In this document: piece by piece, positions 1-64,000 of the stretch
How the letters are laid out: each line of letters starts with the position of its first letter
Numbering within the stretch: the stretch's first letter is position 1
Assembly: GCA_027013165.1 (NCBI GenBank)
Contig: JALUXV010000530.1
Span: forward strand, 1 to 64,000
Source: Alteromonadaceae bacterium
GTDB lineage: Bacteria > Pseudomonadota > Gammaproteobacteria > Enterobacterales > Alteromonadaceae
Reading direction: 5' to 3'
Length of the DNA stretch: 64,000 nucleotides
Program-made: the position numbers and the translations under genes
The notes under the pieces: model-generated
What the model was told of the DNA's origin: nothing
The model's database searches: none
The model's input: the letters and a program-made list of their open reading frames with translations, nothing else

Positions 1-1662
1 AGTCGGGTGTACGTCTCGAACCTCAAAGCCTGCACGTTCACGAGTAAGACCACCCGGGCCTAATGCAGAAATACGACGCTTGTGCGTAACTTCTGAAAGC
101 GGGTTGTTTTGGTCCATGAACTGAGAAAGCTGTGAAGAACCAAAGAACTCTTTAACCGCTGCCGAAATAGGCTTAGCGTTAATAAGGTCCTGAGGCATTA
201 CGTTGTCTAGGTCACCAAGGCTAAGACGCTCTTTAACGGCACGTTCTACACGTACTAGACCAACGCGGAATTGGTTTTCAGCCATTTCGCCCACAGAGCG
301 AATACGGCGGTTACCCAAGTGATCGATGTCATCAACTTCATCTTTACCGTCACGGATTTGAATAAGCTGCTTCATTACATCGATAATGTCATCTTTGTCT
401 AGTGTACCAGCACCAAGCTGGTCTTCACGACCAAGACGACGGTTAAACTTCATACGACCTACCGACGACAAGTCATAACGCTCGTCAGAGAAGAATAGGT
501 TGTCGAATAAGGTTTCTGCTGCATCTTTCGTTGGCGGCTCACCAGGACGCATCATACGATAGATTTCAACTAGCGCTTCAAGGCGGTTAGTTGATGAATC
601 AATGCGAACCGTGTCAGAGATGTATGAACCGTGATCTAGTTCGTTAATGTAAAGCGTCGCAAACTCTTTGATACCTGCTTGGCTTAGTGCCGCCAAGTTT
701 TCAAGTGTCAATTCGTCATTTGCACTTACAATAACTTCACCAGTGTCTTCATTAACGTATGTGGCACCATATACTCGACCAATCAAATAGTCAGCTGGAA
801 CTTCTAGTTCAGTCATACCCGCTTTATCAAGAGAACGAGTGTGACGTGCAGAAATACGACGACCGCTTTCTACAACAACGTTACCTTCGTTATCTAAGAT
901 ATCGAACTGAGCCGTTTCACCACGTAGGCGATCTGGCACCATTTCCATCATTAGACGGTCGTTGTCGATGCGAACATTAACTTTATCGAAGAAAGTATCT
1001 AGGATTTCTTCGGTAGTCATTTCTAGTGCACGTAAGATGATAGTCGCAGGTAATTTACGACGACGGTCAATACGTACAAATAGGTTATCTTTTGGATCGA
1101 ACTCAAAGTCTAGCCATGAACCACGGTAAGGAATAACACGTGCGTTATATAACACCTTACCAGAAGAGTGAGTTTTACCCTTGTCATGGTCAAAGAACAC
1201 ACCAGGTGAACGGTGTAACTGAGATACAATAACACGCTCGGTACCATTGATAACGAACGTACCGTTCTCTGTCATCAATGGGATTTCGCCCATGTACACT
1301 TCTTGTTCTTTAATGTCTTTTACGGTACCTGGGGCAGCGTCTTTATCAAATAACACTAACCGTAGTTTTACTCTTAATGGAGCAGAGAAAGTGACACCGC
1401 GAATTTGACATTCTTTAACGTCAAATACCGGCTCACCCAGGCGATAGCTTACATACTGAAGCTCTGAATTACCTGAGTAACTTTTGATTGGAAAAACGGA
1501 ACGAAATGCTGCTTCCAAACCGTATTGAGCTTCCGGATCGGTCTCAATAAACTTTTTGAAAGAATCAAGCTGAATTGAAAGAAGGTATGGAATTTCCAAT
1601 ACCTGTGGGCGTTTGCCAAAATCCTTACGGATACGTTTCTTTTCGCTATAAGAGTAAACCAT
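1..1662 (-). CDS. rpoB: DNA-directed RNA polymerase subunit beta, N-terminal 554 codons (gene runs off the window start)
   Basis: Reverse-strand translation begins [35 protein letters not shown] and ends in the Rif region [34 protein letters not shown]; open to the edge, so missing from the ORF track. Confidence 0.98.
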
Positions 1663-1889
1663 GGGTTCCTCAGCCTGCTGATTTATGACCCAACCTGCTG
1701 TCTAATCCGGCGATTTGCCAGTTTAAACAACAAACTTCCACAACCCTTTTCCGGGCAATTACACCAGCATACAACAAAAATTAACCAATTATTAGTTAAC
1801 TTCTTGGTTTTATGCTTTTTTGGTGTTCCGGAGAGCACTAAAAGTGAGTGTAGTAAAGGGTTAAAAACTACACACCTATACAGCGCAAA

Positions 1890-1920
1890 AAGGCTGGTGG
1901 TCTAAAAAACCACCAGCCTT
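1890..1920 (-). terminator. Hairpin plus T-tract between rplL and rpoB (attenuator-like)
   Basis: AAGGCTGGTGGT...ACCACCAGCCTT, followed on the minus strand by TTTTT. Confidence 0.7.
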
Positions 1921-1953
1921 GCCGTTTAAGGCAGGTAATCTGATTAGTTCAGA

Positions 1954-2328
1954 TTACTTGATTTCAACTTCAGCACCAGCTTCTTCAAGCTGCTTCTTAA
2001 GTTCTTCTGCTTCTTCTTTGCTTACGCCTTCTTTGATAGCTTTAGGAGCAGACTCAACTACTTCTTTAGCTTCTTTAAGACCTAGGCCAGTCGCGCCGCG
2101 AACTGCTTTGATTACTGCAACTTTGTTGCCACCGAATGAAGTCATAACAACGTCGAATTCAGTCTTTTCTTCTGCAGCTTCGCCAGCAGCAGCAGGACCA
2201 GCAGCTACTGCAACAGCAGCAGTCGCTTCAACGCCGAATTTTTCTTCAGCTGCTTCGATTAGCTCAACCAATTCCATAACTGGCATTTCAGCAATCGCGT
2301 TTAAGATATCTTCTTTAGTTAGAGCCAT
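1954..2328 (-). CDS. rplL: 50S ribosomal protein L7/L12
   Basis: [33 protein letters not shown]...[39 protein letters not shown]. Confidence 0.98.
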
Positions 2329-2385
2329 TTTCTCTAAACTCCTGGGTTTAAAATGTTAAAAAAATCAATATGCCAAAAACGGGAA

Positions 2386-2913
2386 TTACTTCTCGTCTTT
2401 GATCGCCGCCAATACGCGCACAAATTTGGTAGGTACTTCGTTGATTGTTTGAACGAATTTGCCCACCGGTGCTTTGAAGGTTGCAAGTAGTTTTGCAAGT
2501 GCTTCGTCGCGAGTTGGAAGTGAAGCAACTGCGTCCAATTTCTCTGGACCAAGTAGACCACTACCAATTGACAATGCTGTAACGTTCAACTTATCGTTTT
2601 GCTTTCCGAAGTCTTTGAAAAGACGTGCTGCACCACCTGGTGCATCGATCGAGAAGCCGTAGATAAGTGGGCCAGTTAGCGCGCTGTCTAAGTCTGCAAA
2701 TTTGCTGTCTGCCAATGCACGTTTAGCTAGTGTGTTACGGATAACCTTAAGGTATACGCCTTGTTCACGAGCTTTAACGCGTAGGTCAGTCAGTTCTGCA
2801 ACTTCCATCCCACGGTATTCAGCGACGGCAACGGATAGAGCGCGAGACGCAACTTCAGATACTTCTGCTACGATCTCTTTCTTTGCTGCTAAACCTAGTG
2901 CCACTGAGTTCAC
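2386..2913 (-). CDS. rplJ: 50S ribosomal protein L10
   Basis: [45 protein letters not shown]; upstream of rplL. Confidence 0.97.
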
Positions 2914-2935
2914 CTCTTTGTATCTGACTTTGTAG

Positions 2936-3195
2936 GCAGTTAACTGCTTACGCCATCAGGGTTCACAGATTGATACCAACAGTATGAAGGTACCGCTCTA
3001 CGGTGTTTGTTACCCCAGAGAGTCTGAGTCAAACCACCGTCTGCGCAGGTTGTTCTATTAAGCAGTGTGTTATACGTGAAAGTTCTCTTACCTCTTTCAC
3101 CACACCGCACCTGCGGTCTTGGACGGGAGTCGCCAATCAGCACTGCTGTTTCGACAACTCCAACCCATAACCTTTACAGAGAAATCGGTTGTTAC
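2936..3195 (-). promoter_or_regulatory. rplJ leader region (L10 leader-like)
   Basis: ~290-nt non-coding rplA-rplJ gap rich in inverted-repeat segments, where the autoregulatory L10 leader normally lies. Confidence 0.5.
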
Positions 3196-3209
3196 ACCGA
3201 CAGGGTAAA

Positions 3210-3905
3210 TTAAAGACCTACAGAAGCCTTATCTAGAGATACACCAGCACCCATAGTAGTGCTTAGGCTGATCTTCTTGATGTATGTACCTTTAGCAGAA
3301 GAAGGCTTAGCTTTCTTCAATGCTTCAAGTAGTGCTTCAAGGTTTTCTTGAATTTGATTTGCTTCGAACGCGATCTTACCAATGCTTGCATGGATGATAC
3401 CGTTCTTGTCATTTCTGTAGCGAACCTGACCAGCTTTTGCGTTCTTAACCGCAGTAGCTACGTCTGGAGTTACAGTACCTGTTTTAGGGTTAGGCATAAG
3501 GCCACGTGGACCAAGAATTTGACCTAGTTGACCAACAACGCGCATCGCGTCTGGGCTAGCAACTACTACGTCAAAGTTCATTTCGCCTTTCTTAACTTGC
3601 TCAGCTAGGTCTTCCATACCAACGATGTCAGCACCTGCTTCTTTAGCAGCTTCAGCGTTTGCACCTTGAGTGAAAACAGCAACGCGAACTTCTTTACCAG
3701 TACCGTTTGGTAGTACAGTTGCACCACGTACGTTTTGGTCAGATTTCTTAGCGTCGATACCAAGGTTTACAGCAACGTCTACACTTTCAGCGAACTTAGC
3801 AGTTGCTAGTTCTTTAAGAAGTGCTACTGCTTCGTTGATTTCGTACTCTTTAGTCGCATCAACTTTTTCGCGGATTACGCGAGCGCGTTTAGTTAGTTTA
3901 GCCAT
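3210..3905 (-). CDS. rplA: 50S ribosomal protein L1
   Basis: [34 protein letters not shown]...[22 protein letters not shown]. Confidence 0.98.
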
Positions 3906-3909
3906 TCGA

Positions 3910-4338
3910 TTAGTCCTCTACGTTCAAGCCCATTGAGCGAGCAGAACCCGCGATAGTGCGTACCGCTGCATCAAGGTCAGCTGCAGTAAGGTCTGGCTCT
4001 TTAGTTTTTGCAATCTCTTCCAACTGAGCGCGAGTAACTTTACCCACTTTTTCAGTGTTAGGACGGCCAGAACCACTCTTAATGCCAGCAGCTTTCTTAA
4101 GAAGGTAAGATGCAGGAGGAGTTTTGGTTTCGAATGTGAAAGAGCGATCTTCGTAAACAGTAATTTCTACTGGTACTGGAGCGCCTTTCTCAAGGCTATC
4201 AGTTTTCGCGTTGAAAGCCTTACAGAATTCCATGATGTTAACACCGTGTTGACCTAGTGCAGGACCAACCGGTGGACTTGGGTTTGCAGCACCCGCTGCA
4301 ACCTGTAGCTTAATTAAGCCAGTTACTTTTTTAGCCAT
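3910..4338 (-). CDS. rplK: 50S ribosomal protein L11
   Basis: [46 protein letters not shown]. Confidence 0.98.
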
Positions 4339-4566
4339 TTTAATGCTCTCTTTTGGGTCTAACGCCTCGCAAGTAATGAGTTTACCTGCTCGAACGGCTT
4401 CCCGTTTCCGTATAAAAGGGCGCGTAGTATATAGGGTGATTAATTGCTATGCAAGTTTGAATATGGTGAAAAAACGATCTTTTGTCTGCTAATCAGCTAA
4501 CTTCTAGTTTTAGCAGTGTAAGGCTGTTGAGTATCGCGGTAGTTTACACAATAAAGTATCCTAACT

Positions 4567-5652
4567 TTAAAGAGCTGGCGCCTGTAAGTTCCGTACCGAA
4601 TAAAACACTTCGTTAGCCAATTGGCGGGATTCTTGTCCAAACAACCTCTGCGGCCTGTGTGCTAAATTATCACTGATACAAGCTAGTGATACATCGTGGC
4701 ATTCCTTTAACGCACTATCTAACCACATGGCGTTGATAAACCCTTCAAATTGACCTCGAGTTAATCTTTCGAACTTTTCACTTGCTAGTGCTCTAAAAAG
4801 GGTACATTCGTCGAAATCACATCTATTCGGATCTGGAACAACCTCGCTAAAAAACACTTTCGCGTTATGTGGAATATGGGGAAGAATATGGTCACTGGCG
4901 GCAAATGATACACTTGCAAATATTAGGTCTGGTCGATGGGGGAAGGTCTGCTGAATAATTTCAACCAATGGTGCGTAAGTTCCAATGAATACTACAACAT
5001 CTATATCAGCGGTTATCAATGCCTGTACTGAATCTGTCACATAATGACTATTTCGTTTAACTCTAGGTAACAGGATTGGGCTAAGGTTGTGATTGTGTAG
5101 TTCTTGCTCAAAGTATTTTGTAAAACTTAGCCCGTAGTCATCGGCTTGCAGAATGAGCCCTACCCGTTTCAACCCCAACTGCTCTATTAAATATTGGGTG
5201 TGAAAACGCGCCTCTTGCTGATAGCTAGCTCGTAGATTAAATACATGCTTAGCTTGGGGTTCTCTTAGGAAGTCTGCGCCAGTAAACGGGGTAATAAGTA
5301 ATACTGGTAAATTAAGTATATGATTCAAAATGGCTTTTGACGTTGGTGTGCCTACAAAGTTAACCAATAAATTGTAGTCATTTTCTATAAAGCCTTTGGT
5401 GTTGATCACCGCCTGTTCAGGCTCATAACCATCGTTTTCAAACTTGAAATCCACCGGACTTGCCGACGATTGTGAAAAGTAAAGTTGGGCACCGTCATTT
5501 AGATCTTGTCCTAACTTTTGTGCTGGACCATGGGTAACATTAGATACCGCAAGTACGGGGAACATCTGTTCGGCAATTGCAAGGCTTGCATTTAGAGTAG
5601 CGACAAAAACAAAAAGCAATAATTTGTGCAAGGTAACTCCAGCGTCAACCAT
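4567..5652 (-). CDS. ABC transporter substrate-binding protein, type 1 periplasmic-binding (Leu/Ile/Val-like) fold
   Basis: N-terminal signal-like segment; GPAQKLGQDLNDGAQLYFSQ...VGTPTSKAILNHILNLPVLLITPFTGADFLR typical of receptor-family ligand-binding proteins. Confidence 0.75.
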   Translation of the reverse strand: MVDAGVTLHKLLLFVFVATLNASLAIAEQMFPVLAVSNVTHGPAQKLGQDLNDGAQLYFSQSSASPVDFKFENDGYEPEQAVINTKGFIENDYNLLVNFVGTPTSKAILNHILNLPVLLITPFTGADFLREPQAKHVFNLRASYQQEARFHTQYLIEQLGLKRVGLILQADDYGLSFTKYFEQELHNHNLSPILLPRVKRNSHYVTDSVQALITADIDVVVFIGTYAPLVEIIQQTFPHRPDLIFASVSFAASDHILPHIPHNAKVFFSEVVPDPNRCDFDECTLFRALASEKFERLTRGQFEGFINAMWLDSALKECHDVSLACISDNLAHRPQRLFGQESRQLANEVFYSVRNLQAPAL

Positions 5653-5807
5653 AAAACGAACAACTACTTACATAAGTGTAGCCAACCATAGCAAACTTAG
5701 CTTAACAAATGACCGATATTTTTTACTCGGCCTCTTATTATTTTACTAACTTATTCAACATTCAATGCTGAAAATCGCAAGTCATTCATAAGTTGCCGTT
5801 GAACGCC

Positions 5808-5836
5808 TAAAAAAAAACCTGCCGAAGCAGGTTTTT
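5808..5836 (-). terminator. Intrinsic terminator downstream of nusG
   Basis: AAAAAACCTGCCGAAGCAGGTTTTT. Confidence 0.8.
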
Positions 5837-5856
5837 CATAAAAGATGAGCTTATTT

Positions 5857-6402
5857 CTAGCCTTTCTCGACTTGACCAAACTCTAGGTCTACTGGTGTAG
5901 AACGACCGAAGATAAGTACCGATACTTTTACGCGGCTCTTTTCGTAGTCTACTTCTTCTACCACACCATTGAAATCTGCAAACGGGCCGTCGATAACGCG
6001 AACCACTTCGCCCGGCTCGAACAATGTCTTCGGCTTTGGCTTATCAACAGACTCTTCAAGACGATTCAAGATAGCATCTGCTTCTTTTTGCGTGATTGGC
6101 ATAGGGCGATCAGATGTACCACCGATGAACCCTAATACACGAGGAACGCTTTTCACCAAGTGCCATGAATCTTCATTCATGTCCATTTCTACCAAAACGT
6201 AACCTGGGTAGAACTTACGCTCAGACTTACGCTTTTGGCCTGCACGCATTTCAACCACTTCTTCAGTAGGTACAAGTACCTGACCAAAGTGGTCTTCCAT
6301 GTTGTGCATTTTAATATATTCAAGAAGGGTCTTTTTTACACGCGACTCATACTGTGAATAGGCTTGTACCACGTACCATCTTTTTTTGCTTTCTTCAGAC
6401 AT
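5857..6402 (-). CDS. nusG: Transcription termination/antitermination protein NusG
   Basis: [25 protein letters not shown]...[12 protein letters not shown]...KOW domain. Confidence 0.98.
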
Positions 6403-6408
6403 ACGATT

Positions 6409-6789
6409 TTATGCTCCTATACCAGTAATAAAGCCAACAACGCGAACGATGATGCCATCCAATCCCCAAAGAATCAGTGCCATTACCAGTGTAGCTGCTA
6501 ATACGATAAGCGTTGTTTGATTCGCTTCTTGACGTGTAGGCCAGATAACCTTACGAACTTCAATACGCGACTCTTTCGCAAAACTTAAAAATGCAGCGCC
6601 TTTCTCAGTGGTTGCAGCAATAAAGCCAGCAATAACCACAGCAACAACCGCGGCAATGGCACGGTATAACACTGATACATCGTTGCTTAGCATTGAATTA
6701 GCGGTAACAACTCCAGCTAACAATGCAAAAACCACTACCCATTTTAACATGTCCAATGGGTTGGACTGATTTTCCGTTTTTTCGCTCAT
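6409..6789 (-). CDS. secE: Preprotein translocase subunit SecE
   Basis: Three hydrophobic segments plus SRIEVRKVIWPTRQEANQTTLIVLAATLVMALILWGLDGI. Confidence 0.96.
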   Translation of the reverse strand: MSEKTENQSNPLDMLKWVVVFALLAGVVTANSMLSNDVSVLYRAIAAVVAVVIAGFIAATTEKGAAFLSFAKESRIEVRKVIWPTRQEANQTTLIVLAATLVMALILWGLDGIIVRVVGFITGIGA

Positions 6790-6849
6790 GTCACGATCCT
6801 AGCACTACAGCGTCAGTAAAACTCACGCTTGCTACGTAAGTTATTAATT

Positions 6850-6926
6850 TGGCAGGGGTGGAGGGACTCGAACCCCCAACCATCGGTTTTGGAGACCGCT
6901 GTTCTACCAATTCGAACTACACCCCT
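6850..6926 (-). tRNA. tRNA-Trp (CCA anticodon)
   Basis: RC: AGGGGTGTAGTTCGAATTGGTAGAACAGCGGTCTCCAAAACCGATGGTTGGGGGTTCGAGTCCCTCCACCCCTGCCA; cloverleaf foldable, encoded CCA. Confidence 0.96.
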
Positions 6927-7080
6927 GTGGCGTTTTTCAACAAATTTTAATTACACTACCCTTGGGAACATTGCTGCTTTTCGTTGGAAAGTGCGGTATC
7001 GCAAGGGAGGGACGCGTATTATACTTAACCACTTACAAGTTACAAGGGGTTTATTTACAGCGCGCGCCTTGGCGATGGCG

Positions 7081-8985
7081 CTACTCTAGCCCTATGAACC
7101 CACCGGTTTGATGCGCCCAAAGCTTAGCGTAAATACCGTTGTAGGCAATAAGCTCACTGTGAGTGCCTTCTTCAACAATTTGACCTTTATCCAGCACGAG
7201 TAAACGGTCCATCTGGGCAATAGTGGAAAGCCTATGAGCAATGGCAAGTACGGTTTTGCCTTCCATTACGGTATCAAGACAAGTTTGGATAGCCGCTTCC
7301 ACTTCAGAATCAAGGGCAGATGTTGCTTCGTCCAATACCAGCACCGGTGCATCTTTCAATAATACTCGAGCGATTGCGATGCGTTGACGCTGACCACCTG
7401 AGAGTTTTACTCCACGCTCCCCAACATGGGCATCGTATCCCGTGCGACCTTTACTGTCAGTGAGCGATTGAATAAATTCATGGGCTTCAGCTTGTTTAGC
7501 CGCCTGTATCATATCTTCTTCAGATGCGTCCGTTCTACCGTAAAGAATGTTGTCTCGTACCGAGCGATGCATGAGCGCGGTATCTTGGGTAACCATACTG
7601 ATATTCGCTCGCAAGCTTTCTTGCGCGACTTCGTCTATCTTACGCCCGTCAATTGCTATGCTTCCATGTTGAATGTCGTAAAAACGCATCAATAGGTTGA
7701 CTAAGGTTGATTTACCCGCACCCGAACGACCGACTAGTCCGACTTTTTCGCCCGCTTTAATGTTTACATTCAGTTTATCAAACACCTTGATGGGTAAATT
7801 GTTGGCTCCGGCATAGGAAAAGTCGACCTTGTCGAAAATAATTTCACCTTTAGATACGCTAACCGGCGGTGCTTCTGGCATATCTTTAACTGAGATTGGC
7901 TTAGCTAGTGTGTTCATTCCATCTTGCACAGTTCCCAGATTTTCAAACAATCCAGACACTTCCCACATGATCCAATGAGACATACCGTTCAAACGTAAAC
8001 ACAGACTAATCGCTATGGCGATATCGCCCGGAGAAACACTGTTGTGCAACCATAAATAAACAGACATCGCACCCACAGCAAATATCAAGATGGCGTTGGC
8101 CATCTCGACACAAAATTCAAGCACGGTCACCAATCTCATTTGGGGATAAACTGTCTTTAAAAATCCGTCCATGCTTTCTTTGGCATAATCGGCTTCCCGT
8201 CTACTGTGAGAAAACAGTTTTACCGTGGTGATGTTGGTGTAGCTATCGACAATGCGCCCCGTCATCAGTGATCGGGCATCCGCTTGCTTCTGCGATACCT
8301 CTTTGAGTTTTGGCACAAGCACTCGAAGAATTCCCAAGTAGACCAAAAGCCATATAACCAGTGGCATAGCCAAGCGCCAATCGGTACTCATGACAAGCAC
8401 AACAACAGAAATAAAGTACACGCTTACGTATACCAGAAGGTCTAGTACCTTGGTGACTGTCTCTCGAACAGACAACGCGGTTTGCATGACTTTTGTAGCG
8501 ACCCTACCTGCGAATTCATTGTGAAAGAAAGATAAACTTTGCCCCAACAAATAACGATGTGCCTGCCAACGAATGCGCATGGGGTAATTACCCATAAGAG
8601 ATTGACGAGAGAACAACGAACGCAGCAGCACAAACAGTGGAATAAACACCACTACAGTTAGGCCCATCACAATTAATGTCCATTTATTTTCGCTTAAAAA
8701 ATCTTCCCGATTGTATTGAGCGAACAAATCCACCAGCTCGCCCAAAAACCCGAAAAGCGCAACTTCAAGCATAGCTACCGTAGCACTGAGCAAAGAAACC
8801 GTCAGAATCACACCCCACATACCCTCGGTGTAATACTTACAGAAGGCAACTATTCCCGTGGGTGGCTGCGCTGGCTTTTTGTCTGGAAAGGGTTGGGTGA
8901 GCTTTTCGAAAAAGGAAAACATGTATATCTCGTGCTGCCTAAGCTTAACTGCATTTTGGCAATATTCTACACGAATTAATGACAA
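7081..8985 (-). CDS. ABC transporter, fused permease/ATP-binding protein (probable start at internal Met MFSFFEKL, ~8922)
   Basis: TM segments, Walker A GLVGRSGAGKST, signature LSGGQRQRIAIARVLLKDAPVLVLDEATSALD. Confidence 0.92.
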   Translation of the reverse strand: MSLIRVEYCQNAVKLRQHEIYMFSFFEKLTQPFPDKKPAQPPTGIVAFCKYYTEGMWGVILTVSLLSATVAMLEVALFGFLGELVDLFAQYNREDFLSENKWTLIVMGLTVVVFIPLFVLLRSLFSRQSLMGNYPMRIRWQAHRYLLGQSLSFFHNEFAGRVATKVMQTALSVRETVTKVLDLLVYVSVYFISVVVLVMSTDWRLAMPLVIWLLVYLGILRVLVPKLKEVSQKQADARSLMTGRIVDSYTNITTVKLFSHSRREADYAKESMDGFLKTVYPQMRLVTVLEFCVEMANAILIFAVGAMSVYLWLHNSVSPGDIAIAISLCLRLNGMSHWIMWEVSGLFENLGTVQDGMNTLAKPISVKDMPEAPPVSVSKGEIIFDKVDFSYAGANNLPIKVFDKLNVNIKAGEKVGLVGRSGAGKSTLVNLLMRFYDIQHGSIAIDGRKIDEVAQESLRANISMVTQDTALMHRSVRDNILYGRTDASEEDMIQAAKQAEAHEFIQSLTDSKGRTGYDAHVGERGVKLSGGQRQRIAIARVLLKDAPVLVLDEATSALDSEVEAAIQTCLDTVMEGKTVLAIAHRLSTIAQMDRLLVLDKGQIVEEGTHSELIAYNGIYAKLWAHQTGGFIGLE

Positions 8986-9119
8986 GCATATGAGTAAGCA
9001 CTAGATTTATTCGTTAAGTATCCAAGCGGCAGCGACTAATATACTTTTTACCCATAGGGAATTACTGCATAATGCGCCGGCTAAAAAATCAACCAAACTT
9101 ATTTTGATGGAAGATTAGT

Positions 9120-11444
9120 GTGATAAAACGTCTGCGTAGTAGCGCAATTTTCTCTTTGTGTATGTTGTTTGTGAACTCCGCCCAATCGACTGAGGACAGC
9201 CATACTCGAGAGTCAACAAAAATTCACGTTCCCAACATACAGCAATCGATAACTCTTGATGGCATGCTCGATGAAGAAGTTTGGCAACAGGCTCGAGAAG
9301 TCAATTTAAGCTATGTGACCCGCCCGTTTGAGAACACCACTCCACCGGTAAAAACCACAGCCCGTATTTTTGAAAACGGCGAAGCCATTTTCATTGCCTT
9401 TGATGCACAAGATAACAATCCAGAGCTTATCCGCGCTATGTTCCGCGACAGAGACAGAGTTTGGGACAACGATGTTGTAGGTCTAAAGCTTGATTCTTTT
9501 GGTGATAGCCGATTGTCGTACCAGTTTTTTGTCAACCCCAACGGTATTCAAATCGACGCCATTGAGAATGAAATGACCCGCAGCGAGAGTACCAGTTGGA
9601 ATGCTATTTGGGACTCGGCGGCGCAAATTACCGATTCGGGCTATACAGTGGAAATGATACTTCCCTATCGCATCCTTAATTTTATAGATAGCGATGGCCC
9701 CAAACAATGGCGGGCTGAATTTGTTCGTTTCTTCCCAAGAGAAAACAACCTGCGTATTTCCAATATGCCAGTTGACAGAAACAACGCATGTACGCTTTGC
9801 CAAATGGGTGACATAGAGGGTTTTGCATCTGCTAAGCAAGGTAAAAACTTATCTATTACTCCCTATGGTGTTGCAGCCGTTGCGAGAACCCAACGCCCGA
9901 ACACATCCGAGAACTGGGACTACCAAAACAACCAAGAGGTGGGTGTTGATATCAATTGGGGGATTTCCTCAGACATGATGCTTCAGGCTACTATCAATCC
10001 TGATTTCTCTCAGGTAGAGGCCGACGGCGGTCAATTGGCAATAAATAACCCTTTTGCGTTGTTTTTCCCAGAACAACGTCCGTTCTTCCTAGAGAATGCA
10101 GACTTTTTTAGTACGCCCTACGATCTTGTATACACCAGAAACATCGGCGCGCCCGACATAGGCACTAAGCTTACAGGTAGAGTCAACAACCACACTTTTG
10201 GTTTGTTAGTCGCTAATGATGAAAGCACGACGTTTCTAGTACCAGGTAACTTGCGCTCTAGCGTTGCCCGTATTAACGACGAAAGTACCAACATGGCAGC
10301 GAGATATCGCTACGATATTTCTGACGACTTATCGATTGGTACCGTACTTACGGCCCGAAAGTCTGACAACTATCACAACCTAGTTACTGGTTTAGATACT
10401 CGTTATCAAATTACACCCAGTGATACATTACGTATACAAGTGTTGGGCTCTGAAACTGAATACCCAGAAACCCTTTTCAACGATTTTTGCAATAACAACT
10501 GTAGTAATGCTGATGACTTAAACGAAATCGCCTTGCGAACTCAGCAAGATGAGGCGTTCAGCGGCGGCACTTATCGCATTGACTATCGTCACGAAGAGCG
10601 TGAATGGTACTTTACGGCAATACGCGAGAGCATAGACGCAAATTTTCGCGCCGATCTAGGCTTTGAAAGCCAAGTCGACCGACACAAAGACGTTATCGGT
10701 GGTGGTTACATTTGGTGGAATGAAAATTCATGGTGGAACCGATTTGAGTTTGGTGGAGATTGGGACATCACTCACAACGATGACGGCGAACTCATTGAAC
10801 GAGAAATGCAGGCGCAAATTGAGCTGAGCGCCGCCTATCAGTCTTATTTTAACCTACAGTGGGTTAAGCGAGATACGGTAGGACTGCGTCTAGATAGATC
10901 GTCTTTAGCCATAGACGGCAATACTACACGCTTTGTAGAAGAGCAGATATCGTTTTACTTCGAAGCCCAGCCAAATAAAACGATATACTTCGAAAACTTC
11001 ATTAATATTGGTGACCGCATCGACCTCATTAACAATCGCTTAGGCGATCGCATTATAGTCGAGCCGGCAATTTCGCTAAATCTTGGGACGCACCTTGAAG
11101 CTACACTGGCTCACGAATATGTTCGAATGGACGTTAACGACGAAGAACTGTTTACCGCCAACCTTACAGACTTACGCTTGAGTTATCAGTTCTCGGCTAA
11201 ACAGTTTATTCGTCTTGCATTGATCTATTCCGATGTTAAGAGAAACACCGGTAACTACCTTATTGATGTTGATGCTACCGACCGCAATCTGGGCACTCAG
11301 TTGGTATACTCCTACATGATAAACCCGCTCTCTCGCTTTTTTATTGGTTATGGCGACTCGGCATTTGCAGACGACAATAACTCTGGGCTACGTCGTACAG
11401 AACAAACTGTCTTTATGAAATTCAGTTACGCGTGGCTGTATTAG
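9120..11444 (+). CDS. CBM9-like/DUF5916-family outer-membrane protein (GTG start)
   Basis: Signal peptide; SITLDGMLDEEVWQQAREV; FFPEQRPFFLENADFF motif typical of DUF5916; C-terminal beta-rich region ending in aromatic WLY. Confidence 0.75.
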   Translation: MIKRLRSSAIFSLCMLFVNSAQSTEDSHTRESTKIHVPNIQQSITLDGMLDEEVWQQAREVNLSYVTRPFENTTPPVKTTARIFENGEAIFIAFDAQDNNPELIRAMFRDRDRVWDNDVVGLKLDSFGDSRLSYQFFVNPNGIQIDAIENEMTRSESTSWNAIWDSAAQITDSGYTVEMILPYRILNFIDSDGPKQWRAEFVRFFPRENNLRISNMPVDRNNACTLCQMGDIEGFASAKQGKNLSITPYGVAAVARTQRPNTSENWDYQNNQEVGVDINWGISSDMMLQATINPDFSQVEADGGQLAINNPFALFFPEQRPFFLENADFFSTPYDLVYTRNIGAPDIGTKLTGRVNNHTFGLLVANDESTTFLVPGNLRSSVARINDESTNMAARYRYDISDDLSIGTVLTARKSDNYHNLVTGLDTRYQITPSDTLRIQVLGSETEYPETLFNDFCNNNCSNADDLNEIALRTQQDEAFSGGTYRIDYRHEEREWYFTAIRESIDANFRADLGFESQVDRHKDVIGGGYIWWNENSWWNRFEFGGDWDITHNDDGELIEREMQAQIELSAAYQSYFNLQWVKRDTVGLRLDRSSLAIDGNTTRFVEEQISFYFEAQPNKTIYFENFINIGDRIDLINNRLGDRIIVEPAISLNLGTHLEATLAHEYVRMDVNDEELFTANLTDLRLSYQFSAKQFIRLALIYSDVKRNTGNYLIDVDATDRNLGTQLVYSYMINPLSRFFIGYGDSAFADDNNSGLRRTEQTVFMKFSYAWLY

Positions 11445-11472
11445 TAGTTTAGTACACACCGCAAAATGAAAT

Positions 11473-11504
11473 ATCAGGCGCTGGCTTATCAATCAGCGCC
11501 TGAT
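11473..11504. terminator. Stem-loop between convergent genes
   Basis: ATCAGGCGCTG gcttatcaat CAGCGCCTGAT, 11-bp perfect stem. Confidence 0.6.
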
Positions 11505-11515
11505 GAACTGTCACG

Positions 11516-12175
11516 TCACTCCTCAAACCCAAGTTTATTGAGTATTCCTTCCACATTTTTAAAGTGATTCGCTTGCCACTGCTCTAACGTCAAAGCGGCG
11601 TCTTTTTCCGCTCTTGCTTTGGCAATATCATAGGCATGTTGTGCCTCGGCTTTTGGGATGACTGCAATACCCTCCTCATCAGCAACGACAATGTCTCCGG
11701 CATTCACTTTCACACCACCGCAAATTACAGGCTGATTCAGTGGTGCAATGCACTTTTTTGCACCCGGTTTAGGCACAACACCGCGAGCAAATACAGGAAA
11801 TGCATTGTCTCTGGTTTCTGCTAAGTCGCGAATGACACCGTCGACGACAAAAGCCTTGATGCCTCGCTGTTGTGCTATTGCACATACGTTACCGCCGGCT
11901 ACGGCAAACTGATCATCAGCTTCAACAACAATGATATCGCCTGGTTTAGCGCGATAAATAGCAGCGTGAAGCATTAAATGATCACCGGATTCACATTTTA
12001 CGGTGAATGCAGGTCCAGACACTCGAGGGATACCATGCCACAGTGGTTTTATGGCGTAATCCATGAATTGGTCTCGCGGTAGTGCATCGGCATAGTCACA
12101 GGGTGAGACGTTACTATAATCTGGCATGTGTTCCTCGCAACAAAAATCAATGATGGAAAGACATCGTTGAGACAA
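11516..12175 (-). CDS. RraA family protein (HMG/CHA aldolase-like); likely start at internal MPDYSNVSP
   Basis: GDIIVVEADDQFAVAGGNVCAIAQQRGIKAFVVDGVIRDLAETRD...VNAGDIVVADEEGIAVIP. Confidence 0.85.
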   Translation of the reverse strand: MSQRCLSIIDFCCEEHMPDYSNVSPCDYADALPRDQFMDYAIKPLWHGIPRVSGPAFTVKCESGDHLMLHAAIYRAKPGDIIVVEADDQFAVAGGNVCAIAQQRGIKAFVVDGVIRDLAETRDNAFPVFARGVVPKPGAKKCIAPLNQPVICGGVKVNAGDIVVADEEGIAVIPKAEAQHAYDIAKARAEKDAALTLEQWQANHFKNVEGILNKLGFEE

Positions 12176-12310
12176 CTATATCTAATAAGCAGATTTAAGT
12201 TGTTACAACCTGTGAATTTTCACTATAAACACTTTTTCTATGACTGTAGTCGTGATAGAAAAACCCTACGAGATACTGTCTGTAAATAATTAGAAAAGGA
12301 ACGACAAAGA

Positions 12311-14377
12311 ATGTTACGAAGTGTACTTGGTTTAAGCGTAGCACTTGCGCTTACAGCGTGCAGCCCTCAAAGCACAACGAGTGAATCCACTGCGCAATCA
12401 GAGCCTCAAGGGGCTGAACAGGCAGCGCTTAGCTCAGGGATAATCACTGAAAACATGGATCTTTCGGTTAAACCCGGAGACGACTTTTTCCAATACGTGA
12501 ATGGTACTTGGGTCGATAACTTCGAAATTCCTGCTGACAAATCTAGCTATGGCTCTTTTATTATTTTGCGCGATGAAGCGCAAGATCACGTTATGGATAT
12601 TATCAAATCCTCTTCCGAAGGTGATTTTGCCGCGGGAAGTGACGAGCAGAAGGTAGGTGATTTTTATCGTGCCTACATGGATATGGAAACCCGCAATGCG
12701 TTAGGTGTTACACCACTTGCTCCCGAACTTGAGCGCATTGAAGCCATTTCTAATTACAGTGAATTGGCAGCTTATTTCGCATATTCAGCACGTTACGGTT
12801 TTGGTTCGCCATTCTCGCTTACTCAATATCCTGATTTGAAGTCACCCAAAGAGTATTTACTGTACACTTGGCAAGGAGGTCTTGGCCTTCCAGAACGCGA
12901 CTACTATTTCAAAGACGATGAAGCCTCGCAAACTATTCGCGATGCTTATGTGAAGCATATTGAAACCATGTTCAACATCGCAGGCTTTGACAACGCCGCA
13001 GAAAGCGCGACCATGCTATATGCCTTGGAAACCCAAATCGCTGAGCTTCATATGCCAAAAGAGCTGACGCGTAACTTTGCGGCTAATTACAACAAGCTTT
13101 CTATCGAAGAACTTACCGAGCTAATGCCAAACTTTGATTGGGCAGCATACTTAGCGCAAGCAGAGCTCAGCGAGTTACCAAATTTAGGTATCCTTCAACT
13201 CGACTTTATGCGTAACATTGACGGTGTTATTGCGTCGACCTCGTTAGACGATTGGAAAACCTTCCTAAAATGGGGCGTATTAAATGCTACAGCTTCTCGC
13301 CTTACCGAAGAGCTTGATCAGGCAAACTTTAATTTCTACAGCAAAGTACTTCGCGGTGTAGAGGAACAAGAGCCTCAATGGCGTCGTGCAGTTAACCTTT
13401 CTAATGCGCACGTTGGTGAGTTAATTGGTAAAGTGTACGTTAAACAGCATTTCCCACCTGAAGCAAAAGCTCGCATGATGGAAATGGTGAATAATCTTAT
13501 TCTTGCGTATCGAGACAGCATCGAGCAACTTGATTGGATGACAGAAGAAACCCGAGCTCAAGCTTTGGACAAACTGTCTAAGTTTAAAGTGAAAATAGGT
13601 TACCCAGACCAATGGCGTGACTACTCGGCACTTACTGTAGACGCATCTGACTTGTTTGGTAACCTCAAACGCTCAGCTGACGTACTTTACGAAGAATCGC
13701 TTAAGAAGCAAGGTGGTCCAGTATGGACTCATGAATGGGCAATGACACCACAAACGGTTAACGCCTATTACAACCCGCCTTTAAATGAAATTGTATTCCC
13801 AGCTGCAATTTTACAACCGCCATTCTTCGACATGAATGCTGAAGACGCAATTAACTATGGCGGTATTGGCGCTGTTATTGGCCATGAAATTGGACACGGC
13901 TTTGACGATTCTGGCTCAACTTTCGACGGTGACGGCGTATTACGCAACTGGTGGAAAGACGAAGACCGTGCAGAATTTGAAGCGCGTACTGCTGACCTTA
14001 TAGCTCAGTACGATCAATTCGAAGCACTACCAGATCTTTACGTAAATGGTGAGTACACACTGGGAGAAAATATCGGTGATTTGGGCGGCATCAGTATAGC
14101 GCTAAAAGCGTATCACTTGTCGCTAGAAGGCGAAGAAGCACCAATCATGGATGGTTTTACTGGCGACCAACGAGTATTTATAGGTTTTGGTCAAGTGTGG
14201 GCGGGTAAATACCGCGATGAAGCACTTCGCAGCCAAATTCAGACCGACAGCCACTCTCCGGGTAAATTCCGCGCCAATGGCTCGGTGCGTAATGTGCCTG
14301 AATTTTATGATGCATTTAATGTATCCACAGAGGATGCACTATATCTTGCACCTGAAGAACGAGTGAAAATTTGGTAA
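12311..14377 (+). CDS. M13 family metallopeptidase (neprilysin/PepO-like lipoprotein)
   Basis: Lipobox LTAC; KPGDDFFQYVNGTW; zinc motif VIGHEIGHGFDD; ENIGDLGG; NVPEFYDAF. Confidence 0.95.
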   Translation: MLRSVLGLSVALALTACSPQSTTSESTAQSEPQGAEQAALSSGIITENMDLSVKPGDDFFQYVNGTWVDNFEIPADKSSYGSFIILRDEAQDHVMDIIKSSSEGDFAAGSDEQKVGDFYRAYMDMETRNALGVTPLAPELERIEAISNYSELAAYFAYSARYGFGSPFSLTQYPDLKSPKEYLLYTWQGGLGLPERDYYFKDDEASQTIRDAYVKHIETMFNIAGFDNAAESATMLYALETQIAELHMPKELTRNFAANYNKLSIEELTELMPNFDWAAYLAQAELSELPNLGILQLDFMRNIDGVIASTSLDDWKTFLKWGVLNATASRLTEELDQANFNFYSKVLRGVEEQEPQWRRAVNLSNAHVGELIGKVYVKQHFPPEAKARMMEMVNNLILAYRDSIEQLDWMTEETRAQALDKLSKFKVKIGYPDQWRDYSALTVDASDLFGNLKRSADVLYEESLKKQGGPVWTHEWAMTPQTVNAYYNPPLNEIVFPAAILQPPFFDMNAEDAINYGGIGAVIGHEIGHGFDDSGSTFDGDGVLRNWWKDEDRAEFEARTADLIAQYDQFEALPDLYVNGEYTLGENIGDLGGISIALKAYHLSLEGEEAPIMDGFTGDQRVFIGFGQVWAGKYRDEALRSQIQTDSHSPGKFRANGSVRNVPEFYDAFNVSTEDALYLAPEERVKIW

Positions 14378-14394
14378 GTCTTCACATGAATTAG

Positions 14395-14419
14395 AAAAGC
14401 GGCCATTGGCCGCTTTTTT
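14395..14419 (+). terminator. Intrinsic terminator after the M13 peptidase
   Basis: AAAAGCGGCCATTGGCCGCTTTTTT. Confidence 0.85.
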
Positions 14420-14421
14420 CG

Positions 14422-14847
14422 CTATAAATCCATTGAGCCCAGCGACTCTAGTAACCGACATGCCTCTTCGGCTCGTTCGCTGGGGACAAAAATGTGATCG
14501 TGAAAGAATGCTGCCACCACATTGGCGCTAATACCTGAGGTCGCCAGTACGCTAGAAATTGCTGCCGTCATACCCACCGCTTCTAGACTTGAGTGCACCT
14601 TACAAGTGATACACTTATACGATGGTGCGGCAGATTCACAGGCCAACCCTTCAGTTTCATAACGACTTAGCGCATCTGTAGTCATCACCAAAGTAACACC
14701 CTCAACTTCTCGATACATGCACTTTGCATCGAGAATAAGTGACTCTGTAAGTTGCTCAGGTGCAATACTGACAAATACAAAGTCATCACTCGATAACTCA
14801 GGTTTTAAGTTCTGTAGCAACTTTGATAAATCAGTTTCTCCGGTCAT
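14422..14847 (-). CDS. ACT domain-containing protein
   Basis: DLSKLLQNLKPELSSDDFVFVSI...HSSLEAVGMTAAISSVLATSGISANVVAAFFHDHIFVP. Confidence 0.85.
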   Translation of the reverse strand: MTGETDLSKLLQNLKPELSSDDFVFVSIAPEQLTESLILDAKCMYREVEGVTLVMTTDALSRYETEGLACESAAPSYKCITCKVHSSLEAVGMTAAISSVLATSGISANVVAAFFHDHIFVPSERAEEACRLLESLGSMDL

Positions 14848-14882
14848 TAGACACTCTCTTCAATTTGAATGGTTTACCGCTG

Positions 14883-16280
14883 TTAAAGTTTTCTTGCTCT
14901 AACCCGCTTACCTTTGATCTTACCTTCACGAAATTGCGTCATCGCCTTTTTAACACTACGGGTTTTCACCGCAATAAAACTTTGGCTATTTTGTACGGCA
15001 ATTTTACCCAAGTCGTCACCGGGTATTCCGGCGTCTTTCGTCAAAGCTCCGACTAAATCACCGGGACGTAGTTTTTGCTTTTTGCCCGCACTTAAGCCAA
15101 TGCAGGTAAACTCTGGCTGCTTTATTCGATTTTTGTGAAAACGTAGACTCTGTGCACCTTTCAATGGGATATCAGACTCTTGCAGTAACTCCACCTTACG
15201 CAAAAAGTGCTCATCTTCGTCACTCACAAGAGTTATTGCGATACCCTGAGCGCCAGCACGTGCGGTTCTGCCAATACGATGAATATGGGTTTCTGGCTCT
15301 TCACTCACCGTGTAATTAATCACACAAGCAACGTCGTCAATGTCCAGCCCACGGGCCGCCACATCAGTTGCTACTAACACCTGTAGGGCATCACTGGCAA
15401 ACTGTGTCAGTACCGCCGTTCTCGCATGCTGTTCCATATCGCCTTGCAAGCCTGCGGCGCTGAAACCTTCATCGATCAGTGATTCGACGACCTCGTTCAC
15501 CTGAACTCTGCGGTTGCAAAAAACAATAGCGTTCTTGGGTTGATGCTCGGTCAATACGGCTTTTAATGCTTGTAATCGAGTATGGGCTAATACACTGTAG
15601 CCCAACTGTGTAATTTTGGGTTTACTGGACTCAGTTGACGCCACTTTACATATTTCTGGCGTTGAGAGGTATTGCCCTGCAATGCGTTCAATTTCATCGG
15701 TAAAGGTTGCTGAAAACAACAGTGTTTGCACCGGCTTTGGAATGGGCGAAAAGATTATCCGAAGGTCATCCTCGAACCCCATGTCCAGCATACGGTCAGC
15801 TTCATCCAATACCCGTAGTTTGACATTGCTTAGTGACAAACGTCGCTTTTGCACATGATCCATAACTCGTCCAGGGGTACCAACAATAATATGAGCTTCG
15901 TGTTTGAGCGATTGGATTTGCGGCCCCATGGCCTGGCCACCACACAAAGTCAGTACTTTGATGTTTCCAATATGCTTTGCTGCCATACGAAACTGCTCTG
16001 CGACTTGATCGGCTAGCTCCCTTGTTGGACAGAGCACTATCGCTTGGGTAGAAAACTCTGAAGGTTCAATAAGCTCTAATGCTGGAATAACAAAGCAGAG
16101 GGTTTTTCCACTTCCGGTTTGGGCTTGACCTATAACATCTTTACCCGCTAACGAATGTGGCAGTGACAGCGACTGAATTTCAGAAAGTTCATATATTCGT
16201 TGAGCTTCAAGGGCACGAGAGATTTCTTGAGTAATAGATAGGTCTTTAATGGTTTTTGCGTTCACTACTGTTTTTTCCAA
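14883..16280 (-). CDS. dbpA: ATP-dependent RNA helicase DbpA
   Basis: DEAD-box motifs (AQTGSGKT, DEADRMLD, SATF, HRIGRTARAG) and C-terminal DbpA RNA-binding domain (KLRPGDLVGALTKDAGIPGDDLGKI). Confidence 0.93.
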   Translation of the reverse strand: MEKTVVNAKTIKDLSITQEISRALEAQRIYELSEIQSLSLPHSLAGKDVIGQAQTGSGKTLCFVIPALELIEPSEFSTQAIVLCPTRELADQVAEQFRMAAKHIGNIKVLTLCGGQAMGPQIQSLKHEAHIIVGTPGRVMDHVQKRRLSLSNVKLRVLDEADRMLDMGFEDDLRIIFSPIPKPVQTLLFSATFTDEIERIAGQYLSTPEICKVASTESSKPKITQLGYSVLAHTRLQALKAVLTEHQPKNAIVFCNRRVQVNEVVESLIDEGFSAAGLQGDMEQHARTAVLTQFASDALQVLVATDVAARGLDIDDVACVINYTVSEEPETHIHRIGRTARAGAQGIAITLVSDEDEHFLRKVELLQESDIPLKGAQSLRFHKNRIKQPEFTCIGLSAGKKQKLRPGDLVGALTKDAGIPGDDLGKIAVQNSQSFIAVKTRSVKKAMTQFREGKIKGKRVRARKL

Positions 16281-17815
16281 AGGTGTACTACCCCATTGTC
16301 AAAATGGTGTATCACATTGTGTTCATTGATCATCAACTCGCTCCAAGCACTTGATGTTTGTTTAAATTCGTCACTGTTTTTCACAGCAACTGCTGCGAGC
16401 TTGAGCTGTTCAGCTACGATGGGAGATGTACCTAGCTTAGATAGCACTAGATATGTGGTTGTAATTTTGTATGGCGCGACTAACTCAACAGATTCACAGG
16501 ATTCCTGCATAGATTCACAGCCAAATCCAACGGCCCCCTGAGAGGCGAAAACGACGTCGATATCACCGTCAAGCAACGCCTGCATTAGCGCACGCCAAGA
16601 AGTGTAGGTTGTAACGCGAAAACCTGCATTTTCAGCAACCGTGGTTCGGTAGTCTTGATATCGAGTGCCAATGTGTAATGTTTTTGGCAGCTCTTCAAAC
16701 GATGAATAACGCTGCGAGCCGACTCCGTATAAGCCATGTAGGTTACGAGAAATAGGTGTAATCCAATCGAAAGTAGATTCTCGCTCTGGCGTAAGCGCAA
16801 TGGCATAAGCAACTACATTTGATTTGGATTGCGCTTCCTTAACAATACGCTCTCTTGGCGCAGTTAACATTCGCGATGACATTCCCGCTTCGGTTAATAC
16901 CGCTCTGACCAAGTCTGCCGCTATGCCATTTACCGTACCGTGTTCACCCAAATAACTAAAAAATGGAACGATGTCAGCAATCACCCATAAATCGCTGGTA
17001 TCAGCGTTCAACTCGCCAGAAAAGCTCAATACACCGTATGAGACGCTCGCGTCTAAACCATGCTCTTGCAATATTGATACTGTTTGTTGAGCTAATTGGG
17101 TAAATGATGGCCTTGACTTATACTCTGGTGCAGCCAACGACAATCTTTCAGCCAACGCAGCATTTTCCGATATTTTAGGAAGGGCTAAATATCCATAAAA
17201 TAAGCCATACTGCCCAGAGGGAAAAATAGTAGAGCAATCAAGATTTGCCTGTTCGCAAATAAGCTTTACTCCCGCCGCCGTAAAAAAGGTTCCATCAACT
17301 TCCTTGGCTAAAATCCCCTTAACCACGGCTGTCCAGTCTGGATAAAATACCCGTTGACCTTCGGTGGTATTTTCCATAGCTATACGCTCGCGAAAATCCC
17401 CCTTCACAATACCCACTTTTGAGCTTGGATTTAGCACTTTGTCTACCACCAGCTCAGGCGTTGGAGTAAAAAACGACACGTAATTTGCTGTTAAAGGAGT
17501 GATCCAATAGTACTGGTCTTCCCGAGCAGGTGTTCTCACAATGCCCGCAGTGAGCGTATTATTTTTTTGCTGAGTATGAATCAAACGCTCAGAGAACGAC
17601 AAAGTAAGAAACTCTGGCGTCAGGTCTGCCTCTTCGAGAATACCTCTGACCACACCGTAATAAAATCCCTCATCACCTTCAGCAAAAACTGGTAGAGGCG
17701 ACACCAGAACAGGCTGGCTCTGGTCATTTCCATGAGCCTGCAAAGTCATCAGGCTCAGTAAAATGCTAAGTATTAGGCGTTTTGAAACGCGCTTTCGAGT
17801 TTCCACTGCAGTGTT
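16265..17815 (-). CDS. Transporter substrate-binding protein with two tandem SBP_bac_3-like domains; likely GTG start ([26 protein letters not shown]) overlapping the pyrC 3' end
   Basis: Signal peptide; two halves each carry a (R/L)TP.RE..Y/FDWITP-type motif. Confidence 0.7.
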
Positions 17816-18822
17816 TGCCCCGCATAGAATGGTACCATGTCTGTGCCATCCGCTAGCGTCACTTGATCTGGAACCTGCCATGGCTCTTTAACCAATGTAG
17901 TTGTAGTCGTGTTTCGAGGCAAGCCGTAGAAGTCTGCACCATACAAACTTGCGAACCCTTCTAGTTTATCAATAACACCTAACTGCTCGAAAATTTCAGC
18001 GTAAAGCTCAATGGCAGACCACGCCGAATAACAACCTGCACATCCACAGGCGTTCTCCTTCTTGTGTTTCGCATGAGGTGCTGAATCAGTGCCCAAGAAA
18101 AATTTAGGATTACCACTGGCAACCACATCTTGCAGTGCCTTTTGATGAGTGTTTCTTTTCAGTACTGGCAGGCAATAATTGTGAGGGCGAACGCCACCAA
18201 CCAACAAATCATTGCGATTGAGTAGTAGATGCTGAGGTGTAATTGTTGCGCCAACGTTATTACTCGCTCCATTGACAAATTCGGCGGCGTCTGCGGTAGT
18301 AATGTGCTCAAAAACCACTTTTAAATTTGGAAAGGCATCGACAATGTGTGACAAGTGCGTATCAATAAAGGCTTTTTCACGGTCAAAAATATCAATATGG
18401 TGCTCTGTGACTTCGCCGTGAATCAACAATAACAACCCTTGTTCTTGCATTGCTTGAAATACAGGATAAAGGGCCTTGATGCCCTTAACTGCTGCATCTG
18501 AATTTGTCGTGGCGCCTGCTGGATAAAGCTTACACGCTGTAACACCAGCGATTTTCGCATCGACAATATCTTGCGGTGTTGTCGTGTTGGTTAAAAACAA
18601 GGTCATTAACGGCTCAAAAGAACTACCTTCAGGTCTGGCAGCCTCGATGCGACTTTTGTATGCCATTGCCATTTCAGCATTAACCACCGGCGGGACCAAA
18701 TTAGGCATTACAATGGCGCGTTGAAAACAACGAGCCGTTGCCGGAACGGTTTCGGCTAACATCTCGTTATCGCGAAAGTGTAAGTGCCAATCATCGGGAG
18801 TTACGATAGTTAAGGATTGCAT
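17773..18822 (-). CDS. pyrC: Dihydroorotase
   Basis: [22 protein letters not shown]...PNLVPPV...[16 protein letters not shown]...[16 protein letters not shown]. Confidence 0.97.
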
Positions 18823-19162
18823 AAACTGACAGTCTCTTTGTAATTTCTCTAACCAAATTTAAGCCTTCGTTTTTAAGGCAAACAAAGACCGTACTTGGAT
18901 TGCAAGTATATCATAGTAAGTGATTATTCCAGACGCTAAAAACCAGTCTAATTCACCTACCTAACAAATCTCATATAAGAAAAGATTTCTTTTCACTATT
19001 ATTTCGTTATAAGTTTCAGTGCTCTAGCATAAGTTGCATATTTTTCATCCGCAAATTCTTTATCTTTGACTATACTTCATCCCATATTTAGGTTGACTCT
19101 GTCTCCTGTATTTTTTGTGTTCGCCGAATGGATGTGGCGACTGGAACATCTACGGATAAAAA

Positions 19163-19372
19163 ATGAAAACTAATGATAAATTAGAGTATCTGTGCCCTTA
19201 TTGTGGCGCAGTTAACGAGTTTGCGCTAAACATGATAAGAGATATGTATCAAGAGCAGGTCGAAAAGTGCGACTGCTGCGACAAACCGCTTATGCTTACC
19301 GCAGCCGATGGTGTTGAGGGCGCAATTAATTTAGTGATAGATGAATACGAGAACGACGCTCAAGTGAAATAG
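19163..19372 (+). CDS. CPXCG-motif cysteine-rich protein
   Basis: 69 aa with LCPYCG and CDCCDKP zinc-ribbon-like cysteines. Confidence 0.85.
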   Translation: MKTNDKLEYLCPYCGAVNEFALNMIRDMYQEQVEKCDCCDKPLMLTAADGVEGAINLVIDEYENDAQVK

Positions 19373-19390
19373 TGCATCGCATTGTGTTTT

Positions 19391-20074
19391 TTACGCGAAA
19401 AATTCTCTTCTTAAATCTTTGTCGGTAAGAAATTGTCCACCAAGCGCTGACGTTCGAGTAAACGAGTTTGTATCTTTTATCCCTCTGGCCTTAACGCAAT
19501 AATGTGTAGCATTAATGGTTACCGCTACGTCTTTAGTTCCCGCCAGTGCCTGTATTGCTACCAGTACTTGTTGCGTTAGACGCTCTTGCACCTGAGGTCG
19601 TTGGGCAAAAAAACTGACTAACCTGTTTAATTTAGACAAGCCAATCACGGTGTCTTTGGGAATATAAGATACTGTCGCTGTGCCGTCGATCGTCACAAAA
19701 TGATGCTCACAGGTACTTGTTAAGCTGATATCGCTAACTTGCACAGGCTCAGCAATTTTCATCTTGTTTTCGATTTGAGTAATCTTAGGAAAATTGCGAT
19801 AGTCCAAGCCACTGAAAATCTCGTTGACATACATTTTGGCAATTCGTTTAGGCGTGTCACACAAACTGTCATCAGCAAGGTCCAAGCCAAGCGTAGTCAT
19901 GATGTCCAGCATCGAAGCTTCAATCTTCTGACGCTTTTGTTCGTCAGATAGGCCATTTGAAACCATAGGGGTTTCGAGCCCAGCCTCTTCTAGTGCTTTC
20001 CTTACTAAAAGCGCAGATTCCGATAATGAAGGTTCTAGTGCATCACGCACGATAACCGCTTCTTTCGCTAACAT
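19391..20074 (-). CDS. folE: GTP cyclohydrolase I
   Basis: [20 protein letters not shown]...[49 protein letters not shown]. Confidence 0.95.
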
Positions 20075-20225
20075 TCGTTTAACCTGTTATAACTACTGAT
20101 ATATTGTATACGGTACAACATGCCAATTTAGATTTGTTGGACTGCAAATTAACATTTATTAAATGCTATTGCCGAATACAGTGGGTCTGTCACAATAAGC
20201 AAATTTTTCGCTTAAAGGTTGTTGT

Positions 20226-20933
20226 ATGTCCTTCCCTGTCTTAATCACTGGTGCCAGTCAACGCATAGGGCTTGCCATGGCAGAGAGCTTACTCGAACAA
20301 GGTAAGCCCATTGTCTTCACCTACAGAACTCACAAACCCGCAGTTGAATCACTCATATCTAAAGGGGCGATCGCTATTTGCGCAGATTTTAGCACTCAGT
20401 CGGGTATTGATCGAGCAATTGTCGAGATTAAGGCAATCAGTAAAAGCTATCGCGCTATTATTCACAACGCCTCAGATTGGGCTAAAGAAGGTGATGATAT
20501 TGATGATCACGCACTCATGGATGCCATGATGACGATTCACGCTACTGCGCCGTATCGCATAAATAGAGCGTTAACAGATGCGCTCACCAATAGAGAAGGC
20601 CCTGCTGATATCATACACATGACTGACTATGTGCAAGATACAGGAAGTGCAAAGCACATGGCCTATGCTGCAAGTAAAGCTGCATTGCATAACCTCACCC
20701 TATCTTTTGCACAACAGCTGGCCCCCAAAGTAAAAGTGAATAGTATTGCCCCAGCACTTTTGATGTTTAACGAGGGAGACGACGATGCATACAAGAAAAA
20801 GGCCTTGAAGAAATCCTTACTCGAAAATGAGCCCGGCGCTATTGAGGCAGTAAATGCGATGCACTTCTTATTCAACAGTACGTATATCACTGGTCAAACT
20901 GTACACCTTAACGGCGGCCGTAACCTGAAATAA
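20226..20933 (+). CDS. folM: Dihydromonapterin reductase, SDR family (FolM-like)
   Basis: PVLITGASQRIGLAMAESLLEQG; YAASKAAL; close to folE. Confidence 0.85.
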   Translation: MSFPVLITGASQRIGLAMAESLLEQGKPIVFTYRTHKPAVESLISKGAIAICADFSTQSGIDRAIVEIKAISKSYRAIIHNASDWAKEGDDIDDHALMDAMMTIHATAPYRINRALTDALTNREGPADIIHMTDYVQDTGSAKHMAYAASKAALHNLTLSFAQQLAPKVKVNSIAPALLMFNEGDDDAYKKKALKKSLLENEPGAIEAVNAMHFLFNSTYITGQTVHLNGGRNLK

Positions 20934-21021
20934 AATTCCCAATTTAATATTCGAACATTTAGATATTGGTGGTGCTTGGGTGACTCGCTATAATTAGCGT
21001 TTTAGTACGCAGAGACACCCA

Positions 21022-22092
21022 ATGCACACACAAAAGCGGTTAGCTCCTGAATGGGCAGATATTGATGCCGTAATTCTTGCTTGGCCCCACAGTGGCACTG
21101 ACTGGGCCCCATGGCTAGCAAAAGCAAGACAAACCTACCTCGACCTCATCCAAGCGATAAACAATGCAAGTGCTGGCGTTGTATTGCTGTGTTCAAAAGA
21201 CGATATCGAAAGTGTTCCCTCACAACTACCGGATGATGCACGCGTACTGATAGTATCGGCCGACTTCAATGATACCTGGGTTCGAGACTATGGTTTTTTA
21301 ACCGTCAATGATGAAAAAGGTTTGGGGCACCCCGTCGAGTTTACATTTAATGGATGGGGAGATAAGTTTGACGCTTGCGCTGACAACCAAGTTAATTCTC
21401 GTTATTTGTCATCACTGTGCAAGCAGCCTTTGACATCCATCAGCTTGGTGGCGGAAGGTGGTGCGCTGGAGATTGATGGCAATGGCGTACTACTCAGCAC
21501 CAAACTGTGTTTGACCAATCCCAAGCGAAATGGCGACTTGTCGTTGGAAGCTTATGCAGAAATGTTTTCAGCATCGTTGGGCTGTAGCAAGGTTATCATT
21601 TTTGAGCATGGTCACTTAGAAGGTGACGATACAGACGGCCACATAGATACCCTAGTGAGGTTTACTCCTAACACTGGTTTAGTACTCCAAGGGGCGAAGA
21701 ACCGTAAAGATGACAGTCACTTTGCAGGTCTTGAGGCATTAAGCCAAGAATGCACAGAAAAGTTACCCGAACACCGTCAATTCCACTTACCCTTGCCTTT
21801 CATTGAGAGTGAAGACGGTGACCGTCTACCTGCGTCTTACGCTAACTACCTTATTTGTAACGGTAACGTACTGCTTCCCGTTTACGGGCAGCCAGAAGAC
21901 GCAGAAGCAATTAGTACAGTGGAAGAGGCTTATCCACACTTTAATGTAGTTCCGGTGGATTGCTCGGTACTCGTGCAACAATACGGAAGCTTGCACTGTA
22001 TTTCGATGCAAGTCCCTAAAAATACATTAACATCAGAAACACTATCTCGCCTTAATCAAGGAGTTAGCATACATGCGACCATCAACCCTTAA
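21022..22092 (+). CDS. aguA: Agmatine deiminase
   Basis: LAPEWADIDAVILAWPHSGTDWAPWL...FNDTWVRDYGFL...EGDDTDGHIDTLVRF. Confidence 0.93.
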   Translation: MHTQKRLAPEWADIDAVILAWPHSGTDWAPWLAKARQTYLDLIQAINNASAGVVLLCSKDDIESVPSQLPDDARVLIVSADFNDTWVRDYGFLTVNDEKGLGHPVEFTFNGWGDKFDACADNQVNSRYLSSLCKQPLTSISLVAEGGALEIDGNGVLLSTKLCLTNPKRNGDLSLEAYAEMFSASLGCSKVIIFEHGHLEGDDTDGHIDTLVRFTPNTGLVLQGAKNRKDDSHFAGLEALSQECTEKLPEHRQFHLPLPFIESEDGDRLPASYANYLICNGNVLLPVYGQPEDAEAISTVEEAYPHFNVVPVDCSVLVQQYGSLHCISMQVPKNTLTSETLSRLNQGVSIHATINP

Positions 22093-22966
22093 CATTGGTT
22101 TAGTTCAACAATCGGTTGCCAGCAACGACAAACTCGAGAATTGGCAAAAAAGTGCCAATCGCATTGCAGAACTCGCGGAACAAGGGTGCGAATGTATATT
22201 GCTGCAAGAGCTCCACAGTACGCTGTATTTCTGCCAACAAGAAGACACAGATGTTTTTGACCTTGCTGAACCCATTCCAGGAGACGCCACAGAATACTTC
22301 GGTGCATTAGCAGAAAAGCATAATATTGTACTGGTCACCTCACTGTTTGAAAAACGAGGCTCAGGGCTTTACCACAACACCGCAGTAGTATTCGACCGTA
22401 CGAAAGAGATTGCAGGAAAGTATCGGAAAATGCATATCCCTGACGACCCCGGTTTTTATGAGAAGTTCTACTTTACCCCAGGTGACATGGGATTTACTCC
22501 CATAGAAACCAGTGTGGGTAAGCTCGGTGTACTAATATGTTGGGACCAATGGTATCCAGAAGCGGCAAGGTTAATGGCCATGGCGGGGGCAGATATTCTG
22601 TTTTACCCTACCGCCATTGGCTGGGACATGACAGATACTCCAGAAGAACGTGCGCGGCAGCATGGCGCATGGGAAACAGTTCAGCGTGCCCATGCTGTGG
22701 CTAATTCGGTACCTGTTATTGTGGCTAACCGCACAGGCTTTGAAGCATCGCCCGTAGAAGGCGATCCGGGCATCGAATTTTGGGGGCAGAGCTTTATTGC
22801 TGGACCGCAAGGAGAGATTCTTGCCAAAGCCGAAGCGGGTGAAGAAACCACCTTATCCGTTACACTAGACATGTCGCGTACCGAACAAGTGAAGCGTATT
22901 TGGCCCTACTTCCGCGACCGTCGAATTGATGCCTACGACGACCTCACTAAACGCTGGAGAGACTAG
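22073..22966 (+). CDS. aguB: N-carbamoylputrescine amidase
   Basis: Nitrilase-superfamily CWDQWYPEAARLMAMAGADILFYPTAIGWD; overlaps the aguA 3' end by 20 nt. Confidence 0.93.
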   Translation: MRPSTLNIGLVQQSVASNDKLENWQKSANRIAELAEQGCECILLQELHSTLYFCQQEDTDVFDLAEPIPGDATEYFGALAEKHNIVLVTSLFEKRGSGLYHNTAVVFDRTKEIAGKYRKMHIPDDPGFYEKFYFTPGDMGFTPIETSVGKLGVLICWDQWYPEAARLMAMAGADILFYPTAIGWDMTDTPEERARQHGAWETVQRAHAVANSVPVIVANRTGFEASPVEGDPGIEFWGQSFIAGPQGEILAKAEAGEETTLSVTLDMSRTEQVKRIWPYFRDRRIDAYDDLTKRWRD

Positions 22967-22990
22967 CTGATCTGGAGAAACTGGCTGATA

Positions 22991-23014
22991 GAGGTGGTAC
23001 AATTGCACCACCTC
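22991..23014. terminator. Stem-loop between convergent aguB and GST gene
   Basis: GAGGTGGT acaattgc ACCACCTC perfect 8-bp stem. Confidence 0.5.
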
Positions 23015-23026
23015 TCACAATACGCG

Positions 23027-23689
23027 TTAACGAGTTACCACTTTACTGGCACCTTTTAATAGCGCTTCTTTGTCTATCTTATTTGGCACTTCTACCCCTC
23101 GGCGGGCAGCTGGCCGTGCCTCTATACTATTTTTCCAGCGTTTTAAATGGTCAAGCCCATCAATACTCGCGCCAGACCATTCGTAAGTTCGTACCCAGCA
23201 CCAATTAGCCATATCCGCAATACTATAGTCATCAACCAAGTATTCATGCTTGGCCAAATGCCCATCTAACACTGTGAACAAACGACGCACCTCGTTTTGA
23301 TAACGATCAATCGCGATGGGGATCTTTTCTTCGAGATAGCGATAAAACACGTTCGCCTGCCCCATCATTGGTCCCACACCGCCCATTTGAAACATTAACC
23401 ATTGGGTAACTTTACTTCGACCAGTTATAGAATTAGGCATAAATAAGCCGGTTTTTTCGGCCAAGTACAACATAATTGCACCAGACTCAAACACCGTGTG
23501 GCCGCCATCTACAGCATGGTCGACTATCACCGGAATACGCCCATTGGGATTCATCGCCAAAAACTCAGCGGTCTTCTGCTCACCTTTCATCAGGTTGACT
23601 GCATGGACGTTATATTCCAATCCCATTTCTTCAAGGGCGACAGACGCTTTCCATCCGTTAGGAGTAGCTGCTGTATATAAATCTATCAT
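23027..23689 (-). CDS. Glutathione S-transferase family protein (YfcG/YghU-like)
   Basis: [57 protein letters not shown]. Confidence 0.9.
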
Positions 23690-24315
23690 TAGGCTTTTGC
23701 GCTCTCTCTGCCACTCACACTTTCATACCAGCGCTGTAAATTAACTTGCTCGTCTTTCATACGAATATTGATTACCCGTGCAAAGTCCATAGAGCACAAT
23801 GCGGTGATATCAGCAATGGTGAACTTGTCACCGGCAATATATTCAGACTCACCTAATCGGCGTTCAAGAATAGACATATATTTAGCTGCATTGATGCCCG
23901 CTTGTTTACCATACTCTGGAACGGGAACCATACGATCTTTAAAGTAACCCGTGGTATGCTGAAAGCACATGCCTACTTGCAGCATGAAGGCAAACTCAAC
24001 TTGCCGTTGCCACATTGATATTGTTGCTTTCTCTATGGGTGAAGTGCCCATGAGCGGTGGCTCTGGCTGAATAGATTCAAAATAAGTACAAATGGCATCG
24101 GTTTCAGCGATACATGTGCCATCATCAAGTTCAAGGATGGGAATCTTTCCAATAGGGTTCTTTTTGCGCATCTCTTTCGAGAGGTTTTCGCCACTCTGGA
24201 TATCAACCTGAACATAATCAACGTCGATTCCTTTTTCGGCGAGAAACATCCTTACTCGGCGAGGGTTTGGGGCGGTACGTGTTTCATAGATTTTCATGCA
24301 AGCACACCTTAACAT
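23689..24315 (-). CDS. Glutathione S-transferase family protein
   Basis: [33 protein letters not shown]...[23 protein letters not shown]. Confidence 0.9.
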
Positions 24316-24446
24316 TCAATTAACAAACATCAAGATAGCAGACTAAGCGCCAACAAAGAGAATGACAAATCACCATCTCCCAGATAAATCTATCAGAATG
24401 GGTGATGGTTGGACCCTATGGGCCAGAATAGTAATTAGAATAGCAA

Positions 24447-25226
24447 CTACTTTGCGTACTCAAAGCACATTAAATAATTCACAGGAACACCTGCTGTGAG
24501 CTTCCATTGCCCTGACAAAGGATTGAGTGACATACCTGTTTGATGACGTAGTACGAAATTATTGGGAACCCATTGTTGAAGCTCACTGGGTTTGACAAAC
24601 TTGTTCCAATCATGAGTGCCTATTGGCAAATACCTTAGGACATATTCTGCACCCACAATAGCAATAAGGTAACTTAACCAAGTTCTATTGAGCGTTGCTA
24701 GTACCAGCATACCACCTGGTTTTACCAAGGAAGCACATTGCTTGATCAGCGCTTCTTGGTCAGGTACGTGCTCAACCACCTCTGCATTGATAACTACGTC
24801 GTATTGTGTTTTCTCAGCAACTAACTCCTCAGCAAGCATATGCCGGTAAGTGACCTCTGCTCCAGTCATTAGTGCATGGCGTTTAGCCACTTCAACACTC
24901 ATACTTGAAGCGTCGATACCAGTCACCTTTGCACCCTGAAGGGCGAGCGGTTCACTAATAAGTCCGCCGCCGCTTCCTATATCTACCACACTAATATCAG
25001 TAAGCGGTTCATTGTTTGACAAGCCAAAGTTGCTGCGGATCTGACGTTCAATAACGCCCAATCGGGCTGCATTAAACGACAGTGCGGTCTTGTACTTGCC
25101 ATTGGGATCCCACCAACTTTGCGCCAGTGCGTCAAATTGGGCAATTTCTTGTGCTGAAACATTATTAGAATGTAGGGCTTCGCTTTTTACGCTTTTATCT
25201 AACATGGGAGGTTTCGAAAACTTCAA
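24447..25226 (-). CDS. ubiG: Bifunctional 2-polyprenylphenol methyltransferase / demethylubiquinol 3-O-methyltransferase
   Basis: EIAQFDALAQSWWDPNGKYKTALSFNAARL...VVDIGSGGGLISEPLALQGAKVTGID...VINAEVVEHV. Confidence 0.95.
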   Translation of the reverse strand: MKFSKPPMLDKSVKSEALHSNNVSAQEIAQFDALAQSWWDPNGKYKTALSFNAARLGVIERQIRSNFGLSNNEPLTDISVVDIGSGGGLISEPLALQGAKVTGIDASSMSVEVAKRHALMTGAEVTYRHMLAEELVAEKTQYDVVINAEVVEHVPDQEALIKQCASLVKPGGMLVLATLNRTWLSYLIAIVGAEYVLRYLPIGTHDWNKFVKPSELQQWVPNNFVLRHQTGMSLNPLSGQWKLTAGVPVNYLMCFEYAK

Positions 25227-25270
25227 TGAACTAGTAACACTATACTCGGCAGGCCAATAGTAAGATCAGG

Positions 25271-25678
25271 TCACTCCAGTGAAGCTTCCCACGCTTTTAG
25301 CTTTTCCTGAGTCGCGATATCAACAACAGCTTTGTTGTTTGAAATCCACCAGCGCTCTATGATCCTAACGTTTTTTTGATTGGCTTTAAAAAACACATCG
25401 ACAATGTCACCAACAATAGGGAAAAAGCCCAGAATAAAATCAATAACTGAGTTGCGGAACATTTGCGCGACTAATGCTTTGGGCATGCCCAATGACTTTC
25501 CTAACCACACAATTCTCAAAGATACGAGTAACATAAGCGCGTCGCCCACAACGGGGAACAAACCAACGATAGAATCAAGTCCAATACGCAATGGAACAAA
25601 GGGAACCTTGACGGCTGTATCGAGTAGATTAGCGAGTCGCTGAGCTTTTTTAAGCGCTTTGGGCGCCTTTGCTTCCAT
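25271..25678 (-). CDS. DUF4112 domain-containing protein
   Basis: LLDTAVKVPFVPLRIGLDSIVGLFPVVGDALMLLVS...FIPIVGDIVDVFFKANQKNVRI-type pattern. Confidence 0.8.
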   Translation of the reverse strand: MEAKAPKALKKAQRLANLLDTAVKVPFVPLRIGLDSIVGLFPVVGDALMLLVSLRIVWLGKSLGMPKALVAQMFRNSVIDFILGFFPIVGDIVDVFFKANQKNVRIIERWWISNNKAVVDIATQEKLKAWEASLE

Positions 25679-25692
25679 GGCATGATTCCTAA

Positions 25693-26772
25693 CTAATTTG
25701 ACGCGCCAAGCATATGAGCTAAACCGGCACGTTTGGAGTTATCACTACTCACCTGCCACCCATGAAGATTGTCTTTAACAATAGAGAAGAGCATTGCTAT
25801 GTGAGCATCATCACTGTTCAGGGCGTCGATGTATTGATACTTTTCACCGCCCGCTTCCATGAAGTATTCGCGATTTTCTTCGCCAATCTCTTCAATGGTT
25901 TCTAAGCAATCAGCAGAAAAACCCGGGCACATGACTTGTATCGATTTAATGCCTTTTTCTGGCAACCCTTTCAAGGTCTCATCGGTATAAGGCTTCAACC
26001 ATTCTTCTCTACCAAACCGAGACTGGAAGGTTGTCATATATTCATCATGAGACAACCCCAGCTTTTGCGCAACCAAACGAGAGGTTTTGTGACACTCACA
26101 ATGATACGGGTCGCCGTTCATTAGATAACGCTTGGGAATACCATGATATGACATTACCAAGAGCTGTGCTTTTCCATGTTCTAGCCAATGGGCCCTTACT
26201 TTGTCAGCTAACGCCTCAATGTAGTCTTCTCTGTCGTTATAGCTATTTACAAAACGAAGCTCGGGTAGCCATCTGCGTTGAGTAAAATCCTTTGCAATCG
26301 CATCGAAAGTAGAGCCAGTGGTAGACGCACTATATTGTGGGTATAACGGCAGAACAACCAGTTTACGCACTCCCTTATCCAACATATTGTCGAGAACACT
26401 GGATACAGATGGGTTGCCGTAGCGCATGGCGAAATCAACGATAACATCGTCACCGTAGGCCGCTTTGCACTTTTCAGCCAAGGCTAAACTCTGCGCTTTG
26501 GTAATAGTAAGCAGTGGTGAGCCTTCATCGGTCCATACCGTTGAGTAAGCTTCGGCTGAACGCTTTGGACGAAAGTTCAGAATAATACCGTTTAAGATGA
26601 ACCACCAAAGTAACCTCGGCACTTCGACAACGCGAGGATCAGATAAAAACTCTTTTAAGTACGGACGCAGCGCTCCTGCTGTCGCGCTTTCAGGCGTACC
26701 CAAGTTGGTAATAAGTACTCCAATCTTGTCAGCTTGAGAGTGGCTAAACCCTTTGTTGCTCTTGTATTTCAT
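25693..26772 (-). CDS. hemH: Ferrochelatase
   Basis: KIGVLITNLGTPESATAGALRPYLKEFLSDPRVVE...SYHGIPKRYLMNGDPYHCECHKTSRL. Confidence 0.97.
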   Translation of the reverse strand: MKYKSNKGFSHSQADKIGVLITNLGTPESATAGALRPYLKEFLSDPRVVEVPRLLWWFILNGIILNFRPKRSAEAYSTVWTDEGSPLLTITKAQSLALAEKCKAAYGDDVIVDFAMRYGNPSVSSVLDNMLDKGVRKLVVLPLYPQYSASTTGSTFDAIAKDFTQRRWLPELRFVNSYNDREDYIEALADKVRAHWLEHGKAQLLVMSYHGIPKRYLMNGDPYHCECHKTSRLVAQKLGLSHDEYMTTFQSRFGREEWLKPYTDETLKGLPEKGIKSIQVMCPGFSADCLETIEEIGEENREYFMEAGGEKYQYIDALNSDDAHIAMLFSIVKDNLHGWQVSSDNSKRAGLAHMLGASN

Positions 26773-26866
26773 TATCCCGTCCGATGAATAGCATTAATAT
26801 TCTTATTATACTGAATTCAGTGGGAATTTGATCTCTTTGAAAAAGCAAATCACGATACCCATGTGG

Positions 26867-28183
26867 TCAAAATTTTAAGCTCATCTCAGAGTATAGATAC
26901 ACCGTATTCTCGCTGTTTACTCTCTGATCAGTATTGTCAAAAAATTCACCTTTAGCCAAATAGATACCCCCTGTTTCTAACATTACTGTTGGATTGAATT
27001 GATATCTAAAACGACCTTCTAATTGATAGCCTAAGAAATCCTCATTGCTGCTGTTAGATAAATTAAGCGATGGCAAACTATCATCCGCCGTTGCCAGCCA
27101 TAAAGCACGGTAACTCATAGAAAGAGAGCTTTCGCTTGAAGGCTTTGCGCGAAAAAGAATGCCCACACTTTTGTGATTCTTACGGGCAAAGAAACCATAC
27201 AAGTTAGTAGCATTAAACTCAGCACGCCTAACGCCAAACAAGGGGTCAAATTGCTTAAATTTATCATCTTCCTCATCTTTATCACCGCTGGCATAATTGA
27301 GCTCGACATCAACTTTCGACGTCCAAACATCATCGAACTTGTGGCCTAACGTTACGTAACCAAACCACGCGTTAACATCGAGATCCGTTATATCTTCAGG
27401 TTTAGACGATGCACGAGCACGTCCTAATTGATATGCCCCCTCAGACTCCACGTGCAGAAAACCACTTAAAAATGACTGCACCAATCGTCCGCCAAATGTG
27501 TGCAAACGCCTGTTCCTTGTATTCAAATCGTCTTGGTCAGACTCTTTTAATCCAAAGTAGTAAAGCTCATACAAATCTTTGTTAGTTAATTCTCGGGTTA
27601 GATAAATACTCCAAACAAGGTTTTCAGGATAGTTTTTATCAAGCTGTACCTTATTGGCATCTAGGTCTGCAAAGTTTCTTGGAAATCGATTGTCCGGCAT
27701 GGCAATGAGCGATTCTATTTTTGTGCTGTCGCTCTTCCAACGAACGTAACCGCCAGTAAATGAGTTTCTAGTGTTTCTGAAACGTGGCCGAGCAAACAAC
27801 CTACGATTTCCTAAATCAAGAGTGAAGCGCCCCAGCTTCAAATCGTTTTCTTGCGAAGCCCCCCACCGATATCCCCAATATGCTTGTATGGGTTCCAGTG
27901 TATTGACATCATCCGTACCTAGAGGTGAATTGGCATCATCCAAAAATACGCGAGCATCTTGAAGTTCGAGCGTCCAATATGATTTGTCGGCAGTGTATGT
28001 CGAGACAAGTTCAAGCCGTGAGCCTAACAGCCTATCAGTAGTGCTCGCGTTGATTCGTGGAGAGTTCTGAATATATTCGTATCGCAGCGCATAAGTACCA
28101 GACAAATCCCACTGCGCCTCACACGACCAATGAAAAAAATACAGAGTAAGCAACAAGATTTGCTTGGCGTTCTTCAAAGACAT
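26867..28183 (-). CDS. Alginate-export/OprD-like outer-membrane porin
   Basis: Signal peptide, WDLSGTYALRYEYIQNSPRI...LKLGRFTLDLGNRRLFARPRFRNTRNSFTGGYVRW; C-terminal aromatic (LKF). Confidence 0.75.
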   Translation of the reverse strand: MSLKNAKQILLLTLYFFHWSCEAQWDLSGTYALRYEYIQNSPRINASTTDRLLGSRLELVSTYTADKSYWTLELQDARVFLDDANSPLGTDDVNTLEPIQAYWGYRWGASQENDLKLGRFTLDLGNRRLFARPRFRNTRNSFTGGYVRWKSDSTKIESLIAMPDNRFPRNFADLDANKVQLDKNYPENLVWSIYLTRELTNKDLYELYYFGLKESDQDDLNTRNRRLHTFGGRLVQSFLSGFLHVESEGAYQLGRARASSKPEDITDLDVNAWFGYVTLGHKFDDVWTSKVDVELNYASGDKDEEDDKFKQFDPLFGVRRAEFNATNLYGFFARKNHKSVGILFRAKPSSESSLSMSYRALWLATADDSLPSLNLSNSSNEDFLGYQLEGRFRYQFNPTVMLETGGIYLAKGEFFDNTDQRVNSENTVYLYSEMSLKF

Positions 28184-28287
28184 TTGGGCTTCCTTGGCCG
28201 TTAAAAGTAACGATAACTTACTTATAATATCGTTTAGCCATTAATACTTTTAATAACGAGTGAATATTAGATAGCGCTGAAAAAAAA

Positions 28288-28323
28288 CACCAGCAATGCC
28301 AGGCTATTGAGTCAACTTGGAGC
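28288..28323 (+). repeat. Island-flanking inverted repeat, left copy (core)
   Basis: CACCAGCAATGCCAGGCTATTGAGTCAACTTGGAGC; matches the reverse complement of 30271-30308. Confidence 0.85.
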
Positions 28324-28354
28324 CGTTTTGTTGAAATAACAAAGCGGCTTTTTG
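28321..28354 (+). terminator. Hairpin plus T-tract directly after the left core repeat
   Basis: AGCCGTTTTGTT gaaat AACAAAGCGGCT TTTTG. Confidence 0.65.
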
Positions 28355-28359
28355 CTTGT

Positions 28360-28880
28360 ATAGACTCCCCCGGGCATGCCCGGGGTTCTATCTGCTATAG
28401 CTCCATTTGAAGCTGATCTGAATCCTTCCGACCTTGATGCTCAACGCAGTTACGTATCATGTGCTCGTCTTAGCCTATGCTGCTCACGAAGTATCCCGGC
28501 GACCAAACTGTATTTTCGTTACAATGACCTTCGAAAGCCATTTAAACGTCTTCCGTAAGTTTGACGCGGATTGGGCTTTAAATTTTCCCATGACTTCTGC
28601 TATTGAATGCTTCGGAGGAATTATCATTAGCATGTGTAAATGATCATTGTCGAAGCCCATTCGCTCTATCGTTACGCCAGGCATACTGCGCAGCAGTTTC
28701 GGCAACACTTTGCGCAGATACTCCACGACGAAAGGCTTCAGTATCCGACGCCTGTATTTAGTAACCCAGACAACGTGATACTGAAGTCGATATAAACCAT
28801 GTGATCATACTCTAACTTCCATCTTTGTAGTATGCAGGGCTCAGACTCATTCAGCCTCGGGTAAACCCGTGGTGTTCTGT
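28360..28880 (-). mobile_element. IS200/IS605-family (Y1 transposase) insertion sequence remnant with hairpins at both ends
   Basis: Subterminal palindromes CCCCGGGCATGCCCGGGG (28367-28384) and CCTCGGGTAAACCCGTGG (28855-28872) flank a degraded tnpA. Confidence 0.85.
28395..28804 (-). pseudogene. tnpA: IS200/IS605 TnpA (REP/Y1-type) transposase, degraded
   Basis: Composite translation SHGLYRLQYHVVWVTKYRRRILKPFVVEYLRKVLPKLLRSMPGVTIERMGFDNDHLHMLMIIPPKHSIAEVMGKFKAQSASNLRKTFKWLSKV / NENTVWSPGYFVSSIG*DEHMIRNCVEHQGRKDSDQLQMEL*; one frameshift and one in-frame TAA. Confidence 0.88.
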
Positions 28881-28909
28881 CGCTAAGTGACCGTTGACAT
28901 AAACAAAAA

Positions 28910-28938
28910 AACACTGACCAAAATGATCAGTGTTTTTC
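28910..28938 (-). terminator. Intrinsic terminator downstream of the PEP-CTERM gene
   Basis: AAAAACACTGACCAAAATGATCAGTGTTTTT. Confidence 0.8.
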
Positions 28939-28957
28939 ATGATTTACTATATAGAAA

Positions 28958-29575
28958 TTAAGCTTGCTTCTTAGATTTACGAGAGGCTAATCCTATTAAA
29001 CCTAGAGTGAATACTACTAGTGTAGAAGGTTCAGGCACACTAACGGTGCTTTGACTGTCATCTTTTACCAATACAAAACCACCCCAATTTTGCACTAATG
29101 GATCACTGACAGTATAAGATTGAAGATAATGGTTTGCCCATGAGGAGGTACGTCCTTCAATTGTTCCTGCATGAGTACTTCTTCCTGTGTTCAATGTGTC
29201 GGAAAAAATAAACTCACGCCTCGTAATGCCATTCCAAACATAACCACTCCAGCCACCTTGATTATAATAAGGATGAGGAGTTGAGTCCGTTAGAAAATCT
29301 CCATTGACTAAATCTCGATTTGCCCATGCATTCAAATAATCTTGTTCTGTGGCCCAACGGTATCCTTCAATCATTTCATACGTTTCTAGATTGTTGAAAA
29401 CTCCTGTAAGGCTCACAGCATAAAATATATCGTCAGAAAAGTTTGACTTTTTCAATCCTTGGAAGCCATCACTTGTATCATGCCAATTTTCTACCGTTAT
29501 AAGCCCCGCATTAGCTAATCCGCTAACGGACAATGCAAAGCCAGCCGCTAAAGCTTTTAAGAATTTATTGTTCAA
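28958..29575 (-). CDS. PEP-CTERM sorting domain-containing protein (proposed TTG start; the track ORF to 29749 is probably over-extended)
   Basis: Signal peptide NNKFLKALAAGFALSVSGLANA; C-terminal VPEPSTLVVFTLGLIGLASRKSKKQA; AAAGGAT RBS-like motif before TTG. Confidence 0.85.
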   Translation of the reverse strand: MNNKFLKALAAGFALSVSGLANAGLITVENWHDTSDGFQGLKKSNFSDDIFYAVSLTGVFNNLETYEMIEGYRWATEQDYLNAWANRDLVNGDFLTDSTPHPYYNQGGWSGYVWNGITRREFIFSDTLNTGRSTHAGTIEGRTSSWANHYLQSYTVSDPLVQNWGGFVLVKDDSQSTVSVPEPSTLVVFTLGLIGLASRKSKKQA

Positions 29576-29652
29576 TTGATTTATCCTTTTCAATCCCTTT
29601 CTATCGAGGTTGGAATATTTAATAAAGCTAAGAATAATTAACGCAGGGGGCA

Positions 29653-29668
29653 AGCAGGTACTATACCA
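29653..29668 (-). promoter_or_regulatory. Candidate sigma-54 promoter for the PEP-CTERM gene
   Basis: Minus strand TGGTATAGTACCTGCT: GG-N10-GC spacing, close to TGGCACG-N4-TTGCW. Confidence 0.55.
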
Positions 29669-29748
29669 GCCAGTTAACTTAACAAAAAAACAGTAAGTTA
29701 GTGAATTTTCCTGATTTAGGATTTGTAGTTTTGTAAGATACCCTGACA

Positions 29749-30053
29749 CTAAAATCGGTTACTCACGAAGCTAGGCAGGTGTTCAGTTTTGTTACGGTAG
29801 ACTTCATCAATGCGCACTTTATCAAGGCTACATGAGAGTAAATCTTCCGCTGAGTAGAGTTTTCTAGGTAGCGCAAGTCGAATTGCTGGCGTGTTAGCTG
29901 GAGGTCAACGGTGCGTACATGCTTAGGTGCCTGAGCGTTAACATCATCATTGCTTAGTACGTATTGTGCGTAGCGTCTGTAATAAGGATATTTTTCCTGT
30001 TCTTTCTTTTCTCGATGTTCTTTATTTATCTCTTGATAATCTTTAATCGATAC
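29749..30053 (-). pseudogene. C-terminal remnant of an unidentified protein, with one frameshift
   Basis: Composite VSIKDYQEINKEHREKKEQEKYPYYRRYAQYVLSNDDVNAQAPKHVRTVDLQLTRQQFDLRYLENST / SAEDLLSCSLDKVRIDEVYRNKTEHLPSFVSNRF*. Confidence 0.5.
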
Positions 30054-30211
30054 TTAGGAGTCCATACTATGTGATATTGGCATCGCCAAAACACGCGTGA
30101 TGCTTTGTCGTATCTACTCCTGTTAACTTCCTTTTTGACTTCACTAAAAATCAAAGGGAGAATTATTTTGAGTGGGTATACGAGCAACGCCCTATCATAG
30201 ATGATAACCAC
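30026..30211 (-). pseudogene. tnpA: 5' remnant of a second IS200-like TnpA
   Basis: SRVFWRCQYHIVWTPKYRLKIIKR* matches the N-terminus of Y1 transposases, then ends. Confidence 0.75.
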
Positions 30212-30229
30212 CTACTGAAGTAGGTGGTT
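30206..30229. repeat. IS200/IS605 end hairpin
   Basis: AACCACCTAC TGAA GTAGGTGGTT perfect 10-bp stem just upstream of the TnpA remnant. Confidence 0.75.
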
Positions 30230-30241
30230 TAAGACAGAAAA

Positions 30242-30274
30242 TAAAAAAGAGCTAGTATAAAAAAATAGTAGCTC
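30242..30274 (-). terminator. Hairpin plus T-tract after the right core repeat (likely terminator of the AbgT gene)
   Basis: Minus strand GAGCTACTATTTTTTTATACTAGCTCTTTTTTAT. Confidence 0.65.
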
Positions 30275-30308
30275 CAAGTTAACTCAATAGCCCGCAGCAA
30301 CGCTGGTG
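30271..30308 (-). repeat. Island-flanking inverted repeat, right copy (core)
   Basis: Minus strand CACCAGCGTTGCTGCGGGCTATTGAGTTAACTTGGAGC. Confidence 0.85.
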
Positions 30309-30334
30309 CTTTTGAAGCATATTATTGATAGAAA

Positions 30335-31966
30335 TTAAGGCTGATAATAAGTTGCTGCGCCTGGCCCTACTGGCATCCCAAGAACGAAGACCCACAAATA
30401 GAACAACAAGGTCCAACCCACGATAAACACCATGGTATATGGCAGCATCATAGCGATGAGCGTGCCCATTCCTAAGTCTCTCTTGTAGCGCGCAGCCATA
30501 GCTAGAATAAGTCCGAAGTAACTCATCATAGGAGCAATAACATTGGTCACTGAATCACCGATACGATAAGCCGCTTGAATCACCTCTGGGGCGTAACCCA
30601 CCAACATCAACATAGGTACGAATATCGGCGCAGTTACCGCCCATTGAGCAGATGCACTTCCCAAGGAAAGATTAACTACACCACACATTAGAATGAACAA
30701 AATGAATATTGCAGGGCCATCAAGACCTGCCGCTTGAAGCATTGCGGCGCCCTTAACAGCAAGTACAGTACCCAAATTTGTCCATTTGAAGAAAGCAACA
30801 AACTGAGCGGCAAAAAATACTAAGGTAATATAAAGGCCCATTACCCCCATACTTTTTGCCATGGCATTGATTACATCACGGTCGTTTCGCATCGTTTCTG
30901 TAATTCGACCATAAACAAAGCCAGGTACTGCAAAGGTAATAAAGATAAATGCGACAATACCCTTTAAGAAAGGAGACCCTGCGACTTGACCCGTTTCAGG
31001 ATGACGTAAAATACCATTTTCCGGCACTACCGTAGCCGCTAGTATTAAACAAACCACGAGAAATGAAACACCAGCCCAGCGCATACCTTTTTTCTCAATG
31101 TCCGTGGGTGCTTCCATGGTTTGTTTACCTAAATCGATAGACGCATCGGACTCGTCAAACTTCCCAAGTCGAGGTTCAACGATTTTCTCGGTAACCAAAG
31201 CCCCCATTATGGCCACTACAAAGGTACTGACAAACATGAAATACCAGTTTACCTCTGGGCCAACAACATAATCTGGATCAATCATATGGGCCGCAGACTC
31301 AGTAATTCCAGACAGCAGAGGGTCTACTGTACCCAAGAGTAAGTTCGCACTGTAACCCGCTGAAACACCTGCAAATGCTGCTGCCAAACCAGCCAGCGGA
31401 TGGCGACCAAGGGAATGAAAAATCATTGCTGCTAGCGGAATGAGCACGACATAGCCGAGTTCTGATGCAGTATTAGAAACAATACCCGCAAACACTATGG
31501 CAAAGGTAACTGCGCGTTTCGAGGCGTTCATAACAAGAGCGCGCATGGTGGCAGAGAGTAGCCCAGAGTGCTCTGCTACAGAAACACCCAGCAAGGCGAC
31601 AAGTACAGTACCTAATGGCGCAAACCCAGTGAAATTAGTGACCAAGCCGGTGACGATTCGCTGAAGACCGTCAGCACTCATCAAGGAAATAACCTCAATC
31701 ATACCGTCAGGATCTCTGCCCTTGGCGCCTTCTGGACGAGGGTCGGCCACGGCAATATCAAAATACCCTAATATACCGCTCAAAATGACGATGAATACCG
31801 ATAATAAGGCAAACAGTGTGACCGGATGTGGAAGGAGGTTACCCAACCATTCAACGGTTGCTAAAAATCGCGAGAATAACCCGCCTTGCCCCTGAGCCTG
31901 ATTGGCTGGGCTTGCATTTGAACTATTAGATGTCAAAGAAGTTCTCTCTGTCGTTTTGTTTTCCAA
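30335..31966 (-). CDS. AbgT family transporter
   Basis: FLATVEWLGNLLPHPVTLFALLSVFIVILSG...GYSANLLLGTVDPLLSGITESAAHMIDP...RIGDSVTNVIAPMMSYFGLILAMA. Confidence 0.93.
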   Translation of the reverse strand: MENKTTERTSLTSNSSNASPANQAQGQGGLFSRFLATVEWLGNLLPHPVTLFALLSVFIVILSGILGYFDIAVADPRPEGAKGRDPDGMIEVISLMSADGLQRIVTGLVTNFTGFAPLGTVLVALLGVSVAEHSGLLSATMRALVMNASKRAVTFAIVFAGIVSNTASELGYVVLIPLAAMIFHSLGRHPLAGLAAAFAGVSAGYSANLLLGTVDPLLSGITESAAHMIDPDYVVGPEVNWYFMFVSTFVVAIMGALVTEKIVEPRLGKFDESDASIDLGKQTMEAPTDIEKKGMRWAGVSFLVVCLILAATVVPENGILRHPETGQVAGSPFLKGIVAFIFITFAVPGFVYGRITETMRNDRDVINAMAKSMGVMGLYITLVFFAAQFVAFFKWTNLGTVLAVKGAAMLQAAGLDGPAIFILFILMCGVVNLSLGSASAQWAVTAPIFVPMLMLVGYAPEVIQAAYRIGDSVTNVIAPMMSYFGLILAMAARYKRDLGMGTLIAMMLPYTMVFIVGWTLLFYLWVFVLGMPVGPGAATYYQP

Positions 31967-32079
31967 CTTACTGGCTAACCTCTTATGTGGGCAGCTCTTG
32001 GGGTAAGTGGTTTAGTTTATTTTCATAGTTTGTGCGTATTTTACCCGAATTCTTCGCCTATTTGCACCCAGATACCAAA

Positions 32080-32106
32080 AAGCCAGTCTATCGACTGGCT
32101 TTTATA
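32080..32106 (-). terminator. Intrinsic terminator after hflC
   Basis: AAAAAGCCAGTCTATCGACTGGCTTTT. Confidence 0.8.
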
Positions 32107-32120
32107 AACTTAATCGTGTT

Positions 32121-33005
32121 TTATTCACCGCCGTTTGAAACATTCATAAAACGGAAGAATTCACTGTCAGGCTCTATTACTAGCACATCTTGCTTGCTGT
32201 TAAAGCTCGCTTTATAAGCGTCCATACTTCTCAAGAAGCTATAGAAATCAGGATTCTTAGAATACGTATCAGCGTATATCTGCGCAGCTTGTGCATCACC
32301 TTCACCTCGCAGTTGGCGTGCATTACGTTCAGCATCAGCAAGCATTACCGTTACTCTTGCATCGATATCTGCGCGAATAATATCTGCTTGCTCTTGACCT
32401 TCAGAGCGGTGTTCTCTTGCTACCGCAGCACGCTCTGCTCTCATGCGCTGGAAGATGGAATTACTGACTTCGGTAGGCAAGTTGATTTGCTTTACTCGTA
32501 CGTCAACAATCTCAATACCCAACTCATCAGATGACGATGATGCCTGTTCCATTGCTTGGTTCATTAACGCTGAGCGTTCACCCGACACAATTTGAGCAAT
32601 GGTACGGGTACCAAACTCAGAACGAAGGCCATTGTTCACTTTCTGTTTTAGTAGTGCTTCCGCTTGGAGCTTGTTGCCACCGGTTGAAAGATAGTAACGC
32701 GCGAAATCGTTAATTCTCCACTTAACGTAAGAGTTTACGATCAAATCTTTCTTTTCACTGGTTACAAAACGGTCTGGAGTATCATCAAGTGTTTGGATGC
32801 GGGCATCTAAATGACGCACAGAATCAATAAGTGGCAGCTTGAAGTGCAACCCTGGCTCGTATACACGGGTATCGCCAGTAGCATCATCTCGCTGCACCTT
32901 ACCAAACTGAATGACAATAGCGCGTTCGCCTTCTTTCACCACAAACAATGACCCAGAGGCTAGGATGGCAACTAAAACCAACGAAGCAATAATTAAATTT
33001 TTCAT
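32121..33005 (-). CDS. hflC: Protease modulator HflC
   Basis: SLFVVKEGERAIVIQFGKVQRD...VNGLRSEFGTRTIAQIVSGER. Confidence 0.96.
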   Translation of the reverse strand: MKNLIIASLVLVAILASGSLFVVKEGERAIVIQFGKVQRDDATGDTRVYEPGLHFKLPLIDSVRHLDARIQTLDDTPDRFVTSEKKDLIVNSYVKWRINDFARYYLSTGGNKLQAEALLKQKVNNGLRSEFGTRTIAQIVSGERSALMNQAMEQASSSSDELGIEIVDVRVKQINLPTEVSNSIFQRMRAERAAVAREHRSEGQEQADIIRADIDARVTVMLADAERNARQLRGEGDAQAAQIYADTYSKNPDFYSFLRSMDAYKASFNSKQDVLVIEPDSEFFRFMNVSNGGE

Positions 33006-33011
33006 GGTTAA

Positions 33012-34166
33012 TTATCTCCCTTCTCTGTAGTTGTCACTGCGTAAGCCACTTGTCGGTGAAGAATTTCGGCTTAGACCTGCGTCGTCAGTAATGGGCATTT
33101 GTTGCAAACCCTCTAGCGTATTTCGTGAACGCGGTGACGTAGTGCTTTGCTGGCGTTCCATTATTTTATCAAGCGGAAGATACATCATGCTGTTACCACC
33201 TTGACTATCAACAAGTATTTTACTGGTGTTGCCAAATACTTGTTCCATGGTTTCAAGGTAAATACGGTTTCGGGTAACTTCAGGTGCACGCTCATACTGA
33301 GGGAGTAATTCTTCAAAGCGCGCCACTTCACCCTGCGCTTCAAGGATAACACGTTGACGATAAGCCTGAGCTTCTTCGTTCATGCGGTTGACTTGACCAC
33401 GAGCTCGAGGTTCAATTTCTCGGGCATAGGCTTCAGCTTCGCGAATAAAACGCTGCTCGTCTTCCTGTGCGGCAATCGCATCATCAAAAGCTTCTTTGAC
33501 CTGTTCTGGCGGGCGTGCATCACGGAAGTTCATATCAATGATTGAAACCCCCATATTATAAGGCTCAATGATTGACTGAAGTTCTTCCCACACGCGCTGA
33601 CGGGTTAGTTCACGACCGTCTGTAAGCACGTCATCCATCGTTGAATGACCCACAACGTAGCGAATGGCACTGTCTAGTGACTGACTCAAACTCATCTCAG
33701 GGTTTTCAACTGCATAAACCCAACGATAGGGATCAACAACACGATATTGCATTTCCATTTGAACGCTAACCACGTTTTCATCTTCAGTAAGCATGGAACC
33801 AGAAGACGACTGATCGCGGATAGATTGTACGTCCACAGGTACAACCGTATCAATAAAAGTAGGTGCCCACCGCAGACCAGGTTCCACCTGTTGATGATAT
33901 TCACCAAATCGCAGAACTACACCACGCTCCGCTTCACGAATGGTGTAAAAACCACTAATAAACCAGATAATAGCTAGGAGACCAATAAGAATACCAGCGC
34001 CGATACCACCTAGGCTCTTGCCTTGGCCATTACCGCCGTTACCCATTTTTCCAAACTTACCGAATAAGTTTTTGAATACATCATCCAAATCCGGGGGCCC
34101 TTGATCGCGGCCACCGCGGTTTTTCCACGGGTCGTTGTTATTACCACCCGGCTCATTCCAAGCCAT
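33012..34166 (-). CDS. hflK: FtsH protease activity modulator HflK
   Basis: MAWNEPGGNNNDPWKNRGGRDQGPPDLDDVFKNLFGKFG...GFYTIREAERGVVLRFG. Confidence 0.97.
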   Translation of the reverse strand: MAWNEPGGNNNDPWKNRGGRDQGPPDLDDVFKNLFGKFGKMGNGGNGQGKSLGGIGAGILIGLLAIIWFISGFYTIREAERGVVLRFGEYHQQVEPGLRWAPTFIDTVVPVDVQSIRDQSSSGSMLTEDENVVSVQMEMQYRVVDPYRWVYAVENPEMSLSQSLDSAIRYVVGHSTMDDVLTDGRELTRQRVWEELQSIIEPYNMGVSIIDMNFRDARPPEQVKEAFDDAIAAQEDEQRFIREAEAYAREIEPRARGQVNRMNEEAQAYRQRVILEAQGEVARFEELLPQYERAPEVTRNRIYLETMEQVFGNTSKILVDSQGGNSMMYLPLDKIMERQQSTTSPRSRNTLEGLQQMPITDDAGLSRNSSPTSGLRSDNYREGR

Positions 34167-34240
34167 GTTGATACTCCATAAATTACGGTTTTATTTAAGA
34201 AATCTTATCTATTGTCACACATGTTAGCCATTTGTGTAAC

Positions 34241-35530
34241 TCAATGTGATACCACGTATTCAGATATGCCGTTTTCTAACCGTTTTTCAAGTCGGTTCCA
34301 GTCAGCTGTTGGCATTCTCACGTCGACAACCCAATCTCCGTGATTGTCGTACTGCTCTTGAGCAATACAATTTAGTTCGTATAACACGCCACGTAATCGA
34401 CTTTGCGCAGGCGGGATTTTAAGCGTGTAATTCACCATACTCTTGCCCAAGCACTCGGTTAGCGCCTGACTCAGCAATTCCACACCTTCTCCGGTCTGAG
34501 CTGACAACCATACTCGCGTCGGTACGCCATCCTCGTTTCTTTCTATACGTGGTGGAGTGTCTTCTAGTTTGTCAATTTTGTTACAAATTATTAACTGCTG
34601 AATTTCACCGGCGTCGATCTCTTCAAGAACAAGATTAACCTCATCCATGGTTTCTCGATAATTTGCATCTGCAATATCTACCACATGAAGCAGCAAATCT
34701 GCTTCTTGGGTTTCTTGCAACGTCGCTTTGAAAGCCGCGACCAGATCGTGAGGTAAGTGTCGAATGAAACCAACAGTATCTGCAAGTATGGCAGTTCCCA
34801 CGTCGTTTAGTTCGATTTTACGCAATGTGGGATCAAGTGTGGCAAACAGTTGATCTGCTGCGTAGACATGGGCATCCGTAATGGTATTGAAAAGCGTGGA
34901 TTTACCCGCGTTGGTATACCCTACCAAGGATACGGTAGGAATTTCAGCACGCTTACGAGAGCGTCGGCCTTGCTCTCGCTGCTTCTGCACCTTGGCTAAG
35001 CGCCTTAAGATAGCGCTTATTCTGGCTCGAAGTAATCGTCGGTCAGTCTCTAGCTGCGTTTCTCCGGGTCCACGCAAGCCTATCCCACCTTTTTGTCTTT
35101 CAAGGTGAGTCCACCCTCTGATGAGGCGCGTTGATATGTGTCGCAACTGCGCAAGTTCTACTTGCAGCTTACCCTCGTGGGTTCGCGCTCGTTGTGCAAA
35201 GATGTCTAAGATGAGGCCGGTACGATCAAGCACTCGGCACTTGCACGCAGCTTCTAGATTTCGTTCTTGAGAAGGAGAAAGAGCATGGTTAAAGATTACG
35301 ACGTTAGCTTCGTGGGCCTTCACCGCAGCCGCTATCTCTTCCGCTTTCCCTGAACCCACGAAAAATTTCGCATGAGGTGCACTGCGCGATGTGGTAATAA
35401 CATCTACCGCATCAACGCCAGCAGATGACACCAGTAACTCAAGTTCGGCTAAATCTTCTTTACTGTTTTCATCAGCAAAATTAACATGAACAAGTACAGC
35501 CTGTTCACCGGCTTCATAACGGTCAAACAA
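34241..35530 (-). CDS. hflX: Ribosome rescue GTPase HflX
   Basis: GPGETQLETDRR...VSLVGYTNAGKSTLFN...LADTVGFIRHLPHDLVAAFKATL. Confidence 0.97.
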   Translation of the reverse strand: MFDRYEAGEQAVLVHVNFADENSKEDLAELELLVSSAGVDAVDVITTSRSAPHAKFFVGSGKAEEIAAAVKAHEANVVIFNHALSPSQERNLEAACKCRVLDRTGLILDIFAQRARTHEGKLQVELAQLRHISTRLIRGWTHLERQKGGIGLRGPGETQLETDRRLLRARISAILRRLAKVQKQREQGRRSRKRAEIPTVSLVGYTNAGKSTLFNTITDAHVYAADQLFATLDPTLRKIELNDVGTAILADTVGFIRHLPHDLVAAFKATLQETQEADLLLHVVDIADANYRETMDEVNLVLEEIDAGEIQQLIICNKIDKLEDTPPRIERNEDGVPTRVWLSAQTGEGVELLSQALTECLGKSMVNYTLKIPPAQSRLRGVLYELNCIAQEQYDNHGDWVVDVRMPTADWNRLEKRLENGISEYVVSH

Positions 35531-35547
35531 GCGCGTTACCTTTTAAA

Positions 35548-35799
35548 TTATTCACCTTTACTATTGTCGGAATCTCCTGTTGCACTAGGCATAGTGATGG
35601 CTCGTGCTGGAACTACCGTAGAAATAGCGTGCTTATAAACCATTTGGCTCACTGTATTTTTGAGCAGAATGACAAACTGATCAAAAGATTCTACCTGCCC
35701 CTGCAATTTAATGCCGTTTACCAGATAAATAGACACTGGTATACGTTCCTTGCGCAAAGCGTTTAAAAATGGGTCTTGTAAAGATTGCCCTTTAGCCAT
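35548..35799 (-). CDS. hfq: RNA chaperone Hfq
   Basis: [66 protein letters not shown]. Confidence 0.98.
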
Positions 35800-35876
35800 T
35801 TGATATCCTTAGTGTTTTTATTATTGTAGCGTTAACTACAGCTACTCCAACTCTAATTGTACACTACACTGACAAA

Positions 35877-36812
35877 TTAGAGAGCTAATTTTGCTGCTAT
35901 TTTAGTCGCATTATCGTTAGCAAATGTGTCGAGCCAAGTCAGATTCTCCCACCCTCTAAGCCAAGTGAGCTGACGTTTAGCTAGCTGCCTAGTTGCAATA
36001 ATGCCCCTTTCTCTCATTTCGTCATGTGACAGTTCGCCTGTTAAATACTGCCACATTTGACGATAACCCACTGATCTAATTGACGGTAGGTCTGGGTGCA
36101 AATCTCCTCTACTAAGAAGTTTGCGTACTTCTTCCTCAAAGTTCTGTTGAAGCATAATATCGAATCTTTGAGCAATTCGTTCGTGTAGTACTGCGCGATC
36201 TTCGGGCGCTATAGCAAACTGTACTACGTCATAAGGGCAAGTTTCACCCTTTTCCTGTTGCCATTCGGTTAAGGTCTTACCTGTACTGCGATAAACTTCA
36301 AGTGCTCGCGTCAGTCGCTGTGGATCATTGGGGTGAATTCGCGCCCCGCTGACAGGGTCTACGTCACATAATTGAGCATGCAACGTGTCCCAACCTGTGC
36401 GATTTGCCTCTTCTTCAAGCAATTGTCGCACTTTCTCGTCTGACTTAGGTAGTGGCGATATTCCATTTATCAAGGCATTGAAATACATCATCGTACCTCC
36501 TACCAATATTGGTACACGGTTTCTACGATGAATTTCGCCAATCAGACTCACTGCATCTTTACAAAATGCTGAAACCGAATAACTTTCTGATGGGTCAATA
36601 ATATCTATAAGATGATGGGGGACCGCATCAAGCTCATCTTTTGTAGGCTTTGCGGTGCCAATATCCATCTCTTTGTATACGAGCGCGGAATCTACACTAA
36701 TGATTTCACAATCAATCTCCTGCGCTAATGCCAATGCTAATCCGGTTTTCCCTGACGCCGTTGGCCCCATAATGGATACAACAGGTAATTCAGGACACTT
36801 TTTAATCGCCAT
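35877..36812 (-). CDS. miaA: tRNA dimethylallyltransferase (start at internal MAIKK)
   Basis: [42 protein letters not shown]. Confidence 0.96.
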
Positions 36813-38565
36813 TTTTGGTATCCCAAAGCGCAGTAACACTTTTTAGGTCGCGCACTTTACCAAAACGCTGGATATATTCCCATTGTTCGGAAGGACTAAA
36901 TTGTTCTAACCATTTCCAAATTAGCATAGTACTTTCTGGTGCTAATGCATTGGAAAATTCAAATATTTTTTTCGTAGGAGCCTCTGCTTCTAAACTGTTG
37001 ATAAGCATGGGCTCAAACCATCGCAGCCAAGGCAAATGTCTAGTCCCTGCGGGAACTTGCTGTAATCGATATTTCCCCGCCGTGTAGCTTATTTCAAAGC
37101 TCAATTGCTTCAAAGCGGCTAAAACATGTTCAGACAGCGGCTCAAAAGTTATAGCAACTGGCATTAGTAAGGGCTGACTATGAGACGCTTTATCACACAG
37201 CAAGAACAACCATTCGGGTAATAAGGAGTGAGCCGACAACAAGAAAACATTGTTTTCTTGACTGTAGAGGCGGGCAGAATCTCCTAACGGTAAATACGGC
37301 AAAGAGGTGTCGTTTGCGCTATCTGTTGCCAACGTGTCAGTTGGGGACATTAACGATTGGAAATTTCTGTTGTATTCAGCACCCACCTTAGATGAACTAT
37401 TTCGACCGGATTGAAATGAAGATCCCCCCGTAGCTTTAGATTCACTCACATTGCTACCTGAACTATGCGTCAAGGGGCGAATATAATCATGGGTGGGCTC
37501 ATTATTGGCAAACGTGAATTCAGATGATTCATTCGATGCTGGATCTTGTACTGAAACACTCTCTTCTGAGGTCACTGAATACAAAGCGTCGCACACTGCT
37601 TTGCAGATAAAATCGTGTACCAAACGGCCTTGCTGGAAACGCACTTCGTGTTTTGCAGGGTGTACATTAACGTCGACCTCTTTTGGATCTATGGTTAAAT
37701 ACATGACAAACGACGGTTGTTCCAAAACACCCCATACCGACTCATACGCTTGCCGCACGGCGTGCAATATAAGTTTGTCTCGCATTCCACGACCATTAAT
37801 AAAACTAAACTGACAGTCACTACTACTGCGAAGCAAGCCTTCGTCGCCTAACCACGCTTCTAAGTGAATGCCTTCGTAAGTCACTTGAGTGTGAATGGCA
37901 TTTTTGATGAACTTTTGCCCTACCACCGAACTAATTCTGTGAGCCAAACTGTGCTGACTGTCGGGCATATGCCTGCGAATGGGTTTACCATTGTGCTTTA
38001 ATACAAAACCAACATTGGGGTTACTCAGTGCAATGCGCTTCACCACATCTTCGATGTGATGAAATTCGGTTTTTTCCGTTCGAAGAAACTTACGTCGAGC
38101 CGGTGTGTTGTAGAACAAATCAACCACATCAATAGTCGTTCCAACGGGATGGGCAGCAGGCTGAACACTCACCGCCATGTCCCGGCCTTCACAAAAGGCT
38201 TCCCAAGCTTGTTCTTGATTAGCAGGGCGCGATGTTAAAGTGAGGCGACTCACCGAACTGATACTTGCAAGCGCTTCGCCGCGAAACCCCAATGACATTA
38301 TCTGTTCCAAATCATCAAGAGTAATTATCTTGCTTGTCGCATGACGGCTTAGCGCAAGCGTCAGTTCATCTTTTGCAATACCACTGCCGTTGTCACGTAT
38401 GCGGATACGCTTATGACCACCCTTTTCAATATCGATCTCTATGCGATCAGCACCTGCATCTAAACTATTTTCTAGTAATTCTTTTACAACCGACGCTGGG
38501 CGTTCAACAACCTCACCTGCCGCGATTTGGTTCGCTAGCTGAGGAGACAGTAATTTAATCGGCAA
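36802..38565 (-). CDS. mutL: DNA mismatch repair protein MutL
   Basis: [42 protein letters not shown]. Confidence 0.97.
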
Positions 38566-38607
38566 TGGTTAATACCTGTTCGCTAAAAATTGGAAAGTGT
38601 GATTGGG

Positions 38608-39930
38608 TTAGGTACTGGGAATAGTCAGCACTTGTCCTATTTGAACCACATCACTATTGAGATTATTGACTTCTTTAATTCGGCGTACCGTAACACTGTA
38701 ACGCTGAGCCAACAAAGAAAGTGACTCTCCACTTTGTACTTTATGAGTTCGGTTTGTAGCCCTTTCTGAGGCCCACAATGTACCATCAGGGGGCACTTGT
38801 CTGAAATATCGCTTAGTTGCATTAAAAATTGACTGTGCCAAACGCTCTCGATGTTTTGACCAATTAAGGTTCTTTTCTTCTTCGGGGTTTGAAATGAATC
38901 CCACTTCTACAAGTATGGAAGGAATATCGGGCGATGTTAACACAGCCAAACTGGCAGCTTGAGGTGTGCGTTTGTGCATACGAGTAATCTGTTTCAACTC
39001 GCTTATCACTTCATTGCTCAAGTCGAAACTCGTTGCCATACTGTGGTCCATCGACAAGCCCAGAATAGTTTCTGCAAGATAAAGCTCACTCGATTTATCA
39101 CTGATAACTTCTGCGGCCCCACCAAGTAGCTCCGAGTGACGTTCCGTTTTTTCCATCCAACGACCGAGTTCAGTGTCAGCTCTTCGCATTGACAGCACCC
39201 ATACAGATCCGCCTCTGGGTTCAGGTTGGGTAAATGCGTCAGCATGCACTGAGATAAAGAGGTCGGCTTTTTTCTCTCGGGCAATTTCTGGACGACGATT
39301 TGGTGAAATATAATAGTCACCGGAACGAGTCATAATTGCCCGCATTCCTCGTTCGTTGTTAATCATGGCCTCAAGTTTTTTAGCAATACTCAAGGTAATA
39401 TGCTTCTCATAAGAGCCTGAAGGCCCTATTGATCCGGGATCTTCTCCTCCATGCCCCGCATCTATAGCAATAATAATATCTCGGTCTCTTGGGTTACTGG
39501 ATTGATCAATAACAATGGGGGCAGGCGCAGGCGGACTGCTGTCGAGCAAATCAATCACCAATCGATGACCATAAGGCGCTGTGGGCGTCATAGCAAACAA
39601 GGTGGGGTCAGCTTTGCGATTCAGTTCAATCACAATTCTGGCGTCATTAGTAGTCTTGGGGGTTGAATAACGCACTTTTTTGACTAAATCACCCATGTCT
39701 TGTGACACAGATAGCTCCGTATCACGTTTGGTATCAGACAAATCAATAACAAGACGGTGCGGGTTGGTTAATGTGAAATAAGTAAATTCTGGCGCTGCGT
39801 CTAGGTCGAGTACAACGCGAGTACTCGCTGGAGAAGGCCAAATCCGCAGGCCATCAATGTCATTTTGTGCAGCTTGCAGGTGTTGTACCACCAGCATCAT
39901 ACACAAAACTAACCCTATAATGCGCACCAT
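38608..39930 (-). CDS. amiB: N-acetylmuramoyl-L-alanine amidase with AMIN and LysM domains
   Basis: AMIN-like N-terminus; [29 protein letters not shown]-terminal Lys[30 protein letters not shown]. Confidence 0.93.
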
Positions 39931-40006
39931 AATATCTCTACTTAGCCACTTATTTTTATTTTATTCATTAATTTACAACGCGACACCAGTAAAATGTCGA
40001 GCATTT

Positions 40007-40489
40007 TCAAACACACTTACAATTCTGTAATATTTTAGCGCCCTTCACACTTCTCGCCTGAACTAAAAACTGCCTACCTGCTGAGGTAATGTCTATATCG
40101 ATAACTAGATCTGGCATGGCGAGGAATTGGCCACCTTTTTCAGACCACTCTATCAAAGCTATGTTCCCTTCGCCAAAATAGTCTCTAATTCCCATAAATT
40201 CTAGCTCTTCTGGATCGGCTAGACGATATAGGTCGAAATGGTAAATTGATATCGAATCAAGCTCATACGGTTCAACTAAGGTGTACGTTGGGCTCTTCAC
40301 ACTTCCTTCATGGCCAAAAGACTGAATAAAGTAACGACTAAAGGTGGTTTTGCCAGCACCTAAATCCCCATCGAGAAAAATAACGGCTTCTTTCGACGAT
40401 AACGCAGCTACAGCTTGCGCAAGATCTTGTGCGAGTACAGCGGTTTCTTCGGGCGCACTCGCAAAAAAAGATGTTTCTGGGTATGACAT
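40007..40489 (-). CDS. tsaE: tRNA threonylcarbamoyladenosine biosynthesis ATPase TsaE
   Basis: FLDGDLGAGKTTFSRYFIQSFGHEGSVKSPTYTLVEPYE...HFDLYRLADPEELEFMG. Confidence 0.96.
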   Translation of the reverse strand: MSYPETSFFASAPEETAVLAQDLAQAVAALSSKEAVIFLDGDLGAGKTTFSRYFIQSFGHEGSVKSPTYTLVEPYELDSISIYHFDLYRLADPEELEFMGIRDYFGEGNIALIEWSEKGGQFLAMPDLVIDIDITSAGRQFLVQARSVKGAKILQNCKCV

Positions 40490-40539
40490 AAGTCCAAATT
40501 CCTACAACAGCGTGTGAATACTGCCCAACGTTGAAAAAA

Positions 40540-42048
40540 TCACGAACTGTGGTGATTGATCAAAGCTCGAACTGCATCAAATAAATCACTCGCTATCATA
40601 CCACGTTGACCGTATAACTCGGCAACGTCATCACCAGCTTTTGCGTGCAGAATCACACCGTATTTCGCGGCCATATCAACTTGAACACCTTGTGCCAATA
40701 AAGCACCTAAAATTCCACTCAGTACATCACCACTTCCTGCGGTAGCCATGCCAGGGTTACCGTGACGACACACCCATGTTGCTTTCTCGTTATCTATAAG
40801 AGTACCCGCGCCTTTCAATACACACACTGCGTGATATCGCTGTGCACATTGGCGCGCGGTGTTGAATCGATTGCTCTCCACTTCTTCTACTGTTAACCCC
40901 AGCAATCTTGCACCTTCGGCAGCATGGGGGGTTAATATACAGTCTGTTACCGTGTACGCCGTTGACTGCTTACACAATAAATTCAGTGCATCGGCGTCAA
41001 TGACTAGCGGGGTATTTGTCGCCTGGCAGTACTTCATCGTAGTTTCAAAGGCAGCTTCGGCCCATTCATCCTGTCCTAAGCCTGGCCCAATAACCACACA
41101 TGTTGCCCATGCTAAGGCTGCGTCTAAATCAGAATCTGTGACCATAAGCTCTGGGCGACCGGAACTCACTTGTACCACTGATGCTTCATGAACATAAGTT
41201 CGTACCATCCCTGCACCACTGCGCAGCGCTGCTTCACCAGCTAACCTAATTGCGCCAGCAGTTCCCTTGTTTCCGCCCACGCAGAGTAGTCGCCCATAAG
41301 TACCTTTATGACTGTGTATATCGCGAGGTGCTAAGCCCTTAAAATGCTCTATTTTAAGCAGCGTTGCACAGGGCTTCGCCAGGGCTTGAAACGCCTTCCC
41401 AATGTCTAAATCAGCGTAAACCAACTGCCCACAAGACTGCTTGCCTGCTCCGGTGACTAGCCCAGGCTTAATACCAACAAAAGTTACCGTCACATCGGCT
41501 TGAACACAGCGCCCTAAACTCTGCCCTGTATTTGCGTCGAGGCCAGACGGAACATCAACTGCCACTACATAGGTGCTAGACCTATTTATCACGTCTATTA
41601 CGTCTGCAAACTCATTGCGAATAACGCTATTAATTCCGGTACCCAATAACGCGTCGATAATAATATCGGCTTTTTCAACTAAGGCTTCGCTAAACTCTAC
41701 TAATTTGCCGCCAGCAGCAAACCAGTTTGCTTGGGCTATACCGGCGTCACCGTCCAAAATTCGGTCAGGTTCTACCGCACAAACGTAAACTTGCTTGCCC
41801 GCTTTTTTTGCATGTAGTGCAGTAACGTAGCCGTCACCCGCATTATTTCCTTGGCCAACGAGTACCACGAAAATATCTAAATTGGGAAATAGCTCAATGC
41901 AGTGTTGGAATACAGACTCGCCGGCCCGTTGCATAAGCGTAAACATGTCACATCCCGAATTTTCGGCTGCGGCTTGCTCGTTTGCGCGAACTTGATCGGC
42001 GCGAAAGAGTTTGTGTGATAAGCTGGTAGTGAGTTGAGTATCTAACAT
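40540..42048 (-). CDS. nnr: Bifunctional NAD(P)H-hydrate epimerase / ADP-dependent dehydratase
   Basis: VGQGNNAGDGYVTA...GGNKGTAGAIRLAGEAALRSGAGMV...GNPGMATAGSGDVLSGILGALLAQG. Confidence 0.95.
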   Translation of the reverse strand: MLDTQLTTSLSHKLFRADQVRANEQAAAENSGCDMFTLMQRAGESVFQHCIELFPNLDIFVVLVGQGNNAGDGYVTALHAKKAGKQVYVCAVEPDRILDGDAGIAQANWFAAGGKLVEFSEALVEKADIIIDALLGTGINSVIRNEFADVIDVINRSSTYVVAVDVPSGLDANTGQSLGRCVQADVTVTFVGIKPGLVTGAGKQSCGQLVYADLDIGKAFQALAKPCATLLKIEHFKGLAPRDIHSHKGTYGRLLCVGGNKGTAGAIRLAGEAALRSGAGMVRTYVHEASVVQVSSGRPELMVTDSDLDAALAWATCVVIGPGLGQDEWAEAAFETTMKYCQATNTPLVIDADALNLLCKQSTAYTVTDCILTPHAAEGARLLGLTVEEVESNRFNTARQCAQRYHAVCVLKGAGTLIDNEKATWVCRHGNPGMATAGSGDVLSGILGALLAQGVQVDMAAKYGVILHAKAGDDVAELYGQRGMIASDLFDAVRALINHHSS

Positions 42049-42054
42049 AAATGC

Positions 42055-43197
42055 ATGTCCGCGATAAATTCCATCGATTTAAACCAGTTGTCCAACGATA
42101 TCAAGGCTTGGGGCCGTGCGCTAGGCTTTCAGCACGTTGGAATTAGTGATATTGACTTATCGCAACACGAACCGCATTTAATGCAATGGTTAGAAAATGG
42201 CTATCACGGCGCTATGGACTACATGGAAGCTCATGGGCTGAAACGAGCGCGCCCCGCGGAGTTGGTGCCCGGCACACTGCGGGTGATCAGTGTAAGAATG
42301 GATTACCTTCCGCCCGACGCATCTTTTGCTAAACACTTAAAAGACCCCAATATAGGCTACATTAGCCGCTACGCATTGGGGCGAGACTACCACAAAGTCA
42401 TCCGCAAAAAGCTCAAGCAGCTCGGTGAGAAAATATCTGCGCAGTTAGAAGGAACGGCTTACCGCCCTTTTGTCGACTCAGCCCCAGTACTGGAGCACGC
42501 CATTGCGGAAAAGGCGGGAATAGGCTGGACAGGTAAACACACGCTGACTTTAAGTAAAGAAGCCGGTTCATGGTTCTTCTTAGGAGAACTCTTTATTAAC
42601 TTACCCCTTCCCACAGATTCGCCGGTTGAAGCAGAATGTGGAAGCTGCACTGCATGTATTACCATTTGCCCCACTGACGCTATCGTTGCACCTTACCAAG
42701 TAGATGCGAAACGCTGCGTTTCTTACTTAACCATAGAACACGACGGTGAGATACCCGAAGAATTGCGTGCACCGATGGGTAATCGTATTTATGGCTGTGA
42801 CGACTGCCAGTTAATTTGCCCGTGGAATCGCTACAGTACAGTAACTACCGAGCCTGACTTTCATCCCAGAGAAAAGCTTCACGGACAATCACTACTCACA
42901 TTATTTGCTTGGACTGAAGACGAATTTCTGAAATATACCGAAGGATCAGCAATTAGACGCATTGGTTATGCTAAGTGGAAGCGCAATATCGCAATTGCGC
43001 TAGGAAACAGCCCCTATTCATCAATAACTTTAAATACGTTAGCCGAATCGCTGGGAAGTGTGGACGATAACGTCGATGTACACATCAAGTGGGCCGTAGA
43101 ACAGCAAATGAGAAAATCCCAAACGAACCAATCAGAAAACCGCAAACATCAGCGGCTGGTGCGTACGATTGAAAAAGGGCTTCCCCGAGACGCATAA
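42055..43197 (+). CDS. queG: tRNA epoxyqueuosine(34) reductase
   Basis: ISRYALGRDYHKVIRKKLKQL; ferredoxin cysteines CGSCTACITICPT and CDDCQLICPWN. Confidence 0.96.
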   Translation: MSAINSIDLNQLSNDIKAWGRALGFQHVGISDIDLSQHEPHLMQWLENGYHGAMDYMEAHGLKRARPAELVPGTLRVISVRMDYLPPDASFAKHLKDPNIGYISRYALGRDYHKVIRKKLKQLGEKISAQLEGTAYRPFVDSAPVLEHAIAEKAGIGWTGKHTLTLSKEAGSWFFLGELFINLPLPTDSPVEAECGSCTACITICPTDAIVAPYQVDAKRCVSYLTIEHDGEIPEELRAPMGNRIYGCDDCQLICPWNRYSTVTTEPDFHPREKLHGQSLLTLFAWTEDEFLKYTEGSAIRRIGYAKWKRNIAIALGNSPYSSITLNTLAESLGSVDDNVDVHIKWAVEQQMRKSQTNQSENRKHQRLVRTIEKGLPRDA

Positions 43198-43242
43198 AGT
43201 CAACGAAGGCAATGACCGTTGAATACCATTGCCTTTGGGTGA

Positions 43243-44337
43243 TTATTTTGCGTGATAAGGCTTACTGAGTTCGTGAACTGCGTTTACGAATACACCAGCG
43301 TTTTCTGGCGGTACGTCTAAATGAATACCGTGGCCCAAATTAAATACATGACCTGTACCTTCACCAAAACCTTCAAGAATGGTACTCACTTCTTGTCGAA
43401 TACGAGAAGCTGGCGCATAAAGCATTGATGGATCCATATTCCCTTGTAGCGCCACTTTATCACCTACACGAGCTTTCGCACCGGCAATGTCGATAGTCCA
43501 ATCTAGGCCAACGGCATCACAACCTGTAGCAGCTATAGCTTCTAGCCACATTCCACCGTTTTTGGTGAACAAAGTCACAGGTACTTTTCGACCATCGGCT
43601 TCACGGGTCAATCCGTTGACAATTCGTTCCATATATTGCAACGAAAACTCTTTGTAATCTCGTGGTGATAATACGCCGCCCCAAGTATCAAACACCATGA
43701 CAGATTGGGCGCCCGCCGCAATTTGGGCATTGAGATAACTCGTCACAGAATCAGCTAATTTTGCCAAAAGTGCGTGAAGCGTTGCAGGTTCAGCAAATGC
43801 CATTTTCTTAATTTTGGTAAAAGCTTTGCTCGAACCACCCTCAACCATGTAAGTAGCCAGTGTCCAAGGGCTACCTGAGAATCCGATAAGGGGTACTTCA
43901 CCTTTCAATTCACGACGAATAGTACGCACGGCATTCATTACATATTGCAACTCGCCTTCTGGGTCAGGAATGCCAATTTTATCTACGTCGGCTTTACAAG
44001 TAATCGGCGATTTAAAACGCGGGCCTTCTCCGGTTTCGAAGTATAAGCCCAATCCCATAGCATCTGGGATCGTTAGGATATCGGAGAATAAAATTGCCGC
44101 ATCTAATGGGAATCGACGTAGAGGTTGTAATGTTACTTCACATGCTAATTCAGCATTTTTGCACAACGACATAAAATCACCGGCTTCTGCACGGGTTGCT
44201 TTGTACTCAGGAAGATAACGACCGGCTTGGCGCATCATCCACACAGGAGTAGCGTCTACCGGCTGCTTGAGCAGCGCGCGAAGATAGCGATCATTTTTCA
44301 ATTCTGGCTTTGCAACACTAGAAGCGCTTTGTGACAT
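43243..44337 (-). CDS. hemE: Uroporphyrinogen decarboxylase
   Basis: [49 protein letters not shown]. Confidence 0.98.
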
Positions 44338-44480
44338 GGGTTCACCTAAAACTATTCGATGCTAAAAAACCGCCGAAGTATATCAGCTATCCAAACGCCT
44401 GTATTAAAAACCTAGTGAAAAATTGTGCTTTTAAGCAATGATTACTTGCTAAAGATCAAGTTATTCTTCTAAGAGTTCAA

Positions 44481-45347
44481 TCAGGAACCACTTGAAGATT
44501 TTTCTCGAATCAATGAGATAGTTTTTTCAATAAGTTGACCAGCAATAGAAAGCTTAGGCGGAATAATAGGTAGATCGTCAATATCGAACCACTGGGCATC
44601 GTCTATCTCGTTTTCTTGGCAACGGATATCTCCACCTGCATATTCTGCGATAAAGCCCACCATTAGTGAGTGGGGAAACGGCCATGGCTGACTATCAAAA
44701 TACTGAATATTTTTCACTTTCACGCCGACCTCTTCGAAAACTTCTCTGTGGGTCGCTTGCACAAGACTCTCACCACTTTCCACAAAGCCTGCAAGGGTCG
44801 AATACATGTTGGTCTCTCTGTGCCGTGTTCCTTTTGCCAACAAAATGCGTTCGTTGTCGTGAATAGCAACAATGATACAAGGGGAAACTCTTGGATAGCT
44901 TCGGTGATTGCACTGATGACAGTGTACGGCCATTTCCCATGTCACCAGCTCGGTTTTCGCCCCACACTGGCCACAAAATCTGTGGGTACGCAAAAAGTGA
45001 ATATATTGCCAAGCTCGCCCTATCACTGAAAAACCTATGTCTTGGTGAGCCATAAGTAATGCCCTCAGTGAAAGGGTAGTCCATCCTTCTGAGGTTACAG
45101 CTTCACTACCCAAATCAACAACAAATACTTGCTCGTTGTTCTCAGCAGATTCTGACAGCGGGGGCAACTCATGAATATCGTCTTGGTATTCTGATAAAAA
45201 TGTCATCTCACTGACATCTGCGTTGGGCAAGCTCGACTCGTTTTCTCTGACAACTACGCTCCCTTTGCTGAAAATAATCCATAGTGCACTATTATTTTCT
45301 ATTTGAGCGCGGGTTTTTCTTATCATCATAAAGAGGCTCGACTCCAA
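44481..45347 (-). CDS. nudC: NAD+ diphosphatase / NADH pyrophosphatase
   Basis: Zn-ribbon CGQCG...CHQCNHRSYPRVSPCIIV; Nudix box GFVESGESLVQATHREVFEEVG. Confidence 0.94.
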   Translation of the reverse strand: MESSLFMMIRKTRAQIENNSALWIIFSKGSVVVRENESSLPNADVSEMTFLSEYQDDIHELPPLSESAENNEQVFVVDLGSEAVTSEGWTTLSLRALLMAHQDIGFSVIGRAWQYIHFLRTHRFCGQCGAKTELVTWEMAVHCHQCNHRSYPRVSPCIIVAIHDNERILLAKGTRHRETNMYSTLAGFVESGESLVQATHREVFEEVGVKVKNIQYFDSQPWPFPHSLMVGFIAEYAGGDIRCQENEIDDAQWFDIDDLPIIPPKLSIAGQLIEKTISLIREKSSSGS

Positions 45348-45474
45348 AATGGGTAATTACGTAAAGATAACACAATAAATAACTTAACCTTCTTCGTTTG
45401 TTAATTTGTGTACAGTTACTAGGGTGTTATACTAGCGTAAACATAGCGTTTATTTGGTTTAAAAGGGCCGAAGC

Positions 45475-45936
45475 ATGTTAGAACAGTTAGATAAAGTAAA
45501 AGCTCTATGGGGCGGTAAAAGTCAAACTGTTGATAATTGGCTTCAATCACGGAAGCGCTTACTGGTATCATATTGCCAACTTGCAGGTATGAACACTGGC
45601 GAACATGTGTTACCCAGTGCTAGCGCCATCGAGACGTTCTGCGAGCAGTTAATGGACTATGTATCTACAGGTCACTTTGAGGTGTTCGACATGTTGGTAC
45701 CCAACAATACGGCCATGCAGGACAAGGCAACAAGTCTCTATCCAAAATTAGCGCAAACCACAGACGCAGCATTAAAATTTAACGATAATTTCGCCGATGC
45801 CTTTTCTGTAAAACAAGCAAATGCATTTGATGAATCTTTATCAACCCTTGGCGAAGCTCTCGAACTGCGTTTTGCCATGGAAGACGAGCTTATTGCATAT
45901 ATGTTTTCCAATGCAATGGATAGCGAGCGCACATAG
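45475..45936 (+). CDS. rsd: Anti-sigma-70 factor Rsd/AlgQ family
   Basis: MLEQLDKVKALWGGKSQTVDNWLQSRKRLLVSYCQLAG...FCEQLMDYVSTGHFEVFD; next to nudC/hemE. Confidence 0.88.
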   Translation: MLEQLDKVKALWGGKSQTVDNWLQSRKRLLVSYCQLAGMNTGEHVLPSASAIETFCEQLMDYVSTGHFEVFDMLVPNNTAMQDKATSLYPKLAQTTDAALKFNDNFADAFSVKQANAFDESLSTLGEALELRFAMEDELIAYMFSNAMDSERT

Positions 45937-45986
45937 CGCAAGTTTAACTTCTACAGGACACCTTGCAGTAACCATGGTAGTAATAA

Positions 45987-46460
45987 ATGAATAGTTCAAT
46001 CTTAATACAAAAAGCACGCACTTATTGTGAGCAACGGGGCGCTAGATTTACCCCCTTACGTGCCAAGGTTTACGAAATACTAGTAGAGAAACATGGTCCT
46101 ATGGGGGCCTATGAGATGCTAGACGCGCTAAAGGAAACCGAATCTAGTGCGAAACCGGCAACCGTATACCGTGCTTTAGACTTTTTATTAGATTTTGGAT
46201 TGATACACCGACTTGAGTCTACTAACGCATTTGTCGCTTGTTATCATTTTGGCTGCCACCATCCGGTACAATTTCTGATTTGTGACAGTTGTGGCGACGT
46301 CGCTGAAATTCAGTCAGAAGGATTAAAAGAAACATTGGACAGCCAAGCCCAAGCCAACGGCTTTAAAGTAATAAAGCAAACTATCGAAGCCCATGGGTTG
46401 TGCTCAGAGTGTCAAGTGGCCGAGGTAACCTCTTCCAAGGAGCACGTAAATGAATGCTGA
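45987..46460 (+). CDS. zur: Zinc-uptake transcriptional repressor Zur (Fur family)
   Basis: ARTYCEQRGARFTPLRAKVYEILVEKHGPMGAYEMLDAL...PATVYRALDFLLDFGLIHRLES...CDSCGDV; distal C.EC. Confidence 0.88.
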   Translation: MNSSILIQKARTYCEQRGARFTPLRAKVYEILVEKHGPMGAYEMLDALKETESSAKPATVYRALDFLLDFGLIHRLESTNAFVACYHFGCHHPVQFLICDSCGDVAEIQSEGLKETLDSQAQANGFKVIKQTIEAHGLCSECQVAEVTSSKEHVNEC

Positions 46461-46914
46461 GTTTGTAAACCCTTTTATAACGGGTTTTCTCAATGTAATG
46501 GAAACTATGGCACAAACAAAACTTACCCCAGGTAAGCCAAAACGTAAGCAAGACGATATGGCTAAAGGGGATGTATCAGGGTTGATAGGCATGGTGGGCC
46601 CAGAGGTTAAGGGATCTATGTCGATAACCTTTGATGAATCGTTAGCGTTGACAATCATGGAGCGAATGGTTGGTGAGCGACCGAGTAAACTCGACGCTGA
46701 AGTGGGTGATATGGTAGGCGAAGTAACTAATATGATTTGCGGTGGTGCTAAAAGAGACCTTGCAGATAAAGGGTTTGAATTTGCCATGGCCACCCCCGTT
46801 GTTGTTTCAGGGAAGGATCACTCAATTAGTCATCAGGTGGATGGCGCAAAAATTATCCTTCCTTTCCTATGCGATGACGGACTTGCGCATCTGGAAATTT
46901 GTTTTGACAAGTAG
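46450..46914 (+). CDS. CheX-family chemotaxis phosphatase-like protein
   Basis: [30 protein letters not shown]...[22 protein letters not shown]...[17 protein letters not shown]. Confidence 0.85.
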
Positions 46915-47344
46915 CGTTTGGTTTTCGGAAACCATTACAATACCGGCAAAACCAAGAGGTTTTCATCTAATAACTCAACAAATCGTTGAAGCATTGCCTC
47001 AATTGCGAGATATTGAGGTAGGTTTAATGCATCTGTGTTTGCAACATACCAGTGCAAGCCTTACTATCAACGAGAATGCGGATCCAACGGTACGTAAAGA
47101 CATGGAAGCCTTCTTTAATTATAGCGTCAAAGAAGATTTACCTTTTTATCGACATATTTATGAAGGCAGTGACGATATGCCTGCCCATATAAAGTCGAGT
47201 ATACTAGGCTGCCAAGTGACCCTTCCCATTCAGCAAGGTAAGATTCAACTTGGTACGTGGCAGGGCATCATGCTAGGAGAACATCGTGATCACGGTGGCT
47301 CCCGCAGGATTATAGCTACATTACACGGTCAAGTAGCAGTATGA
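46904..47344 (+). CDS. YjbQ/UPF0047 family protein (secondary thiamine-phosphate synthase-like); likely TTG start
   Basis: [28 protein letters not shown]...[29 protein letters not shown]...[20 protein letters not shown]. Confidence 0.9.
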
Positions 47345-47439
47345 TCACACCAATAATAGCTACAAGCCATGAGTAAGCTCAAAGCAGTGAGCAACTTAAA
47401 ACATTATGTGACACTTCATCACTCAACATTAAACAGGAT

Positions 47440-48564
47440 GTGACTATGAAAAAACACTTTACAATGGCTGCATTGACTGCCGCTATGTTATCGACCACAG
47501 CTTTTGCGCAAGAAGAACCGCCTTACTCAAGCTGGCTTGGTGTATCTGGAATGTATTACAAAGCTTCCGGCCTTCACACTATTGATGGTACGACAACAGG
47601 TACCTCTTTCGACGATGGGAAGGGAATTACCGCTGAGTACGGTTTTCGTTTTACTCAGTCTTGGGCAGTACGCGCTGAATTTACGCATCTAGAACTTGAC
47701 CTATTTCAAAACGCTGGTGAAGATGACGGTGAGATGACTGGTGTCGATCTTGTGTACTTCCTCCCAGAAGACAAATACTATCTGTTTGGTGGTGTACGTC
47801 GTCAATCAGTTGGCGACTCAACCACTTTTGTAGATTTGGGTATTGGTAAACATTGGCAGCCAGTTGAAAACCTAATGGTTCTTACTGAGATTGCTACCTA
47901 TCGTGATTTAGACTTCGACTTTAGTGATGTTAGCGTTAAGATTGGCCTTGTTGTTCCTTTTGGTGAAACGTCTTCAAGTGCGCCAGTAGCAACTGCCTAT
48001 GACACTGACAACGATGGCGTCATTGACCGCTTAGACCAGTGCCCTATGACACCTGCGGGTGTTGCTGTTGATTCAGTAGGCTGTCAAGTAATGGCTGACG
48101 ACGACAACGATGGTGTTAGCAATGATATGGACCAGTGTCCAGATTCACCGGCTGACGTTAAAGTTGACGAAAAGGGCTGTACCGTCTTTGGCAACGAAAC
48201 AGTAAACATTACGCTTCGCGTATTGTTTGATAACGACAGCGCTGAAGTAAAACAGCCTCGCGATCCAGAAATTGTTGAATTCGCTGAATTTATGACTCAG
48301 TACGCTGACACAACTGCTGTAGTAGAAGGTCATACATCTGCACCTGGTTCTGCAACATACAACCTCAAGTTGTCTGAAGAACGCGCCGAAGCCTTCAAAG
48401 CCGTATTAGTTGACATGTATGGTATTGACGCAGTTCGTATCGATACTGTTGGATACGGTGAAACTCAGTTACTAGACCCTGCAAATACAGCGGATGCACA
48501 TATGGTTAACCGCCGAATCTCTGTAACGGTTGAGCAAACTGTTCAAGTACCAGAGAAAAAGTAA
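47440..48564 (+). CDS. OmpA family protein (beta-barrel, thrombospondin type-3-like repeats, OmpA C-terminal domain)
   Basis: DTDNDGVIDRLDQCPMTPAG / DDDNDGVSNDMDQCPDSPAD; VEGHTSAPGSATYNLKLSEERAEAFKAVL. Confidence 0.92.
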   Translation: MTMKKHFTMAALTAAMLSTTAFAQEEPPYSSWLGVSGMYYKASGLHTIDGTTTGTSFDDGKGITAEYGFRFTQSWAVRAEFTHLELDLFQNAGEDDGEMTGVDLVYFLPEDKYYLFGGVRRQSVGDSTTFVDLGIGKHWQPVENLMVLTEIATYRDLDFDFSDVSVKIGLVVPFGETSSSAPVATAYDTDNDGVIDRLDQCPMTPAGVAVDSVGCQVMADDDNDGVSNDMDQCPDSPADVKVDEKGCTVFGNETVNITLRVLFDNDSAEVKQPRDPEIVEFAEFMTQYADTTAVVEGHTSAPGSATYNLKLSEERAEAFKAVLVDMYGIDAVRIDTVGYGETQLLDPANTADAHMVNRRISVTVEQTVQVPEKK

Positions 48565-48592
48565 CCGCTCAGGAATTACGATTTACGATAGA

Positions 48593-48617
48593 AAAAGGCG
48601 CCTGATGGCGCCTTTTT
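48593..48617. terminator. Terminator between convergent ompA-like gene and dnaB
   Basis: AAAAAGGCGCCTGATGGCGCCTTTTTT. Confidence 0.85.
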
Positions 48618-50014
48618 TAATAGTCGTCCGAGACCGCAGGCCCAGCATAGTTATCAAAACGAGAGAACTGCCCCTGGAAGGTTAAGCGAGAGGTTCCAAT
48701 AGGTCCGTTACGCTGCTTACCAATAATTATTTCAGCCACGCCTTTGTCTTCGCTGTTTTCGTGATAAACCTCATCACGGTAGATAAACATAATCAAATCG
48801 GCATCTTGCTCAATAGAGCCAGATTCACGTAAGTCTGAGTTTACTGGTCGCTTATCGGCCCGTTGCTCCAAACTACGGTTGAGCTGAGAAAGCGCCACAA
48901 CAGGTACCTCTAACTCTTTGGCTAAGGCTTTTAACGAGCGAGAAATTTCAGCAATCTCTAGAGTACGGTTATCACTGAGAGAGGGCACGCGCATGAGCTG
49001 CAAATAGTCCACCATGATCAGGCTTATGCCACCACGCTCTCTGGCAAGTTTACGGGCTCGGCTTCTTACGTCCATAGGTGTTAACCCTGACGAGTCATCA
49101 ACAAAGAGAGAATCTTTGTCTTTAAGCATGGCCATGGTGTTTGAAATTCTTGCCCAATCTTCATCATCAAGCTGCGCAGTACGGATTTTTGTTTGGTCTA
49201 CGCGACTGAGCGATGCGAGCATACGCATCATGATTTGTTCCGATGGCATCTCAAGGCTAAATACCAGTACAGGTTTGTCTTCTGCCATCATGGCGTTCTC
49301 GACCAGGTTCATGGCAAAGGTCGTTTTACCCATGGAAGGACGGGCTGCGACAATAATTAAATCTGAAGGTTGAAGGCCGCTGGTTTTTTTATCAAGGTCA
49401 GTAAATCCGGTAGTCACCCCTGTGACTTCTTTGTTAGTTTTTAATAGAATCTCAAGGCGATCTATTGTTTTACCTAACACAGATTCAACGTTTTTAGGGC
49501 CTTCGTTTTCACCGGTTCGTCGTTCGGCAATTTCGAAAACCTTGCTTTCTGCCAAATCCAGAATATCAGCGCTATCGCGGCCCTCTGGATTGTAGCCTAC
49601 TTCTGCAATATCGTGAGCTACACCGATAAGCTCTCGGGTAATTGCCCGTTCACTGATTATCTTTGCATAAGATACAACGTTTGCAGAGCTAGGAGTATTT
49701 TTAGCAAGTTCACCTAAATAAGCAAAACCACCTGCATCTTCAAGCTCATCATGTTTTTCAAGCTCTTCAGATACGGTAATAAGGTCAACGGGCTGACTAT
49801 TGTTCAACAAACGCAGAATCGCGCGATATATTATCTGGTGAGAACGATTGTAAAAGTCACTGTCTGTCACTTGCTCAGCGACTTTATCCCATGTGTCGGG
49901 GTCTATGAGCATGCTCCCAAGCACAGACTGCTCTGCCTCTATACTATGAGGAGGTATTTTGAGCTTCTCTACCTTATTGTCGCCTTGAGGAGGAGATACC
50001 GACGCCACTAACAA
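48617..50014 (-). CDS. dnaB: Replicative DNA helicase
   Basis: PHSIEAEQSVLGSMLIDPDTWDKVAEQVTDSDFYNRSHQIIYRAI...ARPSMGKTTFAMNLVENAM. Confidence 0.97.
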   Translation of the reverse strand: MLVASVSPPQGDNKVEKLKIPPHSIEAEQSVLGSMLIDPDTWDKVAEQVTDSDFYNRSHQIIYRAILRLLNNSQPVDLITVSEELEKHDELEDAGGFAYLGELAKNTPSSANVVSYAKIISERAITRELIGVAHDIAEVGYNPEGRDSADILDLAESKVFEIAERRTGENEGPKNVESVLGKTIDRLEILLKTNKEVTGVTTGFTDLDKKTSGLQPSDLIIVAARPSMGKTTFAMNLVENAMMAEDKPVLVFSLEMPSEQIMMRMLASLSRVDQTKIRTAQLDDEDWARISNTMAMLKDKDSLFVDDSSGLTPMDVRSRARKLARERGGISLIMVDYLQLMRVPSLSDNRTLEIAEISRSLKALAKELEVPVVALSQLNRSLEQRADKRPVNSDLRESGSIEQDADLIMFIYRDEVYHENSEDKGVAEIIIGKQRNGPIGTSRLTFQGQFSRFDNYAGPAVSDDY

Positions 50015-50114
50015 TCACCCGTATAATTAAACTAATCCCACATTATGCGCTTTTGCTTTGTACAGAACAATCTAAACAACGGAATTGATGGAAATAAGCG
50101 TTAGAAAAATCCAT

Positions 50115-50156
50115 AAAAAAGGCAGCGAAACCATTCTTGCGCTGCCTTTTTGGAAA
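50115..50156 (-). terminator. Intrinsic terminator of the DUF4097 operon
   Basis: AAAAAAGGCAGCGaaaccattcttGCGCTGCCTTTTT. Confidence 0.7.
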
Positions 50157-50167
50157 GTACTGTAAGG

Positions 50168-51148
50168 CTACTTAGTGTCTAGTGATACTCTGCCATTTAC
50201 CGTTGAAATATCAACATTCGCATCGCCTGAGCCATGTACAAACTCTAACCAACGACGAGGGCCATACTTAGCTTTTTGCATCTTGTCACTGGTAATATCG
50301 TTTGAAATATTACCACCGGCATGGGCTTGTACGTCAAAGCGGGCTGATACGTCAGATTGGAAAGTTAAGTTAATACTGCCTCCCACTGAGCTTGCATATA
50401 CCTCACCGTCTTTATTCAAGGTCATCTCTGCCGACAAGCGCCCATTCACAGTGTTGACTTCCAACATATCAATTTCGGCAAGAATTAACTCTATACGCCC
50501 ATTCACCGTTTCCACTTTTATACGAGGGCTAGTTGTACTCACTGAAATACTGCCGTTTACCGACTCAATAGAGGTATGCTGATCGCCAAAGTGACTACCG
50601 GAAATACTGCCGTTAACGGTTTCAACCGCCAATCGTCCTGTGATATTTTTAAGACTTATATCGCCGTTCACTGCATCAGCTTCAACTGCCGTGTCGACAT
50701 TTTCAATATCAACATCGCCATTAACCACTTCGACGCTTACACCTTTTTTAATATCTTCGATACGAACATCGGCATTAATCGAATCGTAGTCTACATAACT
50801 ATTGAAAGGTACGTATATTAATAACTCATCACCATCGGTTTGATGACTTCCCCACCGCCTATCGCTACGCTCAACTTCCACGTGAATCAGAATAACATTA
50901 CCTTGCTTCTCAAAAATAAATTCTTCGGTGTTGTCACCTAGGGTGCCTGTTACCCTCACCTCTGACTTATCCCAACCTCTGATTTCTGCTTGACCATTGA
51001 TATGTTCAATATCCACTCTTGGGCTATCACCAGTTTCAATCGTACGGTCTACTGCTTCCCCGGCAAAAGCTGCACATGGTATTGCAATCAGAGTTGCCGC
51101 CGACACTGATAAAGCGTACTTTTTCAAAAAACGGGTAAAATTGTTCAT
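50168..51148 (-). CDS. DUF4097 family beta-strand repeat protein
   Basis: Signal peptide; repeated D/E-x-VNG motifs (VEVVNGDVDIENV, ADAVNGDISLKNI, VETVNGSISGS, VNGRIELIL, VNGRLSAEM). Confidence 0.85.
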   Translation of the reverse strand: MNNFTRFLKKYALSVSAATLIAIPCAAFAGEAVDRTIETGDSPRVDIEHINGQAEIRGWDKSEVRVTGTLGDNTEEFIFEKQGNVILIHVEVERSDRRWGSHQTDGDELLIYVPFNSYVDYDSINADVRIEDIKKGVSVEVVNGDVDIENVDTAVEADAVNGDISLKNITGRLAVETVNGSISGSHFGDQHTSIESVNGSISVSTTSPRIKVETVNGRIELILAEIDMLEVNTVNGRLSAEMTLNKDGEVYASSVGGSINLTFQSDVSARFDVQAHAGGNISNDITSDKMQKAKYGPRRWLEFVHGSGDANVDISTVNGRVSLDTK

Positions 51149-51159
51149 AGCGTTACTCC

Positions 51160-51672
51160 TTAAATTTGTTGCCACTTGGGCGCATGCACTTGCTCTATTA
51201 AGGCAATTTGCTGGTTATATACTTGTTGCAGCATTTGCAAAAGTGCCGGGTTAGATGGGTCTTCCTTTAACACCAACTTTATGGCTTGTGCCGCGTCTTC
51301 TAATTCTGCTAACTGCTGCTGCCAGTTCTGTGTGACAGCTTCTGAACTTTCATAGCTTGCTAACAAACCAGTTATCTGTTCACTTTGTTGTCTACTCAAG
51401 GACTCTACTAATGCATAGCCTTCAAGTTTTCCCGCTTGAGGTTCTAATACCGAAGGAACGAAAACCCACAATACACTGACCAACACAACACTTGCTGCCA
51501 TGGCAACCCAGTGAAGTTTGGTTGGCTCTTTCGCAGTAGCCTCTGACATTGCAACTTCTTCAGCCGCAATACCGCGTTCAATACCTTTCCACAATGGCTT
51601 TTCTGGCGTTCTTGTTTCCGGTAACGCTTCAATTTTGGCTTGCAGCTTTTGTTCAAAACTATTCATCGTCAT
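51160..51672 (-). CDS. Putative anti-sigma factor, single TM segment (start at MTMNSFEQ)
   Basis: WVAMAASVVLVSVLWVFVPSV TM; immediately downstream of and overlapping the ECF sigma gene. Confidence 0.65.
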   Translation of the reverse strand: MTMNSFEQKLQAKIEALPETRTPEKPLWKGIERGIAAEEVAMSEATAKEPTKLHWVAMAASVVLVSVLWVFVPSVLEPQAGKLEGYALVESLSRQQSEQITGLLASYESSEAVTQNWQQQLAELEDAAQAIKLVLKEDPSNPALLQMLQQVYNQQIALIEQVHAPKWQQI

Positions 51673-52234
51673 AACCCATCCACGTTTTGAGAAGTTGCTT
51701 AGCGCGGTGAAACTGTGCCTTGCTTGACCCAACGGCCATATTCAACATTTCAGCCACTTCTTCATGTCTGTAACCTTCGATGGCGTGCAGTACAAACACC
51801 ATTCGGGCCCGTTCTGGAAGCCTAACTATCAAAGATTCAAGATCTACATCACTTGTCGGTGCTTCGGCTTCGGCATACATAGCCGAAGAGGTTTCAATGT
51901 TCATCATTCGCTGAAACCAGCCCCGCTGTTTACGGATATAAGATATTGTCACATTCGCAGTAACACTGTGTAACCAGGTTGAAAACTGACTCTGTCCTTT
52001 ATAATTTTTCAACTTTGACCACAGCTGAATAAATACTTCTTGTGTAGCATCTTCTGCCAACCCTCTATCTCCAGCCAAGCGGAAACATAACGCGTATACA
52101 CGTCCTATGTGCGCATCGTAAAGCGCCTTGTATGCCGCTTTATCTCCGTCGATTGCAGAAGCTATCAACGCATCTTCACGGGCCTTACTAAAAACGTCAT
52201 TGGCATTGATTACACGTTGTTGGCTAGTTTCCAT
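51659..52234 (-). CDS. ECF-type RNA polymerase sigma factor
   Basis: DKAAYKALYDAHIGRVYALCFRLAGDRGLAEDATQEVFIQLW...YRHEEVAEMLNMAVGSSKAQFHRAKQLLK. Confidence 0.93.
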   Translation of the reverse strand: METSQQRVINANDVFSKAREDALIASAIDGDKAAYKALYDAHIGRVYALCFRLAGDRGLAEDATQEVFIQLWSKLKNYKGQSQFSTWLHSVTANVTISYIRKQRGWFQRMMNIETSSAMYAEAEAPTSDVDLESLIVRLPERARMVFVLHAIEGYRHEEVAEMLNMAVGSSKAQFHRAKQLLKTWMGYDDE

Positions 52235-52346
52235 TGCTCACCAGTTTTAGCAACTTAGTCACCAGTTTATGTGTTACTGTTGAAGAGTTAGTCGTAGCCT
52301 AAGTGATTAAGGTTTAAATCTATATATATTTTTTTGGAAATTTATA

Positions 52347-52979
52347 ATGTTTGTTAACGATCTTTTTGCTGGTAAACCACAACCGCTGGGACCTAGAGGG
52401 GCACCAAGTAGTATTGTAAAAGCACCAATAGATTATCTAACCGTAGGTTTAGAGGGCACACTGGAAGACGAACAAGCCAACAAGCGACTGCACGGCGGTC
52501 CTGAAAAAGTCCTTCATCAATTCGCACCAATCCATTATCAAACATTGGCTGAACACTTCAGTGATACGCAGTTTCCAATCGGTAGTATTGGCGAAAACCT
52601 AAGTATTGAAGGCATGGACGATACCAATGTGTTTATCGGCGATATTTGGAAAATAGGAGACGTCGTACTTCAGGTAAGTGCCCCTCGCGCGCCTTGCAAT
52701 AAAATTTCACTGCGTTTCGGCGTCAAAAATCTAGATAGATTTGTAGGCGAAAGAGGGATCACAGGTTGGTATTACCGCGTTATTGATACTGGAATCATTC
52801 GTCTTGGCGATGCTGTCAGTTTAGTTGACCGGCCAGCAAACACAGTGAATGTACAAACACTCATGCAATGCGCTTACGTTAAAAACGACCCGTTAACGGC
52901 GAAAAAGCTTGCGGCTATGAGTGTGTTAGATGACGAATGGCGGGAAAAATGTGAACGAGTGGTAACAAAACACAGGTAA
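52347..52979 (+). CDS. MOSC domain-containing protein (YiiM-like)
   Basis: LTVGLEGTLEDEQANKRLHGGPEKVLHQF...GSIGENLSIEGMDD...QVSAPRAPCNKISLRFG. Confidence 0.88.
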   Translation: MFVNDLFAGKPQPLGPRGAPSSIVKAPIDYLTVGLEGTLEDEQANKRLHGGPEKVLHQFAPIHYQTLAEHFSDTQFPIGSIGENLSIEGMDDTNVFIGDIWKIGDVVLQVSAPRAPCNKISLRFGVKNLDRFVGERGITGWYYRVIDTGIIRLGDAVSLVDRPANTVNVQTLMQCAYVKNDPLTAKKLAAMSVLDDEWREKCERVVTKHR

Positions 52980-52984
52980 AAAAA

Positions 52985-53017
52985 TGGCCCCTCAAAAAGA
53001 GAAAAAGAGGGGCCTAA
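52985..53017. terminator. Terminator between convergent genes
   Basis: GGCCCCTC aaaaagagaaaaa GAGGGGCC. Confidence 0.7.
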
Positions 53018-53030
53018 AAACCCGGGGAGG

Positions 53031-54107
53031 TTAATTCTTTACGGTTAACGTATCAGCTTCGCGTTCGTGACGAACCTTCTGACCGGGACGAAGTCGTTCT
53101 GCTCCACGAACGACCACAAGTGCGTTCGGGTCAATGTCACCAAATACCTCAATGCGATCTCCCATGCCTACACCTGTTTCCACCTTAATTTGTTGAGCTT
53201 CGTTTTCGCCGTTTAACTGATACACAAATGTGCCGGCCTTACGCAGTACTAATGCATCCCGTGGAATAGTCACGCCATTGTGCTCATGGCTACTGGGCAC
53301 AGCCACTCTTACCGCACTACCAATAGGGAAATCACCGGGTGTAAGGGCGATACGCATTTCCATCATTCGAGAGCCTTCGTTACCCACTGGGACGATGGCA
53401 CGAACGGGCTCTGTCACCATATTATTTCTGCTCGATACATTCACTCGCATGCCCCGTTCAATGAATGGCAATACGTTCAATGGTGCTTTAACCTGCACTT
53501 CTACTTGGTTTGGATTAACAATACGCATGACGTTTTGGCCGACAGCCGTGTACTCACCGGGCATCTGAATACGCTCTACAACCAGTGCAGAGAAAGGCGC
53601 TTTAACACTACTTTGCGCAATTTGATATTCAGTAAAACGCTTGTCTAATCTAGCCTGCTCCAATGCTTGTCGTGCGTTTTCAAGTTCTGCGATAACGGTT
53701 TCTAACTCTCCACGGGACGTATTGTTATTGGCTTGCAAGTTCTCATAACGTGCTAAGCGCTTCTCGTACATATCAACCTGCGCTTCCCATTGGGTAATAT
53801 TTGATAGATTCTGATTAAGCGTAATTTGCAGGCGAGTGTCGTCAATACGCGCAAGTACCGCACCTTCTTCCACGATATCGCCCACTTGCGCCATCCAAGT
53901 AATACGACCGTTAACCTCAGACGCAATATTAGAGTCAGTTTGACTAAGTACAGTACCCGGCACCCAAGTCAGCTCTGTGATGGATTCTGCACGAGCCTCA
54001 TCAACTTGCACTAATACTGGCGGGGGAGCATCTGGCGTTTCCTGCGCAAACGAGTGGGTTGCCATTAAACATGCAATCACGCCAAGAGTAGTTTTTAACG
54101 TTTTCAT
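53031..54107 (-). CDS. RND efflux transporter periplasmic adaptor subunit
   Basis: Signal peptide; VNGRITWMAQVGDIVEEGAVLARIDDTRLQITLNQNLSN...SSVKAPFSALVVERIQMPGEYTAVGQ. Confidence 0.93.
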   Translation of the reverse strand: MKTLKTTLGVIACLMATHSFAQETPDAPPPVLVQVDEARAESITELTWVPGTVLSQTDSNIASEVNGRITWMAQVGDIVEEGAVLARIDDTRLQITLNQNLSNITQWEAQVDMYEKRLARYENLQANNNTSRGELETVIAELENARQALEQARLDKRFTEYQIAQSSVKAPFSALVVERIQMPGEYTAVGQNVMRIVNPNQVEVQVKAPLNVLPFIERGMRVNVSSRNNMVTEPVRAIVPVGNEGSRMMEMRIALTPGDFPIGSAVRVAVPSSHEHNGVTIPRDALVLRKAGTFVYQLNGENEAQQIKVETGVGMGDRIEVFGDIDPNALVVVRGAERLRPGQKVRHEREADTLTVKN

Positions 54108-54119
54108 AATCCCGAGTCC

Positions 54120-57100
54120 TTAATTTAAATCGTTAAACTTGTTGAGCTTTGCAGTAGCTGCGGTCATGCCGCCAGCTTGTTGTTGGCGCTTTTTCACACC
54201 AAAATCAGCTGCGCTCATTCTTAGTAATGTGGGTAACAGAACCAGTGTGAACAAAGTGCTAATTGTCATTCCTCCGACAATAACCGCGGCCAAACCGCGA
54301 TAAATCACACTGCCAGCACCTGGCAACAGTAGTAATGGCAACATGCCAAAAATAGAGGTTAACGTGCTCATGAATATGGGACGTAAACGAAGTTCAACAG
54401 CTTGCCTAACGGCGTCATCGCGGCTAAGACCGTCTTGTTGACCCAATCGGGTTTGGTGCACTAATAAAATTGCGTTATTTACGACTAACCCTAACAGAAT
54501 GATAAAACCTATCATGGTCAACAGATCCATAGGTTGGAACATAAAGGTATTCATGATTCGAATCGCAACAATGCCGCCCACCGTCGCTAGGGGAATAGAT
54601 AAAACAACCAAGGCACTGTCTTTAAGAGATTTAAATAATCCGGCCATTAAAAGCAGCAGCAAAAGCATGGCAAATAGGAAGTTGTCTGACATCGACGCAA
54701 TTGCACCTTTAAGACTATCTGCACTTCCACCGTAATTAATTGAACCATCGGGCGGCATCATTGCCATTATCGCCGGCTCGACCTCTGACTTAACTTTGGC
54801 CATGGCGTCTTCTAGGCTCATGCCTTCAGGAGGATTGAAGTTAAGCGTCAGTGTTCTGCGTCCATCAACCCGCTGAATACGGCTAGGTCCCACTGCTCGC
54901 TCAATATCAACTAATTCACCAAGTTGTACCACTTCTCCAGTGGGTGTAGTGATAGGCAAAGTGGCCAGTTCTTCTGGGCTATCCCACTGCTCTGAGCGAA
55001 AGATAATGTTCATTCGCTTCACACCGTCGAAGTATTCTCCAACGTACATACCATCACCCATAGAGCGAACAAGATTGGCCATGCGGCCACGATTTAAACC
55101 AACCTCAACCATGCGATTATCATTGGGATAAAACTGTAGCTCTGGTTCAGCTTGCTCTAACGGAGGGTTGGGTCTTGCGTTTGCTGTTGGAAAGACCTCG
55201 CGAATTTTATCTAATCCCGCTTGTGCCGCTACACTAAGTCCGTCTTGGTCTGTACCTTGAAGATGAATGGCAATGGAGCGTCCGTTACCAAAACCACCAA
55301 ATAGATTACCTTGTTGTGCGAATGCTCTAGTATCGGGTAAATCTTTTAGTATTTCGTCTCGTACAATCGCTTCAAGTTCTTTTACTTTTGATTGATCTTG
55401 TGCCCGAACTCCTAAGGTACCGCCATTTGGCCAGGTAAGTATGTAGTAATTCTTCAGCGCTGGCTGCTTTTCACCGTCCATATAGGGTTGTAAGCGTTCC
55501 ACCACAATAGGCAGTACCTCTTCGGCTACGAAGTTTTCACTCGCTCCCGCAGGCAACATTAAGAAAGCATCTACAGCGTCTCTTTTTACTGGTGGTAAGT
55601 AGTCCATTGTTGGCATAAGCAAAACGCTTCCACCAATGGGCACACCCATAAGTACGAGGACAAGTGCGATACGACGAGTGCCTGTTGAAGATAGTGCCAT
55701 TACTTTATTGGTAATAGAACGCCAAACGGGAACCAGTTTATCTTCTGGAATATCTTTTCCCATCCAGCGACTTGCCACAACTGGAAGTACGGTAACCGCA
55801 ACTACCATTGATATACTCACAGCAATAGCAATAGTTAACGCCAAATCTGCAAACAGCTGACCTTCAACATCACTCAAGAACATTACAGGAACAAAAATCG
55901 CTACTGTGGTTGCAGTAGATGCCACAAGCGCACCAAACACCTCTTTAGTGGCATGATAGGCGGCTTCCATACGGTTATTAATTTGTCGATTCTTGCGAAC
56001 AATATTTTCCAGTACCACGATAGCAGCGTCTAGAACCATACCCACCGCGAACGCCAGACCAGCCAACGAGATAATATTCAGCGATCGTCCCGTAATTTGA
56101 AGCACAACAAAGGTACTGAGCAAAGAAATAGGTATCGCTAAGGCCACAATTAACGTTGCTCGTAGCTGACGCATAAAGAGCCATAAAATTCCGATAGCTA
56201 GCGCCACACCAATAAACAAGTTGCTCGTAACTAAGTTTACCGCGCGATATATAAATACTGACGCATCAAAGGATTGCACCATGACCAACTGCTGGGGCGC
56301 TAACTCTGTAGCATTGATTTGTTCGACACGAGCCTTAACTGCTTCGAGCGTTGCCAACACATTGGCATCGTTCTGACGGTCAATTCGAATGGATATTGCA
56401 GGGTTGCCGTTTTGTACACTGGCATTGGCATTGCCAGCACGAGTGATTTGTATTTCAGCAATATCACTCAAAGTCACTGGACTACCATCGCGCCATTCTA
56501 GAATCATTTCGCCCATACGCTGCGGTTCGTATTTACCTTCAAAGCGCAAGGTATAGCGTCGGCGGCCTACATCGACAAACCCGCCAGAAACATCGTTTGC
56601 GGTACCAAGCATATTCGTGACCGATGTTAAATCGATGCCTAACTGTGCGGCTTTAAATGGGTCAAAGATGATTTGGAATTCTTCATCACCGCCCACTCCA
56701 CTTTGCATTTGCGCGCGAGCTACACCGGGGATCGACTCCAGCTGAGGCTTAATCACGTCAGCAAAATAAGTGGTGTAAGTATTAACTTCGTTAGGGTTAC
56801 CTGGTAAGCGCTGAAGAAAAAAGTACGTCAATGCAGGCATGTCATCACCACTACCCGACAACGTGATGTTAGGTGAAAGCGCATCTCTAGGCAGTGGAGG
56901 TATACGGTTCATGCGGCTTATCACTTCAATTAAGGTTTGCTGCATGTCTGTTTCTAGGCTGAACTCTAGATTGATCCACGCGTTGCCCTGATTAGCCCAC
57001 GCACTCATAGATTCCAAGCCAGGTAAGCCTTGAAGTACCTCTTCTTGAGGTTCAATGATTTCAGATTCAATCTCTTGGGGAGATGCCGCGCGCCAAGAGG

Positions 57101-57245
57101 TTTGAATATTGATGTTTGGCCGCTCTATATCTGTAAACAGTTGGATAGGTAAATTCCACAAACTGTATAAGCCCAGAAAAGTGAGTATGGCGATGAAAAT
57201 CCCCACACCAGATGCGTTTTTTATTGCTGCACGCGTAATGTCCAT
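54120..57245 (-). CDS. RND efflux transporter permease subunit
   Basis: 1041 aa, 12-TM pattern; SWRAASPQEIESEIIEPQEEVLQGLPGLESM; AFAVGMVLDAAIVVLENI; GFIILLGLVVNNAILLVHQ. Confidence 0.95.
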   Translation of the reverse strand: MDITRAAIKNASGVGIFIAILTFLGLYSLWNLPIQLFTDIERPNINIQTSWRAASPQEIESEIIEPQEEVLQGLPGLESMSAWANQGNAWINLEFSLETDMQQTLIEVISRMNRIPPLPRDALSPNITLSGSGDDMPALTYFFLQRLPGNPNEVNTYTTYFADVIKPQLESIPGVARAQMQSGVGGDEEFQIIFDPFKAAQLGIDLTSVTNMLGTANDVSGGFVDVGRRRYTLRFEGKYEPQRMGEMILEWRDGSPVTLSDIAEIQITRAGNANASVQNGNPAISIRIDRQNDANVLATLEAVKARVEQINATELAPQQLVMVQSFDASVFIYRAVNLVTSNLFIGVALAIGILWLFMRQLRATLIVALAIPISLLSTFVVLQITGRSLNIISLAGLAFAVGMVLDAAIVVLENIVRKNRQINNRMEAAYHATKEVFGALVASTATTVAIFVPVMFLSDVEGQLFADLALTIAIAVSISMVVAVTVLPVVASRWMGKDIPEDKLVPVWRSITNKVMALSSTGTRRIALVLVLMGVPIGGSVLLMPTMDYLPPVKRDAVDAFLMLPAGASENFVAEEVLPIVVERLQPYMDGEKQPALKNYYILTWPNGGTLGVRAQDQSKVKELEAIVRDEILKDLPDTRAFAQQGNLFGGFGNGRSIAIHLQGTDQDGLSVAAQAGLDKIREVFPTANARPNPPLEQAEPELQFYPNDNRMVEVGLNRGRMANLVRSMGDGMYVGEYFDGVKRMNIIFRSEQWDSPEELATLPITTPTGEVVQLGELVDIERAVGPSRIQRVDGRRTLTLNFNPPEGMSLEDAMAKVKSEVEPAIMAMMPPDGSINYGGSADSLKGAIASMSDNFLFAMLLLLLLMAGLFKSLKDSALVVLSIPLATVGGIVAIRIMNTFMFQPMDLLTMIGFIILLGLVVNNAILLVHQTRLGQQDGLSRDDAVRQAVELRLRPIFMSTLTSIFGMLPLLLLPGAGSVIYRGLAAVIVGGMTISTLFTLVLLPTLLRMSAADFGVKKRQQQAGGMTAATAKLNKFNDLN

Positions 57246-57634
57246 CTTCGCAAACCTGCTGTTTTTTGTTTCGGCTTACTATAGGTCGAGAAGATTACAC
57301 AGAAAGTTTAAAACTATAATTTGATGGATTACAGCGGTGGATGACATAGGATTTTAGATTCTGCCCAAAACCGCATTTTGCCGTAGATAATTGGTCGTGA
57401 AAAATCGACAACTTAACAAAGTTTTAATAAAGCTTGTAGAAGTGTTAAAGCAATGAGCCGCTCTTTAGCAGCAGCAATTAGTATCTGTTTACTGACATCA
57501 AACGAACTTGTTACCTTAAATGACTCCTATTAGGACTTTTAGAGATATTTTCTACGCGTAACGATCGAATGAAAGTGGTCGAGAGATAATATTCAATAAC
57601 TTATATCATGCATACCCAAAATGCAGCAGCAATT

Positions 57635-57670
57635 TGCACCAACATAAGGAATGAGCACCAAATTAGTGCC
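57635..57670. promoter_or_regulatory. Candidate NtrC binding sites (one good, one half-site)
   Basis: TGCACCA-ACA-TAAGGAA and AGCACCA-AAT-TAGTGCC compared with TGCACCA-N3-TGGTGCA. Confidence 0.45.
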
Positions 57671-57787
57671 AGCATTATTTTGATTTACCCAAGACTTACT
57701 GACTAATAATTTTCAAAGAAACAAATAAACAATTAAAAATCATAAACTTAAATTAATTCCATTGATTTTTTCCCATGTACCATAAAT

Positions 57788-57803
57788 GGGCATCAACTTT
57801 GCG
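57788..57803 (+). promoter_or_regulatory. Candidate sigma-54 promoter for the TorF-like porin gene
   Basis: GGGCATCAACTTTGCG: GG-N10-GC, close to TGGCACG-N4-TTGCW. Confidence 0.6.
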
Positions 57804-57877
57804 TTATCCATGTCAAAAAAAATACTACAGACAGAAAAACGATTTACAACAAGTTAAATTTTGACTGGAGAACACAC

Positions 57878-58594
57878 ATGAAACTAGCTACAAAAACACT
57901 ATTAGCTGCTGCTATCTCATCAGCGACTCTAATGACTGCACTACCTACTTACGCAGAAGTTACTGCCAATGCTGCTGTATCAAGCAACTACATCTGGCGT
58001 GGTCTTACTCAGACTGCTAACGACGCAGCAGTATCTGGTGGTATTGATTACGCGAGCGAGAGCGGTTTCTACGTAGGTACATGGGTATCAAACGTAAACT
58101 ACGGTGCTGACGACATTTACTCATATGAGCACGATGTTTATTTTGGTTTTTCTGGCGAAGCTGATGGTATCAGCTACGACGTAGGTTACCTTTACTACAA
58201 CTACGATGCTGAAGCTAACTTCGACTTCGCTGAAGTTTACGGTTCAATCGGCATGGGTGGTTTTAGCTTGACGCTTTCTCTTCTAGCTCACACACAAGCA
58301 GACGAAGCTGACGGTCAAGACTTTGGTTTCGCACAAGCGTCTTACACTTCAATCGACTACAGCACTGAAATCCTTAACGGCACAGAGCTTGGTTTCCACG
58401 TTGGTTACCATGAAGGTGACTTCGCTGAAGCATTCAACGGTGTTGAAGGTTATGTAAATTACGGTGTTAGTGTTGCTAAAGACGGTTTCAGCTTCGCAAT
58501 TACCGGTACTGATCTTGACGATGCTGGCCCAGATGCATACGACAACGACGAGCTTAAGTTTACTGTAGGTTACTCTGTAGACTTCTCTCTATAA
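57878..58594 (+). CDS. TorF family putative porin (Gcw_chp/TIGR02001-like)
   Basis: Signal peptide; EVTANAAVSSNYIWRGLTQTANDAAVSGGIDYASESGFYVGTWVSNVNYG. Confidence 0.88.
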   Translation: MKLATKTLLAAAISSATLMTALPTYAEVTANAAVSSNYIWRGLTQTANDAAVSGGIDYASESGFYVGTWVSNVNYGADDIYSYEHDVYFGFSGEADGISYDVGYLYYNYDAEANFDFAEVYGSIGMGGFSLTLSLLAHTQADEADGQDFGFAQASYTSIDYSTEILNGTELGFHVGYHEGDFAEAFNGVEGYVNYGVSVAKDGFSFAITGTDLDDAGPDAYDNDELKFTVGYSVDFSL

Positions 58595-58634
58595 TTGATT
58601 TTTGAACGTACACAGGACGTGTACTTCAAACTAA

Positions 58635-58669
58635 AAAGACGAGTGTATCACTCGTCTTTTTTTATGCTC
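58635..58669 (+). terminator. Intrinsic terminator of the porin gene
   Basis: AAAAAGACGAGTGtatCACTCGTCTTTTTTT. Confidence 0.85.
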
Positions 58670-58694
58670 TCTTAGCGAGAGTAACTTCAATGCA

Positions 58695-58725
58695 AAAAAA
58701 AGCCGCTTAATGAGCGGCTTTTTCA
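58695..58725 (-). terminator. Intrinsic terminator of the rpsF-rpsR-rplI operon
   Basis: AAAAAAAGCCGCTTAATGAGCGGCTTTTT. Confidence 0.85.
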
Positions 58726-58741
58726 AACTTAACGTCAGCGA

Positions 58742-59194
58742 TTACGCTTCAGCAATGATGATCACTTTGATTGAAGTGATAACGTCAGAGTGAACTTGTA
58801 GATCGATGTCGTACTCACCAGTTTCACGAAGTGTACCAGTAGGAAGCTTAACTTCAGCTTTAGATACTTCAACGCCAGCAGCTGTGATAGCTTCTGCGAT
58901 GTCACGAGTACCAACAGAACCGAAAAGTTTACCTTCGTCACCCGCTGGAGCAGCGATAGTCACTTCAGCAAGCTCAGCAATTTTAGCAGCACGTGCTTCA
59001 GCAGCGCCTAGTTGCTCAGCGATTTTCGCTTCAAGTTCTGCACGACGTGCTTCGAACTTTTCTACGTTGTCTTTAGTTGCAGGAACTGCTTTACCCTGAG
59101 GGAAAAGGAAGTTACGTGCGAAACCAGCTTTAACTGTTACTTGGTCACCCAAGCCGCCAAGGTTGGCGATTTTATCTAGTAGGATGATATTCAT
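58742..59194 (-). CDS. rplI: 50S ribosomal protein L9
   Basis: [40 protein letters not shown]. Confidence 0.98.
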
Positions 59195-59220
59195 CTTAGC
59201 TAACCCTTATTTTCGCCAAA

Positions 59221-59448
59221 TTACTTGTGTGAATCAGTGTACGGAAGCAAAGCCAAGAAACGGGCGCGCTTGATCGCAGAAGATAGCTGACGCTGATACT
59301 TCGCGCTTGTACCTGTAATACGGCTAGGGACAATTTTACCGCTCTCAGTGATGTAATTCTTCAAAGTAGCGATATCTTTGTAATCGATTTCAGTCACACC
59401 GTCTGCAGTGAAACGGCAGAACTTACGACGTCTGAAAAAACGAGCCAT
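59221..59448 (-). CDS. rpsR: 30S ribosomal protein S18
   Basis: [74 protein letters not shown]. Confidence 0.98.
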
Positions 59449-59459
59449 GGGTGATCTCC

Positions 59460-59861
59460 TTAAGCGTTGTCTTCAGTGGTTTCAGTTTTCTTTTCTGCGC
59501 GCTCTTGGCGAGGAGCAGAATCGTCACGACGCTCACGACGAGGCTCTTCTTTCATCATAGGAGAAGGCTCTGTTACAGCGTTTTTAGTGCGCATTACCAT
59601 GTTACGTAGGATAACGTCGTTAAAACGGAACGCGTTTTCCAACTCGTCAACAGACTCAGCAGTAGCTTCAGCGTTGATAAGTACGTAGTGGGCTTTGTGC
59701 AGCTTTTCGATTGGGTATGCCAATTGACGACGGCCCCAATCTTCTAAACGATGAATCTGACCACCGTCTTGCTTAAGAATTGTGGTATAACGCTCGATCA
59801 TACCAGGTACTTGTTCACTCTGATCAGGGTGAACCATAAATACGATTTCGTAATGACGCAT
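59460..59861 (-). CDS. rpsF: 30S ribosomal protein S6
   Basis: [63 protein letters not shown]. Confidence 0.98.
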
Positions 59862-60007
59862 TATAGCTCCTTACGGTTGTAGCCTCGACAGTACAGCCGA
59901 CTGTATAGAGACAAGGAACGGTTGAGTATGGCTGTAAGGGCGCGCATTATACGCATAGTTGACTTATTGTACAAGCTGTAATCATTAAGTAAGTTACTTT
60001 GATACTT

Positions 60008-60110
60008 GAAAAAAAGATGGAGTGTTGTCTCTGGCACGTGTGAACCCGTCCTTGGCACTCTGCCACAGCATCCATGCTGTGGGAGGCCAGAGACAACTCC
60101 CCATCTTTTA
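60008..60110. repeat. ~100-bp palindromic (MITE/REP-like) repeat with nested hairpin
   Basis: Arms AAAGATGGAGTGTTGTCTCTGGC ... GCCAGAGACAACTCCCCATCTTT with internal CCACAGCATCCATGCTGTGG. Confidence 0.75.
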
Positions 60111-60167
60111 GTCAATACCTGCCCTTTTGACCTTGTAAACATTTGCGAAGTAAAAACACCCTACATA

Positions 60168-60183
60168 CTGTTTATTTATACAG
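60168..60183 (+). promoter_or_regulatory. LexA (SOS) box upstream of yebG
   Basis: CTGT-TTATTTAT-ACAG, a perfect match to CTGT-N8-ACAG. Confidence 0.85.
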
Positions 60184-60230
60184 ATAAATATTGTACAGTG
60201 AATGTGTTGATTAAATACAGGGGACCTACC

Positions 60231-60512
60231 ATGGCCATTACCGTACAGTATGTAGTAACACATAAAGGGGTAGAAAAATTGGTAACTACCGACAAGAAGG
60301 AAGCCGATCAGTACGATAAAATGCTAGATGCAGCAGATAATCTAGCTGAGTACATTCAGGCAAAGGGCATTAAGCTAGACGACGAACTCACCGAAGAACT
60401 CACCATTATGCTAGCCAAGAACAAAGACAAGATTGGTAAAATCTTTAAGGGAGCCACAGCACAGAGTGTTCTTGAAGAAGAGAGCGCCGATGTAGTGGCA
60501 CTAAAGGCGTAA
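60231..60512 (+). CDS. yebG: YebG family protein (SOS-associated)
   Basis: MAITVQYVVTHKGVEKLVTTDKKEADQYDKMLDAADNLAEYIQ; the track ORF start at 60006 is over-extended. Confidence 0.9.
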   Translation: MAITVQYVVTHKGVEKLVTTDKKEADQYDKMLDAADNLAEYIQAKGIKLDDELTEELTIMLAKNKDKIGKIFKGATAQSVLEEESADVVALKA

Positions 60513-60525
60513 ACGCCTTTAGTGC
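60498..60525 (+). terminator. Perfect 12-bp stem-loop over the yebG stop codon
   Basis: GCACTAAAGGCG TAAA CGCCTTTAGTGC. Confidence 0.55.
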
Positions 60526-60535
60526 ACAAAGTTTT

Positions 60536-60572
60536 ATACCTATGGTTTCACGGAAAGCTTAACCATAGGTAT
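60536..60572. repeat. Second perfect 12-bp stem-loop in the yebG-chemoreceptor gap
   Basis: ATACCTATGGTT ... AACCATAGGTAT. Confidence 0.6.
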
Positions 60573-60585
60573 TTGCGGGTGCTAA

Positions 60586-62170
60586 TTACTCTCCCACCCG
60601 CTTTTCTACATTAAATCGATTGATCAGTGAGTTTACCTCTTTGACTGTGTCGCTCAAATCATAGCTGGCTTGTAGGGAAGATTTAGATGCCTTTTGCGTT
60701 TCTTTTGCGCCTTCGGCAACCTCCAGTAACTGGCTATTAATGTTGTCTGCGACGGCGCTTTGCTGTTCTACGGCAGAAGACATTTCCAGTGTTGCGGACG
60801 CTATGCCAGACACCGCATTATTAATTTCTTGCAGTGCGCCTCGAGTTTCTTCAACTATTTCTGAGCCATGCTCAGCTGAGGCTAACCCCCTCAGTAGATA
60901 CTTTCACTGCGCGAGCTGAGCGTTCGGAAAGTTCTTGGATGATATTGTGAATTTTGTCGGTAGATTCACGGGTTTTAGACGCTAGCGTTCTTACTTCGTC
61001 CGCCACTACGGCAAAACCTCTTCCTTGCTCACCTGCTCTTGCCGCTTCAATAGCTGCATTGAGTGCAAGTAAATTAGTTTGATCAGCGATAGTAGAGATA
61101 ATACTTGCCGCCTCACCTATGTCATTCGTCGACTGAGCTAGTTCTGTAACAGTATGAGAGATGGATTCAACAGCCTCTTTAAGCGATATAATCGCCTGCA
61201 TAGCTTGTTCTGCTTTTTGATTACCCGTTTCGACGTTTTGCGCCGCAGTATTTGCACTATCGGCATTGCTTTCAACCCGTTGAGCTACCTCTTGAATTGC
61301 CTGACTCATTTCCGCTACTGCATTGGCAATTTGTTGCGTGGCTTGATTTTGCTGTTCAACCGCTGCGCTGGTTGACATAGCTAAACTATGCGTACTGGTA
61401 GCTACACCATTAAGCCCTGACGAAGCATCACCAATACGAGTTAATGCCGTGCGCGACCGGGCTAACTCACAACCAAGAGCTAGCTTACCTCGCGCAATGT
61501 AAGAGATATCATCAAAATAGGTTTGCGCCACTTTGTCGTTACTGTAGCTTTCCGGGCTCATATTAACGAAATCTGCCCACACTCTACGCTGCTTTTGATC
61601 TTGGAAAAACGCTGCGGCAACTACACTTCCAAGTACTATAGCTGCGGCAAGCCCACCATACATGACTCCCATCGCAATGGTGAGCAGTAGCCCAACAGCA
61701 ATAATTGGTAATAGCTGCGAAGCGACTTTTAGAGCACTCGTCCCCATGGACACCGGCATTTTCCCTTCGCGCATGCGAGCGTAAACCGCATCTGCTCGTT
61801 TAATCTCTGAATCTAATGCGGGCACACGTACTGATTCATAACCCACTATTTCTTTATTTTCATAAACGGGCGTTACAAATGCCGATACCCAGTAATGATC
61901 ACCGTTCTTTCTGCGGTTTTTCACCAAGCCAATCCAGCTTCTACCCGAGCGCAATGTTGACCACATTTCTTTGAACACTGTCGGAGGAATGTCTGGATGA
62001 CGAATCAAATTGTGATTTTTGCCAATGAGCTCGTCACGTTCAAACCCACTAACTTCTACAAACTCATCATTACAATGCTGAATAACTCCCCGAGTATCAG
62101 TAGATGAAATTAACCGATAGTTATTTGGGTACTTGTATTCGCGCTGTGTTACAGGCTGGTTGTTTCTCAT
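60586..62170 (-). pseudogene. PAS domain-containing methyl-accepting chemotaxis protein (Aer-like), split by a frameshift at ~60886-60890
   Basis: [62 protein letters not shown]; signaling tip [37 protein letters not shown]; downstream ORF 60586-60813 completes the C-terminus. Confidence 0.85.
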
Positions 62171-62395
62171 TGATGCGCTCTCTTGTCCTGTTACTGACTC
62201 ACATAGAACACCTGGTTCCACACACTTCGTTAGTCTTTAAGCGTAGAACATAATTCAGGTTTTTAAACTAAAGTCGAATAAACTGTAGTGAGATTATAAG
62301 AGATCGAATAAAAATTACAGTGCAAAAAACGCAAGGAAAGAGGTAAGCAGAGTGGCACTAAATCATATCAGCCACTCTGTTTCTAGTAGAGAAAT

Positions 62396-63475
62396 CTACG
62401 CGAGTGAATCTAGCAAACTCATCACACGTTCGCTGGCACGCTCCATAGCAACAATGCGACTCTCAACCGTAGCTTGATCGCCTTTTTGATGCGCTTTCAG
62501 CGCTTCTATTCCATTTTCATGAACCGCTCTGTGTATACCATCTAATTCGCGGTATGCTGAGGTTTGAGATACGGGTTTACCGGCGTTCGCCGAATACCAC
62601 TGACCTAGTCTGCAAGATGTATGGTCCGAAAACTCCGAGATAGCTTGCTCACTTTGTCCGCTCAACACAGAATAAAGTTCTGATTTCCACACCACATGGT
62701 CTAGCTTCACTGTTTGGATGAAGGTACGCTGAGTTCCATCGCCAATGGTTTGTCTCATGCTATCGCAATGAGTTACCATTTCATCATAGCTAGTGTTTAA
62801 GGTATTTATTCCGCCTTCAAGCTCTTCGTTATTACTTCTAAGCTCGTTTACTCCTGATACTGCTTGTTGCGTAGATTGAATAATACCGTTAACAAGCTCA
62901 GACACTTCCGTGGCTGACTTATTGGTTTCTGTTGCCAAAGCACGTACCTCATCAGCAACAACACTAAACCCACGACCAGCATCACCTGCTCGCGCGGCTT
63001 CAATGGCTGCGTTAAGCGCAAGTAAGTTGGTTTGGTCTGAAATACTGGTAATAGTAGTGACAAACTTATTGATGTTGTCTGCGGTAGTAGACAACCCTGA
63101 GATACGCTCGCTCATACTGTCCATTTGCGTATTCAGACCGCTCATATCTTGAACAATCTTTTCAAGTACACCTGACGATTGAGAAAATAATTGATTAATG
63201 TCGGCAATAGAATGATTTTCAGCATCTATCTGTTCATAAGCCATTAAAACCGTATCGCGAATCGTAGATATTTGCTTCAGTGAATCAATGACACACTGCA
63301 TCAGTACCGAACCACTTTGACCGTTTTTAGCAGCCTCAGCTTCATCTATTTGTCGCTGTAACGAGGTATTTTCAGCTTCAAGCTCACGCATTTGTGACAC
63401 CATATCCTGATATTCTCGTTTAAGCTGGGCCAACTCATCTTCTTTTTGTTGATATTTAGTGCTGCTGACAAACAT
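62396..63475 (-). CDS. Cytoplasmic methyl-accepting chemotaxis protein with C-terminal CZB (zinc-binding) domain
   Basis: Coiled-coil N-terminus, no [79 protein letters not shown]. Confidence 0.9.
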
Positions 63476-63550
63476 TCTTGTTACCTGTGTAGTGTTTCAC
63501 TTAAGATTAACAGAATTATCAATATTTTCACTATTAGCCGGAAGTTGTAA

Positions 63551-64000
63551 CTAAACCCGGTTCGCCGTGGTTCCTCGAACAATAACGTGGGGCTTTAGAA
63601 TATGCTTCATACTCACTTTATTGTTGCCGTAGGCTTGATTTAAGATCCATCGCGCCGCCATAGCGCCAATATCTCTTACAGGATAGTTCACTGTGGTAAG
63701 TTTTGGAGTTAAATAGCTGGCAAAATCGACATTATCGAACCCAATGACAGATACGTCTTCAGGCACTCGCTTCCCATGCTTACGCAACGCATTGATAGCA
63801 CCTGACGCCATTTCATCGTTTGCGCAAGCAATCGCCGTGAAGTGCACACCTCGTTGCAATAGTGTTTCTACACAGTTTTCGCCAGAATAAGCTTGGAAGT
63901 TACCTTCTGCCATGGTGTTTTCATCGTAATAAATGCCCGCTTCTTCAAGCGCTTTTTTATGCCCAGTTAAACGGTTAACACCATCCGCTTTAAACAGCGC
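63551..64000 (-). CDS. LacI family transcriptional regulator, C-terminal portion (gene runs off the window end)
   Basis: ALFKADGVNRLTGHKKALEEAGIYYDENTMAEGN...FTAIACANDEMASGAINALRKHGKRVPEDVSVIGFDNVDFASYLTPKLTTVNYPVRDIGAMAARWIL; open to the edge. Confidence 0.92.
   Translation of the reverse strand, partial: ALFKADGVNRLTGHKKALEEAGIYYDENTMAEGNFQAYSGENCVETLLQRGVHFTAIACANDEMASGAINALRKHGKRVPEDVSVIGFDNVDFASYLTPKLTTVNYPVRDIGAMAARWILNQAYGNNKVSMKHILKPHVIVRGTTANRV

Follow-up and report, generated by a model that had tools for sequence, protein, structure and literature searches.

The porin gene and its surroundings

The window, a 64,000-nucleotide stretch of contig from a marine Alteromonadaceae bacterium, of Alteromonas type by its nearest relatives, carries a porin gene preceded by a set of putative regulatory sites (Table 1). 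The preliminary description of this DNA had named the product a TorF-family porin, and its score of 143.6 bits against the TIGR02001 profile (curated cut-off 47.15), with 84.2 bits against PF09694, places it in that family, of which it is the only copy encoded in the 4.79-Mb genome. The protein begins with a signal peptide, the AlphaFold2 model of it (mean pLDDT 81) shows a beta-barrel of 12 strands, and it is predicted to act as an outer-membrane channel. No solved structure has a sequence match to it; nearest to the model in size and fold are the 12-stranded porins KdgM and NanC (TM-scores by target of 0.55-0.68), at about 8-11% identity, from which a substrate is not transferable, and a substrate assignment by fold comparison was abandoned when the structure matches yielded no reading of it. 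The mature protein is strongly acidic, with 35 D/E versus 3 K/R, as are its relatives, and this may give the family a preference for cations.

Table 1. Features of the porin locus, in window coordinates
Feature	Position	Strand	Sequence	Remarks
NtrC box 1 (distal)	57635..57651		TGCACCAACATAAGGAA	left half perfect, right half degenerate here; 7.5 bits
NtrC box 2 (proximal)	57654..57670		AGCACCAAATTAGTGCC	GCAC-N7-GTGC dyad exact; 134 bp from its start to the -24/-12 element
IHF-like site	57738..57750	+	AATCATAAACTTA	WATCAANNNNTTR with 1 mismatch; 50 bp from its start to the -24/-12 element
Sigma-54 -24/-12 element	57788..57803	+	GGGCATCAACTTTGCG	sequence, invariant cores (n=23), present in 59/59 orthologues
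Ribosome-binding site	57867..57870	+	GGAG	7 nt 5' of the ATG; kept in the orthologue alignment
TIGR02001/Gcw_chp ('TorF family putative porin'), 238 aa	57878..58594	+		profile scores, AlphaFold2 model

The porin gene diverges from an RND efflux operon (54120-57245) across a gap of 632 bp (57246-57877), in agreement with the ~630 bp first reported, and the gap holds no Rfam match to a regulatory RNA. Because both genes diverge from this one gap, the control region might serve mainly the RND operon, or both genes. However, the sigma-54 element is oriented toward the porin, and among 59 orthologous loci only that of the nearest relative (L050) shares the RND neighbor, whereas all of them keep the porin element. 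Hence the RND gene is incidental, the control region travels with the porin, and synteny led us to reject any regulatory role shared with the efflux gene, so that we consider control directed mainly at the efflux operon, or at both genes, highly improbable. At its other end the porin gene lies tail to tail with a ribosomal protein operon including rplI (58742-59194, 59460-59861), an odd neighbor that is likewise shared only with L050.

Candidate promoter elements in the intergenic gap

The -24/-12 element has GG at 57789-57790 and GC at 57801-57802, which is the exact GG-N10-GC spacing of the sigma-54 consensus, and the C of the GC lies 75 nt from the ATG; the expected transcription start is at about 57814, with a 5' leader of about 64 nt. 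In its coordinates, spacing and distance to the start codon the sigma-54 match originally described stands, but the fit to the extended consensus is imperfect, with three mismatches. The -24 half reads GGGCAT instead of TGGCAC, and a G follows the GC in place of A or T, which makes the site submaximal. A scan of the window with TGGCACNNNNNTTGCW at up to two mismatches returned 40 sites against 39.2 expected, the porin site not being among them, and the NtrC consensus at up to three mismatches was found 3 times against 3.5 expected. With the single motifs at chance level in the window, the case could not be settled from one sequence. Each of them might be an idle resemblance, with the porin driven by an unrecognized sigma-70 or other promoter, but a consensus scan for sigma-70-type promoters between 57200 and 57900 found none (2.6 expected).

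Upstream of the sigma-54 element are two NtrC boxes of the TGCACCANNNTGGTGCA type, as sought in a member of the NtrC regulon. To avoid circularity, the 17-bp box model was trained only on the glnK-upstream boxes of 28 Alteromonadaceae genomes, without porin sequences. This model ranks the proximal box first in the 64 kb, at 17.8 bits versus 12.5 for the runner-up, so the string that had been noted there as resembling an NtrC box is in place and its identification is borne out by rank and, as described below, by conserved position. The motif TGCACCA at 57635-57641, first reported as a perfect half-site, is indeed present and perfect as a half, but it forms the left half of a second, distal box whose right half has decayed. 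A minus-strand 'terminator' flagged by the scan at 57670-57654 was discarded, being the NtrC palindrome itself.

Between boxes and promoter lies a site absent from the preliminary description. Most orthologues of the Alteromonas type have a match to WATCAANNNNTTR that starts 50 bp before the -24/-12 element and shares its strand, and the match is perfect in 9 of 23 against 0.7 expected from shuffles; in other clades similar IHF-like sites are often found 20 or 32 bp before the element. The textbook layout of such promoters has a DNA bend between enhancer and promoter, and the position of this site, a probable target of IHF, fits that layout.

Conservation, geometry and genome-wide occurrence

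Orthologues were taken from the GTDB genome collection, and in all 59 a sigma-54-like GG-N10-GC lies upstream of the start codon, in most cases between -80 and -170. When 23 upstream regions of the Alteromonas/Paraglaciecola type are aligned, the longest invariant blocks are GGCA and TTGC, which are the -24 and -12 cores, and the GGAG of the ribosome-binding site, with some stretches of the boxes almost as well kept. In nearly all of these 23 close orthologues the two boxes are 19 bp apart, the distal one starting 153 bp and the proximal one 134 bp ahead of the -24/-12 element; the distances are off by one or two bases in a few and shifted in L015. Box 1 is a better match in most orthologues than in the window genome. 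Across 60 upstream regions the GCAC-N7-GTGC dyad is exact in 13 and has at most one mismatch in 43, compared with 0-1 exact and 3-27 one-mismatch cases for other spacers from N3 to N12, and many Alteromonas orthologues carry weakened boxes that lack an exact dyad. Conservation in orthologues was a point on which the preliminary description had staked its proposal, and the -24/-12 cores and both boxes are kept in position.

For the sigma-54 element we used a general matrix, written from the consensus, together with direct column conservation. These replaced a matrix trained on Alteromonadaceae glnK promoters. The porin site ranked low under that matrix (728th of 127,968), since its training promoters have in common a TTGT(T/A) form of the -12 element peculiar to their clade and are not independent of one another, and the matrix was dropped. 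This unusual element, in place of TTGC, was seen in the Alteromonadaceae glnK promoters of loci L232-L261.

A combined pattern, consisting of the box dyad, 100-130 bp and GGC-N8-TGC, has a single match in the whole 4.79-Mb genome, at the porin, and its reversed control pattern none; a version with nearer spacing matches the glnK-amtB promoter and one other place. A sigma-54-like site with a box was present at 112 of 181 porins and at 24 of 782 other genes of the same loci (duplicates removed; Fisher p about 5e-73, uncorrected for relatedness). What exceeds chance is the combination of motifs and its conservation, not the single motifs. Given a sigma-54 element in every orthologue, the fixed geometry, and a pattern that is unique in the genome and enriched over control genes, we regard a chance resemblance as very unlikely indeed. 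The control region of NtrC/sigma-54 type first proposed for the porin is supported by the conservation of its sites, their fixed geometry and their genome-wide uniqueness.

The genome encodes NtrC (747 bits, above the curated cut-off), RpoN (510 bits) and two PII proteins, and its own glnK-amtB operon (L062), a known NtrC target, bears boxes of the same type together with its own sigma-54 element. As in the enteric type of glnK-amtB promoter, GCAC-N7-GTGC boxes thus stand upstream of a -24/-12 element at both genes, although the geometry differs: in Alteromonadaceae glnK promoters the boxes are typically found at about 79 and 108 bp from the element and about 29 bp apart, whereas the porin promoter has the wider and more closely paired arrangement given above, with the IHF-like site between boxes and element. 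In E. coli, the sigma-54 promoter glnAp2 has tandem NtrC sites more than 100 bp upstream. The porin promoter shares these tandem, far-upstream boxes with glnAp2 but not their spacing, and it stands before a porin gene where glnAp2 drives glutamine synthetase.

Relatives, operon linkage and a probable nitrogen response

In a set of 40 loci from the family, most relatives keep both elements down to about 33% identity, including those in other genera at 33-50% identity, whereas the distant paralogues L101, L103, L106 and L117-L121 lack both; in loci sampled outside Gammaproteobacteria the NtrC/sigma-54 pair is mostly absent. A class-wide survey found that 48 of 175 porins directly precede glnK, most of these with both elements. 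In such loci the three genes share one orientation, glnK at a distance of about 700 bp from the porin start and amt at about 1100 bp, and the operon-type porins have consensus-like sigma-54 elements preceded, typically at about 110 bp, by GCAC-N7-GTGC boxes. On a tree of the 175 porins (a quick FastTree with weak deep branches) labels cluster strongly and solo and operon forms are interleaved, from which it seems that the porin gene entered or quit the operon on several occasions and kept its NtrC/sigma-54 control throughout. Judged by this comparison, the window porin stands detached, as a single gene, in a family whose other members head glnK-amtB in many other Gammaproteobacteria behind the same type of promoter.

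These linkages also bear on the identity of the activator. A true sigma-54 promoter could respond to another enhancer-binding protein with a site resembling an NtrC box: the genome has a dozen or more AAA+ regulators of the NtrC type, the distal box is degenerate, and the boxes are weak in some orthologues. However, the box model drawn from glnK promoters fits best at the porin box, the N7 spacer is specific, and the porin family is found in operons with glnK-amtB, so that we think a different activator improbable.

Taken together, the sites, their geometry and conservation, the operon linkage and the presence of ntrC and rpoN make it very probable that the porin gene has a sigma-54 promoter of the classical kind activated by NtrC, operating under nitrogen shortage. 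From established knowledge of NtrC we infer the following course. When nitrogen is short, phosphorylated NtrC would bind the tandem boxes at 57635-57651 and 57654-57670; IHF would probably bend the AT-rich DNA at about 57738-57750 and so assist looping; the NtrC ATPase would then open the sigma-54 holoenzyme at 57788-57803; and transcription from near 57814 would lead to production of the porin. Control by nitrogen limitation is what the boxes at the genome's own glnK-amtB and the porin-glnK-amtB operons of relatives point to.

Activation by NtrC of glnK together with the transporter gene is established, Caulobacter being one case (PMC10274813), and in A. macleodii glnK, amtB and glnA are raised in minimal medium, with an 11-14 fold rise of glnK/amtB in RNA-seq of minimal against rich medium (PMC4223743). 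In a search limited to open-access text we found no description of a link between TIGR02001 and nitrogen control. The promoter analyzed here would place the porin as an addition to the classical NtrC regulon, the mechanism itself not being new. Because the family is linked in operons, and probably co-regulated, with AmtB and GlnK, the porin would most likely be an outer-membrane channel induced for nitrogen scavenging. A widespread porin family thereby gains a physiological context that can be tested, that of scavenging nitrogen together with GlnK-AmtB, and the wider porin-glnK-amtB pattern merits experiment.

More tentatively, the NtrC-controlled branch of TIGR02001 could be the missing outer-membrane step of GlnK-AmtB uptake across Gammaproteobacteria, admitting ammonium or small cationic nitrogen compounds, with NtrC control kept even where the porin stands outside the operon. 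The acidic character of the porin would suit a preference for cations. Net charge was rejected as a marker of the NtrC-controlled branch because the entire family is acidic: operon and site-less members differ only marginally, with p about 0.05, or 0.03 in the class-only set, so that charge tells little of substrate. The porin-glnK-amtB pattern suggests that passage through the outer membrane, which is commonly regarded as unrestricted for ammonium, may be under regulation in bacteria of nitrogen-poor seawater.

The label 'TorF' holds as a family name for TIGR02001, but the name is no evidence of a link to TMAO respiration. It is shared with Shewanella oneidensis TorF (SO4694), annotated as 'TMAO reductase system outer membrane porin' (PMC5955497); there the annotation is to TMAO reduction, whereas the evident linkage of the window porin is to nitrogen control, and for the NtrC-controlled branch the name is misleading.

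Several other arrangements were seen among the relatives. Porins heading a porin-glnK-amtB operon occur in many gammaproteobacterial families (L205, L187, L157, L192, L206 and others), some of these operons having two exact NtrC boxes. A genome of the same order (G459) carries four TIGR02001 paralogues (L294-L297), with a sigma-54 element and an exact box only in L297. Outside the class, L307, L311 and L317 show an alternative arrangement of porin, glnK and amt, in which glnK and amt share the strand of the porin and precede it by about 1.4-1.9 kb, with no convincing NtrC box. In two Halieaceae loci (L043, L048) glnK-amt is on the strand opposite to the porin, about 3 kb upstream of it, and this may represent a state between the operon and the detached gene. 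In L193 and L196 the porin and glnK-amtB are divergent, with glnK about 430-500 bp away on the other side, so that one NtrC enhancer may serve both.
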